Source of the DNA: Hyphomicrobiales bacterium
GTDB taxonomy: Bacteria; Pseudomonadota; Alphaproteobacteria; Rhizobiales; CAJQND01
Assembly (NCBI GenBank): GCA_028285595.1
Contig: JANQOW010000070.1
Coordinates: 19,259-83,258, forward strand
Direction: 5' to 3'
Length of the DNA: 64,000 nt
Positions 1-64,000 of this stretch are shown here, one piece after another. Positions within the stretch are counted from its first letter, which is position 1. Each line of letters starts with the position of its first letter. The notes beneath the pieces are model-generated. The model saw only the letters and a list, made by a program, of their open reading frames with translations. It was not told the origin of the DNA and made no database searches. A program made the translations under genes and the position numbers.

Positions 1-1
1 G

Positions 2-475
2 CAGGGCGCAAATCGGACCGGTCGCCCCTTTACAGGCGACTGGGCCGGAGATCTGCTGTACGGCACGATTGACAAGTTTGGTTTTTCGCGTGGAACGTTC
101 GACGCAAGGCCAGATGACGGCCTTGAGTTGGTGGACTGCATGATCACCAATGCGGTCCGTTGTCTGCCGCCCCAGAACAAGCCCGTGGGTGCCGAAATCC
201 GCACCTGTAATCAGCATCTGGTGCAGCGCATTTCGGAGCTGCCGAAGCTCAAAGTTATCCTGGCCCTCGGCCGCATTGCGCATGATGCAACCCTAATGGC
301 GCTTGGCGCCAAGCGCAGCGCGCACACATTTGGGCATGGCGCTCGCCATGACATAAGCGATCTGACCTTGTTCGATAGCTATCATTGCTCGCGCTACAAC
401 ACGAACACAGGCCGCCTCACTCCTGAAATGTTCGAGGCTGTGTTCACGCAGATCCGAGCTCTGCTTAAGCCCTAA
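2..475 (+). CDS. Uracil-DNA glycosylase, type 4/5 (UdgB-like), C-terminal part
   Basis: The reading frame is open from base 2, so the gene starts before the window and only about 157 C-terminal residues are visible. The protein removes uracil (family 5 members also other deaminated bases) from DNA to start base-excision repair. Visible family features are the ITNAVRC segment, the CLPPQNKP stretch that follows it, a conserved Cys further on (EIRTCNQHL) of the kind that binds the Fe-S cluster in these families, the LALGRIAH strand, and HCSRYNTNTGR near the C-terminus, where the family's active-site His-Pro-Ser loop becomes His-Cys-Ser with the following N-T-G-R. It ends 131 bases before metY on the same strand. 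The UDG superfamily is secure; type 5 rather than type 4 is my reading of the ITNAVRC and YHCSRYNTNTGR context. Confidence 0.85.
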   Translation, partial: QGANRTGRPFTGDWAGDLLYGTIDKFGFSRGTFDARPDDGLELVDCMITNAVRCLPPQNKPVGAEIRTCNQHLVQRISELPKLKVILALGRIAHDATLMALGAKRSAHTFGHGARHDISDLTLFDSYHCSRYNTNTGRLTPEMFEAVFTQIRALLKP

Positions 476-516
476 AGCCTTATCCGATCCGGCAATAAAA
501 GCGTCTGTTCGATAAA

Positions 517-532
517 ACGAACAATTGTTCGT
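517..532. promoter_or_regulatory. 16-bp perfect palindrome upstream of metY
   Basis: ACGAACAATTGTTCGT is identical to its reverse complement. A further TGTTCG half-site lies just upstream at 506-511 and can pair with the left arm, so the region can also form a small hairpin. It sits about 75 bases before the metY start, a reasonable place for an operator. It does not match the SahR or SAM-riboswitch patterns I know for methionine genes, and the GTTC elements are not spaced like an alphaproteobacterial LexA box. The regulator is unknown. Confidence 0.45.
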
Positions 533-606
533 CGATCCAAGCGCTGATATAAGCCTTGCGGGATTTGCCTTTGAACACAAACGACCATCACCCGGAGATT
601 TTGCAC

Positions 607-1896
607 ATGGCTCTAGACGATACTCCCGGCTTTGACACACTCGCCATTCATGCAGGTGCGGCCCCCGACCCCACGACTGGAGCCCGCGCCACACCGATTT
701 ATCAGACCACATCTTTCGTGTTTGACGATGTGGATCATGCTGCCTCGCTCTTTGGTCTCCAGGCCTTCGGGAACATTTACACGCGGATCATGAACCCGAC
801 ACAGGCTGTGCTTGAAGAAAAAGTGGCGGCCTTGGAAGGCGGCACGGCGGCCCTCGCCACCTCATCGGGGCACGCGGCCCAGCTCCTGGCGTTCCACACC
901 ATGATGGAACCGGGTGATGAATTCGTCGCTGTGCGTCAGCTCTATGGTGGTTCGATCAATCAGTTCAATCACTCCTTCAAGTCCTTTGATTGGAAGGTGA
1001 ATTGGGCCGACGCGGATGACATGTCGAGCATTGAAAAGGCCATTACCGCCAAGACAAAAGCTATCTTCTGCGAGTCGATTGCCAATCCCGGCGGTTTGGT
1101 CACCGATCTTGAGGCGATCTCGCAGATCGCCCGCCGCGCCGGCGTTCCCCTGGTGGTGGATAACACGCTGGCCACACCTTACCTTTGCCGTCCGATTGAA
1201 CATGGGGCAGACCTGGTCATCCATTCGCTGACCAAGTTCATGGGCGGCCATGGTAATTCCATGGGGGGCATGATCGTGGATGCCGGGACATTCAATTGGT
1301 CACGCGAAGGCCGCTACCCCAAGCTGTCGGACCCGTGTGAGAGCTATAACGGCATGCGTCTGCACGAGACCTTCGGCAACATCGCTTTTGCCATTGCCTG
1401 CCGGGTTTTAGGCTTGAGGGACTTGGGGATGTGCATCTCACCCTTCAATGCCTTCATGATCCTCACCGGCGCAGAGACCTTGAGCCTTCGCATGCAACGC
1501 CACTGCGACAATGCCAAGCAGGTGGCCGAATGGCTGTCCACCCGCAAAGAGGTGTCGTGGATCAGCTATGCGGGCCTGCCCGGAGACAGACACCACAATC
1601 TGGCACAAAAATATTGCCCGAACGGTGCCGGTGCGGTGTTCACCTTTGGCCTTAAGGGCGGCTATGAAGCCGGTGTCAAACTGGTGTCCAGCGTCAACGT
1701 GCTGAGCCACTTGGCCAACATTGGCGACACGCGCTCGCTGATCATCCACCCCTCCTCCACAACCCATAAGCAGCTCTCTGAGCAGCAGCAAACCTCTGCC
1801 GGGGCTGGACCGGATGTCATCCGGCTCTCGATTGGCCTGGAAGATCCAAAGGACATCATCGCTGATCTGGAACAAGGTATGAAAGCGGCAGCTTAA
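607..1896 (+). CDS. metY: O-acetylhomoserine aminocarboxypropyltransferase / sulfhydrylase
   Basis: A 429-aa cytosolic PLP enzyme of the Cys/Met-metabolism family that makes homocysteine from O-acetylhomoserine and sulfide (or methionine from methanethiol). The N-terminus FDTLAIHAG and [10 protein letters not shown], the glycine-rich ATSSGHAAQ cofactor loop, the [14 protein letters not shown] segment, and [11 protein letters not shown] containing the Schiff-base Lys are all typical, and the length is normal for MetY. I chose ATG 607 because CCCGGAG lies about 10 bases upstream; an in-frame TTG at 556 lacks such a site. It stands alone between the glycosylase and the convergent ctaA, with a palindrome upstream that may control it. 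MetY rather than MetZ or cystathionine gamma-synthase is favoured by length and the [11 protein letters not shown] segment. Confidence 0.93.
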
Positions 1897-1916
1897 TTCG
1901 CCGGCACTCTGACACT

Positions 1917-1944
1917 AAAGCCCCGGTCTTCGCGCCGGGGCTTT
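1917..1944. terminator. Bidirectional terminator between metY and ctaA
   Basis: Arms AAAGCCCCGG (1917-1926) and CCGGGGCTTT (1935-1944) are perfectly complementary around an 8-base loop. T-rich sequence follows on the plus strand and A-rich sequence precedes it, so it can end both convergent genes. The distal arm includes the ctaA stop codon. Confidence 0.85.
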
Positions 1945-2996
1945 TACTTTGTGCGGACCAGATGGAGGTGCCACAGGGCCACGCCAAGCAGCACAATGGC
2001 GCCCGCCTGGTGCAATAGGCCCAGACTGATGGGGACGCGTGCCAGCAAAGTCCATATTCCAAGGCCGACCTGCAGGAACATGACAAACCCCAAAAGTCCC
2101 GCGCTTAGCTGCACCGCGCCTTCCGGAGCCGTCCGAAAGGCACGTGCGATGTGCCAGAGCGCGGCCACAACCACCACGTAGGCGAACGTCCGGTGCACGA
2201 ACTGTACGGTCAAAGCGCTCTCAAAGAAGTTGCGCCATGCAGGTTCCATGGCGAGCAGACCGGAGGGCACAAACGCTCCATCCATCTTCGGCCAAGTGTT
2301 GTAGCCCTGTCCGGCGTCCAGCCCCGCAACGAATGCGCCCAGCACAATCTGCACGTAAATCAATACGCAAACGATCAACGCGCCTTGTGCGCTGGCGGGG
2401 GCTACGTCAGAACCCTTGTGTGGCATCACATTGAACGCCGTCCACAAGAGATATGCAAAAATGGCCACCGCAAGCGCCAGATGGGCCGCCAGACGATATT
2501 GGCTCACATCCACCCGGTCAACCAACCCGGAGGACACCATGTACCATCCCAGTGCGCCTTGAAGTCCACCGAGAACGAAGAGGCATAACAGGTGGGGAAT
2601 CAGACGTTTCTCAAGACGTTTGGTTATAAGCAACCAAACAAACGGCACAAAGAACGCCAAGCCGATGAAGCGTCCCAAGAACCGGTGTCCCCACTCCCAC
2701 CAGTAGATAAACTTGAAGGCCTCAAGGCTCATCCCCTTGTTCACCAGCTGGTACTCAGGGATCTGACGATACTTCTCGAACGCAACCAACCAGTCCGCTT
2801 CGTTCAAGGGTGGGATGGCTCCAAGCAGAGGCAACCACTCCGTGATGGAGAGGCCGCTGTCGGTCAGCCGTGTGGCACCGCCCACCACAACAATCGCAAA
2901 CACCAAAAAGGCGATGCTGAAGAGCCAGGCACGCACAATCGGCCGAGCCGCAATGGCTCGCTCGGAAGCTGCTATCGGTAGGGCATCAACGCTCAT
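1944..2996 (-). CDS. ctaA: Heme A synthase (COX15/CtaA)
   Basis: A 350-aa polytopic inner-membrane protein that oxidises the C8 methyl of heme O to give heme A for aa3-type cytochrome oxidases. About eight hydrophobic helices are visible. Hallmarks of the alphaproteobacterial/mitochondrial type are GGATRLTDSGLSITEW near the N-terminus, the heme-ligand helix WWEWGHRFLGRFIG, GLVDRVDVSQYRLAAHL, and HRTFAYVVV and LLHQAGAIVLL in the C-terminal half, supplying the conserved histidines. I chose ATG 2996 because AGGTGA lies just upstream; an in-frame GTG at 3005 falls inside that site. Oxidase structural genes are not in the window, so this is a stand-alone maturation gene. Identification is very secure. 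Confidence 0.95.
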   Translation of the reverse strand: MSVDALPIAASERAIAARPIVRAWLFSIAFLVFAIVVVGGATRLTDSGLSITEWLPLLGAIPPLNEADWLVAFEKYRQIPEYQLVNKGMSLEAFKFIYWWEWGHRFLGRFIGLAFFVPFVWLLITKRLEKRLIPHLLCLFVLGGLQGALGWYMVSSGLVDRVDVSQYRLAAHLALAVAIFAYLLWTAFNVMPHKGSDVAPASAQGALIVCVLIYVQIVLGAFVAGLDAGQGYNTWPKMDGAFVPSGLLAMEPAWRNFFESALTVQFVHRTFAYVVVVAALWHIARAFRTAPEGAVQLSAGLLGFVMFLQVGLGIWTLLARVPISLGLLHQAGAIVLLGVALWHLHLVRTK

Positions 2997-3126
2997 GAGC
3001 GTCACCTAAGCCTCAAGGACGCGTGCAACAATTGGCCAAAGCTTCGCGCGTCAGGCTGTCGCGGCCCTTGTTATGAGCCTTCAACCTGGATACCTGTGGC
3101 ATCTGTATTCATATCGGAAACGTATT

Positions 3127-3336
3127 ATGGCTGCTCCTTCCGCTCGCAGGCTAGTCGGCTCTCTTGGCCTATTGATCTTCGTGATCATATACACCCTCGT
3201 CGCCATGTGGTTCGGGGCGACGGTTGTGAATGCACAAGGCAAATGGATCCAGCTCATCTACTACGTGATCGCTGGCCTTGCCTGGGCGGTCCCTGCCTAT
3301 GCGATCATTCTCTGGTCGTCCAAATCACGGAACTGA
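3127..3336 (+). CDS. DUF2842 small membrane protein
   Basis: A 69-aa protein with two hydrophobic helices separated by a short polar loop (NAQGKWIQ), ending in a basic tail. Size, helix spacing and the WFGATVV...YYVIAGLAWAVPA pattern match DUF2842, a family of unknown function found widely in Alphaproteobacteria. ATG 3127 gives the usual family length; the frame extends 18 codons upstream to 3073 but that part has no family character. It diverges from ctaA, and the 130-base gap presumably holds both promoters. No function can be assigned. Confidence 0.75.
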   Translation: MAAPSARRLVGSLGLLIFVIIYTLVAMWFGATVVNAQGKWIQLIYYVIAGLAWAVPAYAIILWSSKSRN

Positions 3337-3444
3337 TCGCTCTCACGCATGCGTCACTGCGACGTGAGTGAACTTGATTTCCTTCAGCTGCCCTGGGCAC
3401 TCACACTGGTGAGGAAGGGTCACAGGCAGTACTGGAGCAATTAA

Positions 3445-4143
3445 ATGGCCCGTCTACCCAAAACGTGCGTGCTGCGCATTTGCTCGGCCGCTGGGCTCGT
3501 CGTGCTCATTCCTCTAACGGGTTTGGCTCAATCGACATTAGAACCCGACGATTACCAGAGTGAGCGGAATCTTGTTCCCGGACCGGCCAAGCCGGCAGAG
3601 GATCCGCTTGGGCCGAGACGGCATTTTAGGGTCCCGAACCCGGCAAACATATCCGACCAGGATGCTCAGAAGGCCTATGAGGACGTCGTTCAGGGCATGG
3701 CTCGAGGCTATGCGGTGTCCGATGACCCTTCTGCAAAGACCTACACACGCTGGAAACGCTACAACATGGCGCCCTACCTCAGCGCCGGGCATGGTCGGCG
3801 TTTCCTCAATACCTACGGCAACGCCATTGCCAAGAACTACGGGAAGTATGAGGCCGCTGGCCGGTTTCCGGTCGGATCAATTCTCGCCAAGGACAGCATT
3901 GCAATCACCGAGGACGGCAAGGTCAACCCTGGCCCGCTCTTCTTGATGGAAAAGATGGCCGAAGGTTTTAACCACGTGAGCGGAGATTGGAAATATTCCA
4001 TGATCATGCCCGATGGCAGCGTTTTCGGCGTGACCAATGGCACCAGTTCACAGAAGGTGGAGTTCTGCATCGCCTGCCATTTGGCGGCAGAGAAGACCGA
4101 TCATCTCCACTTTCTGCCCAAGAGGCTTCGAGTTACCGAGTGA
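3445..4143 (+). CDS. Cytochrome P460 family protein
   Basis: A 232-aa exported c-type haemoprotein. Residues 1-28 form a signal peptide ending in LTGLAQ. The P460 domain fills the rest: YLSAGHGRRFLNTYGN, FPVGSILAKDS, GPLFLMEKM, GDWKYSMIMPDGSVFG, and the heme-attachment motif CIACH near the C-terminus followed by HLHFLPK. In Nitrosomonas, P460 oxidises hydroxylamine or NO using a Lys-heme crosslink; in heterotrophs the role of such proteins is unclear, with NO or hydroxylamine detoxification a reasonable guess. No electron-transfer partner or nitrogen-oxide gene is adjacent. It converges on the acylphosphatase gene 12 bases downstream. The family call is secure and the physiological role is open. 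Confidence 0.88.
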   Translation: MARLPKTCVLRICSAAGLVVLIPLTGLAQSTLEPDDYQSERNLVPGPAKPAEDPLGPRRHFRVPNPANISDQDAQKAYEDVVQGMARGYAVSDDPSAKTYTRWKRYNMAPYLSAGHGRRFLNTYGNAIAKNYGKYEAAGRFPVGSILAKDSIAITEDGKVNPGPLFLMEKMAEGFNHVSGDWKYSMIMPDGSVFGVTNGTSSQKVEFCIACHLAAEKTDHLHFLPKRLRVTE

Positions 4144-4155
4144 GCCCCGATCAGC

Positions 4156-4443
4156 TTAAGCGGTGGGAAGGATGTCGAACTCGTCGGAGAAGCGTCCACA
4201 GCCCTCTTTCAGAATGTCGACTTTGTCCACCTTGGCAAGCTGCGGGCCTTCCTGACAGCGCGAGATCATTTCATCCACGCTGACGTCCGGCCCTGCGAAC
4301 ATCGCTTCGACGGATCCATCACACCGATTACGCACCCAGCCGGCAAGGCCTAGCATTTGTGCGTTCTTCTCGGTCCAGTCTCGGTACGCGCATCCTTGAA
4401 CATGGCCAAAAATGCGAACTTGAACAGATTTACTCTTCATCAT
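4156..4443 (-). CDS. acyP: Acylphosphatase
   Basis: A 95-aa cytosolic alpha/beta sandwich that hydrolyses acyl phosphates. The signature RIFGHVQGCAYRDWT contains the phosphate-binding Arg (family GxVQGVxFR, here with Cys-Ala-Tyr-Arg), and LGLAGWVRNRCDGSVEAMFAG carries the catalytic Asn. Length is normal. ATG 4443 has AAGGGA about 11 bases upstream; ATG 4440 and GTG 4452 are alternatives. It lies on the same strand as pccA but 180 bases downstream of it, so it is probably transcribed separately. Confidence 0.92.
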   Translation of the reverse strand: MMKSKSVQVRIFGHVQGCAYRDWTEKNAQMLGLAGWVRNRCDGSVEAMFAGPDVSVDEMISRCQEGPQLAKVDKVDILKEGCGRFSDEFDILPTA

Positions 4444-4626
4444 GCCTGTCACGGTCCCTTAATCCCTTCATGACTGGCGTTTTGCACATATGTGACGCGG
4501 TTTAACCCCATCACAGTTCATCGTTCTGCAAACCCGATCGCCCAAATTGGGTCTAAGCATCATCCTCATCTAATCAGAGATTTGGATCAAACAAGTATTT
4601 TCAGCATATTTAAGGTTAACCGATGA

Positions 4627-6663
4627 TTATTCGAATTCCATGATGGTTTCATCAACAGCGAGAATATCGCCAGGATTGGCCTTGATCGCCGAAACCTTGC
4701 CGTCCCGCTCCGCTTTCAGGACATTCTCCATTTTCATGGCTTCGACCACGCAGAGGGTTTGGCCGGCTTTAACGTCATCGCCCTCCGAAACCGCAATCGA
4801 CACCACCAGGCCTGGCATGGGACATAGCAGCAGTTTGGATGTGTCTGGCGGGACCTTTATCGGCATCAGTCGGGCGAGCTCAGCTTCCCGTTCGGTGTAG
4901 ACCCGGGCGCTTTGTTGGACCCCGCGCCAAGACAGGTCCATTCCGTTCATAACCGGGCTGACCTGAACGGAAATTGGCTGGCCATCTATCGATCCGCGCC
5001 AGACGGGCTTTCCTGGAACCCAATCGCAGTGCACCAAGTTGACATTTTCAGGGTTCGGCTCGCCGCCTTCTTCAAACAAGGTCACCTCAAACCGATCATC
5101 GCGGTTTCCAGCCACATGGGCCGCCTGCCACACCTCGTCCCCCAGTCTAACTACTCTGCGGTCGGCAAACGTGACGGCCCGCCCGCCCATCTGTCCTGAG
5201 ATGGATCGTTTGCGTGAGTTCATAACGTGGTCAATGGCCACCGCGACGGTGGAGAGAACGGATTTGGCCTCATCGCCCATGTCCACGCCGGAGAACCCGT
5301 CCGGATATTCCTCAGCAATGAAGCCAGTGGTGAGCTCACCACTCTTCCAGCGCGGATGTTCCATCAGCGCGCTCAGGAAGGGAATATTATGCTGGATACC
5401 TTCAATGTAGAACGCATCGAGAGCGTCAGCCATGTGGGTCGTTGCCGTGGCGCGATCGGCGGCGTGGGTGCATAGCTTGGCGATCATCGGATCGTAAAAG
5501 ACCGAGATCTCGCCGCCTTCGTAAACACCGGTATCATTCCGCACCGTGCGGCCGGCATCATCGGTGCCTTCTGCCGGCGGCTGATAGCGCGCGAGCCGGC
5601 CCGTTGAGGGCAAGAAACCGCGAAAGGGATCTTCTGCATAGATCCGGCTCTCAATTGCCCAGCCGGTAAGTGTGATGTCCTCTTGGCGCAGGGACACCTT
5701 TTCGCCAGCGGCCACCCGGATCATCTGTTCAACCAGATCAATTCCTGTGATCAGCTCAGTCACCGGATGCTCAACTTGCAGTCTGGTGTTCATCTCCAGG
5801 AAGTAGAAGTTGCGGTCTTTATCGACGATAAACTCCACCGTTCCGGCACTCTCATAATCCACGGCGCTGGCAAGCGCCACGGCCTGCTCGCCCATGGCCT
5901 TGCGGGTCTTCTCGTCCAGAAACGGACTGGGAGCCTCTTCAATGACTTTCTGATTGCGCCGCTGGATCGAACATTCCCGTTCGCCCAGGTAAAGTGTGGT
6001 GCCGTGCTTGTCGGCCAGCACTTGTATCTCGATATGACGCGGGTTCTCGATGAACTTCTCAACAAACACCCGGTCATCACCAAAGCTCGACTTGGCCTCA
6101 GACACCGAAGAAGCGAAGCCCTCTTCCACCTCCTCTCGCGAATAGGCGATCCGCATGCCTTTACCGCCGCCGCCCGCAGAGGCCTTGATCATCACCGGAT
6201 AGCCGATGTCATCGGCAATTTTCACCGCCTCGGCCGCATCATTGATCACGCCCAAATACCCCGGGACTGTGGACACCTTGGCATCGTCGGCAAACTTCTT
6301 GGACTCAATCTTGTCCCCCATCACCTCAATGGCTTTGACATTGGGTCCGATGAAGGCAATCTTTTCCTCCGCGAGGCGGCGGGCGAACTCTGCGTTTTCT
6401 GACAAAAAGCCGTACCCAGGATGCACCGCTTCGGCACCGGTTTGCTTGCACGCATCCAGGATCTTATCGATCACCAGATAGGATTGGATTGCTGGAGCTG
6501 GCCCAATGTGAACCGCCTCATCGGCTTCACGCACATGCAGCGCTCGCGCGTCGGCATCAGAATAAACAGCTACAGTTTTGATGCCCATTGCTCGGGCAGT
6601 TTTGATGACCCTGCAGGCGATTTCGCCGCGGTTGGCAATCAGAATTTTGTTGAAAACAGGCAC
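4627..6663 (-). CDS. pccA: Propionyl-CoA carboxylase alpha subunit (biotin carboxylase + biotin carrier)
   Basis: A 678-aa cytosolic subunit that carboxylates biotin with ATP and bicarbonate and, with PccB, turns propionyl-CoA into (S)-methylmalonyl-CoA. The biotin carboxylase domain starts at FNKILIANRGEIACR, with the glycine-rich ATP loop KASAGGGGKGMR, the EKFIENPRHIEIQ segment and FLEMNTRLQVEHPVTE. A middle BT domain follows, and the C-terminal carrier domain has the biotinylated Lys in EAMKMEN. I chose GTG 6663 (AAAGGTGG upstream) because the frame beyond it is not family-like. It diverges from the cyclase gene. pccB lies 2.5 kb upstream on the same strand with two genes between, so co-transcription is unlikely but shared function is clear. 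Confidence 0.95.
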   Translation of the reverse strand: MPVFNKILIANRGEIACRVIKTARAMGIKTVAVYSDADARALHVREADEAVHIGPAPAIQSYLVIDKILDACKQTGAEAVHPGYGFLSENAEFARRLAEEKIAFIGPNVKAIEVMGDKIESKKFADDAKVSTVPGYLGVINDAAEAVKIADDIGYPVMIKASAGGGGKGMRIAYSREEVEEGFASSVSEAKSSFGDDRVFVEKFIENPRHIEIQVLADKHGTTLYLGERECSIQRRNQKVIEEAPSPFLDEKTRKAMGEQAVALASAVDYESAGTVEFIVDKDRNFYFLEMNTRLQVEHPVTELITGIDLVEQMIRVAAGEKVSLRQEDITLTGWAIESRIYAEDPFRGFLPSTGRLARYQPPAEGTDDAGRTVRNDTGVYEGGEISVFYDPMIAKLCTHAADRATATTHMADALDAFYIEGIQHNIPFLSALMEHPRWKSGELTTGFIAEEYPDGFSGVDMGDEAKSVLSTVAVAIDHVMNSRKRSISGQMGGRAVTFADRRVVRLGDEVWQAAHVAGNRDDRFEVTLFEEGGEPNPENVNLVHCDWVPGKPVWRGSIDGQPISVQVSPVMNGMDLSWRGVQQSARVYTEREAELARLMPIKVPPDTSKLLLCPMPGLVVSIAVSEGDDVKAGQTLCVVEAMKMENVLKAERDGKVSAIKANPGDILAVDETIMEFE

Positions 6664-6782
6664 GCTCGCCCCACCTTTATGAACATAAACAGCACGGATC
6701 AATATTGCGCGCCTTTTAGACCCGTAGCAAGGCGGGGTAAACTGGTCAAAAGGTGAATAGTATCCAGCCGAGGAACATAGCG

Positions 6783-8003
6783 ATGAGTTCGACCATTGAA
6801 CGGGGGCCCACCTCCTTAATCCTGGTGGACAAAGCAGCCCGTTGGCTTTTGGAGCAGGCACTGTTCGACGCGGACATTTCCGCCATGCTCAGCGGGTGTT
6901 ACGAACGCCTTACGGCTGCCGGCATACCGATCTCCCGGGCTCACCTCGTGCTCTCCATTCTGCATCCCCTTTACAGCTCCATCGGCATCACCTGGCGTCC
7001 CGGTGATGGAACCAGCGTGGAAGGATATCAGCACTTTTTGGGCGATGAGATTCCCGAGGCGTTCCGCCGGAGCCCCTACTATCTGTTGCGAAACCAGAAC
7101 GTAGAGTTCATCCGGCGGCGCATTGAAGGGCCGGATGTGGGCAAAGAGTTTCCGATTTTGAATGAACTGCGCGAGCAAGGGAACACGGACTACTTGGCCT
7201 TTGGGCTGGCCTTCAACACGGCAGGCGGTAAGGGCGTTTTGGGATCCTGGTCCACGGACCGCCCGGGCGGGTTCACCGACAGCGAGATCGCCGCTTTGCT
7301 GAATTTGAACGACACACTTGCCGTGGCCTGTAAAATGGCCGTCCAGCGGGAAGTGGCCAACAATGTGGTGACCACCTACCTTGGCCCGGACGCTGGTCAT
7401 CGGGTGTTGAACGGCAATATCAAGCGCGGTGATGGAGAAACGACCCGAGCCGCCATAATCTACGGTGATCTGCGCGGTTCAACAGCCATGGCAGATCAAG
7501 AAGGCCGTCAGGCCTACATCAATGCGCTGAATGACTTCTTTGACGCAACCGGAGGCGCAATCGCGGACCAGGGCGGGGAAGTTTTGAGCTTCATCGGCGA
7601 TGCCTTTTTGGCCGTTTATCCCTGCGGGCGCAACCGCAAGGAGAGTGTGGTGGCAACTCAATCCGCCCTAGTATCGGCGCGAGATGCCGTTAACCGCATG
7701 GAAGCGATCAACGCGGACCGGAAAAGCTCCAACCTCTCCGCGTTAGGATACGGCATGTCGCTGCACATCGGTAATGTGATGTTTGGCAATGTCGGGATGG
7801 CCGACCGCTTGGCGTACTCCGTGTTCGGCTCAACTGTGAATGAAGCCGCGCGCCTGGAAGGTCTCACCAGCAAGTATCAACAAAGAGTGGTCGGCAGCGC
7901 CAATTTCAAGGATTATGCCGGTGGGGACTGGCTGGAGCTTGGCCGAGAGGAGCTTAAGGGCGTAGCTCAGCCCATGGCCATCTACGCGCCTACGCTCCAC
8001 TGA
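6783..8003 (+). CDS. Class III adenylate/guanylate cyclase-domain protein
   Basis: A 406-aa soluble protein: about 200 N-terminal residues of a sensor-like region, then a class III nucleotide cyclase domain (about 222-400). Metal-binding Asp229 (YGDLRGST) and Asp273 (FIGDAF), plus the transition-state Asn353 and Arg357 (VNEAARLE), are all present. The two residues that usually recognise adenine are changed: the Lys of GGEVLKFIGD is Ser269 and the Asp before the FTVIG-like strand is Ala344. Catalysis is therefore plausible but the substrate cannot be assumed to be ATP. ATG 6783 is preceded by GAGGAA; an in-frame upstream ATG at 6753 lacks a clear site. It is divergent from pccA and convergent with the next gene. 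Confidence 0.85.
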   Translation: MSSTIERGPTSLILVDKAARWLLEQALFDADISAMLSGCYERLTAAGIPISRAHLVLSILHPLYSSIGITWRPGDGTSVEGYQHFLGDEIPEAFRRSPYYLLRNQNVEFIRRRIEGPDVGKEFPILNELREQGNTDYLAFGLAFNTAGGKGVLGSWSTDRPGGFTDSEIAALLNLNDTLAVACKMAVQREVANNVVTTYLGPDAGHRVLNGNIKRGDGETTRAAIIYGDLRGSTAMADQEGRQAYINALNDFFDATGGAIADQGGEVLSFIGDAFLAVYPCGRNRKESVVATQSALVSARDAVNRMEAINADRKSSNLSALGYGMSLHIGNVMFGNVGMADRLAYSVFGSTVNEAARLEGLTSKYQQRVVGSANFKDYAGGDWLELGREELKGVAQPMAIYAPTLH

Positions 8004-8019
8004 TTGAGTTGGTTCGGCG

Positions 8020-9045
8020 TTACGCCACCTGATCGATGAGCGGTTGCAATGAGGGATGAATGTCGGATGATTCCTCTTTGACAAATGTCAGCAAGGCCCG
8101 CTCGTTATCATCAAACTGGCCGTCACGGCCGATGCGTTCGGAAAGCCAGATGGCTTCGTCCACGGAGATACGCTGATTGACCGATATCATCGCCTCGTGG
8201 GCGCGCTGGCGGCGATCGTAGGCTTCTTCGGTGCCGGGTCTGGCCTTCAGTTCCGACCAGACGCCGCGCAGGCCCTCAACCAGCATTGAGCTGAATGCGC
8301 CACTCACCACTTCCCCTGTTAGGCCACCCACACGGTGGGAGCGGTCATCCACCCACTTCTCGAGGCGCATGGCTTCATCCCGGCTCGGGATCGAGTAGCC
8401 ATGGGCTGCCATGAGATAGTTTGCGATCGCTTTCACGAAGAGATCCGACCAGCTTGGGTCGTTGTTTTCATGCTTTACCGCATCATTGAGGTCAAACAGC
8501 ATGTCCGCCTCTTCTTTGGTGACAGCCGTGTGGCCAGCCCCGCCGGCGGCATAGAGCGTGCGGCGCAAAAGGTCCACTTCCGCCGCGCCAAGCACACCTG
8601 GCTTGAGGTTATGGCCTTGATGGGTCGGGCCCTCACCTTCGGCCACAGCCAGTTTGACTTCACTGATCACATAGGCGGAAAGCACGGGAGGGATCATTTT
8701 CGACTTCTCGACGATCTTTATCAACAGCTCCAGTTCGGTGCTGGTTTCAAGCCGTCCGTCTTCGTCAATCTTGTCGATAAGCCACGCCGCATTTGCCACC
8801 GACATGTAGCCCCTCGGTTCCACTTGATCGACGAGATAGTCGCTCAAGGCTTCAACGAAGAACACATTCCATTCCGGACAGACCTTCGGGCACTGGGCGT
8901 CGAGAAAGAAGAGTTGCTCGGCCTCATCCTCTCCGATGTGGCCGTCCTGATACATTTTGCGCCTGAGCTCTAGCACCAGTTCAGGCGAAATCCTGCCACG
9001 CTGTGCGATTTCAGCAATCGGTTTGGTAATGGAACGGTTCGACAT
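8020..9045 (-). CDS. Two-repeat helical protein of unknown function
   Basis: A 341-aa soluble protein with no signal peptide or membrane helix. I see an internal duplication: a unit beginning LxLRRxxY, then a G-rich turn, EExAExLFxLxxA, W..FVxAxxxYL, a YxS-x-AxWL-like strand and D-x-DGRL, found at about 14-110 and again at about 145-235. A shorter third copy near the C-terminus keeps DEAIWLSERIGRDGQFDDNE. The acidic D-G-x-F/L turns resemble divalent-cation loops but are not clear EF-hands. It lies 105 bases downstream of pccB on the same strand, so it may share its transcript. I do not recognise a named family. ATG 9045 has GGTGGAG just upstream. Confidence 0.7.
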   Translation of the reverse strand: MSNRSITKPIAEIAQRGRISPELVLELRRKMYQDGHIGEDEAEQLFFLDAQCPKVCPEWNVFFVEALSDYLVDQVEPRGYMSVANAAWLIDKIDEDGRLETSTELELLIKIVEKSKMIPPVLSAYVISEVKLAVAEGEGPTHQGHNLKPGVLGAAEVDLLRRTLYAAGGAGHTAVTKEEADMLFDLNDAVKHENNDPSWSDLFVKAIANYLMAAHGYSIPSRDEAMRLEKWVDDRSHRVGGLTGEVVSGAFSSMLVEGLRGVWSELKARPGTEEAYDRRQRAHEAMISVNQRISVDEAIWLSERIGRDGQFDDNERALLTFVKEESSDIHPSLQPLIDQVA

Positions 9046-9150
9046 ATTCTCCACCCAGGCCAAGTTGGACGATTCGTCTCAAACCTAACGCAGAGCGGTT
9101 GCCATTTACCTAACGGAGCCTTGAAAGGTCTACCGAGCGCTCAACCGGGA

Positions 9151-10683
9151 TTAGAGCGGAATGTTGTCGTGCTTTTTCCAGGGATTTTCCATGGTCTTGT
9201 TCGCGAGCATGTTGAACGCCCGGGCGATGCGCCAACGCGTGTTGCGCGGCAGAATGACCTCATCAATGTAACCCCGTTCTGCCGCCACAAAGGGTGAGCA
9301 GAACCGGTCTTCATAATTCTTTGTGTGCTCGGCGATCTTTTCAGCGTCACCAAGATCCTTGCGGAAGATGATCTCAACGGCACCCTTGGCGCCCATCACC
9401 GCGATCTCCGCAGACGGCCAGGCGTAGTTCACATCACCACGAATGTGTTTGGAAGACATCACGTCATAGGCTCCGCCATAGGCTTTTCGGGTGATCACCG
9501 TCACCTTCGGCACGGTGGCCTCAGAATAGGCAAACAGCAGCTTTGCACCATGCTTGATCAAACCGCCATACTCCTGGTCGGTGCCCGGCAGAAAGCCCGG
9601 CACGTCCACAAAAGTGAGCAGCGGGATCTCAAAGCAATCACAAAACCGCACAAAACGTCCGGCTTTCCTGCTGGCATCACTGTCCAGCACCCCGGCCAAG
9701 ACCATTGGCTGATTGGCGATCACCCCAACGGTTTTGCCTTCGACCCGTCCGAACCCGGTGATGATGTTTTTGGCGTGAGCCTCCTGGATCTCAAAGAAGT
9801 CTCCCTCATCCACCACTTTTGTGATCAGCTCGTGCATGTCGTAGGGCTGGTTAGGGTTGGCCGGCACCAGAGTATCGAGCGAGGCCTCCACCCTGTTTGG
9901 ATCATCGAAGCTCGGTATTTCCGGCACGGGCGCCACGTTGGACGCCGGGAGAAAATCCACGAGGCGGCGCATCTGCAAGAGCGCCTCCACATCGTTCTCA
10001 TAGGCCTTGTCCGCAATCGATGACTTGGTGGCATGCACTGACGCACCGCCCAACTCTTCAGCCGTCACGGTCTCGTTCGTCACGGTTTTGACCACATCGG
10101 GCCCGGTGACAAACATGTAGCTTGTGTCTTTCACCATAAAGATGAAGTCCGTCATGGCCGGAGAGTAGACGTCACCGCCTGCGCAAGGTCCCATAATCAC
10201 GGAAATCTGAGGGATAACACCGGATGCCATTACGTTGCGGTAGAACACTTCCCCATATCCACCCAGCGCTGCAACGCCCTCCTGAATGCGTGCGCCGCCT
10301 GCATCGAAAATCCCAATGATCGGTGCCCGGTTGCGCAGCGCCATGTCTTGGATCTTCATAATCTTCTGAGCATGGGTATCCGACAAGGACCCGCCAAAGA
10401 CGGTGAAATCCTTCGCAAACACATAGACAGTCCGGCCATTGACCGTGCCCCAACCGGTGACAACGCCATCGCCCGGGAAGGTTTGTTTTTCCATCCCGAA
10501 GTCCGTGCAGCGATGCTGCACGAACATGTCGAATTCCTCGAACGAGTTTTCATCAAGCAGGAGATCAATCCGCTCGCGCGCCGTCAGCTTGCCTCGGCCG
10601 TGCTGTGCTTCTATGCGCTTTTCGCCGCCGCCTAACCGGGCCTCGGCGCGCCTCGCTTCAAGTTGTTCGATTATGTCTTGCAT
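9151..10683 (-). CDS. pccB: Propionyl-CoA carboxylase beta subunit (carboxyltransferase)
   Basis: A 510-aa subunit that transfers CO2 from carboxybiotin on PccA to propionyl-CoA. The N-terminal carboxyltransferase half has [29 protein letters not shown] and the oxyanion-hole region [12 protein letters not shown]. The C-terminal half has [28 protein letters not shown] and [15 protein letters not shown]. Length matches the family. ATG 10683 is preceded by GAGGA at good spacing; the frame upstream is not conserved. The product enters the methylmalonyl-CoA route to succinyl-CoA, used for odd-chain fatty acids, branched amino acids and propionate. Confidence 0.96.
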
Positions 10684-10767
10684 CGTGTCGTCCTCAATGA
10701 TCCCAAGATCGTGTCTCTTCCTATAACACCCGTTGCGGGCCGCCGGTATCAGCAAAAAGGCAAAGCG

Positions 10768-11544
10768 TCATTTCAGCAGAGATAAAAACTCCAGCATGGC
10801 CTCAAACTCCTTTTGCCTGCCGTCTCGCCGCTCTTGTTCCTCAGCATCCTCGCCCCACTGTTCGATCTGCCAGTCTTCATCCAAATGCGCGAGCGCCCAG
10901 ATTTCATCGCCGGTCAAATGCTCCTCCCGCGCAGTCGCCGCCAAGACGGCCGATCCGGTCAGGGTCATCACATTGTGAAACCCGGCGATCGTGAAGTCGT
11001 CAAATCCCTCAACAAGGCCCCTGAATGCGCTCAAGCATTCATCGGACTGGCTCTGATGAACGATGCCGGCCGTAGGTGAGAAACGGGCCCCGATAGTATC
11101 CGCAGCCCAGGCAAGCACGGGATCCCATCGCTTGGATTGGCGCGCCACCAATTCTACCGGCCCTTCCGCTCGGTAGCACAGCAGGTCCGCGTTCGCGTAA
11201 TCGATGATCTCATCGACAATCCTTGCCCTGCCCTCTCCCACGCGGTCCAAAGCCGTATTGCACAGCTTCGTCAGCAACATTGTCGCCGGGTTGATATGTT
11301 CGTTTTGTGCGTCCCACTCTCTTGCCACACCGTCAGCCAAGGCTTTCGTCGGCATGCTCAAGAGCTGCTTCAAAGGCGTCTTCACGGGCCGGCCGTCCAG
11401 CGTTAGGCCATAGCCGCCAGCTTGCTCCACAAGCGCCACTTCCTTGTAAAAGCGCTTCGCCAGCGGGCGCTCATAAACCGCTTGTGCCGCGATCTTTCTG
11501 GCCAGTTCCTGAGGATCGGTGCCATTGCCCGATGGACTACTCAT
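10768..11544 (-). CDS. ATP12-family F1-ATPase assembly chaperone
   Basis: A 258-aa cytosolic protein of the ATP12 family, which in mitochondria binds the F1 alpha subunit during assembly of ATP synthase and in bacteria is largely confined to Alphaproteobacteria. Recognisable segments are KRFYKEVALVEQAGGYGLTL, DGRPVKTPLKQLL, EWDAQ, a MLLTKLCNTALDRV helix, LLCYRAEGP and the Trp-rich C-terminus. Its start overlaps the stop of the HAD gene by 4 bases (ATGA), so the two are translationally coupled at the end of a four-gene run. pccB lies 84 bases downstream and may have its own promoter. Confidence 0.93.
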   Translation of the reverse strand: MSSPSGNGTDPQELARKIAAQAVYERPLAKRFYKEVALVEQAGGYGLTLDGRPVKTPLKQLLSMPTKALADGVAREWDAQNEHINPATMLLTKLCNTALDRVGEGRARIVDEIIDYANADLLCYRAEGPVELVARQSKRWDPVLAWAADTIGARFSPTAGIVHQSQSDECLSAFRGLVEGFDDFTIAGFHNVMTLTGSAVLAATAREEHLTGDEIWALAHLDEDWQIEQWGEDAEEQERRDGRQKEFEAMLEFLSLLK

Positions 11545-12242
11545 GCTAGCTCTCCCTGGGATGTTTCTTTTTTCTGCCAGAAAGCTTCAAGAATATTGTG
11601 TAACTGACTAAAGTTGCTGAGTAATGCGTCCGGAGAACAGGCGCGCAGATCGTCTGGCGAGTGATATCCCCAATCTACGCCAATCGCCACAACACCGGCT
11701 GCCTTGGCCATCTGCAGATCATAGACGGTGTCTCCAATCATAACTGTGTCACGAGGCTCGGCGCCGGCTTCGCTCATCGCCTGGTGGATCATTGCGGGGT
11801 GCGGCTTGGAAGGAGCATCATCTGCCGTTTGAAGCGTTACAAAGCACTCCTGAAGATCATGCTCGGCAAGAACACGCCGGACGCCGCGCTGAGACTTGCC
11901 CGTAGCAATGCCCAAAACCACGTCAGCCCGGTTCGACAAACTGCGAACAGTCTCAGCCGCCCCTTCATACAGAGGCTCCTTGCGGTTGGTATTAGCCACC
12001 AATTGACCAAACGAGTGCTTGTAAAGACCGGCCAGCTGATGCTGATCATCCTCTGCGGCCTCGGGGACCAAGACTTGCATGGCTTCCAGCAGAGACAAAC
12101 CGACGATAGAGAGCGTGCGTTGACGTGGGGGCGGCGTCAGGCGGGCCTCGATAAAAGCCTGATTCATGGCCTGGACAATGAGGTCCTGGCTGTCCACCAA
12201 TGTCCCGTCACAATCGAAAATCACCAATTTGTGCCCGGCCAT
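11541..12242 (-). CDS. HAD-IA family hydrolase, phosphoglycolate-phosphatase-like
   Basis: A 233-aa cytosolic phosphatase. Motif I FDCDGTLVDSQ supplies the nucleophile Asp and general acid Asp, motif II is in GIATGKSQ, motif III Lys lies in PSKPHPAM, and motif IV is in VMIGDTVYDLQMAKAAG. The four-helix cap between motifs I and II suits small phosphate esters such as phosphoglycolate, but the true substrate is not shown. The start shares one base with the pseudouridine-synthase stop (TAATG). The same gene order (rluC, HAD, ATP12) is common in related bacteria, to my recollection. Confidence 0.9.
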   Translation of the reverse strand: MAGHKLVIFDCDGTLVDSQDLIVQAMNQAFIEARLTPPPRQRTLSIVGLSLLEAMQVLVPEAAEDDQHQLAGLYKHSFGQLVANTNRKEPLYEGAAETVRSLSNRADVVLGIATGKSQRGVRRVLAEHDLQECFVTLQTADDAPSKPHPAMIHQAMSEAGAEPRDTVMIGDTVYDLQMAKAAGVVAIGVDWGYHSPDDLRACSPDALLSNFSQLHNILEAFWQKKETSQGELA

Positions 12243-13222
12243 TACGGCAACTCCTCCACAATCTGATCACCGACCTGAGCGTCTAACCCCAACAGGTTCC
12301 AGCTCTGCTGCATATGGTCGGGTATCGGCGCCGACACTTCCAGGATGCCTCCGTTTGGGTGCGGAATGGTTATGGAGCGGGCGTGCAAGTGGAGCCGGTT
12401 TTGAATGCCACCCGGCAATTGCCAGTTCTCGATGTTGAAATATTTCGCATCACCTATCAGGGGATGGCCAATCTCCGCCATATGCACACGCAACTGATGG
12501 GTGCGGCCAGTAACCGGTTGAAGCACCAGCCAAGACAGCTTGTGCGCCGCTTGTTCCACCACGGCATACTGGCTCACCGCATGCACGGCTCCGGCCTTGC
12601 GCTGCAGCGTGGAGTACATTCGTTCCCCATCAGGCCCCTCCTGCTTTTTGAGCCAGGTGGACACGCGACCTTGCCGCGGCTTGGGCACGCCGGCGACCAG
12701 CCCCCAGTAGATCTTGCGCGTATCGCGGGCTTTAAAACTCTCCGCGAGCGCCTTTGCGGCAAGCCGTGTCTTCGCCACAAGGAGGACGCCCGATGTTTCC
12801 CGGTCGAGCCTGTGTACCAGGCGTGGACGCTGACCGTCTGCACTTGTGAGAGCGCCCAGCATGCCATCCACATGGCGCGTCAGTCCGGGGCCTCCCTGCA
12901 CAGCCAGGCCGGCCGGCTTGTTGAGCACAAGAACCGCATCATCCTCATGCAGGCTCATCTCGCGGAGCGCCTTCAGGTCGGGACTGGAATGCTCCTGCCT
13001 GGGGGGCGGAGGACTGTCGCTCATGGGCGGGATGCGGACGGTCTGGCCCTCTTCCAGGCGCTGGTTGGTTTTGGCCCGCTTGCCGTCAACACGCACCTGT
13101 CCTGAGCGCAGAAGCTTCTGCAAACGTCCAAAGCCCAACGATGGATAGTGTGCCTTGAACCAGCGATCGAGACGCATCCCCTGCTCGTCGCCACTCACAG
13201 ATTTTGTGGAAACGCCACTCAT
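12242..13222 (-). CDS. RluC/RluD-family 23S rRNA pseudouridine synthase
   Basis: A 326-aa RNA-modifying enzyme. The N-terminal S4 RNA-binding domain (about 18-75: GMRLDRWFKAHYP, RLQKLLRSGQVRVDGKR) is followed by the RluA-type catalytic domain with LNKPAGLAVQGG and the catalytic-Asp motif HRLDRETSGVLLVAKT, then RTHQLRVHMAEIGHPLIGDAKY. The C-terminus is normal. I chose ATG 13222 because it overlaps the crcB stop as ATGA; the frame upstream of it lies inside crcB and has no family character. RluC (23S positions 955, 2504, 2580) is more likely than RluD by operon context but I cannot prove the target site. Confidence 0.9.
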   Translation of the reverse strand: MSGVSTKSVSGDEQGMRLDRWFKAHYPSLGFGRLQKLLRSGQVRVDGKRAKTNQRLEEGQTVRIPPMSDSPPPPRQEHSSPDLKALREMSLHEDDAVLVLNKPAGLAVQGGPGLTRHVDGMLGALTSADGQRPRLVHRLDRETSGVLLVAKTRLAAKALAESFKARDTRKIYWGLVAGVPKPRQGRVSTWLKKQEGPDGERMYSTLQRKAGAVHAVSQYAVVEQAAHKLSWLVLQPVTGRTHQLRVHMAEIGHPLIGDAKYFNIENWQLPGGIQNRLHLHARSITIPHPNGGILEVSAPIPDHMQQSWNLLGLDAQVGDQIVEELP

Positions 13223-13599
13223 TGCAGCACCATCCTGACGAGCCAGAGGCCAAAAAACAGCGCGAGCACAGAGAGCACCACAGACGCCCCCAGGTAGCCC
13301 CAAGCGAGTAGATTAGCCTTGCGCTCACTCAGCACCGCAAAGTCCAACGCGAAGGCGGAAAATGTTGTGAAACCACCGAGTACACCGGTGGTCAAAAAGG
13401 CGCGCATCTCTTGGGTCATGGCAAGCTTCAGCGCAGCAGCTTCCACCAGAACGCCCATGAGAAAGCAGCCGAGCACGTTCACGCACAAGGTCCCATATGG
13501 AAACCCATGCCCCAAAAGGCGCGTGGCCCAAACTCCCACAAGATACCGCCCTGAGGCACCAACAGCACCACCCAGCGCGACCCAAAGAACAATCGGCAT
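13219..13599 (-). CDS. crcB: Fluoride efflux channel CrcB/FluC
   Basis: A 126-aa inner-membrane protein with four hydrophobic helices, forming dual-topology dimers that expel fluoride. Family signatures: GGAVGASGRYLVG near the N-terminus, GTLCVNVLGCFLMG with the pore Asn, and GVLGGFTTFSAFALD with the Phe-box phenylalanines and the central Na-site region. ATG 13599 gives the usual length. I found no fluoride riboswitch in the 76 bases upstream, so expression is probably tied to the downstream genes it overlaps. Confidence 0.92.
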   Translation of the reverse strand: MPIVLWVALGGAVGASGRYLVGVWATRLLGHGFPYGTLCVNVLGCFLMGVLVEAAALKLAMTQEMRAFLTTGVLGGFTTFSAFALDFAVLSERKANLLAWGYLGASVVLSVLALFFGLWLVRMVLQ

Positions 13600-13675
13600 G
13601 GAGTGCTCTATAGCGATGCGATGCGAAAGGGGCAATGGAGGAAACACACCCTCTTGAGGGCCAATGCGCCGCGCA

Positions 13676-14485
13676 TCACGGAAGATCGCCCGCGCAACGG
13701 AAACCCACCATGTCCAGCCCAATGGTGGGCGGGTTTCCATGCCGATAGGCCGCGCGCAGGCAATATGGATTGTTTCCCCAGCCGCCGCCTCGAATGGAGC
13801 GCTTGCCCGGCGCGCCGGGAAACTGCGACGAGGTCCACTCCCAAACGTTGCCAATCATGTCATCCAAGCCAAAGGGCGAGCGTCCCTTGGGAAACGAGCC
13901 AACCGGTGCGGTGCGCTCAAAGCCGTCCGCCTTTGAAGGCGCGCAACATGACCAGGTTCCAGCGTTTGTGACCTCAGGCAGCATCTCACGTGTGAGATTG
14001 TTGCCCCAAGGGTAGCGCAAACCCTCTGTTCCGCGCGCGGCGTATTCCCATTCCTCCTCGCTGGGCAATCTCAATCCATGATGTTTGCAGAAGGCCTCTG
14101 CATCAATCGCTGAAACCTGAACGACAGGATGGAGCCCGAGCCCGTGAAGCCGGCTTTCCGGACCTTGCGGATGGCGCCAGTTGGCGCCAGCCACAGCGCC
14201 CCATTGTGTCACCCAAACATTGCCCTTGCCGTTGGTTTCCACTGTGGTGGTGTAGCCGGTATCTGCAACGAACTCGGCAAACTGCAAATTCGTTACCTCG
14301 CGGCGCATCAGGCGAAATGCGGGCACGTCAATCTGGCGGACCACTTCATTCGTGTCGCCGCGCACATCACCGAGTTGTGCCTTGCCTTGAGGAATGTTGA
14401 CCAGATCCAGGCTCTGGGCCTGGGCGGCGGCCACATGGAGAACAAACAAAAGTGCAACAAGACTGCCGCGGTAGTAAGCCATCAT
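13676..14485 (-). CDS. Secreted formylglycine-generating-enzyme (SUMF1)-like protein
   Basis: A 269-aa protein with an N-terminal signal peptide (residues 1-22, ending AAAQAQS) and a sulfatase-modifying-factor fold: RREVTNLQFAEFVADTGY, LHPVVQVSAIDAEAFC, LRLPSEEEWEYAARG, NVWEWTSSQ and RGGGWGNNP near the C-terminus. True FGEs use a Cys pair five residues apart. Only the second is kept (Cys242, NPYC); the first falls on Gly237, so formylglycine-generating activity is doubtful. No sulfatase is nearby. The family includes many non-FGE members with unknown or structural roles. It diverges from the Tat-exported reductase gene. Starts at 14485 or 14482 (MM) are equivalent. Confidence 0.82.
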   Translation of the reverse strand: MMAYYRGSLVALLFVLHVAAAQAQSLDLVNIPQGKAQLGDVRGDTNEVVRQIDVPAFRLMRREVTNLQFAEFVADTGYTTTVETNGKGNVWVTQWGAVAGANWRHPQGPESRLHGLGLHPVVQVSAIDAEAFCKHHGLRLPSEEEWEYAARGTEGLRYPWGNNLTREMLPEVTNAGTWSCCAPSKADGFERTAPVGSFPKGRSPFGLDDMIGNVWEWTSSQFPGAPGKRSIRGGGWGNNPYCLRAAYRHGNPPTIGLDMVGFRCAGDLP

Positions 14486-14608
14486 CGTTCGGTGCCTCGC
14501 ACAGCTGTGATCGCGAACCGATCGCTCATCAGCTAGAATTCCGGCAATGAGACCTGCTGGCAAGTGGTTTTCTCATCAGCAGGCGACACACACAAGCTGG
14601 AGAATGCA

Positions 14609-15529
14609 ATGGATCGACGCAGATTTCTCAATCTGGCGGCTGCAACCGGCGCCACAACCGCTTTGGGCACGTTGGCAGCCGCTGGCCTCGCGGCAAACAC
14701 TGCGCTGATTGCCCGCACCATACCCTCCTCGGGCAAGTCTGTGCCCATTCTGGGTATGGGGACTTGGATCACGTTCAATGTAGGCAAGAGCAAAAGTCTT
14801 CGGACAAAACGATTGGAGGTGCTCAAAGCCTTCTTTGAAGGGGGCGGAGGCATGATCGATTCCTCGCCCATGTATGGTACGTCAGAAGAGGTGGTAGGCT
14901 ATTGCCTAGAACGCCTCCCGCCTCAGGAGAAATTGTTCACGGCAACCAAAGTTTGGACGGTGTCAAAGCAGATGGGCATCCGCCAAATGGAGACCTCCCA
15001 AAGCCTTTGGGGTCACAAGACCTTTGACCTGATGCAAATTCACAACTTGGTGGATTGGGAAGTTCATATGGAAACCTTGAACACCTGGAAGAGTGACGGG
15101 CGCATAAAACACACCGGAATCACCACCTCTCACGGCCGCCGCCACGACGAATTTGAGAAAATCGCGAGGAACAATACCTTTGATTTTGCTCAGTTCACCT
15201 ACAATGTCGAGGACCGTGAGGCGGAGAACCGGCTCCTGCCAATGGCCGCTGACCTCGGCATCGGCGTGATCATCAACCGGCCGTTCCAGCGCGGTGCGTT
15301 GATCAAGAAGCTCCAAGGCAAGCCCCTGCCCCCATGGGCACCAGAAATCGGCGTGCGCAGTTGGCCGCAGTTCTTGTTGAAGTTTGTGATTTCGCATCCT
15401 GCGGTCACGTGCGCAATTCCGGCCACGTCCAACCCTGAGCATATGGTTGAAAACCTGGAGGCCGGGCGTGACGCCCTGCCCGATCCTCAAATGCGCTCGC
15501 GCATGGCTGCCTACGTGCAGTCTTTGTGA
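14609..15529 (+). CDS. Tat-exported aldo/keto reductase
   Basis: A 306-aa protein with a twin-arginine signal (MDRRRFLNLAAATGA, then an Ala-rich helix to about residue 33) and an AKR barrel. The catalytic tetrad is visible: Asp in GGMIDSSP, Tyr in PMYGTSEE, Lys in FTATKVWT, His in LMQIHNLVDWE. C-terminal INRPFQRG and AIPATSNPEHMVEN match the NADP-binding part of this superfamily. Tat export implies folding with cofactor before translocation. ATG 14609 has GGAG 7 bases upstream. It shares a divergent promoter region with the FGE-like gene and is followed 19 bases later by the DUF6064 gene, probably in one transcript. The substrate is unknown. Confidence 0.88.
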   Translation: MDRRRFLNLAAATGATTALGTLAAAGLAANTALIARTIPSSGKSVPILGMGTWITFNVGKSKSLRTKRLEVLKAFFEGGGGMIDSSPMYGTSEEVVGYCLERLPPQEKLFTATKVWTVSKQMGIRQMETSQSLWGHKTFDLMQIHNLVDWEVHMETLNTWKSDGRIKHTGITTSHGRRHDEFEKIARNNTFDFAQFTYNVEDREAENRLLPMAADLGIGVIINRPFQRGALIKKLQGKPLPPWAPEIGVRSWPQFLLKFVISHPAVTCAIPATSNPEHMVENLEAGRDALPDPQMRSRMAAYVQSL

Positions 15530-15548
15530 CCAGCGCGCGCCGCGGCCC

Positions 15549-16193
15549 ATGGTTCCCCTATCACTTGAAGTGTTCCTTGGCACCCTGGAAGACTTCAACC
15601 GCACGATCCGTCCGATGCAGGCGCTTGCGGCGATCTTTGGGATTTTGGCGCTGTGGGTCGTGCTGAAGCCTCAGCAGATGTCCGGTCGTCTTGTGGGTTT
15701 GGTGCTGGCGTCAAGTTGGGTCTCGACCGGACTGTTCTATCATCTGGGTGTCTTTGCCGAACTGAACTTTTGGGATTACCCAATCGGTGTTCTGTTCGTG
15801 CTTCAGGGGCTCTGCCTGTTTTTCATTGGCGCCCTTATGAGTTGGATCAAAGTTTCATCCACGCAGATTTTAAGCTACCGCGCAGGCTTAGCCCTCGGCC
15901 TCTATGCTCTCGCCGGCGCGCCGCTGATCGGTTTGATGTCCGGACGCGGCTGGGCGGAGGTCGGATATTTTGCGAGCAGTCCGGGACCAACCATCGTGTT
16001 CACCATTGGAGTGTTGCTCATGGTCTCTGGCCGCGGACTGGCGCTGGTTTGGCCTGTGCCCCTCATCGCAGCGCTCGCGGTGACGATCCTTGGAGTGACT
16101 TTCGGCATTTACGAAGACGCGGCCGTTTTCCCATTGGCGGTGATTGCTCTCGTGATGCACCTTCGAGATCGTTCGCTTCAAAACACCGGGTGA
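15549..16193 (+). CDS. DUF6064-like multi-spanning membrane protein
   Basis: A 214-aa protein with about six hydrophobic helices and a conserved-looking N-terminal periplasmic patch (LEDFNRTIRPMQ). The pattern of FWDYPIGVLFVLQGL, GYFASSPGPTIVFTIGVLL and PVPLIAALAVTILG agrees with DUF6064, whose function is unknown. ATG 15549 removes a non-conserved upstream stretch that overlaps the reductase gene. Position directly after the Tat reductase suggests co-transcription. Family assignment rests on recall of the TM pattern. Confidence 0.65.
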   Translation: MVPLSLEVFLGTLEDFNRTIRPMQALAAIFGILALWVVLKPQQMSGRLVGLVLASSWVSTGLFYHLGVFAELNFWDYPIGVLFVLQGLCLFFIGALMSWIKVSSTQILSYRAGLALGLYALAGAPLIGLMSGRGWAEVGYFASSPGPTIVFTIGVLLMVSGRGLALVWPVPLIAALAVTILGVTFGIYEDAAVFPLAVIALVMHLRDRSLQNTG

Positions 16194-16209
16194 GCAGACG
16201 CAGAACGCG

Positions 16210-16887
16210 TTATCGCTTACAGGGCCTTGGTTCCAGGGCAGTGCGTTTTCGTCCACGCCATTCGTAGGCAATGTGGACGCAACGGCGCTTGGGTCCTCCT
16301 GAGCGTTCGCGCTCGTGCAATCGCAACCTATTGCCAACCCATTTGAAGCTGTCTTTGTAGCGATAGGCCTTGTCGCGCCAACGGTTGATCACCACCCTCG
16401 CCGAGGCGTCAAACGCCACAGTCCCCAGTCCTTCCAAGACACTTGAACGCACGTAGCGGTCCAGCTTTGGATCATACAGGAAATACAAAAAGGGCTTCCG
16501 CACGGCCCCATGACCGCGTCTCATGATTGCAAAGTCGCCCTTGCCGTCAAAGTTCATATCAGAATAGAGCAGCCCAACATCGCTTCTCGTGATCGGCGGG
16601 CGTGCCGCCACGTGCAGAGTCTGAAACGGGTCAGCACCATTCCGGCGTAGAATAATGGTGTCCACCTGGTTCGGGGCCCTGCCCACGAGAGATATGCTGA
16701 GCGTGCTCCCCTCTCCTTCCCAGACCACACACACAGCGAGTTCCCGCTTCACCTGCCCGGCAAACAATATGCAGTTCGAACCGTCCAGGCTTACGGCCCC
16801 AAAGCTCGTGTCGGCCTCAACACAGGTCAGACCCAAAGCGCCCAAAAGGTGCAAGCCGTGCCTAAGTGTTGGCCTCCTCCTGCTCAT
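16210..16887 (-). CDS. Hypothetical exported protein with FG-GAP-like Asp loop
   Basis: A 225-aa protein with a short basic N-terminus and hydrophobic stretch (about 8-22) suggestive of a signal peptide. The middle has LLYSDMNFDGKGDFAIMR, the D-x-N-x-D-G-x-x-D loop typical of FG-GAP or XAC2610-like beta-propeller proteins, which bind calcium. The C-terminus is very basic. I could not name a family. If it starts at ATG 16887 it overlaps the preceding small membrane gene by 26 bases, so it is the last gene of the TRAP transcript or a coupled passenger. Confidence 0.6.
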   Translation of the reverse strand: MSRRRPTLRHGLHLLGALGLTCVEADTSFGAVSLDGSNCILFAGQVKRELAVCVVWEGEGSTLSISLVGRAPNQVDTIILRRNGADPFQTLHVAARPPITRSDVGLLYSDMNFDGKGDFAIMRRGHGAVRKPFLYFLYDPKLDRYVRSSVLEGLGTVAFDASARVVINRWRDKAYRYKDSFKWVGNRLRLHERERSGGPKRRCVHIAYEWRGRKRTALEPRPCKR

Positions 16888-17119
16888 GAGCGGTATCCTC
16901 CAAATCATCGGGCAACAGCGGCTCGCGCGTGACCTGTTCCCCTGAACGATGAGTTTTCAAGATCAAGAGGACGATGAGCAAACTGCCAATCACCAGGGCG
17001 ATGAGAAAGGCATTGAACTGGATCACGTGTGTGCGGGCGCTGCCGGCCCAGGCCATAAGCGCAGCCACAAGCACAACAAGCGCCCAGTGCCAGGGTTTGC
17101 CCAGAAAGATGTCACGCAT
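16862..17119 (-). CDS. Small two-helix membrane protein downstream of TRAP permease
   Basis: An 85-aa protein with two hydrophobic helices (about 10-27 and 34-52) and an acidic C-terminal tail rich in Glu and Asp. ATG 17119 overlaps the end of the permease gene by 8 bases, so it is translationally coupled to the TRAP system. Small membrane proteins sit at this position in other TAXI TRAP clusters, to my recollection, but the role is unknown. An upstream extension to 17167 would lie inside the permease gene and looks unlike a conserved N-terminus. Confidence 0.65.
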   Translation of the reverse strand: MRDIFLGKPWHWALVVLVAALMAWAGSARTHVIQFNAFLIALVIGSLLIVLLILKTHRSGEQVTREPLLPDDLEDTAHEQEEANT

Positions 17120-19130
17120 CGCTTTGACCTTCCGCCGTTTGTCCGCCAGCCAGTAGTCTTGGAACAATCACCACAGCGGCCATCACGAGACCGGCAATCT
17201 CCCAAATGTATCCGGCTATACCCAGGACGGGTTGATTTGGCGGGATCAGAATGAACGCCGCCGCAAGCAACATCATCAGGCGGTGTGTCCCCTTCACGGA
17301 ACCGCGATACCAACCTTCAATTGCAATAGAGAGCACCCACAGGCCTGCAAGCACGAGAACGCCTGAGAAAACCGTAAGCCATAAGGGACCTACAAACAGC
17401 AGAGCAGGATTGTAGACGAAGACCAATGGAACGAGATACTTGGCGATGCCGACCCGCGTCGACTCAATTGCCGTGGCCATGGGCGGTGTCTTCGCAATCG
17501 CTGCACCGGCAAACGAGGCAAGGGCCACCGGTGGTGTGATCGTTGAGACAACACCGAAGTAAAACGCAAACATATGGGCCGCAATCGGCTCCACACCGAT
17601 CTTGACCAGCGCCGGCACGATAAGCGCGGCAACCGTTATGTAAACCGCCGTTGTCGTGATGCCCATCCCAAGGATGATTGCGGACACGCCGGTCAAGCCA
17701 AGGAGGATCAGCAGATTGCCCCCGGAAAGATCAATAACCGATTGGGTGAACTTCAAGCCCAGCCCCGAAACGAAGACGGACCCAATGATCAATCCAGCGC
17801 AGGCACAGGCAATGGTTACCGGCATAGTGGCCCTGATCCCCGCCTCTAACGCGGCCACGAGATCCACCGGGCTCATGCGGGTGCCCTTATTGATGAAGCT
17901 CAAGCAGAAGAGGGAAACCAGGCCCCAGAATGCGGACTTCATCGGCGTGTAACCGGCCATCAAGAAATAGACAAGCACGCCCAGAGCGATCAGCAGATGC
18001 CATCCCCCGCGCAGCACCCGGCCAGCTTGCGGAAGGCGGGATCTCTCAATCTGCCCAATGCCGTTCTTTTCAGCTTCCAGGTGGACCATGAAATAGACGG
18101 TCGCAAAGTAGAGAAAGGCCGGTATCGCCGCGGCGACAATGATGTTGGTGTAGGCGGTGGTGAGAAACTCCGCCATGATGAAAGCCGCCGCGCCCATGAT
18201 CGGCGGTGTGATTTGACCGCCGGACGACGCACAGGCTTCCACCGCGGCAGCAAACTTTGCGCGGTATCCCAAGTTCTTCATCAGCGGTATGGTGAAGGAT
18301 CCGGTGGTGACCACATTGGCCACGGCTGAACCGGACACGGTGCCCATAAATCCGCTGGCAACCACGGAAGCCTTCGCCGGTCCGCCGGTCCTGTGTCCCG
18401 TAAGGGCCACCGCAAGATCGATGAAGAAGCGTCCCGCACCGGACCGGATGAGAAGCGCGCCAAATATGATAAAGAGCACGATGTAGGTCGAGCATACGTG
18501 CAACGGGATGCCGAACAGTCCGTCACTGCTCATGAACAGCACATCGATAAACTTGCCGAAGCGCACAGGCGGTCCGTAGAAGAAGCCGAAGAAGTGATTG
18601 GCATAAAGCGAGTGGATCACAAAGAAGCCGGTGATGAGCACCATGGCCCAGCCCACGGCCCGCCGGGTTGCCTCCAAAACCAGGCCGATAAGGATGCCGC
18701 CAATGATAAGGTCGGGCAGCTCCTTCTCGCCGTACCTCAGATGAAATGCTTCGATGTCCCAGATGGTCCAAAGCTGGATGAAGATTATGAGACCAACAAT
18801 CACCAGATCTACGGCAAAACCGAACAGGCGCAGCGCGTTACCGGGGCTGCCTTCCACAAACACTGGGTCGCGCACCGACTTGCGGAAGAGCGGAAATGAG
18901 AAGAACGCCAAAATCAGCATTCCGGACAAGTGGACGGAGCGGAAGGATCGACCCTCCGGCGTGCCGAACGCGGCCACGTAAATGTGGAACAGGGCAAGCC
19001 CGAGCGCAATCACCGTGCAGCACAGCAGAACGCCATAGGTGATGGCGGACACGCGGCCCACCAGCAGGCGCTCCAAATAGCCGAGCTCCTGCTTTTCTTC
19101 ATAAATTATCTGGGTTTCAGCAACGCTCAT
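17112..19130 (-). CDS. TRAP transporter fused permease (4TM-12TM, DctQM type)
   Basis: A 672-aa inner-membrane protein combining the small DctQ and large DctM domains, as is usual for TAXI-type TRAP systems. Roughly 18 hydrophobic helices are visible. The DctM half has GTVSGSAVANVVTTGSFTIP, GGQITPPIMGAAAFIMAEF, GLIIGSVFVSGLGL and PPVALASFAGAAIAKT, the family's ion and substrate helices. Transport is secondary, driven by the Na+ gradient. ATG 19130 (MSVAETQI) is preferred over the upstream in-frame start. It lies 85 bases after the binding-protein gene. C-terminal helices run into the overlapping small gene. Confidence 0.92.
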   Translation of the reverse strand: MSVAETQIIYEEKQELGYLERLLVGRVSAITYGVLLCCTVIALGLALFHIYVAAFGTPEGRSFRSVHLSGMLILAFFSFPLFRKSVRDPVFVEGSPGNALRLFGFAVDLVIVGLIIFIQLWTIWDIEAFHLRYGEKELPDLIIGGILIGLVLEATRRAVGWAMVLITGFFVIHSLYANHFFGFFYGPPVRFGKFIDVLFMSSDGLFGIPLHVCSTYIVLFIIFGALLIRSGAGRFFIDLAVALTGHRTGGPAKASVVASGFMGTVSGSAVANVVTTGSFTIPLMKNLGYRAKFAAAVEACASSGGQITPPIMGAAAFIMAEFLTTAYTNIIVAAAIPAFLYFATVYFMVHLEAEKNGIGQIERSRLPQAGRVLRGGWHLLIALGVLVYFLMAGYTPMKSAFWGLVSLFCLSFINKGTRMSPVDLVAALEAGIRATMPVTIACACAGLIIGSVFVSGLGLKFTQSVIDLSGGNLLILLGLTGVSAIILGMGITTTAVYITVAALIVPALVKIGVEPIAAHMFAFYFGVVSTITPPVALASFAGAAIAKTPPMATAIESTRVGIAKYLVPLVFVYNPALLFVGPLWLTVFSGVLVLAGLWVLSIAIEGWYRGSVKGTHRLMMLLAAAFILIPPNQPVLGIAGYIWEIAGLVMAAVVIVPRLLAGGQTAEGQSDA

Positions 19131-19215
19131 GGGCCGCCCGGGTGCGATAACACAAAGACCGGTGGTGCACGCTGCCAGGCAGCGTGCAGCCACTTAACGT
19201 TCAATACTGCTGGTC

Positions 19216-20181
19216 TTAGCTGTTGCCGCTGACCCCGAGCTCTTTGTAACACTTGGCCGCACCGGGATGCACCGGAATCGCCGCACCTGCCAACGCGTCT
19301 TCAAGCTTCACACGCTTCCAGATGCTCTTAACTTCGGCAAACGTGGCGTGGTTTTCCCAGAACGTCTTGCACATATTGTAGACGAGCTCTTCGGGAAGGT
19401 CTTTGTGCACCACCATATTGGTGACGATCCCGAGGGTGTGGAGATCCTCGTCAATGCTCTTGTAGACACCCTTTGGCATCTTGCCGGGGATAAACCCGGG
19501 GTTGGCTTCAAGGATTGAGTCCAGCTTGTCCTTCGGAAGACCGATAAAGCGGATACCAGGGCTATGTTCCAGCTCGATGAACGAGGCCTGGGGCATGGAC
19601 GTGGCCGCCATAAACACTTCAATGTGCTTATCCTTCATAAGGGCAACCGACTCTGTATAGCTCACGTGATGAACGGTGCCGCCATTGGCCTTAATGTCTT
19701 GGAAGCTTATGCCATAAGCCTTCAGAATGGATTCCGCGAACGCGGTGCCGGTCCATTTGGCTTTGCCGGGGCTGATATTGGCCGCCTTCATATCCTCGAA
19801 AGTCTTGATTGAGGAATCCGACCGCACGGCCACCTGGAACATCGCCGGGTAAAGCGTTGCAAAGTGGCGCACGTCTGGTTGTGCTTTCTTGAACTTGCCC
19901 TTGCCCGAAAAGCCGTTGAATGCGGTGTGGGCGTATGACCACCCGATTTCAGCATCCCCGCCGTTCACCGACAGAATGTTTGAAATTCCCCCACCCGATG
20001 TGTTCGAGGTGGTGATGCCATCAATCTTCTCATCAAAGACTTGCATGATCTTGGCGCCGAGCGGATACCAGGATCCTCCAGAGGGACCGGAGACCATCCT
20101 GAGGAATTGATCAGCTGAGGCCGATTGTGTGCCCAAACCCAAAGCCAGTGTGGCAGCTGCTGCCAATAGTCTGATTTTCAT
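19216..20181 (-). CDS. TAXI-family TRAP transporter substrate-binding protein
   Basis: A 321-aa periplasmic protein with a clean signal peptide (1-23, SASA-DQF). The TAXI signature VSGPSGGSWYPLGAKIMQ starts the mature domain, followed by TSNTSGGGISNILSVNGGDAEIGWSY, the two-lobed fold, and EVFMAATSMPQ. The ribosome site GGAGGAG is excellent. It precedes the fused permease and small membrane gene in one transcript. Ligands of TAXI proteins include glutamate-type and other carboxylates, but most are unknown, and nothing here fixes the ligand. The BCCT/betaine block lies across a 444-base divergent gap. Confidence 0.93.
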   Translation of the reverse strand: MKIRLLAAAATLALGLGTQSASADQFLRMVSGPSGGSWYPLGAKIMQVFDEKIDGITTSNTSGGGISNILSVNGGDAEIGWSYAHTAFNGFSGKGKFKKAQPDVRHFATLYPAMFQVAVRSDSSIKTFEDMKAANISPGKAKWTGTAFAESILKAYGISFQDIKANGGTVHHVSYTESVALMKDKHIEVFMAATSMPQASFIELEHSPGIRFIGLPKDKLDSILEANPGFIPGKMPKGVYKSIDEDLHTLGIVTNMVVHKDLPEELVYNMCKTFWENHATFAEVKSIWKRVKLEDALAGAAIPVHPGAAKCYKELGVSGNS

Positions 20182-20625
20182 GGTGTCTCCTCCTGTTGTT
20201 TTACGTATGGCCGCCAGAGTACAGGTTGGAGGTACAAAATCAACGGGGGCTGTTTCGCAGGTTCACGCCCGCCCCTTACTGATAGCCCGTCCGCTCGATC
20301 AAACCCGGCACACTGCCCCTAACTTGACCTCATTCCTTCAGTGTCAAGGGCGGCAAAACGCACGTCTCGACAGTCATTTTTCTACTTGATGTCATTGCAT
20401 GCAACAGAAGTGAAAATCATGATCTGGCTGTCAAAAAAATTTAAGATGGACGTCAAAATAACTAGTTAGAACAGAGCGATAGGGTGTTTTTGTGACAACT
20501 ATGACAATATTGTATAGGCGGGGTGACAAGCAGATTTTCCTCAGCTAAGCTGCCTCTTGTGAGATCGGGCTTCTGTCGATAGTCCGCCGAGGTTCCGGTG
20601 TCATCAGACGAAAGGGGACGCGGCT
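20182..20625. other. Divergent intergenic region between TAXI TRAP and BCCT genes
   Basis: No gene is evident in this 444-base stretch. It must carry the promoters of both transcripts. It contains a 10-bp palindrome TTGCATGCAA at 20395-20404 and several short GTCA/TGACA elements between 20390 and 20530, which might be regulator contacts. AT content rises towards the BCCT gene. Confidence 0.6.
20490..20518 (+). promoter_or_regulatory. Possible sigma-70 promoter for the BCCT operon
   Basis: TTGTGA (20490-20495) and TATAGG (20513-20518) are separated by 17 bases and each match consensus at four of six positions. The start would lie about 100 bases before the BCCT ATG. This is pattern matching only. 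Confidence 0.3.
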
Positions 20626-22179
20626 ATGTCTGATTCAAACGGCTCTGGATTATCCGTCAATACAGTATTTTTGGTCTCGATGGGCTTCTGCGTTGCGATC
20701 GGCGCATGGGGTCTCATTGATCCAGATAGCATGACCGGAACCATGCTTGGTTTCACCAACTACATGCTTAAGAGCGGCAGTTGGGCGTGGTTGTTCTTGT
20801 GCACCTGTTTCCTCTTTTTGACAGGGTACATGGCGTTCGGTCCGTACGGAAAAATCCGCCTTGGGGCCGACGATGAAGAGCCGGAGTTCTCCACCGCTTC
20901 CTGGATCGCCATGTTGTTCGCAGGCGGAATGGGATCGGGCCTGCTGCTGTGGGGCGCCGCAGAGCCTATGTACCACTATATCAGCCCGCCCGGAATGGAG
21001 GGTGGAACGCCGGCCGCGGCCCGCCAGGCCCTCGTGATCACCAATCTGCACTGGGGGCTTCATGCTTGGTCGATCTACGCCGTGTGCGCCTTGGTGATTG
21101 CTTACTTCACGTTCCGGCGCGGCGAATCTTCAATGATCTCGACCCCGATCAAGGCACTCTTCCCTGGCCAGACCGGCGAGAGCGTCGGAAAGATTGCTGA
21201 CATCCTGGCCGTACTGTCGGTGGTGTTTGGTCTGGCAGGTTCACTGGCCATGGGCACCTTGGGCGTGCGCTCCGGATCGTTCTATGCGTTCGGCACCTCG
21301 CAAACGGTAACCGCCTCCATGGTGATCCTGGTTATTCTGTTTGTCTGCTACATGCTGTCAGCCACCACTGGTGTGGACAAAGGCATCAAGATCCTCTCCA
21401 ACATCAACATGGTCATCGCCGTGCTGATCATGTTGCTGGTGCTTTTTGCAGGACCAACCCAGTACATCCTGGAAGCCTTCATCGACAGCATTGGCGCCTA
21501 CTTCAGCAGCATTTTCATAATGTCCTTCAAGCTCTTTCCCTTTGAAGGTCTAACGGGCTGGAGTGCGGGGTGGACCCTCACCTATCTGATTTGGTGGCTC
21601 GCTTGGGGTCCGTTTATCGGCATCTTCGTTGCGCGGATTTCGCGAGGTCGTACCATCAGAGAATTCTGCATCGGCGTCGTCATGGTCCCGACCCTGTTCT
21701 CCATGCTGTGGTTCGCAGTCTTTGGCGCGGCCGGGTTCTATATCGAGATACACGGTGGTGGCGGCCTGAAGGAGTTGATCTTCGAGGACGTGACAAAAGC
21801 TCTCTTCGGCTTCCTCAGCTACTTCCCGGCGGGCAACATCCTCAACGCCCTGGCGGTTGCGCTGATGTTCGTCTTCCTGGTGACGTCGGCCGATTCTGGC
21901 ACCTTCGTCCTGTCGATGATGACCACGGATGGAAATTTGAACCCGCCCGTCATGCAAAAGATGGTGTGGGGCTCGCTGATCGCCGCTCTTACGGCCGGCA
22001 CCCTCTTCTCAGGCTCGGTCACGGTGGCCAAAGCGATGGCCATTACAGGGGCCATACCGTTCTCGGTGATTGTGATGTTGCAGATAGTCGGTTTCTTGCG
22101 GGAGATCCGCAAGGAGCGTACGGACTTGCCCAAACCCATCGAGGCTCGCGGCGCTGCCGTAGGCCAGGCTGAATCTTGA
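20626..22179 (+). CDS. BCCT-family transporter (betaine/carnitine/choline type)
   Basis: A 517-aa inner-membrane secondary transporter with about twelve helices. Diagnostic segments are GGMGSGLLLWGAAEPMYHY (glycine-rich first repeat helix and cation site), NLHWGLHAWSIY, the aromatic-rich WTLTYLIWWLAWGPFIGIFVARISRGRT and FVFLVTSADSGTFVL. BCCT carriers take up quaternary ammonium compounds with Na+ or H+. The N- and C-terminal tails are short, which argues against the osmosensing type with a long C-terminus (BetP). It is followed 26 bases later by the dual-binding-domain lipoprotein and then uspA, all apparently one transcript. Confidence 0.93.
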   Translation: MSDSNGSGLSVNTVFLVSMGFCVAIGAWGLIDPDSMTGTMLGFTNYMLKSGSWAWLFLCTCFLFLTGYMAFGPYGKIRLGADDEEPEFSTASWIAMLFAGGMGSGLLLWGAAEPMYHYISPPGMEGGTPAAARQALVITNLHWGLHAWSIYAVCALVIAYFTFRRGESSMISTPIKALFPGQTGESVGKIADILAVLSVVFGLAGSLAMGTLGVRSGSFYAFGTSQTVTASMVILVILFVCYMLSATTGVDKGIKILSNINMVIAVLIMLLVLFAGPTQYILEAFIDSIGAYFSSIFIMSFKLFPFEGLTGWSAGWTLTYLIWWLAWGPFIGIFVARISRGRTIREFCIGVVMVPTLFSMLWFAVFGAAGFYIEIHGGGGLKELIFEDVTKALFGFLSYFPAGNILNALAVALMFVFLVTSADSGTFVLSMMTTDGNLNPPVMQKMVWGSLIAALTAGTLFSGSVTVAKAMAITGAIPFSVIVMLQIVGFLREIRKERTDLPKPIEARGAAVGQAES

Positions 22180-22205
22180 TCAACGGCAGAAAAGGAGAGC
22201 TGAAC

Positions 22206-24062
22206 ATGTTTAAACGCACACTCTTTGCTATCCTGGCCGTTGCGTTCCTCGCTGTAGGTTGCAGTGACGACAATCAGTCAGTGAAAATCGGCAGTAAGAA
22301 CTTTGGCGAAAGCAATGTTCTGTCGCACATGATGGCCATTCTGGCCAAAGAACAGGGCCTGAAGGTGGATGGTCCGGTTGAGTATGCGTCCACGCAAGCC
22401 ATTCTGGCGGCCCTTAAACAAGGCGATGTGGACGTTTATCCGGACTACAATGGTACAGGCCTGGTCATGCTTGGCCAGAACCCGATCTCCGATGGAGATA
22501 AAGCCACCGAACGCGTGAAGGCCTTGTATGAACCTTTGGGCCTGACGTGGCTGCCTCGCTTCGGTTTTGCCAATAATTACGGGCTTGCCATGCGGGCAGA
22601 TCGGGCCAAGGAGCTCGGTTTGAGCACGATGTCCGATCTGATTGCCCAAGCCGGTTCCTTGAAGCTTGGAATTGAAGACGATTTTCAGGGACGCCCGCTG
22701 GACGGCCTCACGCCGATGCTGAGCCGGTACGGCATGTCATTTGGCTCGGTTGAAGTTGTGAAGTTGGACGATCGTGCCAAGCTCTACGACATGTTGCTCG
22801 ATGGGAAGGTTGATGTGGCCGAGGTCTACACAACCGATGGCCAAATTCCTGATTTTGATCTGAAGATCTTGCAGGATGACTTGGGGTTCTTCCCGGTTTA
22901 TCAAGCCGCCCCGCTGGCCCGCGCAGATGCCCTGAGCAAACACGCAAACCTTGGCAACGCAATCAGTGCTCTGGCAGGCAAGATTGACGGAACCTTGATG
23001 CAAAAGCTCAATGCGCGCGTTGACGTTGAGGGCCGCTCGGCGGAAACCGTCGCGCGCAATGCGCTACTTGAGCTCGGGTTGATCAAAGGCGGCACTGTGA
23101 CCACGGATGAGCCGTTACAGGTCGCATCCACATCCTCGATCGCGGCCTCGGAGCTTGCCACCACGGCCCTGCGGGCGACCCGACGTGCGTTCCCCGGCCG
23201 CGAGGTGAAAGTGTCTACGGAGGGGAGCCCGCTGGGTAAACTGGCATCCGGCGAGGCCCGTCTGGCACTTGTTGGCGCCGATGAGTTCTTTGAGCTCACC
23301 GGAACCGTTCCGTCGCGCAACAACCAGTATGAAGCTGTGGCGGTGGCCGGTCAAAACGTCGTTCACCTAGTCGGGAAATCAAACCTGAAGAGCGGCGGCA
23401 ATCCGGATCTTGCGAATATCAAGACCATTGCCACCGGTCCGGAAGGATCGGACACAGCGCGCCTGGCCTCAATCCTCATTGACGGATTGGGCATGAAAGC
23501 GACACTGAAACCTGTTGAGGCCGGAACGCCTGAAGCGGTTATTGAAGCGCTCACCTCCGGACAGGCCGATGCTGCACTGGTTGTTGCCCCGCTCGGCAAC
23601 AAAGCCATCACGCAGATGATCGATGGTGTGTTGTTTGCCGTACTGCCGTTGGACGCCTGGAAGGAAGGGGCGAACTTGGTCCGCTTTCCGTTCTTGAGGG
23701 AAGTGCGGATACCGGCGAACACTTATCGGGTCCAAAGGTCTGCCATCGACACTTTAGGTGTCCAGGTCGTGCTCGCGGGGATGGCCCCGGTGACCGGGGA
23801 TGCCGTGGGTGATCAGGGACCAAGTTCGGTGCAAACGAGCATTCCGCCCATCCCGGCCTCCACAGTGAAAACGCTCGGCGATGCGATCCCAGGCTCGGTT
23901 AATGTCGATCCCACCCTTCAGCAGTCAGCCGCCTTAGCGCCGGCGCTGCCTCAACCACCGTCAGCAATCAATCCGGCTGCGGATATCTCGCTGCTGAACT
24001 TAGCGATTGTTTTGTTGTTCATCTGGCTGTTCTGGCTCTATAGCCGGCCTGAACGTACGTAA
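22206..24062 (+). CDS. Lipoprotein fusing OpuAC/OsmX-type and TAXI-type binding domains with a C-terminal membrane anchor
   Basis: A 618-aa envelope protein. Residues 1-19 form a lipoprotein signal (FLAVGC, lipid-modified Cys19). Residues about 25-290 match the OpuAC/QAT binding fold for compatible solutes: KIGSKNFGESNVLSHMMA, YASTQAILAALKQGDVDVYPDYNGTG and VAEVYTTDGQI. Residues about 300-530 look like a TAXI/NMT1 lobe pair: IATGPEGSDTARLASILID, EALTSGQADAALVVA, and RIPANTYRVQ followed by TLGVQVVL. A Pro-rich linker leads to one helix near the C-terminus (LNLAIVLLFIWLFWLY) and a short basic tail. AAAGGAGAG precedes ATG 22206. There is no ABC ATPase or permease here; the neighbours are a BCCT carrier and uspA. 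It may deliver or sense ligand for the BCCT (inference). Confidence 0.85.
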   Translation: MFKRTLFAILAVAFLAVGCSDDNQSVKIGSKNFGESNVLSHMMAILAKEQGLKVDGPVEYASTQAILAALKQGDVDVYPDYNGTGLVMLGQNPISDGDKATERVKALYEPLGLTWLPRFGFANNYGLAMRADRAKELGLSTMSDLIAQAGSLKLGIEDDFQGRPLDGLTPMLSRYGMSFGSVEVVKLDDRAKLYDMLLDGKVDVAEVYTTDGQIPDFDLKILQDDLGFFPVYQAAPLARADALSKHANLGNAISALAGKIDGTLMQKLNARVDVEGRSAETVARNALLELGLIKGGTVTTDEPLQVASTSSIAASELATTALRATRRAFPGREVKVSTEGSPLGKLASGEARLALVGADEFFELTGTVPSRNNQYEAVAVAGQNVVHLVGKSNLKSGGNPDLANIKTIATGPEGSDTARLASILIDGLGMKATLKPVEAGTPEAVIEALTSGQADAALVVAPLGNKAITQMIDGVLFAVLPLDAWKEGANLVRFPFLREVRIPANTYRVQRSAIDTLGVQVVLAGMAPVTGDAVGDQGPSSVQTSIPPIPASTVKTLGDAIPGSVNVDPTLQQSAALAPALPQPPSAINPAADISLLNLAIVLLFIWLFWLYSRPERT

Positions 24063-24081
24063 TTAAGAGGAGATCATCACC

Positions 24082-24537
24082 ATGGCTGGAAAGACATTAG
24101 TGCCAATCGATCTCAGTGATATGGAGACCTCATCGAAGGTTCTTGCGGCCGGGGTCAGCCACGCACGGCAAGATGGGAGCAGCCTTGTGATCATGTCAGT
24201 GGTTCCACACATGATCTCCGGGATTGACTATCGATATGCCATTCGCGGTGAAACCGGGGGGTCGGAGGAGTTTGACGCAAAGGCGATTGTGCAAGAGACG
24301 CTGGAGCGGCTCAACGAAGTGGTGAGCGACCATCTCCCGAACGACATGAAGGCGGAAACAATCGTGCGTCACGGTTCGGTGTACGAACGTATTCTTGAGG
24401 TTGCCGATGAGATTGAACCCGATCAGATTGTGATCGGCGCGCACCGTCCTCAGCTTTCCGACTACCTTCTGGGCCCCAACACGGCTCGGGTGGTTCGGCA
24501 TGCGAAGTGTTCGGTCAATGTGGTGCGCACGCAATAG
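24082..24537 (+). CDS. Universal stress protein (UspA family)
   Basis: A 151-aa cytosolic protein of the Usp alpha/beta fold: TLVPIDLSDMETSSK at the N-terminus, IVRHGSVYERILEVADEIEPDQIVIGAH in the middle, and LLGPNTARVVRHAKCSVNVVR at the C-terminus. The ATP-binding G-2X-G-9X-G-S/T motif is incomplete (second Gly replaced by Arg, final Ser/Thr by Pro-Asn), so nucleotide binding is uncertain. AGAGGAG lies upstream. It is 19 bases after the lipoprotein gene. In the ectoine TRAP system TeaABC, a Usp (TeaD) down-regulates transport; a similar role for the BCCT here is an inference. Confidence 0.9.
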   Translation: MAGKTLVPIDLSDMETSSKVLAAGVSHARQDGSSLVIMSVVPHMISGIDYRYAIRGETGGSEEFDAKAIVQETLERLNEVVSDHLPNDMKAETIVRHGSVYERILEVADEIEPDQIVIGAHRPQLSDYLLGPNTARVVRHAKCSVNVVRTQ

Positions 24538-24543
24538 CGGTCT

Positions 24544-25203
24544 TTAGGGAACAGAGCGCGCCCTCAGGATTGCGATGAACTGCTGTGTCTCACGTTCGGA
24601 TGGCTCGCGGCCGGTGAAACATCTGAGGTAATCGCCAATATATCCCATCCGGGTCTCAATGCTCTCACCCAACTCAAGGGCGTTGTAGCCGATCTGCATG
24701 AAGTACAGCACGCGTGCGCGTATGAACGCGTCCTGTTCGTCATAACCATGCCGTAAGTAGAGCTGCTTGACAGCTTCGACGCGCGTATCATCTGCAATGT
24801 CAACCTGCCGGCGGACCTCCTCGGAACGCCTTGCCCATTCACGGATGGCAAAGTCCAGCCGCGGCTCATAGAGGGTGCGGTCGACCCAACATTCAAAGAT
24901 ATGGATCACTCCCTCAAAGATCGAAGCTGACGGCAACCCGGCCTGCACGGTGATGGCTTGCGTATTCGTTTCGCGCCAGCGTTCAAGCAACGCCTCTAAC
25001 AACTCGGTGCGGTTCAGAAAATGCCAGTAGAAACTGGCGCGCGCCACGCCAAGCCTTTTGGCAAGCGTTAGAATTTTCACACTCTCAACCCCGTCAGCCA
25101 GCAACATCTCCTGCGCGGCCAGCAGCCAGTCGAGACGGGTTGCCTTGGTATGCGCAGGCGGGACTGCTTGTTCGTACGGTACATCGGTGAGCGGTTTTCC
25201 CAT
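24544..25203 (-). CDS. TetR/AcrR-family transcriptional regulator
   Basis: A 219-aa repressor-type protein. Residues about 22-70 form the helix-turn-helix domain (LDWLLAAQEMLLADGVESVKILTLAKRLGVARASFYWHFLNRTELLEALLERW), with the classic VARASFYWHF recognition helix; the C-terminal two-thirds is an all-helical ligand-binding domain. It converges on uspA with a 6-base gap and diverges from the flavoprotein gene at 25315. The 24-bp palindrome between them, beginning 16 bases before this ATG, is the obvious operator, suggesting autoregulation and control of the dehydrogenase. Confidence 0.92.
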   Translation of the reverse strand: MGKPLTDVPYEQAVPPAHTKATRLDWLLAAQEMLLADGVESVKILTLAKRLGVARASFYWHFLNRTELLEALLERWRETNTQAITVQAGLPSASIFEGVIHIFECWVDRTLYEPRLDFAIREWARRSEEVRRQVDIADDTRVEAVKQLYLRHGYDEQDAFIRARVLYFMQIGYNALELGESIETRMGYIGDYLRCFTGREPSERETQQFIAILRARSVP

Positions 25204-25219
25204 GAAGCTGCATTAATCA

Positions 25220-25243
25220 CGTCTAGACACATGTGTCTAGACG
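25220..25243. promoter_or_regulatory. 24-bp perfect palindromic operator, TetR/dehydrogenase
   Basis: CGTCTAGACACA is followed immediately by its exact reverse complement. Each arm contains the 8-bp self-complementary GTCTAGAC (25221-25228 and 25235-25242), so the site can be read as two sub-palindromes 14 bases apart, suited to one or two TetR dimers. It lies between the divergent starts at 25203 and 25315. Confidence 0.85.
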
Positions 25244-25314
25244 CATTATGGAAGCGAGATTAAACATGCGTCACAAGAGCTGCGGCTCCACCACCGGGCA
25301 GAGGAGATGTGCCG

Positions 25315-27729
25315 ATGAAATCGCAATACCGTGTAGCAATCATTGGCGGGGGCGTTGTGGGCGCTTCGATCGCTTATCACCTCACCAAGCTCGGCTGGTC
25401 TGATGTGGCCATTTTGGAGCGCAGCGTGCTCACCGCCGGTTCATCCTGGCATGCGGCGGGCGGCATCCATGCCTTGAACGCAGACCCCAACATTGCCGCG
25501 CTCCAAGCCTACACCATCGACGTTCTGGCTCAACTGGAAGAAGAGACCGGCCAGGCAACGGGGCTGCACATGACCGGCGGCATCACCTTTGCCTCCACAC
25601 CGGACCGCTGGGAGTGGCTCCAGGCTGCGTACCGCGTGTTCCAAACCATGGGGATTGAAGATGTGCGGCTCATGAATGTGGAGGAGATGGTTGACGCCTG
25701 CCCCGTCATGAGCCCGGACAATGTGCTGGGAGGCATGTGGGCTGACCGCGAAGGATACGTGGACACAACCGGTGTTGTGCATGCCTATGCAAAGGGCGCG
25801 CGCAACCGTGGGGCTGATGTGATCGAACACAATCGTGTCGTGGAGCTTAACCAGCGGCCTGATTATTCCTGGGACGTGGTCACGGAAAAAGGCACCATTC
25901 ACGCCGAACACGTCATTAACGCTGGGGGCTTGTGGGCAAAGCAAGTGGGCCGGATGGCTGGTTTGGATCTGCCGGTCTCCCCGCTTGAGCACCATTATCT
26001 TGTCACCGATGACGTTCCGGAAATCGCCAGTGCGGGGTTTGAGATGCCCATGATGGTCGATCTCGACGGCTTCACCTATGCGCGTCAGGACCAGAACGGC
26101 ATGCTGGTGGGGATCTATGAGCTGGATCATCAGCATTGGAATATGGACGGCGCGCCCTGGGACTATGGCTTTGAGCTTGTCCAAGAAGACTTCGACCGCA
26201 TTGAGCGGGAACTGGAGATCGGGTTCAACCGTTATCCGGCGTTGGCCAATGTGGGCATCAAGCGTTGGGTCAATGGCGCGTTCACCTTTACGCCGGATGG
26301 CAACCCGCTCGTAGGCCCCGTTCAGGGGGTTCCAAACTATTGGTGCGCTTGTGGGGTGATGGCCGGATTCCTTCAGGGTGGCGGTGTCGGCAAATCGCTG
26401 GCCGAATGGATGATCCACGGGGAGCCTGAAGGAGATATCTACGGCATGGATGTGGGGCGCTACGGCGAGTTTGCGTCAAACCGCGAATACATCAAGCAAA
26501 TGACCGGCCAATTCTACTCCCGCAGGTTCGTCATGAGTTACCCAAACGAGCAGCTTTGGGCCGGCCGGCCGCTTAAGAAGGCCCCCGCGTATGACGCCAT
26601 GACTGACAACGGTGCCCGTTGGGGCGAAAGCTGGGGCTTGGAAGTTCCGATTTACTTTGCGCCAAAGGACTTTGAAGAGATCCCTACCCTAAAGCGGTCG
26701 AATGCCTTCGATATGGTGGGCGAAGAGTGCAAGAAAACGCGCGAAGGTGTGGGCCTCATCGACATTAGCGGTTTCTCCCGTTTCGAGATTACCGGGCCCA
26801 ATGCTCAAAGCTGGCTAGATAAGGTGTGCGCCAGCCGCCTGCCCGGCCCCGGGCGCGCCCGGTTGGCGCCTCTGCTCACCGAAAGCGGGCGTTTAAAGGG
26901 CGACCTTACGGTGTTCAATTGGGGCGATGGCACGTGGTGGTTGATGGGGTCCTACTACTTGCGCTCATGGCATATGCGCTGGTTCCATGATCTGGCGGCA
27001 GACGGTGTTGAGGTGCGCGATATATCCGATCAAATCGTTGGCTTCGGTCTTGCGGGTCCTCAATCGCGCGATCTGTTACAAACGCTGACCCATCAGGACC
27101 TCTCCCACGAGGCATTGCCATTTATGGGCTGCATGGAGGTTGATGTTGGACTTCTGCGCACCAAAGTAGGCCGACTATCCGTGGTGGGAGAGCTTGGGTA
27201 CGAAATCAACTGCTCGGCCGCTGAACACATCACACTCTATCGCATGCTGAAAGAGGCCTCCGCCGGGTTTGATGCGGTTGAGTTCGGGTTCAATGCCATG
27301 AACTCCTTGCGTCTAGAAAAGAGCTTCGGAGTGTGGTCACGCGAGTTCATGTGGGGGTACACTCCCGCCATGACCGGTATGGACCGCTGGATTGACTGGC
27401 AAAAACAGGACTTTATCGGCCACAAGGCCGCGATGGCAGCGCGTGATGGCGGGCCGGCCGCGCAGCAGATTGTCACCCTCGAAGTGGACGCTTCGGATGC
27501 AGATGCGTCCGGCTACGAGCCAATCTGGCAAGGCGATAAACGGGTGGGCTATGTGACCTCCGGCGGATATGGCTATTGCGTAGACAAGTCGCTTGCCATG
27601 GCGCTCGTGGATGAGAGCTGCGCCACTGCGGGCACGGAGCTGGATGTACACATTGTGGGTGTGCTGCATAAAGCCCGTGTGATTGCAAACTCGCCCTACG
27701 ATCCAAAAGGCACAAAGATGCGGGGTTGA
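25315..27729 (+). CDS. Dimethylglycine/sarcosine dehydrogenase-like FAD + GcvT protein
   Basis: An 804-aa cytosolic flavoprotein. The N-terminal DAO domain (1-380) opens with the Rossmann motif VAIIGGGVVGASIAYHLT and has SSWHAAGG, where the His corresponds to the covalent FAD attachment site in DMGDH and sarcosine dehydrogenase. An FAO_M linker follows. From about 430 a GcvT (aminomethyltransferase) domain has FDMVGEECKKTREGVGLIDISGFSRFEI, VGELGYEINCSAAEH and RLEKSFGVWSRE, with a C-terminal barrel. These enzymes demethylate N-methylated glycines and pass formaldehyde to tetrahydrofolate. Substrate could be dimethylglycine, sarcosine or a related N-methyl compound. GAGGAG lies 8 bases before ATG 25315. 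It is divergent from the TetR gene. Confidence 0.88.
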   Translation: MKSQYRVAIIGGGVVGASIAYHLTKLGWSDVAILERSVLTAGSSWHAAGGIHALNADPNIAALQAYTIDVLAQLEEETGQATGLHMTGGITFASTPDRWEWLQAAYRVFQTMGIEDVRLMNVEEMVDACPVMSPDNVLGGMWADREGYVDTTGVVHAYAKGARNRGADVIEHNRVVELNQRPDYSWDVVTEKGTIHAEHVINAGGLWAKQVGRMAGLDLPVSPLEHHYLVTDDVPEIASAGFEMPMMVDLDGFTYARQDQNGMLVGIYELDHQHWNMDGAPWDYGFELVQEDFDRIERELEIGFNRYPALANVGIKRWVNGAFTFTPDGNPLVGPVQGVPNYWCACGVMAGFLQGGGVGKSLAEWMIHGEPEGDIYGMDVGRYGEFASNREYIKQMTGQFYSRRFVMSYPNEQLWAGRPLKKAPAYDAMTDNGARWGESWGLEVPIYFAPKDFEEIPTLKRSNAFDMVGEECKKTREGVGLIDISGFSRFEITGPNAQSWLDKVCASRLPGPGRARLAPLLTESGRLKGDLTVFNWGDGTWWLMGSYYLRSWHMRWFHDLAADGVEVRDISDQIVGFGLAGPQSRDLLQTLTHQDLSHEALPFMGCMEVDVGLLRTKVGRLSVVGELGYEINCSAAEHITLYRMLKEASAGFDAVEFGFNAMNSLRLEKSFGVWSREFMWGYTPAMTGMDRWIDWQKQDFIGHKAAMAARDGGPAAQQIVTLEVDASDADASGYEPIWQGDKRVGYVTSGGYGYCVDKSLAMALVDESCATAGTELDVHIVGVLHKARVIANSPYDPKGTKMRG

Positions 27730-27735
27730 GGGGTC

Positions 27736-28755
27736 TTAAGAGACTTTGCAGACAATCTTGCCGAAATGCTTGCCGGCGGGCAGCGAACTTAACGCTGCCC
27801 CAAGCTCATCCAGTTCATACTCCTGGTGGTCAATGACCGGCACCGTGCCATGCTGTTCCATCGCGTCACACATGTCGTCGAGCAATTTCTTGCTTCCGAG
27901 CGTTACCCCTTGAAGCCGCACATGCCGGGTCACCACGCGCCCCAGACTGACGTCGGCACCGGCGCCGGAGAGCACGCCAATCAAGCTGATCAAACCACCA
28001 GGCCTGACCGCTGAGATTGATTTTTCCAAGGTGCCTGCTCCGCCCACCTCGACAACGTGATCAACGCCGTCAGCGCCTGAGATCCCGCGCGCCAGCTTGT
28101 GCCAGTCGGGCTCTGATCGATAGTTGATCAAGTGATCAGCGCCCATGGCCTTCACCTGCTCCAGCTTCGCATCGCTCGATGAAGTGACGATCACCTCGGC
28201 CCCATGCATCTTGGCAAACTGCAACGCGAAGAGGGAAACACCTCCGGTGCCTTGCAGTAAAATCAGGTCACCGGGCTTCACTCTGCCTTCCTCAACGATC
28301 GCATTCCAAGCTGTGACGGCAGCGCACGGCAAGGTAGCGGCCTGCGCAGCGTCCATATGGGCGGGTGCCTTGGTCACCGCCCTGGCAGGCACCAGAAACA
28401 GCTCCTGCGCTGTCCCATCAAGCGGACCCCCATGGGCACCGGCCTGATGAGCTGCATTTGTCGTGCCGTGGAGCCAGGTGCGGCTGTAGTTTGGAATCAC
28501 CAAATCCCCCTCGGCAAGCCCCTCAACGCCGTCTCCGAGTGCGGCCACGGTCCCTGCACCATCGCATAACGGTACCAGCGGCAGGGTGCCGCCCATTCGG
28601 CCATATCCTCCATTGCTCATAATGAGATCGCGTGGATTGATGGAGACAACCTTCATGGCGATGACAATCTCCCCTACTCCTGGGGTTGGATCAGGGCGAT
28701 CCTCGGCCACAAGGTTATCCGGGCCCCATGCGTCCTTTATGACCATGGCCTTCAT
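27736..28755 (-). CDS. MDR-superfamily quinone oxidoreductase / NAD(P)-dependent dehydrogenase
   Basis: A 339-aa soluble enzyme of the medium-chain reductase family. The GroES-like N-terminal half (MKAMVIKDAWGPDNLVAEDRPDP, INPRDL, LCDGAGTVAALG) is followed by a Rossmann domain with LLQGTGGVSLFALQFAKMHGAEVIVTSSS and INYRSEPDW. The structural-zinc cysteines are absent, so it is a zinc-independent quinone-reductase or enoyl-reductase type. Its ATG overlaps the CaiB-family stop by 4 bases. Placement after acyl-CoA dehydrogenase and CoA transferase suggests reduction of an enoyl or keto intermediate, but the substrate is unknown. Confidence 0.87.
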   Translation of the reverse strand: MKAMVIKDAWGPDNLVAEDRPDPTPGVGEIVIAMKVVSINPRDLIMSNGGYGRMGGTLPLVPLCDGAGTVAALGDGVEGLAEGDLVIPNYSRTWLHGTTNAAHQAGAHGGPLDGTAQELFLVPARAVTKAPAHMDAAQAATLPCAAVTAWNAIVEEGRVKPGDLILLQGTGGVSLFALQFAKMHGAEVIVTSSSDAKLEQVKAMGADHLINYRSEPDWHKLARGISGADGVDHVVEVGGAGTLEKSISAVRPGGLISLIGVLSGAGADVSLGRVVTRHVRLQGVTLGSKKLLDDMCDAMEQHGTVPVIDHQEYELDELGAALSSLPAGKHFGKIVCKVS

Positions 28756-29951
28756 TCCGTCTCTCCTTGCCCAAGGATCCCTTCAATCTCCTGGTCCAGG
28801 TAGCCCAGTTCCTTCAAGATTTCTGCGCCATGCTCGTCCAGTCGCGGTTGATGTTGGCGCACGGGAAGAACCTCACCATTCAGGCGGAACCCTGTGTCTA
28901 ATGCCGTCAACTCGCCCTCTGTGGGATGACTTTGAGGCCTGAAGAACCCGGTGCTCACGAGCTGCTCATCCTGCGTCAGGTCCTCCAACCGGTTGACCGG
29001 ACCGCATGGGATCTCGGCAGTTTTCAGGATGCTCAGCCACTCAGCGGTCGTGCGTGTTTCAAGCACTTCACCGGCAATGGAATAAAGCTCATCAGTGTTC
29101 TGCGAGCGCGCCCTCATGGTGGCAAACCGTGGGTCATCGCCAAGCTCTTGGCGTCCGGCAATCTCCCAAAACCGCTCCCATTGTTTGTCGGTGTACGCTA
29201 GCATGCAGATAAAACCATCGCGGGTGGGATGAGGCCGGCGCGCTGGAGACAAAGCACGAGGATAGCCGTATCCATCTTCAGGCGGATTGAAGATCATGCC
29301 GTGCTGATGCTCCAGAAGCGTATAAGCCGCCAGCCCTTCGAACATGGCGGTTTCCAGATAAACTCCCTTGTCGGTGCGCAACCTTTGGACATAGGCCGCC
29401 AAAAGCCCTGTGCTCGCCAGGAGTGCTGCGGTTTTATCGGCAATCACTGATGGAGAAAGCACCGGTGATCCATCGCGCGCAGTGAAGGTGCCGGCAAGGC
29501 CGGATTCTCCCTGGATCACATCGTCATAGGCCGGCCGGCCTCCATAAGGCCCCTCCTCCCGGTAGCCGTGCAGACCTCCATAGATGATCTTAGGGTTGCG
29601 CTTGAGGACACTGTCCGGATCAAACCCCAACGCAGCCATCTTTTGTGGGCGCACATTGTGGACCAGCATGTCCGCGCTATCGATTAGGCGCCACATGGCC
29701 TCCTTCGCCGCATCTTGCTTCAAATCGAGCATGATGGAGCGCTTGTTGCGATTGGCCCCCAGATATAGCGACGACATTCCAGGCGAACGTCCCGGTCCGA
29801 TCGCCCTGGTCATATCTCCACCCGGCGGCTCGATCTTGATGACGTCGGCGCCAAAGTCGCCCAGCATCATTGTGGTGTAGGGACCGAAGATCACGGTCGT
29901 CATATCGAGAACGCGAACGCCGGAAAGCGGCCATGAGGGAATGCCTGACAT
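28752..29951 (-). CDS. CaiB/BaiF family III CoA transferase
   Basis: A 399-aa enzyme that moves CoA between acids through an aspartyl intermediate. Family segments: PLSGVRVLDMTTVIFGPYTTMMLGDFGADVIKIEPPGGD at the N-terminus, ANRNKRSIMLDLK, DMLVHNVRP, and PAYDDVIQGESG where the first Asp aligns with the catalytic Asp of formyl-CoA transferase. It lies 3 bases after the acyl-CoA dehydrogenase gene and overlaps the next gene by 4 bases, so it is in the middle of a tight operon. The acyl substrate is not revealed; carnitine-like or branched acids are possible. Confidence 0.92.
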   Translation of the reverse strand: MSGIPSWPLSGVRVLDMTTVIFGPYTTMMLGDFGADVIKIEPPGGDMTRAIGPGRSPGMSSLYLGANRNKRSIMLDLKQDAAKEAMWRLIDSADMLVHNVRPQKMAALGFDPDSVLKRNPKIIYGGLHGYREEGPYGGRPAYDDVIQGESGLAGTFTARDGSPVLSPSVIADKTAALLASTGLLAAYVQRLRTDKGVYLETAMFEGLAAYTLLEHQHGMIFNPPEDGYGYPRALSPARRPHPTRDGFICMLAYTDKQWERFWEIAGRQELGDDPRFATMRARSQNTDELYSIAGEVLETRTTAEWLSILKTAEIPCGPVNRLEDLTQDEQLVSTGFFRPQSHPTEGELTALDTGFRLNGEVLPVRQHQPRLDEHGAEILKELGYLDQEIEGILGQGETE

Positions 29952-29954
29952 GCT

Positions 29955-31115
29955 CTAGTTCCGTTGCGAAAAGCGCCGCCCCACGAGCGCCGCGGCGATA
30001 TTGGTTTTCTGAATGTCGATGGACCCTCCGGCAATGCCCCAGCCCCAGCCGTCACGCATCTTCTGTTCAATCGGATAGGCCGTGGAGTAGCCATAGCCCC
30101 CCATAATCTGCATAGCTTTGCCGGTCACTTCGCGCACGGCCTCGTTGGCAAAGCACTTGGCAATGGAACTGTCTGCCACTGAAGGCAACCCTGCTTCGGC
30201 ATTCACCACAGCCCGGTAAAGCAAGAGCCGGGCTGCATCCAGTTTCATCTTCATTTCCGCCAGCGACATCTGCACCGCCTGAAAATCAACCAATGGTTTG
30301 CTGAACTGATGGCGCTCCTGAACATAAGCCAGCGCTTCATCAAAAGCTGATTGTGCGATCGCAAGGCTCATCGTTGTGTTGCCGCAACGCTCCAGGTCGA
30401 AGGCTTCCATGAGCTGGCGGAAGCCACCGGCGGGCACAATGAGGTGGTCCGCCGGCACGCGCACATTGTCAAAGAACATGTCCGCGCTCGGGATACCGCG
30501 AAACCCTAGCAGATATTCCTTCTTGCCAAAGGTGAAACCCTCGCTAGGCTTGCTCACGAGCAAAGCCCCGATGCCTTTTGCGCCCGGTTCATCAGACAGC
30601 TTGCAATAGACGACATAGTTGTCCGAATGCCCGCCGCCTGAGCACCATCGTTTGGTGCCGTTCAGCACATAGTGATCGCCATCCAAGACCGCATGTGTTT
30701 TCAGATCAGTAAGTGCGCTGCCCGCGTCCGGCTCGGACATGGCAACCGCCACAATGCTCTCGCCTGAACAGACCTTTGGAACAATACGCTGACGCAGTGT
30801 CTCAGGGGCAAAGTGTGCGATCGCCAGGATCGGTCCAAAGCAAGATTCAAACACGGGAAAGGCAACGGCAGCGGAAATCTTGGCAAGCTCCTCCAGCACG
30901 ATCACCGCATCCAAATGTGATTGCCCGCCTCCCCCGTAGCGCTCCGGCAAGTTGAGACCCAAAAAACCCATCTCTGCATAAGACTTCACCACATCCGGCG
31001 GAACGGGTTCGTGTTGCTCCTCGCAGAAGGCCGCAACTTCAGGCAGTTCTGCACCGGCAAACTTCGCCACAGTCTCCTGCAGCGCCTTCTGCTCATCGCT
31101 CAACGTGAAATCCAT
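29955..31115 (-). CDS. Acyl-CoA dehydrogenase with unusual catalytic-base position
   Basis: A 386-aa FAD enzyme. Signatures VAMSEPDAGSALTDLKTHA, LNGTKRWCSGGGHSDNYVVYC and QIMGGYGYSTAYPIEQKMRDG are all present. In most family members the base is Glu in YEGTSQIQ; here that position is Ala362 (IAGGSIDIQ). A Glu at 242 in DLERCGN aligns with the helix-G base of isovaleryl-CoA dehydrogenase, so the base has probably moved there, as in enzymes for branched substrates. ATG 31115 (MDFTLSDEQ) is the natural start; the upstream frame is unlike the family. It lies 13 bases after the aldolase-like gene. Confidence 0.92.
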   Translation of the reverse strand: MDFTLSDEQKALQETVAKFAGAELPEVAAFCEEQHEPVPPDVVKSYAEMGFLGLNLPERYGGGGQSHLDAVIVLEELAKISAAVAFPVFESCFGPILAIAHFAPETLRQRIVPKVCSGESIVAVAMSEPDAGSALTDLKTHAVLDGDHYVLNGTKRWCSGGGHSDNYVVYCKLSDEPGAKGIGALLVSKPSEGFTFGKKEYLLGFRGIPSADMFFDNVRVPADHLIVPAGGFRQLMEAFDLERCGNTTMSLAIAQSAFDEALAYVQERHQFSKPLVDFQAVQMSLAEMKMKLDAARLLLYRAVVNAEAGLPSVADSSIAKCFANEAVREVTGKAMQIMGGYGYSTAYPIEQKMRDGWGWGIAGGSIDIQKTNIAAALVGRRFSQRN

Positions 31116-31128
31116 AAGCCTTTGCTCT

Positions 31129-32151
31129 CTAGTCCAGGTGCTTGCGCAAAAAGGTGATAAGGGCCTCCGCAGCGGTCTCGTCCACATCCAGATGGGTCAG
31201 CAGCCGGATCCGCTTGTCCCCATAGGGCCCAATAATCAAACCCGCCTCCAACGCCAGAGCGGTGAGCAGTTGATCGTCTGGCCCACCATCCACAATGTCA
31301 AAGAAGATGATGTTCGTGGCGACCGGCGTGACGGACTTGACCATTTGCATCTCGTTCAAGGCGGTCCCGATTTGAGCCGCCAAGGCGTGGTCATCGGCAA
31401 GCCGGCCCACATGATGATCAAGGGCGTAGAGACACATGGCGGCCAAAACGCCCGACTGACGCATAGCCCCGCCCCATTGCTGTTTAAACCGCCAGGCCTG
31501 TTCAATGAATTCGGCAGATCCCGCCAACACAGCTCCCACAGGAGCGCCCAGCCCTTTTGAGAAGTCGATCCAGCAACTGTCCATCCCTTGCGTGTATCGT
31601 TTGGCCGGCACACCGCTTGCCACCACAGCGTTCATGAGGCGCGCGCCGTCCATGTGCGTGATCAAATCATGCTCGCGTGCCACGGCCACGACCTCGTCAA
31701 TCGCCTCTGGTGTCCAAATGGCCCCACCACCCAGATTGGCTGTCTGCTCCACTGAAACCATGCGGGTGTTGGGAAAGTACCTGGATTTGCCGCGAACGGC
31801 TGCGCGGACCTGTTCACCGGAGAACCGGCCAAGGTCACCATCCAAAGTTGACAATACGACACCACTCAGAGCGGCGGGACCGCCCCCCTCGAAATTGAGC
31901 ACATGACAGGTGCGATCACAGATCACCTCATCGCCCGGCCGACAATGGACGGCAATGGCGATTTCGTTGCACATGCTGCCGGACGGTAAGAACACCGCAG
32001 CCTCTTTGCCCAGAAGGTCGGCCACCCGTTCACACAAGGCGTTGGTTGTTGGGTCTTCGCCTTTCTGCTCATCGCCCACTTCAGCATCGAGCATGGCTTC
32101 ACGCATGGCGCGTGTTGGCTTCGTCTTCGTGTCTGAGTAAAAGTCATGCAT
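31129..32151 (-). CDS. Threonine aldolase-like PLP lyase
   Basis: A 340-aa PLP enzyme of the beta-eliminating lyase group that cleaves L-threonine or allo-threonine to glycine and acetaldehyde. FYSDTKTKPTRAMREAM opens the conserved part, followed by VGDEQKGEDPTTNALCERVADLLGKEAAVFLPSGSMCN, ITHMDGARLMNA with the pyridoxal-binding Asp, and WIDFSKGLGAPVGAVLAG with the Schiff-base Lys. ATG 32151 has GGAG upstream; the frame continues to a TTG at 32220 without conserved sequence. It leads an operon with acyl-CoA dehydrogenase, CoA transferase and reductase genes. That company suggests the lyase may act on another beta-hydroxy amino acid, such as a betaine-related one (inference). Confidence 0.88.
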   Translation of the reverse strand: MHDFYSDTKTKPTRAMREAMLDAEVGDEQKGEDPTTNALCERVADLLGKEAAVFLPSGSMCNEIAIAVHCRPGDEVICDRTCHVLNFEGGGPAALSGVVLSTLDGDLGRFSGEQVRAAVRGKSRYFPNTRMVSVEQTANLGGGAIWTPEAIDEVVAVAREHDLITHMDGARLMNAVVASGVPAKRYTQGMDSCWIDFSKGLGAPVGAVLAGSAEFIEQAWRFKQQWGGAMRQSGVLAAMCLYALDHHVGRLADDHALAAQIGTALNEMQMVKSVTPVATNIIFFDIVDGGPDDQLLTALALEAGLIIGPYGDKRIRLLTHLDVDETAAEALITFLRKHLD

Positions 32152-32323
32152 TGCCTGTGAGCTCCATTGCGAATCCAACCCTTGTGTTTGCACACAACCG
32201 CAGGTGAAATTGTTTGGCAACGTGAATCATGGACCAAAATTCTGCAAGCGTATTTCTGAGGGAGACAAATCAGCCTAACTCAGCCTATTGAATGGAAGGC
32301 AAGAGTCGAATGGGGTGAAAAAA

Positions 32324-33397
32324 GTGGCTGAAGCAGCGGCGTCCCCGGCGCTGGCGCAAAAACCCCGCGCCCGGCAAACCGCAAAGACGAGGCGCAGCGT
32401 GTGCTTTGTCACCGCTTCGATTGATGAAGCGGGGCGGTGCGTGCGCATGGCTGAAGGTCTGCAGACAAACGGCTACAGTGTGGCGCTTTACCGAACAGAA
32501 GAATTCTTAAGAGCGCCCAATCCCGATTTTGATGCTTACGTCTTCCACCACCCTACTGTGAACCATGCCCAGTTGCGTAGTGTGGTCGGCTCATTGGGCA
32601 ATCTCAGGCGGATCCTCATATCCGATTGGGATTTGCCTCTGTTTTGTGACGAAATCTACGGGGCGGAGCAACCAGCGGGCCAATCCGGCGGCGCTCCGCT
32701 GAAAACCACCGACTACATTGCGGCCATGAAGCTGTTCAAGCGTCTCTCAGCGGCAACGCCTCCGCTGGCAGAGCTTGCGTCACTCTATCAGCCCGATGTG
32801 GAACTGATGACGGTGCCGGAGAGCATAACCCCGCGCCTTAAGGGCTTGAGCGATGTGCTCCAGCTGCCGGTGGCGCCGCGCAATCCCAAATCGCTTGGAT
32901 TTGTGGCCAGAACCCAACATTCGGCGCTCGACCTTGCCATGATCTATGACCTTCTGTTCAAGATCATCTCTGAGGACAGCGCGTGCACGCTCACCATCTT
33001 TGGATCTGTGGAACTGCCCGGCCCGCTGCTCACGCACCCCCGGGTGAAGCATGAGGCGCCGGTGGCCAAGCAGGCGCCGGAATTGGATCTGGCAAAGGTG
33101 GCCTGCATCATCGATCCACATGCAAATACGAAAAGGGACCGTTGTGTGTCGCGGATCGGGTTCTTGCAGGCCTCGCTCGCCGGTTGCCAATATGTGTCCA
33201 GTCGGCTTCCGGATCTGTCGCAGCTTGATGCGCCTAATCTCAGGCTGGCGACCACTCAATCTGAATGGCATGACCATATTCAAGCCGCGCTTGCCGCCGC
33301 ACAAAGCCTCAGGGCGGCACGTTCGGCCGCGTCCTACGCAAAGAAGACACATGCCACAACCACCATCTTGAGCCAATTCCAGAGCTTTCTCGCCTGA
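32324..33397 (+). CDS. Glycosyltransferase-like protein (GT-B fold)
   Basis: A protein of about 357 aa. An N-terminal Rossmann lobe begins at SVCFVTASIDEAGRCVRMAEGLQTNGYSVALYR. The middle has SDWDLPLF and the second lobe has LGFVARTQHSALDLAMIYDLLFK, TIFGSVELPG and VACIIDPHANTK. This resembles group 1 glycosyltransferases, but the usual EPFGxxxxE motif is replaced by DRCVSRIGFLQASLAGCQYV. It lies 5 bases before the rhamnan-type gene, so the two act together, probably in surface polysaccharide. The start is uncertain: GTG 32324 has GGGGTGA 5 bases upstream; TTG 32288 and GTG 32315 are alternatives. Confidence 0.65.
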   Translation: MAEAAASPALAQKPRARQTAKTRRSVCFVTASIDEAGRCVRMAEGLQTNGYSVALYRTEEFLRAPNPDFDAYVFHHPTVNHAQLRSVVGSLGNLRRILISDWDLPLFCDEIYGAEQPAGQSGGAPLKTTDYIAAMKLFKRLSAATPPLAELASLYQPDVELMTVPESITPRLKGLSDVLQLPVAPRNPKSLGFVARTQHSALDLAMIYDLLFKIISEDSACTLTIFGSVELPGPLLTHPRVKHEAPVAKQAPELDLAKVACIIDPHANTKRDRCVSRIGFLQASLAGCQYVSSRLPDLSQLDAPNLRLATTQSEWHDHIQAALAAAQSLRAARSAASYAKKTHATTTILSQFQSFLA

Positions 33398-33402
33398 TTT
33401 AT

Positions 33403-35847
33403 ATGCGCATTCTGATCTACATCGAGCCGTTCCCAGTGCGCCAGACGATGGATCACTTCCGCGCACCGGCCACCGCGTTTGCAAAGATGTTGCTGTCGGA
33501 AAGCGCGTCAGAGCATTTGAACGACTTCGACATTCGTCTTTATGCCAACCGGGAAACTCTGACCCACGTCCAAGATGAGGCCATGGCGGCCAAGCGCTTC
33601 TTCTTGCGCCCGGAAAGCGAGGAACAAGATCAGTTTCGGGCGAGCCTGACGGAATGGCCCAACCAGGGTGTGCGCACATGGAGCTCTCTCTTGATTGGCT
33701 ATGGTGAGGTTACTGAGCGCTACAGACGGATATTCGAACGCATCCATGAACGCTTCGCGTTCGATGTTGTGGTCACTTTGGGCGATAACGGCGCCGCCAA
33801 ATTGTTTGCCGAAGCGGCCAATGTCGATCACATCGTGTTGGACTTCGGCTTCTCCCACCCTTCAGTCTTCGATGCAGCACTGTTTGACCCGTTGGGCGCA
33901 GGCGGATCCTCACTGTTGGCTCAGATCGACGTATCCGCAGTTCGGGCAATGGTGGACAAAGACGCCTGGCCTGCAGAACTCGATCAAGCCTGCGTTCCCG
34001 GCTTGGCGCCAGGCGATAATTCGCATGCCGGCATAGGGCCCATCGACTTCACCGGCCAAGATCGCATTTTACGCAGAGGCAACGGGCGTGCCGCATTTTT
34101 GTGCCTGCAGCATTTTGATGATCCGCTGCTTCGGGCACACACACAATTCCACACACCTGCCGATGTATTGAAGGCGTGTTTGCCGGTTCTTGCAGACAAC
34201 AACATTCTCACCATCGTCAGACCACCCCAGGGAGACATGTCAAGTCCCGGCCAAGCCGAAGCACTCAACGAAGCGCGCCGCAGTTTGCGCACGTATTCTG
34301 ATGCGGTGCTTTGGTTGGATCGGCCAAGTGAGCGCGTGTCCGACATTCGCCTTTACAGTCTTTGCGATCACGTGGTGACCGCCAACGGCGCAGCAGGCAT
34401 GGAGGCCGCACTGTTTGGGCGTCAGGTCTGTGTCATGGGCAACGCAGCCTACAAAGCTGAAGGAGCCTTTCCCAGTCTTGACGCGATCGTGTCGCGACAC
34501 TTCGACAATCGCTCCTACCAGAAGAACCTCGCGGCGCTCAGAGCATTGCTATTGCGTTCCAGGCTTGTCTCCCAAAGGGATGTGTTCTCCTTCGATGTGT
34601 TTGTGAACCGGTTGGTGCAGACGCTCGAGGCCTGGCACGACAACGGGAAAGATCCTAAGCAGGCCTTGGTTGAAACCTATTCGCGCTATGCCCCAGCGAC
34701 AAGCGCCTCACTGAAAGCGAGCTTGGATCATCGCCCGCCAATGCCTGCGGAGATCAACGTTCAAACGTTTAATCCCGAGCCATCAAAGACCACAACGATC
34801 AGCGCATGGAATAGATCCGTGTCCAGCCTGACGAGCAGGGCACGTCGCTCGATTGGGCGAAGGATCAAGAAATCCGGTTTCTCCAGCGCGCCCGGTACGG
34901 GCCCGCTCGCCTCCAACCCTCTGTTCACCAGAGAGCCAAACGAACCCGCGAAGTTCCTCACTCCGCTCCCCAACTTTCCGGTCAGCCAGGAAGATCAGCT
35001 CATCATTGACGCTGCACAAACGGCCCTTGGAAAACGCCGAAAAACCAGGTCCAGCTTTGCGGTCATCGCCCACTGTTTCTACCTGGACACAACTCAACAT
35101 TTGGCGGACCGTCTTTCAGCCCTCGAGGTCCAGTTTGACCTCTTTGCCTCTGTTCCCCCTTTTGGTGGGGACGAAATCAGACGCACATTGCGCGAGGCCT
35201 TTCCCACCGCGAAGATCATCACTATGCCCAATCGCGGCAGAGACATATGGCCGTTCTGCTTCATCCTCTCGGCACTGGACTCAGATCGGTATTCGCACGT
35301 TCTGAAGGTGCATACTGCCAAGCCGCATTTCGAAACAGATTGGGTCAGTCAGGACCTGGGGCCAGCCTGGCTGGACTATTGTCTTGCCTGTTTATTGGGA
35401 CCTCCAGGCACCGGCGAGCGGATCAGCGACGTTCTGGAGGCACAAACACCTTGCAGTATGGCCGGTCCTGAAGGTCTCTTGATCTCAAGCAAGCAAGCAT
35501 CCCTGGATTTGGATTTTGATCCGGCCAATGTTTTGTCGGGGCTGGACCTTGAACGGGTTCCCCACCATTGGCCATATTTTACCGGTGGCATGTTTTGGTT
35601 AAATTTCAAAGCGATAGGCCCGCTTTTGAAAGCTTTCTCAAAGCCGGAATATTACGCCCCGGGCACAGTTGGAGCATCTTGCCAGATGAGATCGCTGGCA
35701 GAGCTTGCCTTCGCACTCGCGGCGCATCAATCGTCCGATCCCCTCCACACCCTAACCCCTGATCTAGCGCGCCCCAAATTGGAACCGGCACCTGCCGAGT
35801 TCAATGCCAACGAGACCTTACGTGCATATCTTGCGGCGAGCGCCTGA
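33403..35847 (+). CDS. Two-domain polysaccharide protein: capsule-type N-terminus, rhamnan synthesis F (RgpF) C-terminus
   Basis: An 814-aa cytosolic protein. Residues 1-440 resemble capsule export or synthesis proteins of the KpsC type: MRILIYIEPFPVRQTMDHFR, VVVTLGDNGAAKLFAEAANV and HVVTANGAAGMEAALFGRQVCVMG. A basic, Ser-rich linker (about 470-520) leads to an RgpF domain (about 550-790): AVIAHCFYLDTTQHLADRL, MPNRGRDIWPFCFILSAL, YSHVLKVHTAK and FTGGMFWLNFKAI. RgpF proteins extend rhamnose-glucose polymers. No flippase or sugar-nucleotide genes flank it, so it probably modifies an existing surface glycan. It follows the glycosyltransferase-like gene closely. Confidence 0.8.
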   Translation: MRILIYIEPFPVRQTMDHFRAPATAFAKMLLSESASEHLNDFDIRLYANRETLTHVQDEAMAAKRFFLRPESEEQDQFRASLTEWPNQGVRTWSSLLIGYGEVTERYRRIFERIHERFAFDVVVTLGDNGAAKLFAEAANVDHIVLDFGFSHPSVFDAALFDPLGAGGSSLLAQIDVSAVRAMVDKDAWPAELDQACVPGLAPGDNSHAGIGPIDFTGQDRILRRGNGRAAFLCLQHFDDPLLRAHTQFHTPADVLKACLPVLADNNILTIVRPPQGDMSSPGQAEALNEARRSLRTYSDAVLWLDRPSERVSDIRLYSLCDHVVTANGAAGMEAALFGRQVCVMGNAAYKAEGAFPSLDAIVSRHFDNRSYQKNLAALRALLLRSRLVSQRDVFSFDVFVNRLVQTLEAWHDNGKDPKQALVETYSRYAPATSASLKASLDHRPPMPAEINVQTFNPEPSKTTTISAWNRSVSSLTSRARRSIGRRIKKSGFSSAPGTGPLASNPLFTREPNEPAKFLTPLPNFPVSQEDQLIIDAAQTALGKRRKTRSSFAVIAHCFYLDTTQHLADRLSALEVQFDLFASVPPFGGDEIRRTLREAFPTAKIITMPNRGRDIWPFCFILSALDSDRYSHVLKVHTAKPHFETDWVSQDLGPAWLDYCLACLLGPPGTGERISDVLEAQTPCSMAGPEGLLISSKQASLDLDFDPANVLSGLDLERVPHHWPYFTGGMFWLNFKAIGPLLKAFSKPEYYAPGTVGASCQMRSLAELAFALAAHQSSDPLHTLTPDLARPKLEPAPAEFNANETLRAYLAASA

Positions 35848-35902
35848 GTGGGCACTGAACACTCCGTGAATTGACGGGATTGCGTGGGGCATAGTGAACA
35901 AA

Positions 35903-37357
35903 TCATGGTTGGCTTACGCCACCCTCACCTGTTCCCAACTCGGAGTTTGATCGATTAAGATCTTGCAGTAGCCGGCCATGCTTTCCTGTTTCCCGTATCA
36001 CGTCTCCCAAGGTTTCAAATCCCTTGTTTTCGAGAAGCGGGATCAGCATCACCAGTGCTTCGGCTGTAGCGCGGGCGTCTCCAAGGGCGGTATGTCTGAG
36101 ACTGTCGGGAATGTCGATGTTGAGGCGCGCGCACAGTGCATCGAGCGAATGGGCCTCGGTTACGCCAAAAACAACGGCTGACAGCAGTACCGTGTCGAGC
36201 ACCGGATGGTCCCATTCCACACCCATCTGCGCTTCGTGCCTGCGCAGAAACCCCATGTCGAAGGGCGCATTGTGAGCAACAATCACTGCATCGCGGCAGA
36301 AGTCATGGAAGGTTCGGCCGATGGTGGAGAAATCGGGCGCATCGGCCACGTCCGCGTCAGTGACGCCATGGATGTTCGTTGATGAGGGCGGGATGGGACG
36401 TCCCGGGTTAACGTAGCAGTCCAGAAACTCTCCTTCCACGAGGCGAGCATTGAGGACCCGTACTGCACCGAGCTGAACCACGTCATCGGTTTTGGGAGAC
36501 AGGCCGGTTGTCTCCGTATCGAAGGCGACGAAACAGATTTCACTCAACCTCATCTCGGCGATCGCGCTCGTTCCCCTGGCGTTCAGAAGTTCAAAGTCAT
36601 AGACGAGAGGGCGTGGTCCAAGGGCTGTTACGGGCACATTGGTCGTGTCTATGATGAGCATGAAGCCATCGGTGTCCAGTGCCTTCAACCGAGCCGAGAA
36701 GGCATGTGCACCGGACCTGGCTTTCAGCTTGAAGGGCGCTAAAGCGTCAGTCTTCTCCGCCTCTCCCATAGCGGCTTTCACCGGCGCTATATCGAAATAA
36801 TCACCCAACGGTGCCTTCAGACGAGGAGGTGCTACAGAGGATAGGATGCCCGCGGCCTGGGCATCATACAAAACGATTTCGGCAGACCGATTGAACAGAA
36901 TTGTTGCCATCGGAACTTCCGTTAAAAGGGCCGTCAGACGCGCCCTCTCCTGCTGTAAACGGTCTGTCTCTTGGGCGACTTCGGTCGCCGTATCCAGCAT
37001 TTTGGCGCTCAGTGTGGTTGAAATCGCATGCGCTGCTGGAGCAAGGTCCCCTAAGTATTTGGCCGTTTCTGGGTCCATCTCCCGGTCAAGCCCGGAATGA
37101 GCACGCAGGCGCAGATCTGTCGCCAATTTTTCGATCGGCTTGGCCACATGCGTGTCGAACAGAAACCATATGGCTGCCACAAGGCCGGTGTTTAAGAACA
37201 AGAACGCGACAAACGCGGTAACGAACGGTCCGCGCGGCGCGTCCTCAGCACGCAACCAGCCGATCCCCAACGCTCCTGCCGCAAGAAATATCGCCCCCAA
37301 AGCCAAGAGGCAAAAGAACAGGAAGATGCGCAGGCGTAAGCTGAGGCGTGTGAACAT
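35903..37357 (-). CDS. Membrane-anchored PAS and DEDDh 3'-5' exonuclease
   Basis: A 484-aa protein with two N-terminal membrane helices (about 11-33 and 45-68), a HAMP-like helical segment, a PAS-like region (about 140-250), and a C-terminal DnaQ-type exonuclease (about 275-455). Exo I is FVAFDTETTGLSPKTDD (Asp and Glu catalytic), Exo II is IVAHNAPFDMGFLRR, Exo III epsilon is HTALGDARATAEAL with the conserved His and Asp. Similar proteins sit beside acetate permease and DUF294 genes in other Proteobacteria, to my recollection. Its substrate may be RNA or small oligonucleotides; function in acetate metabolism is unknown. Start lies one base after the preceding stop. Confidence 0.85.
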   Translation of the reverse strand: MFTRLSLRLRIFLFFCLLALGAIFLAAGALGIGWLRAEDAPRGPFVTAFVAFLFLNTGLVAAIWFLFDTHVAKPIEKLATDLRLRAHSGLDREMDPETAKYLGDLAPAAHAISTTLSAKMLDTATEVAQETDRLQQERARLTALLTEVPMATILFNRSAEIVLYDAQAAGILSSVAPPRLKAPLGDYFDIAPVKAAMGEAEKTDALAPFKLKARSGAHAFSARLKALDTDGFMLIIDTTNVPVTALGPRPLVYDFELLNARGTSAIAEMRLSEICFVAFDTETTGLSPKTDDVVQLGAVRVLNARLVEGEFLDCYVNPGRPIPPSSTNIHGVTDADVADAPDFSTIGRTFHDFCRDAVIVAHNAPFDMGFLRRHEAQMGVEWDHPVLDTVLLSAVVFGVTEAHSLDALCARLNIDIPDSLRHTALGDARATAEALVMLIPLLENKGFETLGDVIRETGKHGRLLQDLNRSNSELGTGEGGVSQP

Positions 37358-37358
37358 G

Positions 37359-37877
37359 TCAGGTTTCGCAAACCAGTTTCAGGATCGGATCATCAGCGGG
37401 CATCTGCTGCCAGTCTGCATTGGCGACCGTGCCGTCATCAGAAAAATCGGCGCCATCGACGAGCAGAGCAGATCTTGAACTTGCGCAATCAAACAGGACG
37501 GGCATCTGATTGACCGGCGACCAACGGCCATAGAAGTAGAGGTTCACCAGCCTTTGATCAGGCAACTTCTCGTTCTTGCGCGCCGTTGCCGTATCGACCG
37601 TCACAAAGCGTTTAGTGTAGGGCCAAAGCTGCGTCCAAGGGCGGAACCAGCTTTGCTCTTCGACCTTTACAGCCACCTGCATCCCTTCGAGCAGGCTTTC
37701 CGCCGTTCGGTCAAACCAAGTATATTCAGCGTAGATGGTCATCGTGATCATGCCGAGGCCGGCAGCAACTGGGGTCAGCCATTTTGGCAGACGGTTACCG
37801 ATGGTCAAGTTTGCCAGCATCACCAGCCCGGCGCAGGCAACACCTCCAAAGATGGTGGCAATGAGCTCGACAAACAT
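37359..37877 (-). CDS. Hypothetical protein with two N-terminal membrane helices
   Basis: A 172-aa protein with two hydrophobic helices in the first 50 residues (GVACAGLVMLANL and VAAGLGMITMTIY) and a soluble C-terminal domain with Trp-rich segments such as SWFRPWTQLWPYTKRFVTVD and VNLYFYGRWSPVNQMPVLFDC. It fits tightly between the CBS/DUF294 gene (4-base gap) and the exonuclease gene (1-base gap), so it is part of the acetate-linked operon. I do not recognise the family. Confidence 0.65.
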   Translation of the reverse strand: MFVELIATIFGGVACAGLVMLANLTIGNRLPKWLTPVAAGLGMITMTIYAEYTWFDRTAESLLEGMQVAVKVEEQSWFRPWTQLWPYTKRFVTVDTATARKNEKLPDQRLVNLYFYGRWSPVNQMPVLFDCASSRSALLVDGADFSDDGTVANADWQQMPADDPILKLVCET

Positions 37878-37881
37878 GGCC

Positions 37882-39702
37882 CTATCCTAGAATTCCCGCG
37901 CCCGACCCAATAGCCGACTGCATCGTTTTGACGACGACGAATGCGTCGCGCAAATGGCTGCGCTCAAAATCGGAGAGCTCGGATGGGTCCAGAAAATTGT
38001 CCGGCTTGCCACCCGCTTTCACCTGCGCCACTTGATGTTCAAGCCTCATGGTGGCGATCAGGTCATAGGCGTCCATCAGATCGGCCCCACCGGTGGGGGA
38101 AAGAATGCCGCCGGCCTGGGCCGCGGAAAGTCTTGCCCTTGTGTTGACGGGCTGCAAACGTCCTTGCAGCGCGTAGATGCGACCCAAATCGACCACTGGA
38201 ACAACACCATTCAGTTTGAGATCCAGCCGGTTGCGATGCTCCCCGGAGCGAATGGTGGCAAGCCCCCTGAGCAGGCCGAGTGGAGGCTGATGCTTCAATG
38301 AGTTTGCGATCATATGTGCGGTGAAAATGGAATTCTTGGAAGCAACCTCGAGAGTGGTCTGTTGCAGATCGGTAAACAAGCTATCATCGCCGCCAACCGC
38401 CCGCAGATCAAACATCACCGAGGCCAACATTTGCGCTTCCGGATTTGGTTTGGAGATCCAGCCTTCAAAATAGCTGCGCCACACTTTCAGCGGCTGGCAC
38501 CAGCGTTGATTGGTCGCCATCATGTCGCCTGGGCAATAGTAATACGCACAGGCATCCAATCCATCGCTGACGTATTTCGCCAGGCTTCCGAAATAGGTCA
38601 TGTGGTCTGTCGTGGCCGCGTCAGACAGGATGAGGCAGTTATCCTGATCGGAAACGCCAGTTTGTTCCTGTCGTCCTTGAGATCCGCATGCCAGCCATAG
38701 ATAGGGAACCGGCGGCGGACCCAGTTCCTGCTCGGCCCATGCAAGCAGTCTCCGTGTTGCCGTATCGGCAATGTCTGTAATCAGCCTTGTCACAACCTCA
38801 TGCCGGTTCCCTGCTCCCACGAGTTGCACCAGCAATTGCGGTATCTTGGCCGTGATGCGGGCCATGGAGGGAATGTCTTTAGCCTTCGCGATCTGCCGCA
38901 CGAGATCGGCGGACGAGAGTGCCTGAGTCCGCGTAAGATCGGTCTGGCTGACAATGCCAACCAGGTTCCCTCCTTGGACAATCGGAATGTGCCCAATGCT
39001 GCGCTCCATCATCATGTGCAGGACATCCACACCGAGCGCCGAAGGTTCAAGCGTCACGGGACCGGGAGTCATGACCATGGAGACGGGTTGGTCTAAGGGC
39101 ATGGCCGAGGCCACCACCCGTTCACTCATGTCTCGCGCGGTGACAATTCCCTTCAAACTTGCCTGCTCGGCAACGCAAATCGAAGAGATCTTCCGCTCCC
39201 GCATTATAGCTGCAGCCTTGTGGATGGATAGATCCGGCGCGCAGGTGACCGGATCTGCGGTCATAAGTCGATCTACAGTCAGTGTGGTCAAATCGGGTGT
39301 TGGCGAACGCGCCGGATGGCGGCGATCAAAGAAGCGTGCAACCTGTGTATGGCTGTCAATCAGTGCAAACAGGGTTGCAGACGGCATCACGATCAGCGCG
39401 GTATCGCTCGTCGCCGTCGCCGCGCGGGTTGCTATCCCGCCACGCGTGAGTGCCCGTTCGCCAAATGAATTGCGCGGTCCCAGAAGTGAGATCTGCATAT
39501 CAGCGTCATCTTTGATCTCAACTTCGCCTGCCACGATGATGTATATGTTCTCCACCTTATCGCCGATGGCAAAGATCGTCTCGCCCGCAGCCAGCTCCAT
39601 AAAAGCGCATGCCGATGCGAGCGCCTGCATGTCGGCCTCTGACAGGGTGTCATAGGGGTGAACGGAATTTAGAAACTGACGGCTCCGGTCGCACAGCGCC
39701 AT
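37882..39702 (-). CDS. cNMP-binding, CBS-pair and DUF294 nucleotidyltransferase-like protein
   Basis: A 606-aa cytosolic protein. Residues about 10-120 are a cyclic-nucleotide-binding domain (AAGETIFAIGDKVENIYII and GPRNSFGERAL), about 140-270 a CBS pair (VDRLMTADPVTCAPD and GNLVGIVSQTDLTR), and about 300-440 a GlnD/DUF294 nucleotidyltransferase domain with the GSQGRQEQTGVSDQDN motif carrying the metal-binding Asp pair, then DUF294_C. This architecture is known next to acetate and other carboxylate symporters, suggesting control of carboxylate use, probably by nucleotide transfer to a partner. The gene follows actP by about 100 bases. Confidence 0.88.
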   Translation of the reverse strand: MALCDRSRQFLNSVHPYDTLSEADMQALASACAFMELAAGETIFAIGDKVENIYIIVAGEVEIKDDADMQISLLGPRNSFGERALTRGGIATRAATATSDTALIVMPSATLFALIDSHTQVARFFDRRHPARSPTPDLTTLTVDRLMTADPVTCAPDLSIHKAAAIMRERKISSICVAEQASLKGIVTARDMSERVVASAMPLDQPVSMVMTPGPVTLEPSALGVDVLHMMMERSIGHIPIVQGGNLVGIVSQTDLTRTQALSSADLVRQIAKAKDIPSMARITAKIPQLLVQLVGAGNRHEVVTRLITDIADTATRRLLAWAEQELGPPPVPYLWLACGSQGRQEQTGVSDQDNCLILSDAATTDHMTYFGSLAKYVSDGLDACAYYYCPGDMMATNQRWCQPLKVWRSYFEGWISKPNPEAQMLASVMFDLRAVGGDDSLFTDLQQTTLEVASKNSIFTAHMIANSLKHQPPLGLLRGLATIRSGEHRNRLDLKLNGVVPVVDLGRIYALQGRLQPVNTRARLSAAQAGGILSPTGGADLMDAYDLIATMRLEHQVAQVKAGGKPDNFLDPSELSDFERSHLRDAFVVVKTMQSAIGSGAGILG

Positions 39703-39726
39703 TTAATTTGCCCTATCTACGAAAGT

Positions 39727-39797
39727 GCCCCGCCGGCAGGGAGTATACCGACGGGGCGCATGGTAGTGCATGAAAGCTGCCGCCAGAAGGCAGCGGC
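39727..39797 (-). terminator. Candidate hairpins downstream of the symporter gene
   Basis: Two inverted repeats lie in the gap between actP and the DUF294 gene. GCTGCC/GGCAGC (39776-39781 and 39789-39794) is a 6-bp stem just after the actP stop, followed on the minus strand by TTTC. GCCCCGCCGG/CCGACGGGGC (39727-39736 and 39748-39757) is a 10-bp stem with one mismatch. Either may attenuate transcription into the DUF294 gene. Confidence 0.4.
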
Positions 39798-39805
39798 TTG
39801 CGATT

Positions 39806-41590
39806 TTAGTGGTCCGCTGCGGCCGCGCCCGCGCCACGCGGCACACGAACGCTCTCCACCAGTGCCTTGATCTCCTGTGGGATCTCTTTGGTCATTCCGG
39901 TGACGATGTAAGCCACCGCAAAGTTCACCGCAGCACCGATCGCGCCAAACGAGGTCGATTTGATCGGGCCAAGCAGCGGATCTGCATCCGAGAATGAATT
40001 GGTATCAGGGATAAAGAACCACCCCTTGTGCAGGAAGATGTACACAAGCGTAACCACCAGGCCTGCGAGCATGCCCGCCACGGCGCCGGAATTGTTGATG
40101 CGCGTTGAGAAAATGCCCATCATCAAAGCCGGGAATATGGAGGCCGCCGCCAGACCAAAAGCCAGCGCCACGGTCTGCGCGGCAAATCCAGGTGGATTGA
40201 GCCCCAGCAAGACGGCAACCACAATTGCCGCAGCCATAGAAAGCCTTGCCGCGAGCAACTCCGATCTCTCCGACATCTTGGGCGTAAACTGGCCCTTGAG
40301 CAGATCATGGCTGATCGCAGATGATATCGCCAAGAGCAGGCCAGCAGCCGTGGAGAGCGCAGCCGCAAGACCACCCGCCGCCACAAGCCCGATCACCCAG
40401 CCTGGAAGGCTTGCGATTTCAGGATTGGCCAAAACAAGAATGTCACGGTTGAACTTGGTCAGTTCGTTGCCCTTCCAGCCTTTTTCTTCGGCCTTGGCCT
40501 GAAGCTCGGCGTTTGCATCATTGTAGTACTGGATCTTGCCGTCACCATTCTTGTCTTCCCAGTCAAGAAGCCCGGTCTTTTTCCAGGTTTCCATCCAGGC
40601 ATATTCCGGAGCATTGTCGATTTGCTGAATGGTAACAGCCTCACCAGCGGTGCCATTCGGCCACATGAGTTCCGAAATGTTCAATCGGGCCATGGCACCT
40701 ACTGCAGGCGCGGTCAGATATAGCAGCGCAATGAACACCAGTGTCCAACCGGCAGACCAGCGCGCATCCGAGACCTTTGGCACCGTGAAGAAGCGCATAA
40801 TCACGTGCGGCAGACCGGCAGTACCGATCATCAAGGACAGCGTGAACAGTACCATGTTGAGAGTAGACCCATGAGGGGCCGTGTATTCCTTGAAGCCGAG
40901 ATCGGTGACGATCTGATCAAGCTTCGTGAGCAGAGGTTCGCCGCTCGCGGTGTCACCGAAGAGGCCGAGAGCCGGGATGGGATTGCCTGTAATCTGCAGA
41001 GAAATAAACACTGCAGGAATGGTGTAGGCCGTGATCAGAACGCAATACTGGGCAACCTGGGTGTAGGTTACCCCTTTCATGCCCCCAAACACCGCATAAG
41101 CAAACACCACACAAGCGCCGACCAGGAGACCCCAGAATGCGTCGATCTCAAGGAAACGTCCGAAGGCAATGCCAACGCCTTGCATCTGTCCGATCACATA
41201 GGTGATCGAGGCAACAAGCAGGCAGATAACGGCAACCATACGGGCTGTCGGCGAATAAAACCGGTCGCCGATAAACTCCGAGACGGTGAACTTGCCAAAC
41301 TTGCGCAGATAAGGCGCAAGCAGCAGCGCAAGCAAAACGTAACCGCCTGTCCAACCCATCAGGAAGGATGAGTTGTCATAACCTGTAAACGCTATCAAAC
41401 CGGCCATTGAAATGAAGGAGGCCGCCGACATCCAGTCAGCCGCCGTCGCCATGCCGTTTGTGACAGGGTGAACGCCGCGTCCGGCGGCGTAGAATTCGGT
41501 GGTGGATCCGGCACGAGCCCAGACCGCGATGCCGATGTAGAGTGCAAAGGATGCACCGACAAACAGTAGGTTGATTGTAAACTGATCCAT
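39806..41590 (-). CDS. Na+/solute symporter, ActP-like (acetate type) with EF-hand-like insert
   Basis: A 594-aa inner-membrane symporter of the SSS family with about thirteen helices. VHPVTNGMATAADWMSAASFISMAG and the GGMKGVTYTQ motif are typical, as are AGGLAAALSTAAGLLLAISSAISHDLLK with the Na+ site. A hydrophilic insert at about 330-375 contains an EF-hand-like loop (D-K-N-G-D-G-K-I, about 345-356), which may bind calcium. The neighbour DUF4212 gene 4 bases upstream marks the two-component subtype (VC_2705-like) of acetate or short-chain carboxylate symporter. It lies after acs, consistent with acetate uptake. ATG 41590 is the family start. Confidence 0.88.
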   Translation of the reverse strand: MDQFTINLLFVGASFALYIGIAVWARAGSTTEFYAAGRGVHPVTNGMATAADWMSAASFISMAGLIAFTGYDNSSFLMGWTGGYVLLALLLAPYLRKFGKFTVSEFIGDRFYSPTARMVAVICLLVASITYVIGQMQGVGIAFGRFLEIDAFWGLLVGACVVFAYAVFGGMKGVTYTQVAQYCVLITAYTIPAVFISLQITGNPIPALGLFGDTASGEPLLTKLDQIVTDLGFKEYTAPHGSTLNMVLFTLSLMIGTAGLPHVIMRFFTVPKVSDARWSAGWTLVFIALLYLTAPAVGAMARLNISELMWPNGTAGEAVTIQQIDNAPEYAWMETWKKTGLLDWEDKNGDGKIQYYNDANAELQAKAEEKGWKGNELTKFNRDILVLANPEIASLPGWVIGLVAAGGLAAALSTAAGLLLAISSAISHDLLKGQFTPKMSERSELLAARLSMAAAIVVAVLLGLNPPGFAAQTVALAFGLAAASIFPALMMGIFSTRINNSGAVAGMLAGLVVTLVYIFLHKGWFFIPDTNSFSDADPLLGPIKSTSFGAIGAAVNFAVAYIVTGMTKEIPQEIKALVESVRVPRGAGAAAADH

Positions 41591-41594
41591 GAGC

Positions 41595-41858
41595 CTATTC
41601 CTCGTCCACGCCGTGTTCACGATCGACTTTGTTCATTCGCCAGGCATAGAAGAAAATCAGTGCCAGAAAGACCAAGATCGAGCCTTGTTGTGCGAACCAG
41701 AATCCCAGATCGGTGCCACCGACGCTGATCCCGCTGAGCAGCGGACGCAGGATGATCCCGAACCCGAATGAGACCGATGCCCAGATAACGAGGCTGATCC
41801 CGATGAGGCGCAAATTGGCTTGCCAATATGCGTTCTTGGTATCGTTTTGTTGGGACAT
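41595..41858 (-). CDS. DUF4212 small subunit of Na+/solute symporter
   Basis: An 87-aa protein with two hydrophobic helices (about 17-37 and 53-73) and short charged ends. The YWQANLRLIGISLVIWASVSFG start and LGFWFAQQGSILVFLALIFFYAWRMNK are diagnostic of DUF4212, which always pairs with an SSS-type symporter and probably stabilises it. It sits 4 bases before the symporter gene and 78 bases after acs. Confidence 0.92.
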   Translation of the reverse strand: MSQQNDTKNAYWQANLRLIGISLVIWASVSFGFGIILRPLLSGISVGGTDLGFWFAQQGSILVFLALIFFYAWRMNKVDREHGVDEE

Positions 41859-41936
41859 AACTTTGTGCTCTTCTCCGTTTGTCTGATTAGCTACCTAAGC
41901 GGTCTCTCGATCCGGCCTGTTTCGAAGCTTCACGCC

Positions 41937-43889
41937 CTATGCATCTGATCTGTTCATGCGGTTTTCGATCAACTCATCAACAACCGTTGGATCTGCGAGG
42001 GTGGAGGTGTCTCCCAAACTGCCAAAATCGTCTTCTGCTATTTTGCGAAGGATGCGCCGCATGATTTTTCCCGAACGCGTCTTCGGAAGCCCCGGCGCCC
42101 ACTGAATGAGATCAGGCTTTGCGATTGGACCAATCTCCGCGCGAACCCAGTTTTCGAGTTCCTTGCGCAGGTCATCGGAAGGCTCTTCACCACCCATCAA
42201 TGTGACATAGGCGTAAATGCCCTGGCCCTTGATGTCGTGCGGGTACCCGACAACGGCGGCTTCAGCGACCTTTGCATGGGCGACAAGAGCGCTCTCAACT
42301 TCGGCGGTCCCCATGCGGTGACCTGAGACGTTGATCACGTCGTCGACGCGGCCGGTGACCCAATAGTCGCCGTCTTCATCGCGGCGGCACCCGTCGCCTG
42401 AAAAGTAGTAGCCCGCGTAGTCGCTGAAATAGGTTTTTTCAAACCGTTCATGATCGCCCCAGACGGTGCGCATTTGCCCCGGCCAGCTGTCCTTCATGCA
42501 CAGAACACCCTCAACACCATTGCCATCGATTTCGATGCCGCTTTGCGGGTCCAGAACCACCGGCTGCACGCCAAAGAATGGCGTCTGAGCAGCGCCCGGT
42601 TTGAGGGCTGTGGCGCCGGGCAGCGGCGTCAACATGTGGCCACCTGTTTCGGTCTGCCAGAAGGTGTCTACGATCGGGCATTTCCCCTTGCCGACCACAT
42701 CGTGATACCAGTTCCAAGCCTCAGGATTGATCGGTTCGCCCACTGAGCCCAGCACACGCAGGTCTGAAAGATCGTGTTTTTCCACCCAGTGATTGCCGGC
42801 GCCCATCAGGGCGCGAATGGCCGTCGGAGCGGTGTAGAACTGATTGACCTTGTGCTTGGCGCAAACTTCCCAGAAACGCCCGGCATCGGGATAGGTCGGG
42901 ACGCCTTCGAACATAATCGTTGTCGCGCCATTGGCGAGAGGGCCATAGACAATGTAACTGTGGCCAGTCACCCAGCCGACATCCGCCGTGCACCAGAAAA
43001 CATCACCTTCATGATAGTCAAAAACATACTCATGGGTGATCGAGGCATAGACGAGATAGCCGCCAGACGTGTGCACCACACCTTTCGGCTGGCCGGTTGA
43101 GCCTGAAGTGTACAGAATAAACAGCGGGTCTTCTGCGCCCATTTCCGCAGGCTCTGAATGGTCGGACGCCTCGAGCGCCATTTCGTTGTAGTCGTGGTCA
43201 CGATCAGTCCAGGTGATCTGACCGCCTGTCCTTTTTACGACCAGGCACTTCACGCTGTCTTTGCAATGCAGTAACGCCGCATCGGTGTTTGACTTCAGCG
43301 GTGTTTCCCGGCCCCCGCGTGGCGCATAGTCCGCTGTGATGATCAATTTAGCATCACAGCCATTGATCCGGGCACCGAGTGCGTCAGGCGAAAAACCTGC
43401 AAAAACGATAGAGTGGATTGCGCCAATTCTTGCGCACGCCAGCATCGCGTACGCCGCCTCCGGGATCATTGGCAAATAGATGACAACCCGGTCGCCCCTG
43501 CGCACGCCGAGCTCCTCTAGAATGTTGGCCATTCTGCAAACTGAGCGGTACAGCTCGCGATAGGTTATGTGTTTGACTTCTTCTTTCGAGGGATCGTCCG
43601 GCTCCCAGATGATCGCAGTTTGATCGCCGCGTGTTTCCAAATGGCGGTCAATACAATTCGCCGCAACATTCAATGTGCCATCTTCGAACCATTTTATGTT
43701 TACGTTACCCAGTTCGAAGCTTGTATTCTTGATCGTCGAATAGGGCTTGATCCAATTTAGCCGCTGTCCTTGCTCGCTCCAAAATTTGGCAGGATCAGAA
43801 ATTGAGTCTGCGTACATCGTCGCATACGTCTCCGCATCAATATGTGCGCGATGCATTGCTTCAGAGTAAGGTGATTTATTGCTCGCCAT
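41937..43889 (-). CDS. acs: Acetyl-CoA synthetase (AMP-forming)
   Basis: A 650-aa cytosolic enzyme that makes acetyl-CoA from acetate, ATP and CoA via acetyl-AMP. Core motifs: P-loop [63 protein letters not shown], and the C-terminal [15 protein letters not shown] carrying the Lys that is acetylated in other bacteria. Length is normal. It lies between a NarL-type regulator (178 bases upstream) and the acetate symporter genes, forming a complete acetate uptake and activation module. Identification is very secure. Confidence 0.97.
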
Positions 43890-44066
43890 TGTTTCTTCTT
43901 TCCAGCGATAGCGCGCTACATTGTTTGAGTTGCAATTTGCGGCTCATTCTGCGGGCGCATATTTAGAGGTTCGAGCAGATTAGGGAATTCAACAATAGTG
44001 CATTGAACCTTAGTGGTATGGAGTGTGCTGAAGCGAACGAGAACGGCGCAGCGCATCAACTCTGCC

Positions 44067-44720
44067 TCAATCGGTAGGCGGTTCCATTTCTGCGATACGT
44101 GAAGCAGCGATGACCACCATTGTTCGGCTTGCCACTTCAAACTTATGCAGAATCCCCGAAACATGTGCCTTAACAGTCGCCTCCGAAATGCCCAGCTCAT
44201 AAGCGATCTGCTTGTTGAGCATGCCATCCTGCAACATCATCAACACGCGAACCTGCTGCGGCGTTAGGGTCAGCAATCTCTGGATCAGTTGGTCGATCTC
44301 ACCATCATCCTCCACCTCGAGATTGACCGCATCCGGAACCCACAGTTCGCCTTCGAGAACGCAGCCAAGCGCCTCATGCATAACCGCCATCGGTTCGGAT
44401 TTCGGGATGTATCCAGATGCTCCAAGCTTGACGGCTCTGCGGATGAGCCAGGATGCATCCGAGGCAGAGACGATGACGATCGGCACTTCGGGAAACTGAG
44501 CCCTTAAGTATGCCAGCCCAGAAAGGCCGTGCATTCCGGGCATGCTCAAATCGAGCAGAACGAGATCGGGCTCGGCACCGTCGACGATTTCCGCAACAAG
44601 CTCGCCGAGCGAGCCAAGTGTGGAAATTTGACTATCAGGATAGCGCTTTGACACCGCCAGACTTAGTGCGCCCAGGACGAGCGGGTGATCATCGGCGATT
44701 ATGATTTGATGAGTTGGCAT
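44067..44720 (-). CDS. NarL/LuxR-type response regulator (acetate-module, CrbR-like)
   Basis: A 217-aa regulator: receiver domain (1-120, IIIADDHPLVLGAL, phospho-Asp in LVLLDLSMPGMHG, VSAS and the Lys of YIPKSE) and a C-terminal LuxR helix-turn-helix (LTPQQVRVLMMLQDGMLNKQIAYELGISEATVKAHVSGILHKFEV). ATG 44720 is the natural start. Position directly upstream of acs resembles CrbR/ErdR, the regulators of acetate utilisation in Vibrio and Pseudomonas. No CrbS-like sensor kinase is next to it; the kinase at 50836 is not of the symporter-fused type. The role in acs control is inferred. Confidence 0.88.
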   Translation of the reverse strand: MPTHQIIIADDHPLVLGALSLAVSKRYPDSQISTLGSLGELVAEIVDGAEPDLVLLDLSMPGMHGLSGLAYLRAQFPEVPIVIVSASDASWLIRRAVKLGASGYIPKSEPMAVMHEALGCVLEGELWVPDAVNLEVEDDGEIDQLIQRLLTLTPQQVRVLMMLQDGMLNKQIAYELGISEATVKAHVSGILHKFEVASRTMVVIAASRIAEMEPPTD

Positions 44721-44754
44721 TTGATTCCCGATCCCTGCTCGCCGTTGGGTGCTT

Positions 44755-44931
44755 CGCACGCCGGTCAAATTCGCTGCCTTCTGTAACTGCGGCCCGCAAC
44801 ATTTCCTCCGTCAACAATTGGGGAATGTCGAACTGATCGATTAGATGTTCAGCTTGGGGTCCTTTGCCTGCACCAGGCGGGTCCATCAAAATCATTCTTA
44901 TAACGACCCTATCTTCTCCAAACTGCGCCAC
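44755..44931 (-). pseudogene. Adenylate kinase N-terminal remnant
   Basis: The minus-strand translation contains RMILMDPPGAGKG followed by QAEHLIDQFDIPQL and EMLRAAVTEGSE, unmistakably the start of adenylate kinase (consensus MRIILLGPPGAGKGTQA...GIPQxSTGDMLRAAV). Key residues are damaged: Gly to Asp in the P-loop lead, the phosphate-binding Thr to Pro (GKGP), and the NMP-binding STGD to LTEE. Similarity stops after about 50 residues (DRRAK), the rest of the gene (about 140 aa) is missing, and the frame runs into the response-regulator gene. It is a truncated, decayed copy. Confidence 0.8.
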
Positions 44932-45029
44932 CGAGCTTTATGTTGCAGTGCAACATCAGGTCGCGTTGGTATACAAATACGCTTAGACATTGAGCATTGC
45001 ACAATAGTATATGTTGCAGCGCAATATAA

Positions 45030-45305
45030 CGTCAGCTATACATCCTCCCCATCAACGACAAGGTGCTGGACAATGCTACCCGGAACGCTAAGGCCATACT
45101 CAACCACACTGCCAGTGCAGTGAAAGCTGGCGATGTCAATGCTGCGGCCAGGAACCAAGTTGAATTTGTCCGCGAACAAGTTGCTGTGATCAATGAACAG
45201 CAGGTCGAACTCTTCGACCTCAGCAATGTGATCGCCAAAGACATGGTCGAAGCCGGTTCGCTCGCAGCCCACACTGTTGCCGAGCCGGCCAAGGCAGCCG
45301 GCTAA
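45030..45305 (+). pseudogene. Phasin (PhaP, phasin_2) remnant or short phasin
   Basis: An open frame from 45030 encodes INDKVLDNATRNAKAILNH, then a run of helical repeats AGDVNAAARNQVEFVREQ and NEQQVELFDLSNVIAKD, the pattern of phasin family 2 proteins that coat polyhydroxybutyrate granules. Phasins are usually 110-190 aa; here only about 80-90 codons remain, the first start codon is GTG 45063 without a good ribosome site, and the N-terminal part is absent. Beside the adenylate-kinase remnant it looks like part of a decayed segment, though a functional short form cannot be excluded. Confidence 0.5.
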
Positions 45306-45435
45306 AGATTTCCTCCCTGGATTGCGGTCCGCTGCTCGCTCTAGAGCGCGGGCCACTCTCCATTCAGCTTCCAACCTTCCCGATTGGATATGCTCTTAGC
45401 TTCTGTTTCAGATCTTGGGTGTGCAGAACCGCCTG

Positions 45436-46449
45436 ATGGCTGTTGTTTTGGCCGCGGCGTCGCGCAGGTTTAGGTGCCAAGTCGGATTGACATGCACACG
45501 TTCATATTTGAAATTCAGACTTCAAGTACATGACATTGGAAAAACCGATATTCTTACGCACCGACAAATTAGATATTTCCTTGCGGTCGCCGATTTGGGG
45601 CAAGTATCGGCGGCGGCACGGGCGCTAAATGTCTCACAATCCGCAGTGACGCTTTCGATCAAGGATATGGAAGTGCTTCTTGGGACAGCGCTGTTTGAAC
45701 GTCTTCGGACGGGTTTGCGCCTTACGCACGCTGGACAACGGTTTAGGCAGCATGCCCGCGACATCGCAGCTTCTTTCGAGGCGGCGGTCAAGAGCGTCGA
45801 AGCCGACAGCGAACTCATTTCTGGAAAGGTGCGTTTGGGGATGAGCTGGACGCTCTCCAGCTATTTCGCTTTACCGGTGATCGAGCAGTTTGCGCGCCAG
45901 CATCCCAAGATCGAAGTGCAGCTTGTGGAGGAGCCCCGCGAGACCTTGGAAAAGGCGCTCGTTGAGGGCCAGCTCGATCTTTCTCTCGTCCTCACGTCCA
46001 ACCTGACACGCGGGATCGGTTTGAAGAGCAGAACACTCCATCGGTCGCAGCGCCGCCTGTGGACCTGTCTCGATCATCCTCTGACCAAGCTGAAGTCCGT
46101 GTCGCTGGCACACGTGGCTCAACATCCCTATGCCGTACTGCGATCCGATGAAGCCGAAAAACAGGGCCTTGCCCATTGGACGGACGCGACTGGCCAGCCG
46201 GAAATCAAACTGACATCGGCCTCCATCGAAGCCGTGCGCAGTCTTGTGGCATCCGGTCAAGCCGTGACGATCCTGAGCGATGTCGTCTATCGCCCGTGGA
46301 CGCTGGACGGTCGAAGGATCGAGAAGACTGATCTGGTCGAAACAATCCCGACCATGGACGTTGGTATCGCCTGGTCGGCCAAACGCATGCTTGACCCAGC
46401 CGCGAAACTGCTGCGTTCAACATTTGAAAAATCAATATCGAGAATTTGA
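45436..46449 (+). CDS. LysR-family transcriptional regulator
   Basis: A regulator whose HTH (THRQIRYFLAVADLGQVSAAARALNVSQSAVTLSIKDME) begins near 45560, with a co-inducer domain to the end (RLGMSWTLSSYFALPVIEQFARQHPKIEVQL). A normal LysR start would fall at about 45550, but no ATG, GTG or TTG is in frame there. The options are ATG 45436 or TTG 45508, giving 20-40 extra N-terminal residues, or an ATT near 45548. An inverted TTGAA-N8-TTCAA lies at 45508-45525, which would be coding if the upstream start is used. It precedes the DMT transporter on the same strand with a related element between. Confidence 0.85.
   Translation: MAVVLAAASRRFRCQVGLTCTRSYLKFRLQVHDIGKTDILTHRQIRYFLAVADLGQVSAAARALNVSQSAVTLSIKDMEVLLGTALFERLRTGLRLTHAGQRFRQHARDIAASFEAAVKSVEADSELISGKVRLGMSWTLSSYFALPVIEQFARQHPKIEVQLVEEPRETLEKALVEGQLDLSLVLTSNLTRGIGLKSRTLHRSQRRLWTCLDHPLTKLKSVSLAHVAQHPYAVLRSDEAEKQGLAHWTDATGQPEIKLTSASIEAVRSLVASGQAVTILSDVVYRPWTLDGRRIEKTDLVETIPTMDVGIAWSAKRMLDPAAKLLRSTFEKSISRI
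45508..45525. promoter_or_regulatory. Inverted TTGAA/TTCAA element before lysR HTH region
   Basis: TTGAAATTCAGACTTCAA is an interrupted palindrome (TTGAA, 8 bases, TTCAA) fitting the T-N11-A LysR-box pattern. A related sequence in opposite orientation lies at 46446-46464 before the transporter gene. Confidence 0.4.
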
Positions 46450-46464
46450 AACCTGAATTTTGAA
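46446..46464. promoter_or_regulatory. Second LysR-box-like element, before DMT transporter
   Basis: TTGAAACCTGAATTTTGAA; its reverse complement matches the element at 45508-45525 at about 15 of 18 positions (shared AAATTCAG core and TTCAA end). It overlaps the lysR stop and lies about 55 bases before the transporter start, so it is a likely regulator contact site. Confidence 0.4.
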
Positions 46465-46517
46465 TAACTGCGCATCTCTGGCATGTGACATGCGAGCGCG
46501 TGAACAGAGGCAGCGAT

Positions 46518-47399
46518 ATGACAGTTCAGAAGACTCAAGACCGGAACGCCAATGACGTTACGATCGGCGTCCTCTGGATGATGGGTTGCCTTATTTCCTT
46601 TATTGGAATGGCCGTGGCGTCGCGAGAACTCTCAGCCACGCTTTCTGTTTTCCAAATCCTGTTCTTCCGCTCGCTGGTCGGACTTGTGATCATCCTGATT
46701 TTTGCACGCGCTGTGCTGCCGGAATTGTGGCGCATGAACCAGTTTCGACTGCATCTGGCACGGAACGTTGTTCACTTCGGCGCGCAATATTGCTGGACGC
46801 TCGGTGTGGTTCTGCTGCCGCTGGCCGAAGTCTTTGCGCTTGAGTTCACAACGCCGGTCTGGGTGGCACTGTTCGCGTTTCTCTTCCTGGGGGAGCGGAT
46901 CAGTAAGCCGCGGCTGGTCGCAGTGTGCGTGAGCTTCCTCGGTATTCTTGTCATCATTCGTCCCGGCCTGACGATTGTTGATGCGGCATCCTTCGTCGTT
47001 TTGTTGGCAGCGATGGGCTACGCCCTTTCGATTATCATGGTGAAACAGCTGACACGAGACTGCTCGCCAGCGATCATCGTCGTCTGGATGATCCTGCTGC
47101 AGCTTCCGATGGGCCTTGGGTTGGCGCTGCTCGACTGGCGCGCTCCCACGTTTGATAGTCTGCCGTGGATAATACTTGCGGGCATCACCGGCCTTAGCGC
47201 GCACTATACAATGGCTCAGGCTTTGCGCCGGCTCGACGCCTCCATCGCAATCCCTATAGATTTCTTCCGGGTACCGCTGATCGCGCTGATTGGCTTTTAT
47301 TTCTACGGCGAAAGCATAGAAATCTGGCTTCTCATCGGTGCCGTCATGATCTTTAGCTCAAACTACTACGCGCTGAGGAAAGAAGCATCGAGCCGCTGA
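46518..47399 (+). CDS. DMT-family (EamA) transporter
   Basis: A 293-aa inner-membrane protein with ten hydrophobic helices arranged as two EamA repeats. Repeat 1 has RSLVGLVIILIF, LEFTTPVWVALFAFLFLGERISKPRLVAVCVSFLGILVIIRPG; repeat 2 has AHYTMAQALRRLDASIAIPIDFFRVPLIALIGFYFYGES. Such proteins export or import metabolites, including amino acids and drugs. AGAGG lies before ATG 46518. The preceding LysR regulator probably controls it through the paired TTGAA elements. Substrate is unknown. Confidence 0.9.
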   Translation: MTVQKTQDRNANDVTIGVLWMMGCLISFIGMAVASRELSATLSVFQILFFRSLVGLVIILIFARAVLPELWRMNQFRLHLARNVVHFGAQYCWTLGVVLLPLAEVFALEFTTPVWVALFAFLFLGERISKPRLVAVCVSFLGILVIIRPGLTIVDAASFVVLLAAMGYALSIIMVKQLTRDCSPAIIVVWMILLQLPMGLGLALLDWRAPTFDSLPWIILAGITGLSAHYTMAQALRRLDASIAIPIDFFRVPLIALIGFYFYGESIEIWLLIGAVMIFSSNYYALRKEASSR

Positions 47400-47461
47400 G
47401 GCGCCTCAGGGTGCGTCGTTGTCGGGTCGAAGCCCAAGCCAAGCGCGAGTTCAGACCCTTT

Positions 47462-47938
47462 TCAGAAATTGACACTCTTTGGCGCTCGTTGCCACGAGCA
47501 ATGTCGAGAAATTACCTGGTGCTTATGCTCTATTGTGCATTCGGAACTGTTTCTTGAGATTGAGTTCGCGAGATCGTCTAGCTTTTTCTTCGTAATTGGC
47601 TTTTCAATGCATCCACGAAAATCCAAATGTTCTTCTTTCGCAAATGCAACTGCTCTTTGAACCGCAAGGTTGCGCGAAGAGCTGCTGAAGACAATTTTCC
47701 CCAAATACGCCTTGGCTTTCAGGCCAGCTAAGAAAGCAAGTCCATCCGCCCGGGGCAGGTCAAGATCGAGAACAATAAGCTCTAACGCAGGGTCCGCGGG
47801 TTTGACTTTGTTCATGGCCTCCGCGCAGCTCGTGGCGACGGAGACGTCTCGAATTTGGTTACAAGCCAAGAAGCATTTGAATATTGTCTGAACAACTGGA
47901 TCGTCGTTAACGACCAAAGCCCGATTAAGCGAATGCAT
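47462..47938 (-). CDS. Stand-alone response-regulator receiver protein
   Basis: A 158-aa protein made almost entirely of a CheY-like receiver domain: LVVNDDPVVQTIF with the acidic pocket (N-D-D instead of the more usual D-D), phospho-Asp in IVLDLDLPRADGLAFL, FSSSSR with the switch Ser, and the conserved Lys in IEKPITKKKLDDL. No output domain follows; the last 30 residues are polar. Partner kinase is unknown, though a large sensor kinase lies 3 kb away. Confidence 0.85.
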   Translation of the reverse strand: MHSLNRALVVNDDPVVQTIFKCFLACNQIRDVSVATSCAEAMNKVKPADPALELIVLDLDLPRADGLAFLAGLKAKAYLGKIVFSSSSRNLAVQRAVAFAKEEHLDFRGCIEKPITKKKLDDLANSISRNSSECTIEHKHQVISRHCSWQRAPKSVNF

Positions 47939-48307
47939 GAACGATACTCTGCTTCAGGTTGTCACAAGATAGTGTCAGCACGAGGCCCCCTCAATCTGAG
48001 TCGGTGTTGACACCGCTTAGTGAGCATAATGGGTTCTTGCTTAGGTACGGAGAGCCTCCCGACTTATACATGCAGAATGCTGGGAGGCCCTCCGACCCAA
48101 GATCGGCGGTCGAGGAATGTTGCCGATATCTTGAACTATCATGGTTCAAATGACAGGTTTTGAGAGCCATACCGTGTTTCCGGGTAAGTCTCCGTTTCAC
48201 ACGTTTGACGTTAGCAACGCCATGCCTAATCATTGACTAATGGTTGGCTCCCCAAATTTCACCCCCATTTGCTTGGGCGGTTGCAGAAGAATTTTCCAAG
48301 GAACCTG
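47939..48307. other. Intergenic stretch with an imperfect inverted repeat
   Basis: No gene is convincing in this 369-base gap. It contains arms GGAGAGCCTCCC (48049-48060) and GGGAGGCCCTCC (48082-48093) that pair with one mismatch around 21 bases, and a small hairpin CGGTGT-TG-ACACCG at 48002-48015. The strong stem could end transcription of the LuxR-type gene. Confidence 0.45.
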
Positions 48308-49039
48308 TCACGAATCCGACTTTGGCAACAAACCCAAACGAATTGCTTTGGCGACCGCTTGCACACGATTTGTAGCGTTCAGCTTTCGACCGGCTGAAGT
48401 CAGGTAGTGTGTCACCGTATGGTCTGAGAGTTGAAGGATTGCGGCTGTTTCCGAAGACGTTTTGCCCGCCGCGGTCCAATTGAGGCACTCGATTTCCCGC
48501 TTAGAAAGGCGCGGCTTTGGAAGCAGCTTCTGGCTGGTTGCAAGGCTCATCCGTTGATACGCATATTGGCAGATCAAATGCAGCGAATACAAATCATGAT
48601 CGACGAGAAACGACTCACCACCAGAGAACGAAACACCGCCCCTTCGCCCCTCATGATCACATACGGGATAACATATGTTCCTGGCCATGCCGAAATTCTC
48701 AAACACTTTCCCCGAGAAGCGGTGAGATTTTCCATTTTTTAAATACTTACTGCCGCGAACTTCCAACAAATACGGTAAGAATTCCTCTTTTGAATGGGGA
48801 AATATAGGGCAATTTTTGGTAATTTTGTTTTCATCGCACTCTTTGATGAAATCTGGATTTAGATTGTTAATGATATTTACGTCCGAGAAGGAGTCAAAAT
48901 TCTCAACATGTTTTGTAATGAGAAAGTGATTATATTTTATATCGTGAGATATGTCCCTGAAAAACACAAAAAAATCATGTAGAACGTTAAGATTGTTCAG
49001 TTTATTGATGTATATAATTAATTTGTTGCCGATTACCAT
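48308..49039 (-). CDS. LuxR-type solo regulator lacking AHL-binding signature residues
   Basis: A 243-aa regulator with an autoinducer-domain-like N-terminus (about 20-160; FGMARNICYPVCDHEGRRGGVSFSGG is the recognisable part) and a GerE-type HTH (LSKREIECLNWTAAGKTSSETAAILQLSDHTVTHYLTSAGRKL). By hand alignment to TraR, the AHL-contact residues Trp57, Tyr61, Asp70 and Trp85 fall on Phe64, Cys68, Cys77 and Leu92 here, with the next Pro78 kept. Ligand is probably not a standard AHL. No luxI gene is in the window. The first 370 bases of the gene are AT-rich, unlike neighbours. Confidence 0.82.
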   Translation of the reverse strand: MVIGNKLIIYINKLNNLNVLHDFFVFFRDISHDIKYNHFLITKHVENFDSFSDVNIINNLNPDFIKECDENKITKNCPIFPHSKEEFLPYLLEVRGSKYLKNGKSHRFSGKVFENFGMARNICYPVCDHEGRRGGVSFSGGESFLVDHDLYSLHLICQYAYQRMSLATSQKLLPKPRLSKREIECLNWTAAGKTSSETAAILQLSDHTVTHYLTSAGRKLNATNRVQAVAKAIRLGLLPKSDS

Positions 49040-49236
49040 ATCCTCGCCCCAGGGTATGAATTCTTCTTAATTTATTGGCCTGGAATATGCGTCAATGACC
49101 CAAGACGCTGCGGGTTGAGTACGAGACCAAACTGTACAACCGAGCAGCAACCTTCGCATCGAGGGGTGCATGTTGCCTTTTGATTATCTTCATATTATTT
49201 TTCACAGCTTGGGCGGAGCGAGGGAGGCTATTCATA

Positions 49237-49689
49237 GTGGATAAGCTTACAGTTGAGCTGCGCGAGCAAGCGCAGGTTCGCAAACCGTCCAACGGTATCG
49301 ATGTAACAAGCGAAGAATTGCTCTACTTACTTTCATGCTTCGACCTTTATGGTATGTGGCGGGCAGAACTCGACACAGGCTTGGTTTATTGGACGGAAGA
49401 TGTTTTCAGAATCCACCGCATGGAAGTGAGTGCGGGACCGATCAACCTTAAGGATGCGATCTCGCGGTATCATCGCGACGATCAAAAGTTCGTCGCTCAA
49501 GCAATTGAAGATGTAGCAAAGCACAAATCGGCATTTAGGTTTGTCCTTCGGCTAGGAGGCGCAACAGATGAGCAGGATTTTGTGAAATGTACTGGCCACT
49601 ATCGCGAGAGCACCCTCGGGAGACAGGAGGTCTGGGGTACCTTCTCCAAGCTCCTGCTTCCCAAGCGCGCGCTCGCTCTCAAAGTCTAA
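49237..49689 (+). CDS. Single PAS-domain protein
   Basis: A 150-aa protein with one PAS_3-type fold: LYGMWRAELDTGLVYWTEDVFRIHRM, HRDDQKFVAQAIEDVAKHKSAFRFVLRL and a final strand VKCTGHYRES. There is no attached kinase, cyclase or HTH domain, so it may be a partner for one of the neighbouring signalling proteins. GTG 49237 is preferred over the upstream ATG 49180 because AGGGAGG lies just before it. Confidence 0.7.
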   Translation: MDKLTVELREQAQVRKPSNGIDVTSEELLYLLSCFDLYGMWRAELDTGLVYWTEDVFRIHRMEVSAGPINLKDAISRYHRDDQKFVAQAIEDVAKHKSAFRFVLRLGGATDEQDFVKCTGHYRESTLGRQEVWGTFSKLLLPKRALALKV

Positions 49690-49870
49690 CAGCCCACCCC
49701 ACAGGCGACCTGCTAGCTTCAGGCCCCCCCAACAAGTGATCCCGCTCGTAATCGATGCTTTGATCGCTTACAATTTGAATTCTTACCGTATGCGGAACGT
49801 ATCTCAAATCGGCAATATTTCATAAGGGATACTACGTAATTGTAACGTGGAATACTTGAGTTGATCTGTG

Positions 49871-50488
49871 TCAATCGTTCTCGGCCATAATCGCTATTCG
49901 AACCAGGTGGGCAAAACTAGAAGCTCTCAGGCGCATCATTATTCGCGCCCGGTGAACCTCAACCGTGCGCGGGCTGATTCCAAGCATTTGCGCGATCGCC
50001 CTGTTTTGATGCCCGTCCACCAAGTGCTTCAAAATCTCTGCCTCGCGTTTGGTCAGACTGGCGACGGCGTCTTTTGCGGAGAAACGCGCAATGCTGCCTG
50101 CCGCGCTATGCAGCATAGGTCGGGCGACTGTTTCGATGACCATGCTCAATTCGTCCGGGCCGAAAGGTTTCTCCAAAAAGTATGACGCACCAGAACGCAT
50201 CGCGTTTACAGCCATCGGCACGTCACCATGTCCTGAGATCATGACCACCGGAGCGTGCGTCCACAGACTGAGCAGACGATCCAGCACTGACCATCCATCC
50301 AATTCTGGCATTCGGACATCGAGAAATACGACACCTGGTCTCAATTTTTTTTGCTCAGAGAGAAACTCGGCGCCGGATGTGAAGCACTGTGTATTGAACT
50401 TCAAATGCAGCAGCATGTCCTCCAGCGATCCGCGAACCAAACAGTTGTCGTCGATCACATATGCCCACTCGTCCGCCCCGTTACCCAT
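49871..50488 (-). CDS. FixJ-family two-component response regulator
   Basis: A 205-aa regulator. Receiver: YVIDDNCLVRGSLEDMLLHL, phospho-Asp in VVFLDVRMPELDGWSVLDRL, MISGHGDVPMAVNAMRSGASYFLEKPF with switch Ser/Thr and Lys positions. Output: LuxR HTH (SLTKREAEILKHLVDGHQNRAIAQMLGISPRTVEVHRARIMMRL), the FixJ subgroup. It diverges from the sensor kinase gene across a 347-base gap and is most likely its partner. Target genes are unknown; no fix or nif gene is here. Confidence 0.92.
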   Translation of the reverse strand: MGNGADEWAYVIDDNCLVRGSLEDMLLHLKFNTQCFTSGAEFLSEQKKLRPGVVFLDVRMPELDGWSVLDRLLSLWTHAPVVMISGHGDVPMAVNAMRSGASYFLEKPFGPDELSMVIETVARPMLHSAAGSIARFSAKDAVASLTKREAEILKHLVDGHQNRAIAQMLGISPRTVEVHRARIMMRLRASSFAHLVRIAIMAEND

Positions 50489-50835
50489 TTCACCGTCTTT
50501 CTAATCTCGCTTGAGAACTGTAACGGTATTTGTTCAGCAAGAAAAACTCCAAAATTTCCCTAGGCGTTATTGATAATGGGACCGGAAAGGGGATTTTGAT
50601 TTGAGTTAATATTGTTTGATTTGCGACAGAAATGTTCAAATACAGTCAGTGGGCGTTAGGAACTAAACCGCAGGATGCATAAGTGAAAACATAAATACGG
50701 CAACTCGCTGGACGCAGCTGGTGCATAAATCTAACATTTGAGTTAGAATAAGTCGTATTGGCCCAACGACGATTGCGAACCCGCTGCCATTTAACGTGCG
50801 CGTGATGGAAGCAAGCCTTAGGAAGTTCCGTCTTG
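50489..50835. other. Divergent promoter region between FixJ-like regulator and sensor kinase
   Basis: No gene is visible in these 347 bases. The region is AT-rich (especially 50570-50640) and must hold the promoters for both genes. I see no strong long palindrome. Confidence 0.5.
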
Positions 50836-53025
50836 ATGTCAACGCGCATATATCTGTTTCTGTTCGCGGCAGTCGTGTCGTCAATTCCGATTATGTTTTT
50901 TGGCCTATGGCCCCACTCAAAAGCGCTTGATCTTCAAATAGACGAAGTTGCGCACCGGCATTTGGTTCTTGCCAAAAACGTCAGCCTTGCGCTTAAGCGA
51001 TACGATCGTGATCTAAAGAGCATGTTTCGTCTTGGCGCATCACAGGCAATAGCCGGTTTGACCTCCAGTGATTTGTCGCGGGCGCTCGAAGGCCTGAACA
51101 TCAGACACATTTGCGTGGCGGACGTTAAGACCGGATCGGTGTTGTACCGTGCTCGGACGCGCAACCATGCGTGCCCGGCCGCTCTAGAGCCAATGCGCTT
51201 GAGGCAATTCACGACTTACGGACGCCAAGGCGAAGTGAAGTACACTCCGGTTGAATCAGGCAAAGGGGGCCTGCCGGTAGTTCACCTTGTTCTGAAATTG
51301 AGAGACCAGATTGCAATTGGCACGATTGATACGAGCTACTTCCAAGATATTGCTAGCACAATCGAGTTTGATAAAGGCGGCCATGCCGCGATCGTTGATC
51401 ACTATGGGAGAGTTTTGGCCCATCCAAACAGAAACTGGGTCTTGAACAGCAAGGATATCTCAAAAGTACCGCCGGTGAAGTTGATGCTGGATGGCGGAAC
51501 GGGTGTGTCGCGATTCCATTCGCCGGCAACCAATACGGAAATGATAGCAGGATATGCCACGGTGTCGGGTCCGGCGTGGGGGGTGATGATACCGCAGCCC
51601 ATGCACGAGCTTGTGGCAAAGGCTCAGGCTGTCAATCTCTTTTCGTTGGCTATCATTCTCTCAGGGCTGTTTCTGGCCGCTCTGGCAGCCTGGTGGTTTT
51701 CTGGAGTTATCGCCCAACCGGTGTTGGCAATCGCAAAGGCGGCGCAGGACATGGCACTGGGCTATCGCGGAGTGCAGGTTGCCAATCTTTCAGATTCTCA
51801 ACCTCGCGAGATCACACAACTGGCACGCACCTTCAACCGAATGTCCAAATCGATCCAACTAGCGATGCAGTCTGAACAAGACATGATCACAGATCTGCGT
51901 GCGCTGTTCTTGGCTTCACCTGCCGCAACTTTCCTGCTCGATCACGATAGGCGCTTTCGGTTGGTCAGCAAGCAATTTGAAAATTGGTTCGGTCTGCAAC
52001 AGTCACAAGTCACGGGGAAGACGGAAAGCGAAGTGTTCTGCCCTGCGATATTGGATCGTCTTCGTCCGGCGCTGGATGGTGCGTTTCTGAGAGGCGAGCA
52101 CTTCACGATTGAACTCAACGCGGCACTTGCTGATGATCACGACCGGAGCATCGTCGCCCACATCTTCCCCATCGTAGAAGATGACGAACGTATCATAGGT
52201 TTGGGAGGCATATTGCTGGATATCACGGCTCAGAAAGTTGCCGAGGAGCGCTTACATCAAGCACAAAAGCTAGAAGTCGTTGGGCAGTTGGCCAGCGGTG
52301 TTGCGCACGACTTCAACAATTTGCTGATGGTCATCAAATCGAAAACCCGGTTGCTTTCTGATCGGACGCCCGATCATGAGGATCTCATTGCTCCAATCTC
52401 TCGTGCAACCGATCTGGGAACAAGCTTGACCCGTCGGCTTCTAGCTTATTCTCGCATGCAACAGTTGCAGCCGAGATCGATTGATCTGAGAAAGCTGGTC
52501 AAGGAGACAAACGGCATCCTCCAGCATTCCGTGGGCAGCCATATCCGGGTCATCGTTGATACCCCTCAAGACCTTTGGAAGATCTATGCAGACCCGGCGC
52601 AGGTGCAAACCGCTCTGATGAACCTTGCACTCAACGCACGCGACGCCATGCCGAGCGGAGGCACTCTTACGATTAAGGGGGAAAACTGCTCAAATTGTCC
52701 TGAAACAGTTGAGGTGTCTCCCGGAAAACCCACGTCGCGATGCGTTAAGCTCACCGTAAGTGATACAGGCACCGGAATGCCTGAAGAGGTCCAAGCACGG
52801 GCTTTTGAGCCATTCTTTACAACCAAAGAAGCCGGAGCCGGGAGTGGGCTCGGCCTCTCCATGGTCTATGGTTTCGCAAAGCAAACGGGCGGTCATGTGC
52901 GATTACAAAGTGTCCCCGGCGAGGGTACGTGCATCGAACTCCTGTTTCCACGTGCGCTAAACTCAAGCATCAAGTCGGACCTGTCACGCGCACATGCTCA
53001 CAAAGACGTAGAAGAAACAGATTGA
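50836..53025 (+). CDS. Membrane sensor histidine kinase (dCache-like, HAMP, PAS, HisKA)
   Basis: A 729-aa kinase. An N-terminal helix (5-25) and a second helix (about 272-290) enclose a 245-residue periplasmic sensor of the dCache type. HAMP follows ([18 protein letters not shown]), then PAS (about 355-470), then the transmitter with phospho-His in [14 protein letters not shown]-box [46 protein letters not shown]. No receiver domain is attached. ATG 50836 is used (TTG 50833 adjacent). It is divergent from the FixJ-like gene, its likely partner. The ligand sensed is unknown. Confidence 0.92.
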
Positions 53026-53626
53026 TTGTGATTTGAGGCAAATCACTTAACAAGGCCACCGGTTCACCAAGCCGCCGCGCCCAAGATTTGAGAAGTTTCT
53101 TCATCCTGGCATTTCGAACAAGCGGGCCTGCCGACCATGGCCTCCACCCCAGCGCGCTCCTCAGATAGATCTAGACAGCGTCGATCAGCTTGCCCACTGC
53201 GCTCGGCCATCGGGATGCCTGTGCTTCTTTATCCTGAGGTGTTCTCCGATCATGGCTCTCAATCCGCCGCACCCTGAGCAGACTCTTGTGATGCTGGAGC
53301 GCTATTTCGGCGGCCTCCATCGAACCTACTCTCCGTGACACTTTAAGCTGATTAGCGCTATTTCACGGATAACGGTCAGCCCCCAAAAACCAGCCTAGTA
53401 ATCGGCACGCGATACAGGCTCAGCGAAAAGACGGTTCCAGCATTGATCAATGCGTCAGGTCCTCAGGAACGGCCATCGGTTTCCAACTTAACGCTAGTGC
53501 TTCCTGGGTGGCACAATTTTACCATGTACACGTTTTAGGTGCGTTAACACTCCAAGGAAACAATTAGGTGAATTGCAGGATTTTTTCTGATCGGTGGGTG
53601 TGTGGCCATCTTGTGGGGATTCGTTA
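53026..53626. other. 600-base gap with IS-end-like repeats, no intact gene
   Basis: No convincing gene. It holds a 10-bp direct repeat GCGCTATTTC (53299-53308 and 53355-53364) and inverted TCCGTGA (53332-53338) and TCACGGA (53363-53369), an arrangement reminiscent of the repeated ends of IS21-like elements. No istA/istB remnant was recognised, so an insertion relic is only a possibility. Confidence 0.3.
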
Positions 53627-54739
53627 ATGATGCAACTTGAGCTTGGCGTCACTTGGGCTACGGGGAACAAAGAATATCTTTGGGCGTTACGACGTCAAAA
53701 CAAGTGGCAAATACCCGGAATACAACAACGCGTCCCGAGAACATACTTCAGGCGCCCATGGTGCGTCCGCTCTAAACGCGCCTTTCTGCTGGCTGTGTTG
53801 TTTTATTTCTGCTGCCTCAACAGCATTTCAACTGCGGGGAACAGCGATCTGTCAGACTGTGGCACACCCGTGGATGTTAGTAATCTGGCCGCTTCGCTCG
53901 ATCGAGTATTGCGGATTGATGGACCCATCGTGGGCAAAGATCTCGCGCGTCTCCGCCGCGACCTTCACCGAGCCGAGGCTGCGCTGCGGGGCTCGGGGGC
54001 AAACGCACATCGATTGCATAAAAACTATCAGTCGTTTGATTTACTCGTGCATCAAACCCGCAAAATCATTCGGGAAAAGATGATTCATGATCCGGAGAAA
54101 ATAGTTCGCACACTGAGAGAGTTACGGAGTACCAGCGATGTTACGTGCTCCCAGGAACCTCCAAAGGGCGGGCAAAGTAATGTTGTCGAGGGTTCCAACC
54201 GCATCCCGAGAACTTCGGAGACGGCGCGTCAGGCAAATCAGGTCCCAATGGTGACATTTGATGCATCCGATTCAGATGCCGGCGGTCAGTGGAAAATGTT
54301 TCTGATAATCTTACTGGCAATAGCTGCTGGCATCGTGCTGACACATCTCTTTCTGCAACTGTTTAACTTGGTTTTCTCCTTGTTCCACGATCGGATGGCG
54401 TGCCGGATCTCTGCAAGTTTGCAAGTTGGCTCGCAAGCGGTCGACGGACATATCACAATCCTTAGCCGCCGAGGTTTTAGGTTCCAGCCCATCAACGCCG
54501 ATGCTGTGCAGCAATTTGAAGACATTGTTGGCGCGGGAGTTTGTACAACCGTTGTCGGATCGCAACGCTTGCCGGCCGAAGTGACCGGGCTGCATGCAGG
54601 ATTTGTTTCAGTGTGGTTTTCCTCGGCCCTCTCGGCATGGGACCACAGACAATTGCTTAAGCTCTCCGGGCTGGATCCGTATTACACGAAAACGCCCGCT
54701 ACAAAGTCTAACCGTGAACGGTATCTGCAGAGTTCGTAG
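53627..54739 (+). CDS. Hypothetical membrane protein, possible PilZ-like C-terminus
   Basis: A 370-aa protein with a hydrophobic helix at about 53-70, a polar helical middle (about 85-220), a second strong helix (about 235-258) and a C-terminal domain of about 110 residues. The C-terminal part has CRISASLQVGSQAVDGHITILSRRGFRFQP and ends in a helix LLKLSGLDPYY. The basic patch and the I-LSRRGFRF strand loosely recall PilZ domains that bind cyclic-di-GMP, but the RxxxR motif is not convincing. Start codon 53627 or 53630 (tandem ATG). It follows the IS-like gap and precedes a convergent GST gene. No family recognised. Confidence 0.6.
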   Translation: MMQLELGVTWATGNKEYLWALRRQNKWQIPGIQQRVPRTYFRRPWCVRSKRAFLLAVLFYFCCLNSISTAGNSDLSDCGTPVDVSNLAASLDRVLRIDGPIVGKDLARLRRDLHRAEAALRGSGANAHRLHKNYQSFDLLVHQTRKIIREKMIHDPEKIVRTLRELRSTSDVTCSQEPPKGGQSNVVEGSNRIPRTSETARQANQVPMVTFDASDSDAGGQWKMFLIILLAIAAGIVLTHLFLQLFNLVFSLFHDRMACRISASLQVGSQAVDGHITILSRRGFRFQPINADAVQQFEDIVGAGVCTTVVGSQRLPAEVTGLHAGFVSVWFSSALSAWDHRQLLKLSGLDPYYTKTPATKSNRERYLQSS

Positions 54740-54872
54740 AGCAAACGGCAAGCTTTGGGTGAGTTCGAGACGAGTTGCGTCGACGCTGGGCATCACGAGG
54801 AGTTGGATCGATTGACTGCTCTCGAGATTTGCTCTGCAGTGATCTCCTCTAAGCCGTAGCTGCAAGTTAACT

Positions 54873-55508
54873 TCACCTCCCGTAATCGGTTTGGTTCTCT
54901 GGGCGTGCGTCGGCGAATGCGGGAAGGTCTCGGCACTTGGCTTCGATGTCCAGAAGAATAGGGAACTCAGAAAGGTCGCAATCGAACCGCCTCGCATTGG
55001 CGAGTTGTGGCACCAGCGCGATGTCCGCGAAAGTAGGAAAGTCGGCAAAACAGAACTCAGTGACGCTCTGACGTTTTTCAAGAAGCGCCTCTAACGCCGA
55101 AAAGGTAACATGTGTCCAATTAGCGTACCATGCCGATACTTTGGGCGCCCCTATCTCCATGTCTGTTTGGAGGTATTTCCTTACCCTTCTGACCGTAAGA
55201 GCATGGAGCTCTGCACAAATCGCCAGGGCAAAACTCCGAGAGTGAGCCTTTAGGATAGGGTCTTCCGGCAGAAGTGGTGGATTTGGAAATCGGGTTTCCA
55301 GATACTCGATGGCCGACAGAGATTGGGTGATATTGACACCGTCTACTTCCAGTGTCGGCAGGAGGGCTTGCGGGTTGCGCTGAACGTACTCGGGTGCTTT
55401 GGTCTTCGATACAGGAACGTACTCGAAGTCCAAGCCTTTCAGGTTGAGCGCAATCCGCACCCGCTCTCCAGCGGAGTTTTGTGCGGCGCTATGCAGTCTC
55501 ATCTTCAT
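54873..55508 (-). CDS. Glutathione S-transferase, maleylacetoacetate-isomerase-like (zeta)
   Basis: A 211-aa enzyme with a thioredoxin-like N-terminal domain (NSAGERVRIALNLKGLDFEYVPVSK, the cis-Pro in QALLPTLEVDGV and SLSAIEYLETRFPNPPLLP) and an all-helical C-terminal domain (TFADIALVPQLANARRFDCDL). The zeta-class SSCSxRVRIAL motif is altered to NSAGERVRIAL, keeping one Ser but losing the Cys, so isomerase activity on maleylacetoacetate is not assured. No tyrosine-degradation genes are nearby. ATG 55508 is the natural start; the frame reaches 55562. Confidence 0.8.
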   Translation of the reverse strand: MKMRLHSAAQNSAGERVRIALNLKGLDFEYVPVSKTKAPEYVQRNPQALLPTLEVDGVNITQSLSAIEYLETRFPNPPLLPEDPILKAHSRSFALAICAELHALTVRRVRKYLQTDMEIGAPKVSAWYANWTHVTFSALEALLEKRQSVTEFCFADFPTFADIALVPQLANARRFDCDLSEFPILLDIEAKCRDLPAFADARPENQTDYGR

Positions 55509-55637
55509 CGTATGAGTTTGAGTGAGTACGCACTTGAGAGCAAGATGCCAAATGTAGAGCAACGATGCTGTTCTTCAGTAGCCGGCGGGATCGGATTGAC
55601 TGTGTTCAATGTGCGCACGGATCTCTTATCAGTTGAG

Positions 55638-58600
55638 CTAAATCGTTTGCGAGCCTTGTTTGGTTTCTTGTGCAGGAAGGGATTCTGATGGAGGTTTTCG
55701 CACAAATTCCCGCATGCTTTGGAACAGCACATAGAGGGCCGGAACCATTATGGTACCGACGATTGTGGCGAAAGCCATGCCGCCCAAAACCGTGATACCA
55801 ACGGACACCCGACTTGCCGCCCCAGCACCACTGGCAATTGCCAGCGGCACCACACCTAGCACAAAGGAAAGACCCGTCATCATCACGGCGCGGAAGCGGA
55901 GGAACGCGGCTTCCTCCGCGGCATCCTTTATGGACTTACCGCTCTCGCGAAGCTCCTTGGCGAACTCGACGATCAGAATTGAGTTTTTCGCTGCCAAACC
56001 GATCAACAATACCAAACCAACCTGCGCATAACTGTTGAGGGCAGTGCCGGAAAGCTTCAGGGCGAGCGATGCGCCCAGCGCAGCAAACACGACTGACAGC
56101 ATCACTGGCAACGGCGTGGTCCAGCTTTCGTACTGTGCGACGAGGAACAGGTAGGCGAAAAGAATCGATAATAGGAAAATGAATGAACCTGCCTCTCCTG
56201 CTTTGATTTCCTCAAGGGACATGCCGGTCCACTCACTTCGGAACCCGGTGGGCAAGGCGCCGGCTGCCGTCTCCTCCATCGCCTTCAAGGCCTCACCGGA
56301 AGAATAGCCGGGTGCTGGTTGGCCACTGACGGATGCGGAGCGGAACAGATTGTAGCGCTCAATACTGTCCGGACCGAGCACAGGGCTTACGGTGACGAGG
56401 GTCTGAAGCGGGATCATTTCCCCCGAGCCACTGCGCACGAACAGCTTCCCGACATCTTCAGGGTTCGCCCGTTTGTCGGCTTCGGCCTGGACGAAAACCC
56501 GGTAGATCCGGCCGAACTTGTTGAAGTCGTTGACGTAATAAGTGCCGAAATTGGCAGATAGAACTGTGAAGATATCGCTGATCGAAACATTCTTCGTCTT
56601 CGCCAGGTCACGGTTCACATCAATGAAATATTGCGGGGCGTTTGCGCGGAAGGTGCTGAATGTTTGTTGCAGTTCAGGTCGGCTGTTGGCGGCAATAATC
56701 AAGCCCCCAAGTGCCGCGGCCATGGTCTCCGGGGTGCGCCCCTCGGCATCTTGCAACACAAACTGAAAGCCTGCTGTGGTGCCGAGCCCGCTGATCGGCG
56801 GCGGGCTGAACGGAATGATTGTGGCCGTCGGTATGGCCGCCAGTTTGGGACCCACTTCTGCCAAGACCGCGTTGATGTGCATTGCAGGATCGGTGCGCTG
56901 AGACCAGGGTTTCAAGGCGGCGATAACGAAGGCACCATTAGGTACTGCAGAACCCTGCAGCAACGAAAAGCCACTCACAGCGATAACATTCTCAACCGCC
57001 GGATGTTCAGCTAGGATACTCTCTGTTTGCGCAAGGACGGCCGTCGTCCTGGGCAAAGCTGCACCGTCCGGCAGCCTGATATCCACAAAGAAAGAGCCGC
57101 GATCTTCTGGCGGAACGAAACCACCCGGGATGCTCGACAAAGTCCAGCCCGTCGCCACGCAGACCAACAGGAATAAGAGCGCAGCGCCCATCAACATCCG
57201 CCTAACCAACAATTTTACGACGTTGAGATAAACATTGCGAACCGTGTTGATACCCCTCTCAAACAGTGCAAGCGGGCCTCGCTCGCGCGTTTTTGGCGGT
57301 CGTAGAATAGTCGCACAAAGGGCCGGGCTTAGGGTCAGGGCGCATATGGAGGAAAGGGCAACAGCAACAGAGATGGTGGCCGCGAATTGAACGAAAAGCC
57401 GTCCTGTGATGCCTGGTGTGAAAGCAACAGGGACGAACACGGCCAAGAGCACAAGAGTTGTGGCAATGACAGGTCCGGTGACCTCGTCCATGGCCTTGCG
57501 TGTGGCATCGCGCGGTGGCAGCCCATCGGCCATATGCCGTTGAACATTTTCCACAACCACGATCGCATCATCGACCACCACGCCGATCGCCAGAATGAGG
57601 CCGAACAGGGACACAGTGTTGATCGTGAAGCCCATGGCAAGAAGCGCCGCAAACGTTCCGATCAAGGAGACTGGAATGGCGATAGCCGGAATGAGTGTCG
57701 AGCGCCAATCCTGCAGGAAGATAAACACAACAACCACCACCAGCACGAGAGCCTGAAACAGCGTGACCACCACCTCGCGCATAGACGTTTGTACATAGAT
57801 CGTGGTGTCGTAAGTCACCGCAACATCAAGATCCTCCGGGAAGCGCTGACGCAGTTTTTCCAGCTCGGCCTTGATGCTGTTGGCAACATTCAGTGCATTG
57901 GCATCGGGTAACTGATAGACCGCCAAGAGTGCGGCGGACTTGGAATTCAGTCGGCCAAACCAACCATAAGTCTCCGCACCCAACTCTACCCGCGCCACGT
58001 CCTTTAGTCTGACAACTGAGCCATCCGTGGTCGCCGTCAGCACAATGTTCCTGAACTCCTCCACATCCTCAAGACGGCCCTTGGCTCGCAGGGTGTACTG
58101 GAACTGTTGTCCCTCCGGAGCCGGTTCCTGTCCGAGGCTGCCAGGGGAGACCTGGAGGTTCTGCTCGCGGATTGCCCCAATGATGTCGCTTGCGGTGAGG
58201 CCAAGGGTTGTCAGCCGGTCGGGTTGCAGCCAGATCCGCATGCTGTAGTTGCGGGCACCCAGCACATCGACCTGTGCGACCCCCTGTACGCGCGCGAGCG
58301 TATCGCGAATATTGATTGTGGTGTAGTTGCTGAGAAATACATCGTCGTAGGTACCATTTGGCGACGAGACGGCAGCCACCATGAGGATGCCGCTGGACTG
58401 CTTCTTTGTAATCACACCTTGGCGCGTCACTTCCTCAGGCAATTTGGAAAGGGCCTGCGCAACGCGGTTTTGAACGTTCACCTGCGCAGTGTCGCTATTG
58501 GTTCCGATTTCAAAGGTTACGGTCAGGCTGTAGCTGCCATCATTGGCGCTCTTGGAGGACATGTAGCTCATGTCTTCCACACCGTTGACCTCGGCTTCGA

Positions 58601-58796
58601 TCACGGCGGCGACCGTTTGTTCGACCACCTGGGCATTGGCACCGGGATAGCTCGCGGAGACCTTAACCTGTGGCGGCGAAAGCTCTGGGAACTCGGCAAC
58701 TGGCAATTGAGATACGGAAATGACCCCCGCCAGAGTGATGACGATGGCAATCACAAAGGCAAACTTGGGTCGGTCGATGAAGAATGCGCCGATCAT
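55638..58796 (-). CDS. RND multidrug efflux permease (HAE1/AcrB family)
   Basis: A 1052-aa inner-membrane pump with twelve helices and two large periplasmic loops. [73 protein letters not shown] with the proton-relay Asp pair in helix 4, and [17 protein letters not shown] with the relay Lys in helix 10 all match AcrB/MexB. It works as a trimer with the adaptor encoded 9 bases upstream and an outer-membrane channel encoded elsewhere. Likely substrates are hydrophobic drugs, dyes or bile salts, not specified by sequence. Confidence 0.96.
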
Positions 58797-58805
58797 GGTG
58801 CCCGC

Positions 58806-59957
58806 CTACTGGCTCTGCGCAGCGCTTGGGCGCTGGGACGGTGTCACCACCGCGCCGGGCCGAACCTTTTGTATGCCTTCGACGATGACGGTTTCACCTT
58901 CGGTGACGCCTTCAAGTGCGACGATCTCCGAGCCGACTCGCTGGCCGGTTCTGATTTGGCGCGCGTCCACCTTGTTGTCCTGTCCGACCACGAGAACGAA
59001 GGGTCCGGATTGATTTTCTTGAACCGATGCTTGCGGCACGACGGTTAGCCGTTCCGGCGTTGTGCTTGTGAGAACAACATTGACGAATTGGCCAGGCACT
59101 ATGAGACGATCGGGATTGGGAAAACTCACACGAAGCTTCAAGGTGCCTGTGGCGGGATCGACCTCGTTGTCCGCGAGATCGAATGTTCCGGCTTCTTTGT
59201 AGAGTTCTCCGTTCGCCAGCTTGATCCGCGGGGTCATCTCTTCCGTGTTTCCTGCGGCCCGAGCTTTTCGATAGTTCAGATACTCGCGTTCACCGATCGA
59301 GAACAGGATGTGGATAGGATCAAGCTTTACGATAGTCACGAGCACGCCCGTATCCGGGCCAATAAGATTCCCCACATCGGCATTGGCAATGCCGCTTCGG
59401 CCGGCGAGCGGAGAGACGATCTGCGCATACCCAAGATCTAGCTCTGCTTTCTTCAGAGCCGCTTGAGCGGCTTTGAGGTTGGCCCTCGCCTGCCCCTCCT
59501 TGGCAACGGCCTGATCAAGGTTGGCCACACTGGCGACGTCTTTCGCCTCAAGCTGCTGATAGCGGGCAAGGCTGGCCGCAGCTTCTTTCAGAACCGCTTC
59601 GGCTTTCGCAACCTCCGCTTCCGCGGCTGCCTTGCTTGCTTCCAACTCGGAGGGGTCGATCTTAAAAAGCATGGCGCCTTGTTCAACTGCTTCACCTTCC
59701 TCAAACGGCCTTTCCACGAGCGTTCCGCTGACGCGCGCTCGGATGTCCACGCGCTGAGATGCGTTTGTGCGGCCCACATATTCAATGGCTGACGACACGT
59801 CTTTCGTCTGGACCGGAACAACCACCACCCCCGGAGGCGGACGCTCACTCTTCCCGGTTGTCTGAGCGCCATTTTCGTCGCAGCTCGCGAGAACAAAGGC
59901 CGCTAAAATGGTGACGAGTTTCAGCGCTTTGGGCCTCAGCCATTGGATTGCTTGCAT
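58806..59957 (-). CDS. RND periplasmic adaptor (MFP/AcrA family), lipoprotein
   Basis: A 383-aa periplasmic adaptor with a lipoprotein signal (FVLASC, Cys26). IEYVGRTNASQRVDIRARVSGTLVERPFEEGEAVEQGAMLFKID is the lipoyl half, followed by the coiled-coil hairpin (about 100-175: AEAEVAKAEAVLKEAAASLARYQQ), the second lipoyl half LGYAQIVSPLAGRSGIANADVGNLIG, beta-barrel and membrane-proximal domains. It joins the RND permease to an outer-membrane channel. The two genes form an operon. No TetR regulator is adjacent. Confidence 0.95.
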   Translation of the reverse strand: MQAIQWLRPKALKLVTILAAFVLASCDENGAQTTGKSERPPPGVVVVPVQTKDVSSAIEYVGRTNASQRVDIRARVSGTLVERPFEEGEAVEQGAMLFKIDPSELEASKAAAEAEVAKAEAVLKEAAASLARYQQLEAKDVASVANLDQAVAKEGQARANLKAAQAALKKAELDLGYAQIVSPLAGRSGIANADVGNLIGPDTGVLVTIVKLDPIHILFSIGEREYLNYRKARAAGNTEEMTPRIKLANGELYKEAGTFDLADNEVDPATGTLKLRVSFPNPDRLIVPGQFVNVVLTSTTPERLTVVPQASVQENQSGPFVLVVGQDNKVDARQIRTGQRVGSEIVALEGVTEGETVIVEGIQKVRPGAVVTPSQRPSAAQSQ

Positions 59958-60008
59958 ATGCCAACCCTCTTCTCTTTGGTCCCGAACCTGCCGAAGACAG
60001 AATGCGCG

Positions 60009-60452
60009 TTAGTAATCCGGCTCAACGCAATAGTACCAGTACCCTTGCGTCTGAGCAGCGTCCGACCAGTACCAGCATAACTCCGGGCTAGGTGGCGGCG
60101 GGACGACGCCGGCTGCAGCAACGATTATGGCGGTTCCCAGGATTACGCCGGCAACTCTGCGCCCCCAATATCTGCGGCGGATATTCTTGCGCACGTTGCG
60201 CCTTTGAGCCGGCAGATGGGCGCCCGGCGGGCGCCGTTTCCCTGCGCGCCGCGTGCCGCGCCGCTTTGACGCTCCGCGCCTGCCTCTTTGGACACGAACA
60301 ATGTCAGCCGCTGCAGCCGCGCCGGAATGCTTGAGTTGTGTTGGAGTTCCGAAGATCTGGCTGACACTAGCAGCCTGCAGCCCGCTAGGCGCAAACATTG
60401 ACAGCAGCGTTGCCAGGACAAGAAGCACAGCGTTTTGGCCAAGAGTTCTCAT
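60009..60452 (-). CDS. Small exported basic protein of unknown function
   Basis: A 147-aa protein with a signal peptide (1-27, GLQAAS). The mature part has an Arg/Lys/Gly-rich stretch (about 52-97) then a hydrophobic helix (about 100-117, GVILGTAIIVAAAGVV) and a Trp/Tyr-rich tail (CWYWSDAAQTQGYWYYC) with two cysteines that could form a disulfide. Members with such tails occur in Hyphomicrobiales, to my recollection, but no function is known. It lies 3 bases after the next upstream gene, likely co-transcribed. Confidence 0.6.
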   Translation of the reverse strand: MRTLGQNAVLLVLATLLSMFAPSGLQAASVSQIFGTPTQLKHSGAAAAADIVRVQRGRRGASKRRGTRRAGKRRPPGAHLPAQRRNVRKNIRRRYWGRRVAGVILGTAIIVAAAGVVPPPPSPELCWYWSDAAQTQGYWYYCVEPDY

Positions 60453-60455
60453 GAT

Positions 60456-60845
60456 CTAGTCTCCGCTGTTGATATTGCTGTGCTTGGCAACCGCGGCTGC
60501 ATAATTGTTGTTAAAATCAATGACGATGGTTTCGCAATCCTCCCGCTTCGGTTCAGCCGCGGCGCCGAAGCCATAACGGGTTGAGAACCTGAACGCCCGG
60601 TTGCTGCCGAACAGCTCATTAATTTTGTGGTAGATTGAAAGAGTCAGCTTCTCATGTTCGGCCTGCGCGTCGCCTTCCAAACAAGCATATGCATTGCCCG
60701 CGAGCTCTCCGAAATCCATGATCGCCTCATTGAAAGCCTGTTCTTCAGCAGCTTCCTTCTGGCCTTGTTCTTCGCTCGCACCTGCGGGCGCCATCATCAG
60801 ACAGAGTGCAGATGCAAACGCGAGTGCTTTACGACCTGGTCTCAT
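60456..60845 (-). CDS. Small exported protein of unknown function
   Basis: A 129-aa protein with a signal peptide (1-23, GASE cleavage region) and a soluble, mostly helical mature part with two cysteines (ACLEGD and EDCETIVIDFNN). The spacing suits one disulfide. Its stop lies 3 bases before the next gene's start on the same strand, so the two small exported proteins are an operon. No family recognised. Confidence 0.6.
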   Translation of the reverse strand: MRPGRKALAFASALCLMMAPAGASEEQGQKEAAEEQAFNEAIMDFGELAGNAYACLEGDAQAEHEKLTLSIYHKINELFGSNRAFRFSTRYGFGAAAEPKREDCETIVIDFNNNYAAAVAKHSNINSGD

Positions 60846-60921
60846 TGTCTCTTGATCTCCCTTTCCTCGAATTTGGCGCGTCTAAAACTGAGAAAACTCC
60901 CCTGCCCTAATGGCTGACCGA

Positions 60922-61830
60922 TCAACGATGCGGTCCAAAATTGAATGTGCGCCGCATCGGCTCGCGCCGCTTGCGATCGATGTATTTTACGCGATCGCGA
61001 AACGCGACCCTCTTCGCGCCTTCCAACTTGCCGCCCAGGTTTCTGAGGTAAAACTTCATCTTATGGTCCGGCAGACTGAACTGCCTGCGGACGTTGCGAA
61101 CCACTTGAGGCGGCGCTTTGAAGACCTGCGTTTCCGTAGCAAAAATGTAATACGGCCCCTTCAGCAGGTTTATAATCGAACCCATATGCTCATATCTGGG
61201 TCCGTTTCCTTTGGCTTTGGGTGGGAAAAATGCGGCCACGTCGTTCTGATGGATCACACGGAGGAGCGGCAGGCCCGCAAGTGACCTTGCCCCGGCCATA
61301 TCGGTGAACTTTGGCTGGCCAAAGGTATAGATCCCGCCAACCCGGAACCCGTCCTGTTGCAAGTAAACTCCCATCATTGCCGCCATGGTCCCACCGAGCG
61401 AGTGGCCGGTCAGATAGATGGTGTAGTCTTGGCGCAGCTGGCGTTTCAAACGAGGGTAAATGGCACGGGCAACCTCGTGAAATCCGCGGTGAACCACAAG
61501 CCCGGTTTTGCTGTCCGTGACGGCAAAGGTGTCAAAATTGAACTCAAAATTGACGTCATCGACACTACCTCGGAACACCGCCGTCTGGGTGCGCGTGGCT
61601 TCCTTGGTTTCCACAAAATACCGCATGTTTGTCGGAGCGTGGGTCTCGACCCACGTCACGGCACGCCGTTTGGCTTTGATTTTGGCGGGGGGCTGGTAGG
61701 CCAGGTCAGAGAGGACCGCTAAATCGTAGAGGGCCTGGAAACTCACACCGTCTTCGCGAGCTACCGACTTACCGCTTAGCGCGAGGAGCCACACCCCACA
61801 CAAGCACATCACACACGCAAAAGGCAGCAT
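60922..61830 (-). CDS. Exported lipase class 3 family protein
   Basis: A 302-aa alpha/beta hydrolase with a signal peptide (1-25, ending GKSVARE). The core has DTFAVTDSKTGLVVHRGFHEVARAIYPRL, nucleophile elbow YLTGHSLGGTMAAMMG (catalytic Ser in GHSLG), IYTFGQPKFTDM (with the family Pro) and VIHQNDVAAFFPP carrying the acid Asp; a His for the triad is in YEHMG. Fungal-lipase-like members act on triglycerides or phospholipids. The start could be ATG 61830 or TTG 61845 (GGAG upstream). It precedes the two small exported genes on the same strand. Confidence 0.85.
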   Translation of the reverse strand: MLPFACVMCLCGVWLLALSGKSVAREDGVSFQALYDLAVLSDLAYQPPAKIKAKRRAVTWVETHAPTNMRYFVETKEATRTQTAVFRGSVDDVNFEFNFDTFAVTDSKTGLVVHRGFHEVARAIYPRLKRQLRQDYTIYLTGHSLGGTMAAMMGVYLQQDGFRVGGIYTFGQPKFTDMAGARSLAGLPLLRVIHQNDVAAFFPPKAKGNGPRYEHMGSIINLLKGPYYIFATETQVFKAPPQVVRNVRRQFSLPDHKMKFYLRNLGGKLEGAKRVAFRDRVKYIDRKRREPMRRTFNFGPHR

Positions 61831-61845
61831 ACAGATTCTTGGCAA

Positions 61846-62547
61846 TGTTCCACACTCTCCGATTATGTACCGCGCCCTCCCCTAATGAAGCGAAGGTTAG
61901 CATGAGACGCCGGTCTTTCCAGGCGAAAATGAGCTGAATTTTTAGCTGCAGTCGGCCAAGTCAGTCTTTTAGCTTGATATACGAAACCAAGAACGTAATC
62001 GCTTGACAGCCGATTCAAAGTGATCTGCACAACTCCATCGATTCAGGCGTCGTCGAGAGATCTTCACGGACAAATTGCTGCAAACCGCTGAAATCGAATA
62101 AAGTAATATGCTTGCAATAAATATATTTTTTGTTCACATAGGCAAAAGTTGATTATAAATATGCAAAATTGTTGGCAATTTTAATTCATTAAAAAACCCT
62201 TTATTTTGACATATTTTTTGAATTCAGGTATATTAAATTGTTAAATCATAATTTTGTAAATACAAATCTATATTCAATATGTTCATTATAGAAAAAATAT
62301 AAAATACGACAAAACCGATATTTTTTAACAAATGCGAATAAAATAAAATTATGAAATGAAAAGCAACTAAATTGTCGAATTTTTGCACTCTCCAATGTTG
62401 TTGTAATCGTGCTAAATTCAAAAGTGCTGGACAGATAGTTGAGTACCTCATTTTAGTGATTCCAAGCCTCTCAGCCCAGTGAGATACTGAACTTGACGCA
62501 GGCCATATAGGCGCGTCCCGATCCACGTCCGACAATGGAGGCCTGAG
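61846..62547. other. 702-base AT-rich gap before the acidic/basic protein gene
   Basis: No gene of support. The segment 62100-62460 is extremely AT-rich, with long A/T runs, unlike any other part of the window. It likely includes the promoter of the next gene and is a candidate for DNA gained by transfer or for a nucleoid-protein binding site. Confidence 0.6.
62206..62234 (+). promoter_or_regulatory. Strong sigma-70-like promoter candidate
   Basis: TTGACA (62206-62211) and TATATT (62229-62234) lie 17 bases apart; the -35 is perfect and the -10 matches five of six. Transcription would start near 62241, leaving a leader of about 300 bases before the gene at 62548. Confidence 0.5.
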
Positions 62548-63474
62548 ATGGTAGACCGATTCGCTGGCAGCGAAGACATGGAGTACGATTTCGAAGAAGA
62601 GTACGATTTTGAGGAAGGCTTCGAAGACTTTGAAGTTCTCGATGAATTCGATGATCTCGAGGACCCCGACGAAATCAACGACGAGCTGGCCGAATTCGGG
62701 GACGGTTACGAATTTGAAGATTACAGCAATGGGTACGACGCTGAATTCTCAGATGACTTTGATCTTGAGGACTACGATCTCATAGACGACGAAGCCGACC
62801 CGTTCTTCAAGCGCCTGAGGCGTTGGGGACGCAAGGCCAAGCGGCTTGCAAAGCGGGCCGCCAAGCGCCTAGGACGCGTGGCGAAGAGGCATGCCGGCAA
62901 GATTGGCAGGGTGATCGGCGGCGCGGTCGGGGGGCCGGCAGGAGCCAAAATTGGCGGCAGGATCGGTCGTTTCGTTAAAAATCTCGAGGACGAAGATGAC
63001 GGTTTCGATAGCGCTGACGAGATGAACGCTACCATCCATATTCCGGCGAACGATGAGGATATGGCCGAAGCGATGGCCGCGGCGGCGTCGAAATCGAACC
63101 CGTCCGATGCGCAGGCGCTGGGCGGAGCGTTGACCATTACGATCATGTCGAAGGCGCCGTTGAAAGTGAAATCCGTGGCCCCGGCCGTAGCAAGTGCCGC
63201 CGGTCGGATCGCCAAGACCATGGCCGCTGATCCACCTGCCGCGCCCCTGATCAAGGTGTTGCCTAGCATCGTCAAGGACACAACTGCTGCCTTAGACCGC
63301 AAAGCCAAGAAGGGTAAGCCAGTCACCCAGCGCACGGTGGCCCGAGTAATGACAAAGCAGGCCAAGCGTACGCTCCGCTCTCAGCCCCGACTGGCACGGG
63401 CTCTGGCTGGAAATGCGGTCAAACGCCGGAGACTAAACACCAAGGCGATTGCTCGTGCGGAGAAATACTACTGA
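62548..63474 (+). CDS. Acidic-then-basic bipartite protein with Gly-zipper, unknown function
   Basis: A 308-aa protein in three parts. Residues 1-85 are extremely acidic and aromatic (repeats of D/E-F/Y such as EYDFEEEYDFEEGFEDFE). Residues 88-117 are Arg/Lys-rich and helical (FKRLRRWGRKAKRLAKRAAKRLGRVAKRHAG). A Gly-rich helix follows (IGRVIGGAVGGPAGAKIGGRIGRFV), then an Ala-rich helical domain and a basic C-terminus (KRRRLNTKAIARAEKYY). GGAGG lies before ATG 62548. The layout recalls proteins in Actinobacteria and Myxobacteria with an E-rich start and a VAPxxxxxAxxxAR tail, but their role is not known to me. Next gene, 93 bases on, is also acidic at its start. Confidence 0.75.
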   Translation: MVDRFAGSEDMEYDFEEEYDFEEGFEDFEVLDEFDDLEDPDEINDELAEFGDGYEFEDYSNGYDAEFSDDFDLEDYDLIDDEADPFFKRLRRWGRKAKRLAKRAAKRLGRVAKRHAGKIGRVIGGAVGGPAGAKIGGRIGRFVKNLEDEDDGFDSADEMNATIHIPANDEDMAEAMAAAASKSNPSDAQALGGALTITIMSKAPLKVKSVAPAVASAAGRIAKTMAADPPAAPLIKVLPSIVKDTTAALDRKAKKGKPVTQRTVARVMTKQAKRTLRSQPRLARALAGNAVKRRRLNTKAIARAEKYY

Positions 63475-63566
63475 TACATCTCCAAGCTGCCCCGGCACCG
63501 GCTGGGGCAGCACCGGCACTTTAATCCAGGCCGCGAGCGCCGTGGTCTCGACCAAGGAGATCTTCG

Positions 63567-64000
63567 ATGACCGAGCACACCGACGATAGCGACCGCGTCG
63601 ACAATGAAGAATGGTTTGATGCACGGGAAACCGGAGAGGCAGAAGATCGCGACTTTCGGCCCGAAGACTTCGATGCTGAAGTCATTGCGGCAGGGCAAAT
63701 GATGCCCGAGGTGGATGCTTGTACTGAGCACATGGAGGCCCACGATCTCCAGTACGCTGAAGATGTGGCGAACGAAGACTCCACTGTGTCAACGGATCAG
63801 AACCGCCGCTCACAAACCGTAACTCATGTATTTCCCGACCGCCAATTGCTACGCGCCGAGATGAAACGCGCATTTGGGCCACGGCGGGCCGAAGCCGCCT
63901 CCAGAGCATTTCTCAATGAGTTAAGACAGGTGCAGCAAATGGCCGGTCACACTGCGCGGGACCATGACGGCCTGCCACAGGCGCTAATTCGGGCGGCGGC
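63567..64000 (+). CDS. Acidic-start protein, partial, continues past the window
   Basis: The frame runs from ATG 63567 (AAGGAG 7 bases upstream) to the end of the window, giving 144 codons and no stop. The first 80 residues are acidic (TEHTDDSDRVDNEEWFD); the visible second half is basic and helical (DRQLLRAEMKRAFGPRRAEAASRAFLNELRQVQQMAG). The acidic-then-basic pattern repeats that of the gene before it, so they are probably partners in one operon. No family recognised. Confidence 0.65.
   Translation, partial: MTEHTDDSDRVDNEEWFDARETGEAEDRDFRPEDFDAEVIAAGQMMPEVDACTEHMEAHDLQYAEDVANEDSTVSTDQNRRSQTVTHVFPDRQLLRAEMKRAFGPRRAEAASRAFLNELRQVQQMAGHTARDHDGLPQALIRAA

Follow-up and report, generated by a model that had tools for sequence, protein, structure and literature searches.

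We identified a compact gene set encoding a BCCT-family carrier, a lipoprotein that joins two kinds of binding domain, and a Usp, and we lean slightly towards the view that these genes make up a betaine importer that depends on a binding protein: the lipoprotein is predicted to bind a betaine-like solute and would deliver it to the BCCT. The lipoprotein keeps a ligand cage and has no counterpart beside the other BCCTs checked, which together give added weight to the binding-protein reading. The earlier proposal of a binding-protein-assisted or binding-protein-regulated BCCT is partly supported. The set occupies about 4 kb of the window, the whole 64,000-nucleotide stretch of DNA that was analysed, and has the following features.

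20626..22179, + strand: BCCT-family carrier, 517 aa (PF02028, TIGR00842, BetP-type aromatic box)
22206..24062, + strand: fusion lipoprotein, 618 aa, with OpuAC half, TAXI half and C-terminal helix (Pfam matches, predicted structure)
22206..22262, + strand: lipoprotein signal and lipobox cysteine C19 (C19 invariant in 116 alignment rows)
22278..23087, + strand: OpuAC/ProX-type binding domain, residues 25-294
23097..23951, + strand: TAXI-like domain, residues 298-582
23979..24044, + strand: predicted C-terminal membrane helix, residues 592-613 (model helix, hydrophobicity)
24082..24537, + strand: UspF-like Usp, 151 aa (PF00582, UspF relatives, motif GAHR-8x-GPN)

Organization and conservation of the gene set

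The coordinates and spacing given by the sequence-only reading hold, with 26 bases between the BCCT and lipoprotein genes and 19 bases between the lipoprotein and Usp genes. Each of the three starts is preceded by a purine-rich, RBS-like stretch. A scan of the sequence gave no terminator-like site in either intergenic gap, and on the + strand it gave no promoter-like site. It is the spacing that suggests co-transcription of the three genes. The cassette was also correctly described as having no ABC permease or ATPase, as judged by Pfam matches to the window's ORFs, and no TRAP membrane gene was matched inside it. A TAXI-TRAP pair adjoins the cassette on the opposite strand (17112-20181) and has its own binding protein by Pfam.

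We found that the BCCT gene lies immediately upstream of the fusion gene at 28 of 28 testable related loci, a count that includes one probably frameshifted BCCT and one distant pair. Homologues of the fusion therefore keep company with BCCT genes and not with ABC permeases, and the recurrence of the same gene order in relatives suggests that the pairing is more than chance. Intergenic gaps range from -4 to 28 bases (20 loci measured), and a Usp gene follows the fusion gene in 25 of 30 loci, being missing in the other 5. The flanking genes mostly differ among the loci examined, except for one shared pair. The loci read take in one of two Martelella plasmids. Of 385 genomes of the class, two carry the fusion, and these are also the two that carry the BCCT clade (≥60% identity); in each of the 16 fusion-bearing genomes that were checked, the closest BCCT to that of the window sits beside the fusion. 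Additionally, BCCT and lipoprotein distances correlate across 17 loci (r 0.965). Common descent accounts for part of both the conserved order and this correlation. No fusion of the window's type was found beyond the class in 398 genomes of the phylum, with 3-4 candidates scored per genome; OpuAC-only matches (2, 2, 29 genomes and 1, in separate searches) were excluded from the cassette count.

Alternatively, the lipoprotein may have strayed from an ABC system and work with an OpuA permease whose gene lies elsewhere; the BCCT would then be a separate route that is only co-expressed. The OpuAC half does come from an ABC-associated family, and the database name of the lipoprotein is glycine betaine ABC transporter binding protein. 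We consider this very improbable, however, since no OpuA permease was matched adjoining the fusion gene in the loci read, ATPase matches lie at least 2 kb away, and the fusion turns up together with the BCCT clade among the 385 genomes. An ABC partner within the cassette itself is ruled out by the lack of an adjoining OpuA permease in those loci, and no DctM match was found inside the cassette there either. OpuAC-only proteins are instead found near ABC genes (4 of 4), and no lipoprotein partner was seen beside other BCCTs at 18 distinct loci.

The fusion lipoprotein

That a single lipoprotein fuses OpuAC and TAXI-like domains was borne out by Pfam matches and by the predicted structure (pLDDT 89.9), in which both folds are visible. 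Residues 25-287 match PF04069 at 178.6 bits (cut-off 21.2) and residues 348-531 match NMT1_3/TAXI at 54.8 bits (cut-off 27), and in the model the fold of this second half appears TAXI-like. The first half had been called OpuAC/OsmX-type; the OpuAC part of this label stands and the OsmX part is loose, as the score with the NCBIfam OsmF model, 120.9, falls short of its cut-off of 400. In the OpuAC half the betaine cage of ProX is retained at K31, Y81, T84, Y125, R163, Y208 and Y232, which we take to be its members. Tethering at both ends, another feature of the sequence-only reading, is upheld as a prediction: the lipobox cysteine C19 is invariant in the 116-row alignment, and in the model a hydrophobic helix spans about residues 592-613, with a short basic tail after it. 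The signal aside, hydrophobicity over 19 residues is highest in the stretch that starts at 594. Relatives of the lipoprotein were taken as the best 120 of 283 matches, with Roseovarius and Pelagibius strains among those named, and alignment A2 took in 100 of the 121 proteins P0001-P0121.

The two halves differ in how well they are kept, with a mean conservation in the alignment of 0.72 for the OpuAC half and 0.60 for the TAXI half. We observe that the TAXI half does not have the two residues most important for ligand binding in VcGluP. Residue 357, at the position of VcGluP Q93, is never Gln in the 116 rows, where it takes residues of different kinds; the VcGluP Y45 region has a Tyr in only 7 of these rows (positions read by eye). 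Residue 357 and residues 305-322 rule out an intact glutamate-type site, and the sequence suggests that the TAXI half probably does not bind a canonical TAXI ligand. It might still bind something else: the OpuAC half would then take a betaine and the TAXI half a second, different ligand, with uptake depending on or responding to both. Both domains are complete folds in the model, and since the VcGluP paper reports that just 54% of TAXI proteins have Q93, other TAXI ligands are possible. However, the lower conservation of the TAXI half and the residues found at the Q93 and Y45 positions make two working sites quite improbable.

The carrier, the Usp and a proposed mechanism

The carrier belongs to the BCCT family (PF02028, 533 bits against a cut-off of 27) and scores 442.3 with TIGR00842, above its cut-off of 407.55; its score with the betaine_BCCT equivalog, 503, is below the cut-off of 650. 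The paired BCCTs form one group in the tree (support 86/95, unstarred). All 17 paired BCCTs, including that of the window, keep the aromatic substrate box, presumably W189, W194, Y197, W374 and W377 in BetP numbering. The position of BetP W371 is Leu in 17 of 17 BCCTs of the paired clade and in none of 14 other BCCTs, a difference that may reflect ancestry only. The window's carrier thus shares both family and aromatic box with BetP, BetT and DddT. These and other stand-alone BCCTs normally function without a binding protein, so the lipoprotein may only modulate the carrier.

The Usp matches PF00582 at 76.8 bits (cut-off 24), and its closest solved relatives are UspF. Its score with the NCBIfam UspF equivalog is 93.5, below the cut-off of 166; its sequence is nevertheless of the UspF type, and the R-8x-G nucleotide motif, which reads GAHR-8x-GPN in the window, is found in 19 of the 20 Usps checked. 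From its position and motif we infer that the Usp could be a TeaD-like regulator of the neighboring carrier.

Such a regulator would also suit a different role for the lipoprotein, that of a sensor in the periplasm which, once it holds solute, would gate or tune the BCCT without delivering substrate. The same pairing of BCCT and fusion genes fits this role, the Usp is downstream in most loci, and the intact aromatic box means that the BCCT could transport alone. Furthermore, a single predicted helix takes the chain across the membrane, and in one group of relatives the cytosolic tail is longer and includes a conserved stretch. However, the cytosolic tail of the window's lipoprotein, of about six residues, is too short for a signalling domain, and the pocket is of the high-affinity scavenging type in relatives. 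We therefore regard the sensor role as unlikely.

If the set is instead a binding-protein-dependent importer, the OpuAC half would close on a quaternary-ammonium or sulfonium zwitterion through the ProX-type cage, while the TAXI half, devoid of its family's key ligand residues, would act as a spacer and docking module. The N-terminal lipid and the C-terminal helix would keep the lipoprotein over the periplasmic mouth of the carrier; the solute would be released into the outward-open BCCT with its intact aromatic box and would enter by ion-coupled symport. Like TeaD, the Usp would bind ATP and adjust the carrier's activity from the cytosolic side. Lipoprotein and BCCT would thereby be directly coupled. 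A read-through model of the two proteins (pTM 0.49) gave no confident docking and is a weak test, with 58-62 residues misplaced in 5 of 78 rows. A 1145-residue read-through query for a natural BCCT-lipoprotein single chain gave 3 matches, none with a BCCT domain, among the 7995 best word-sharing candidates scored. One protein, P0108, has OpuAC, TAXI and Usp domains; we did not count it as a lipoprotein-Usp fusion because the reading frame seems to change where its parts meet, downstream of the membrane helix.

Comparison with known transport systems

The closest precedent in the literature seen is TAXI-GltS of Bordetella pertussis (BP0403/BP0402; Commun Biol 2025, PMC12344293). In both systems the lipoprotein is elongated, has several domains including a TAXI or TAXI-like one, and is encoded next to a secondary carrier that is neither TRAP nor ABC, and as with TAXI-GltS this adjacency extends across many genomes (all 28 testable loci here). 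However, the carrier there is GltS (ESS), modelled as an elevator type, whereas here it is a BCCT. The TAXI domain of TAXI-GltS binds glutamate and its extra domain is no binding protein, whereas here, by sequence, it is the ABC-type OpuAC half whose ligand cage appears intact, and the TAXI half appears to have lost its key residues. Natural carrier fusions exist for TAXI-GltS, in contrast to none among the candidates scored here, and the C-terminal helix and the Usp are extra in the window's set. The authors of that paper suggest that a carrier may have to be of the elevator type to work with a binding protein. Coupling in TAXI-GltS likewise still awaits experimental demonstration.

BCCT carriers have a LeuT-like fold (PMC13270143), so this set offers a test of whether binding-protein use needs an elevator carrier. 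We put at about even the chance that this is the first case of a secondary carrier of the LeuT fold that has a binding protein of its own. In that reading a chimera anchored at both ends would supply the BCCT; its ABC-type betaine domain would catch the solute, and its TRAP-type domain, having lost its ligand site, would dock. A set of BCCT, binding lipoprotein and Usp is undescribed in the titles and abstract openings among the matches listed from open-licence PMC literature. If the proposal is true, binding-protein dependence extends beyond elevator carriers, carriers of the BCCT fold have a new way of working, and a protein family named in databases as an ABC component is explained. Betaine-scavenging bacteria would also gain an uptake route that is helped by a binding protein and does not consume ATP directly.

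TeaABC belongs to the TRAP transporters, whereas the carrier here is a BCCT and no TRAP membrane gene is present in the set. The likeness to TeaABC/TeaD of Halomonas elongata (PMC9453808) is that there, too, the genes for a compatible-solute transporter come with a binding protein and a neighboring Usp; for the regulatory role of TeaD we rely on the title of Schweikhard et al. 2010, which that paper cites. With ABC betaine systems of the OpuA, OpuC and ProX type the set shares the OpuAC half, including the ProX cage, but it differs from them in having no ABC permease or ATPase and in adding the TAXI half and the membrane helix.

The gene set and its surroundings in the window

Gene calls and profile matches to each half of the lipoprotein bear out the layout described in the sequence-only reading, a BCCT carrier gene followed by an OpuAC-TAXI lipoprotein gene and a Usp gene. 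The three lie on the same strand, with gaps of 26 bases between BCCT and lipoprotein and 19 bases between lipoprotein and Usp:

20626-22179, same strand as the other two: BCCT gene (Pfam BCCT match of 533 bits, over cut-off)
22206-24062, same strand: lipoprotein gene, 618 codons (Pfam OpuAC 178.6 bits and NMT1_3 (TAXI) 54.8 bits, both over cut-off)
24082-24537, same strand: Usp gene (Pfam Usp 76.8 bits, over cut-off)

The BCCT also reaches the NCBIfam BCCT subfamily model (442 against a cut-off of 408), while the narrower NCBIfam models stay below cut-off: betaine BCCT (503/650), OsmF (121/400), TRAP_TAXI (46.6/84.35), and UspF (93.5/166). Since the broad models are reached and the narrow ones missed, we regard the three proteins as family members and not close copies of named proteins.

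Adjoining the set is a divergent TAXI-TRAP pair of a binding protein and a DctM-type membrane protein (17112-20181); the binding protein of this pair also turns up near the set in a same-genus relative (L001/L035) and is absent from the other loci read. Past the set, at 24544-27729, come genes for a TetR regulator and for a DAO-FAO_M-GCV_T enzyme (806 aa) of the dimethylglycine/sarcosine dehydrogenase kind, which fits betaine catabolism. At another locus of the window's own genome (L125:1411-3204), a caspase-like Peptidase_C14 domain shares a single 597-aa chain with a TAXI binding domain.

Association of the lipoprotein with BCCT carriers

In whole-genome searches of overlapping samples, we found the full-length fusion in 2/385 genomes (class), 6/397 (order; OpuAC alone in 2 more), 15/61 (second order; one ending at a contig edge, plus 1 distant type and 2 OpuAC alone), 6/295 (one family; OpuAC alone in 1 more), and 2/398 (phylum, both of the window's class; OpuAC alone in 29 more). 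Two plasmids were read in addition. The comparison comprised the window and 30 distinct loci, of which L003 and L042 start within the lipoprotein gene, leaving 28 testable for an upstream BCCT. All 28 have a BCCT directly upstream and the nearest ATPase matches at cassette loci are at least 2 kb distant, confirming the expectation that homologues of the fusion stay with BCCT genes. By comparison, the four OpuAC-only proteins from the same searches that were read in context (L012, L013, L028, L029) have an ABC ATPase within 1.5 kb in 4/4 cases, with a permease too in L013. The 28 include L113, which carries a distant lipoprotein type, and a Paracoccus aminovorans plasmid whose BCCT match (L031:6416-7932) is split into two pieces in different frames beside an intact lipoprotein and Usp; this BCCT is probably broken, or else the split is a sequencing error.

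Measured at 20 loci, with start codons picked by script, the spacing within the set runs from -4 to 28 bases. A Usp lies downstream in 25 of the 30 loci, starting 390 bases further on in L052, and none is present in L032, L037, L038, L113, or L135. One 767-aa record (P0108) runs lipoprotein and Usp together as a single chain; we rejected it as a fusion because the junction resembles a frame change, and at minimum it confirms that the two are adjacent.

Outside the set the neighbours vary: DsbA-like, 2OG oxygenase, and hydantoinase genes in L033, GNAT and sulfatase in L130, FAD oxidase and nitrilase types in L046, acyl-CoA dehydrogenase in L044, LysR in L037, and the TetR, DAO-GCV_T, and TAXI-TRAP genes of the window. 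One exception to this variety is a linear amide C-N hydrolase of the choloylglycine hydrolase family, common to a Martelella plasmid (L032:4952-6022) and the related L038 (10020-11087), where it sits beside BCCT-lipoprotein pairs without Usp and may hint at a different substrate. That order is kept while surroundings change suggests selection on the set, with common descent also contributing. Between-locus distances are correlated for BCCT-lipoprotein (r 0.965), BCCT-Usp (0.921), and lipoprotein-Usp (0.947) across the 17 loci from which BCCT, lipoprotein, and Usp sequences could all be taken.

In each of 16 fusion genomes checked, the BCCT closest to the window's is the fusion-adjacent one, with 60-89% identity in the 14 other type-I (window-like) genomes and 43% in the distant type. 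The remaining BCCTs of these genomes and those of 6 fusion-free genomes reach at most 43%, one genome having none. Within the 385-genome class sample, a BCCT at ≥60% identity occurs in exactly the 2 fusion-bearing genomes. Around 18 distinct other-BCCT loci, no neighbour resembled the OpuAC or TAXI half at E 0.01 (mostly 1.1-1.5 kb of flank). In the BCCT tree the 17 paired BCCTs form one group (support 86/95, not starred) and that of the distant pair groups with five unpaired BCCTs, a pattern compatible with one gain plus a loss as well as with two gains.

A search from the L113 lipoprotein gave 29 further relatives of the distant type (P0124-P0152) and 2 proteins matching via OpuAC only. The distant type has the same layout at 26-28% identity to the window type, and in the row checked the ProX Lys and Arg positions are changed. 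Some members have gammaproteobacterial names, and the architecture thus probably extends outside Alphaproteobacteria. The one distant-type locus seen in context (L113:7336-10544) has a BCCT upstream and lacks Usp; its BCCT and lipoprotein share 43% and 28% identity with the window's.

Putative binding residues of the lipoprotein, carrier, and Usp

The residues that we take to form the ProX cage, K13, Y63, T66, Y111, R149, Y190, and Y214, align with K31, Y81, T84, Y125, R163, Y208, and Y232 of the window protein, all kept. We followed them in 116 rows, namely 16 locus proteins and 100 of 121 proteins (window included) from the best 120 of 283 search matches. Y81, T84, and Y232 are invariant; K31 and R163 each differ a single time, both in the distant-type row; Phe replaces Y125 in 5 rows, and Y208 gives way to Phe (19 rows), Val (2), or Leu (1). 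For the TAXI half, work on VcGluP names Y45 and Q93 as most important, mutation cutting affinity 213- and 990-fold (PMC11574862). At residue 357, placed by eye at the Q93 position, the same rows have mostly Gly (72), with Ser in 20, Glu in 9, Ala in 8, other residues in 7, and never Gln, and 7 rows have any Tyr within residues 305-322. The OpuAC half is the more conserved of the two, with a mean of 0.72 versus 0.60 in the TAXI half. From these alignments we infer that the OpuAC half would catch the solute and the TAXI half would act as spacer or dock. The TAXI half might alternatively bind some other ligand, because Q93 is reported in just 54% of the TAXI sequences of that study (PMC11574862).

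In the carrier, the BetP box (W189, W194, Y197, W374, W377; numbering anchored on W189) is kept in 17/17 paired BCCTs and also by almost all of 14 unpaired ones. The W371 position is Leu in 17/17 paired BCCTs and 0/14 others (Trp 9, Met 5); the distant pair has Phe there. Because the paired BCCTs form a single group, their shared Leu may reflect ancestry instead of adaptation.

The closest solved relatives of the window Usp are UspF. Its motif, G-AH-R-8x-GPN, occurs in 19/20 Usps checked (window's included) and is similar to the degenerate A-SH-R-8x-GSN of Klebsiella UspF, described as binding ATP in 3FDX (PMC3673472). By this resemblance the window Usp may bind ATP, and it may play a TeaD-like role.

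Proposed coupling of carrier and lipoprotein

The BCCT and lipoprotein very likely form a functional unit. The closest precedent is TAXI-GltS of Bordetella pertussis, in which a long TAXI lipoprotein is coupled to a symporter gene (PMC12344293); its main text mentions no BCCT, betaine, or OpuAC. By analogy the BCCT set would work alike, but it is no member of TAXI-GltS because the carrier family differs. Literature searches on this theme, confined to open-licence PMC papers, listed none describing a set of BCCT and OpuAC-TAXI lipoprotein. Our best reading, held at slightly better than even confidence, is that the lipoprotein delivers substrate to the BCCT; the main rival is that it regulates the carrier. 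The TAXI-GltS authors suggest that elevator mechanics are perhaps required before carriers can use a binding protein (PMC12344293), and BCCT proteins are described as having a LeuT-like fold (PMC13270143).

No natural single chain of BCCT and lipoprotein was present among the scored candidates. A read-through of the two L035 proteins, modelled as one chain, gave pTM 0.49 and mean pLDDT 78.7 and thus no confident placement of one against the other; 58-62 residues were misplaced in 5/78 of its alignment rows. At the lipoprotein C-termini, L043-L052 form a group with longer cytosolic tails, and a DLHITPAK-like stretch after the membrane helix is common to 8 of these 10, all except L043 and L044.
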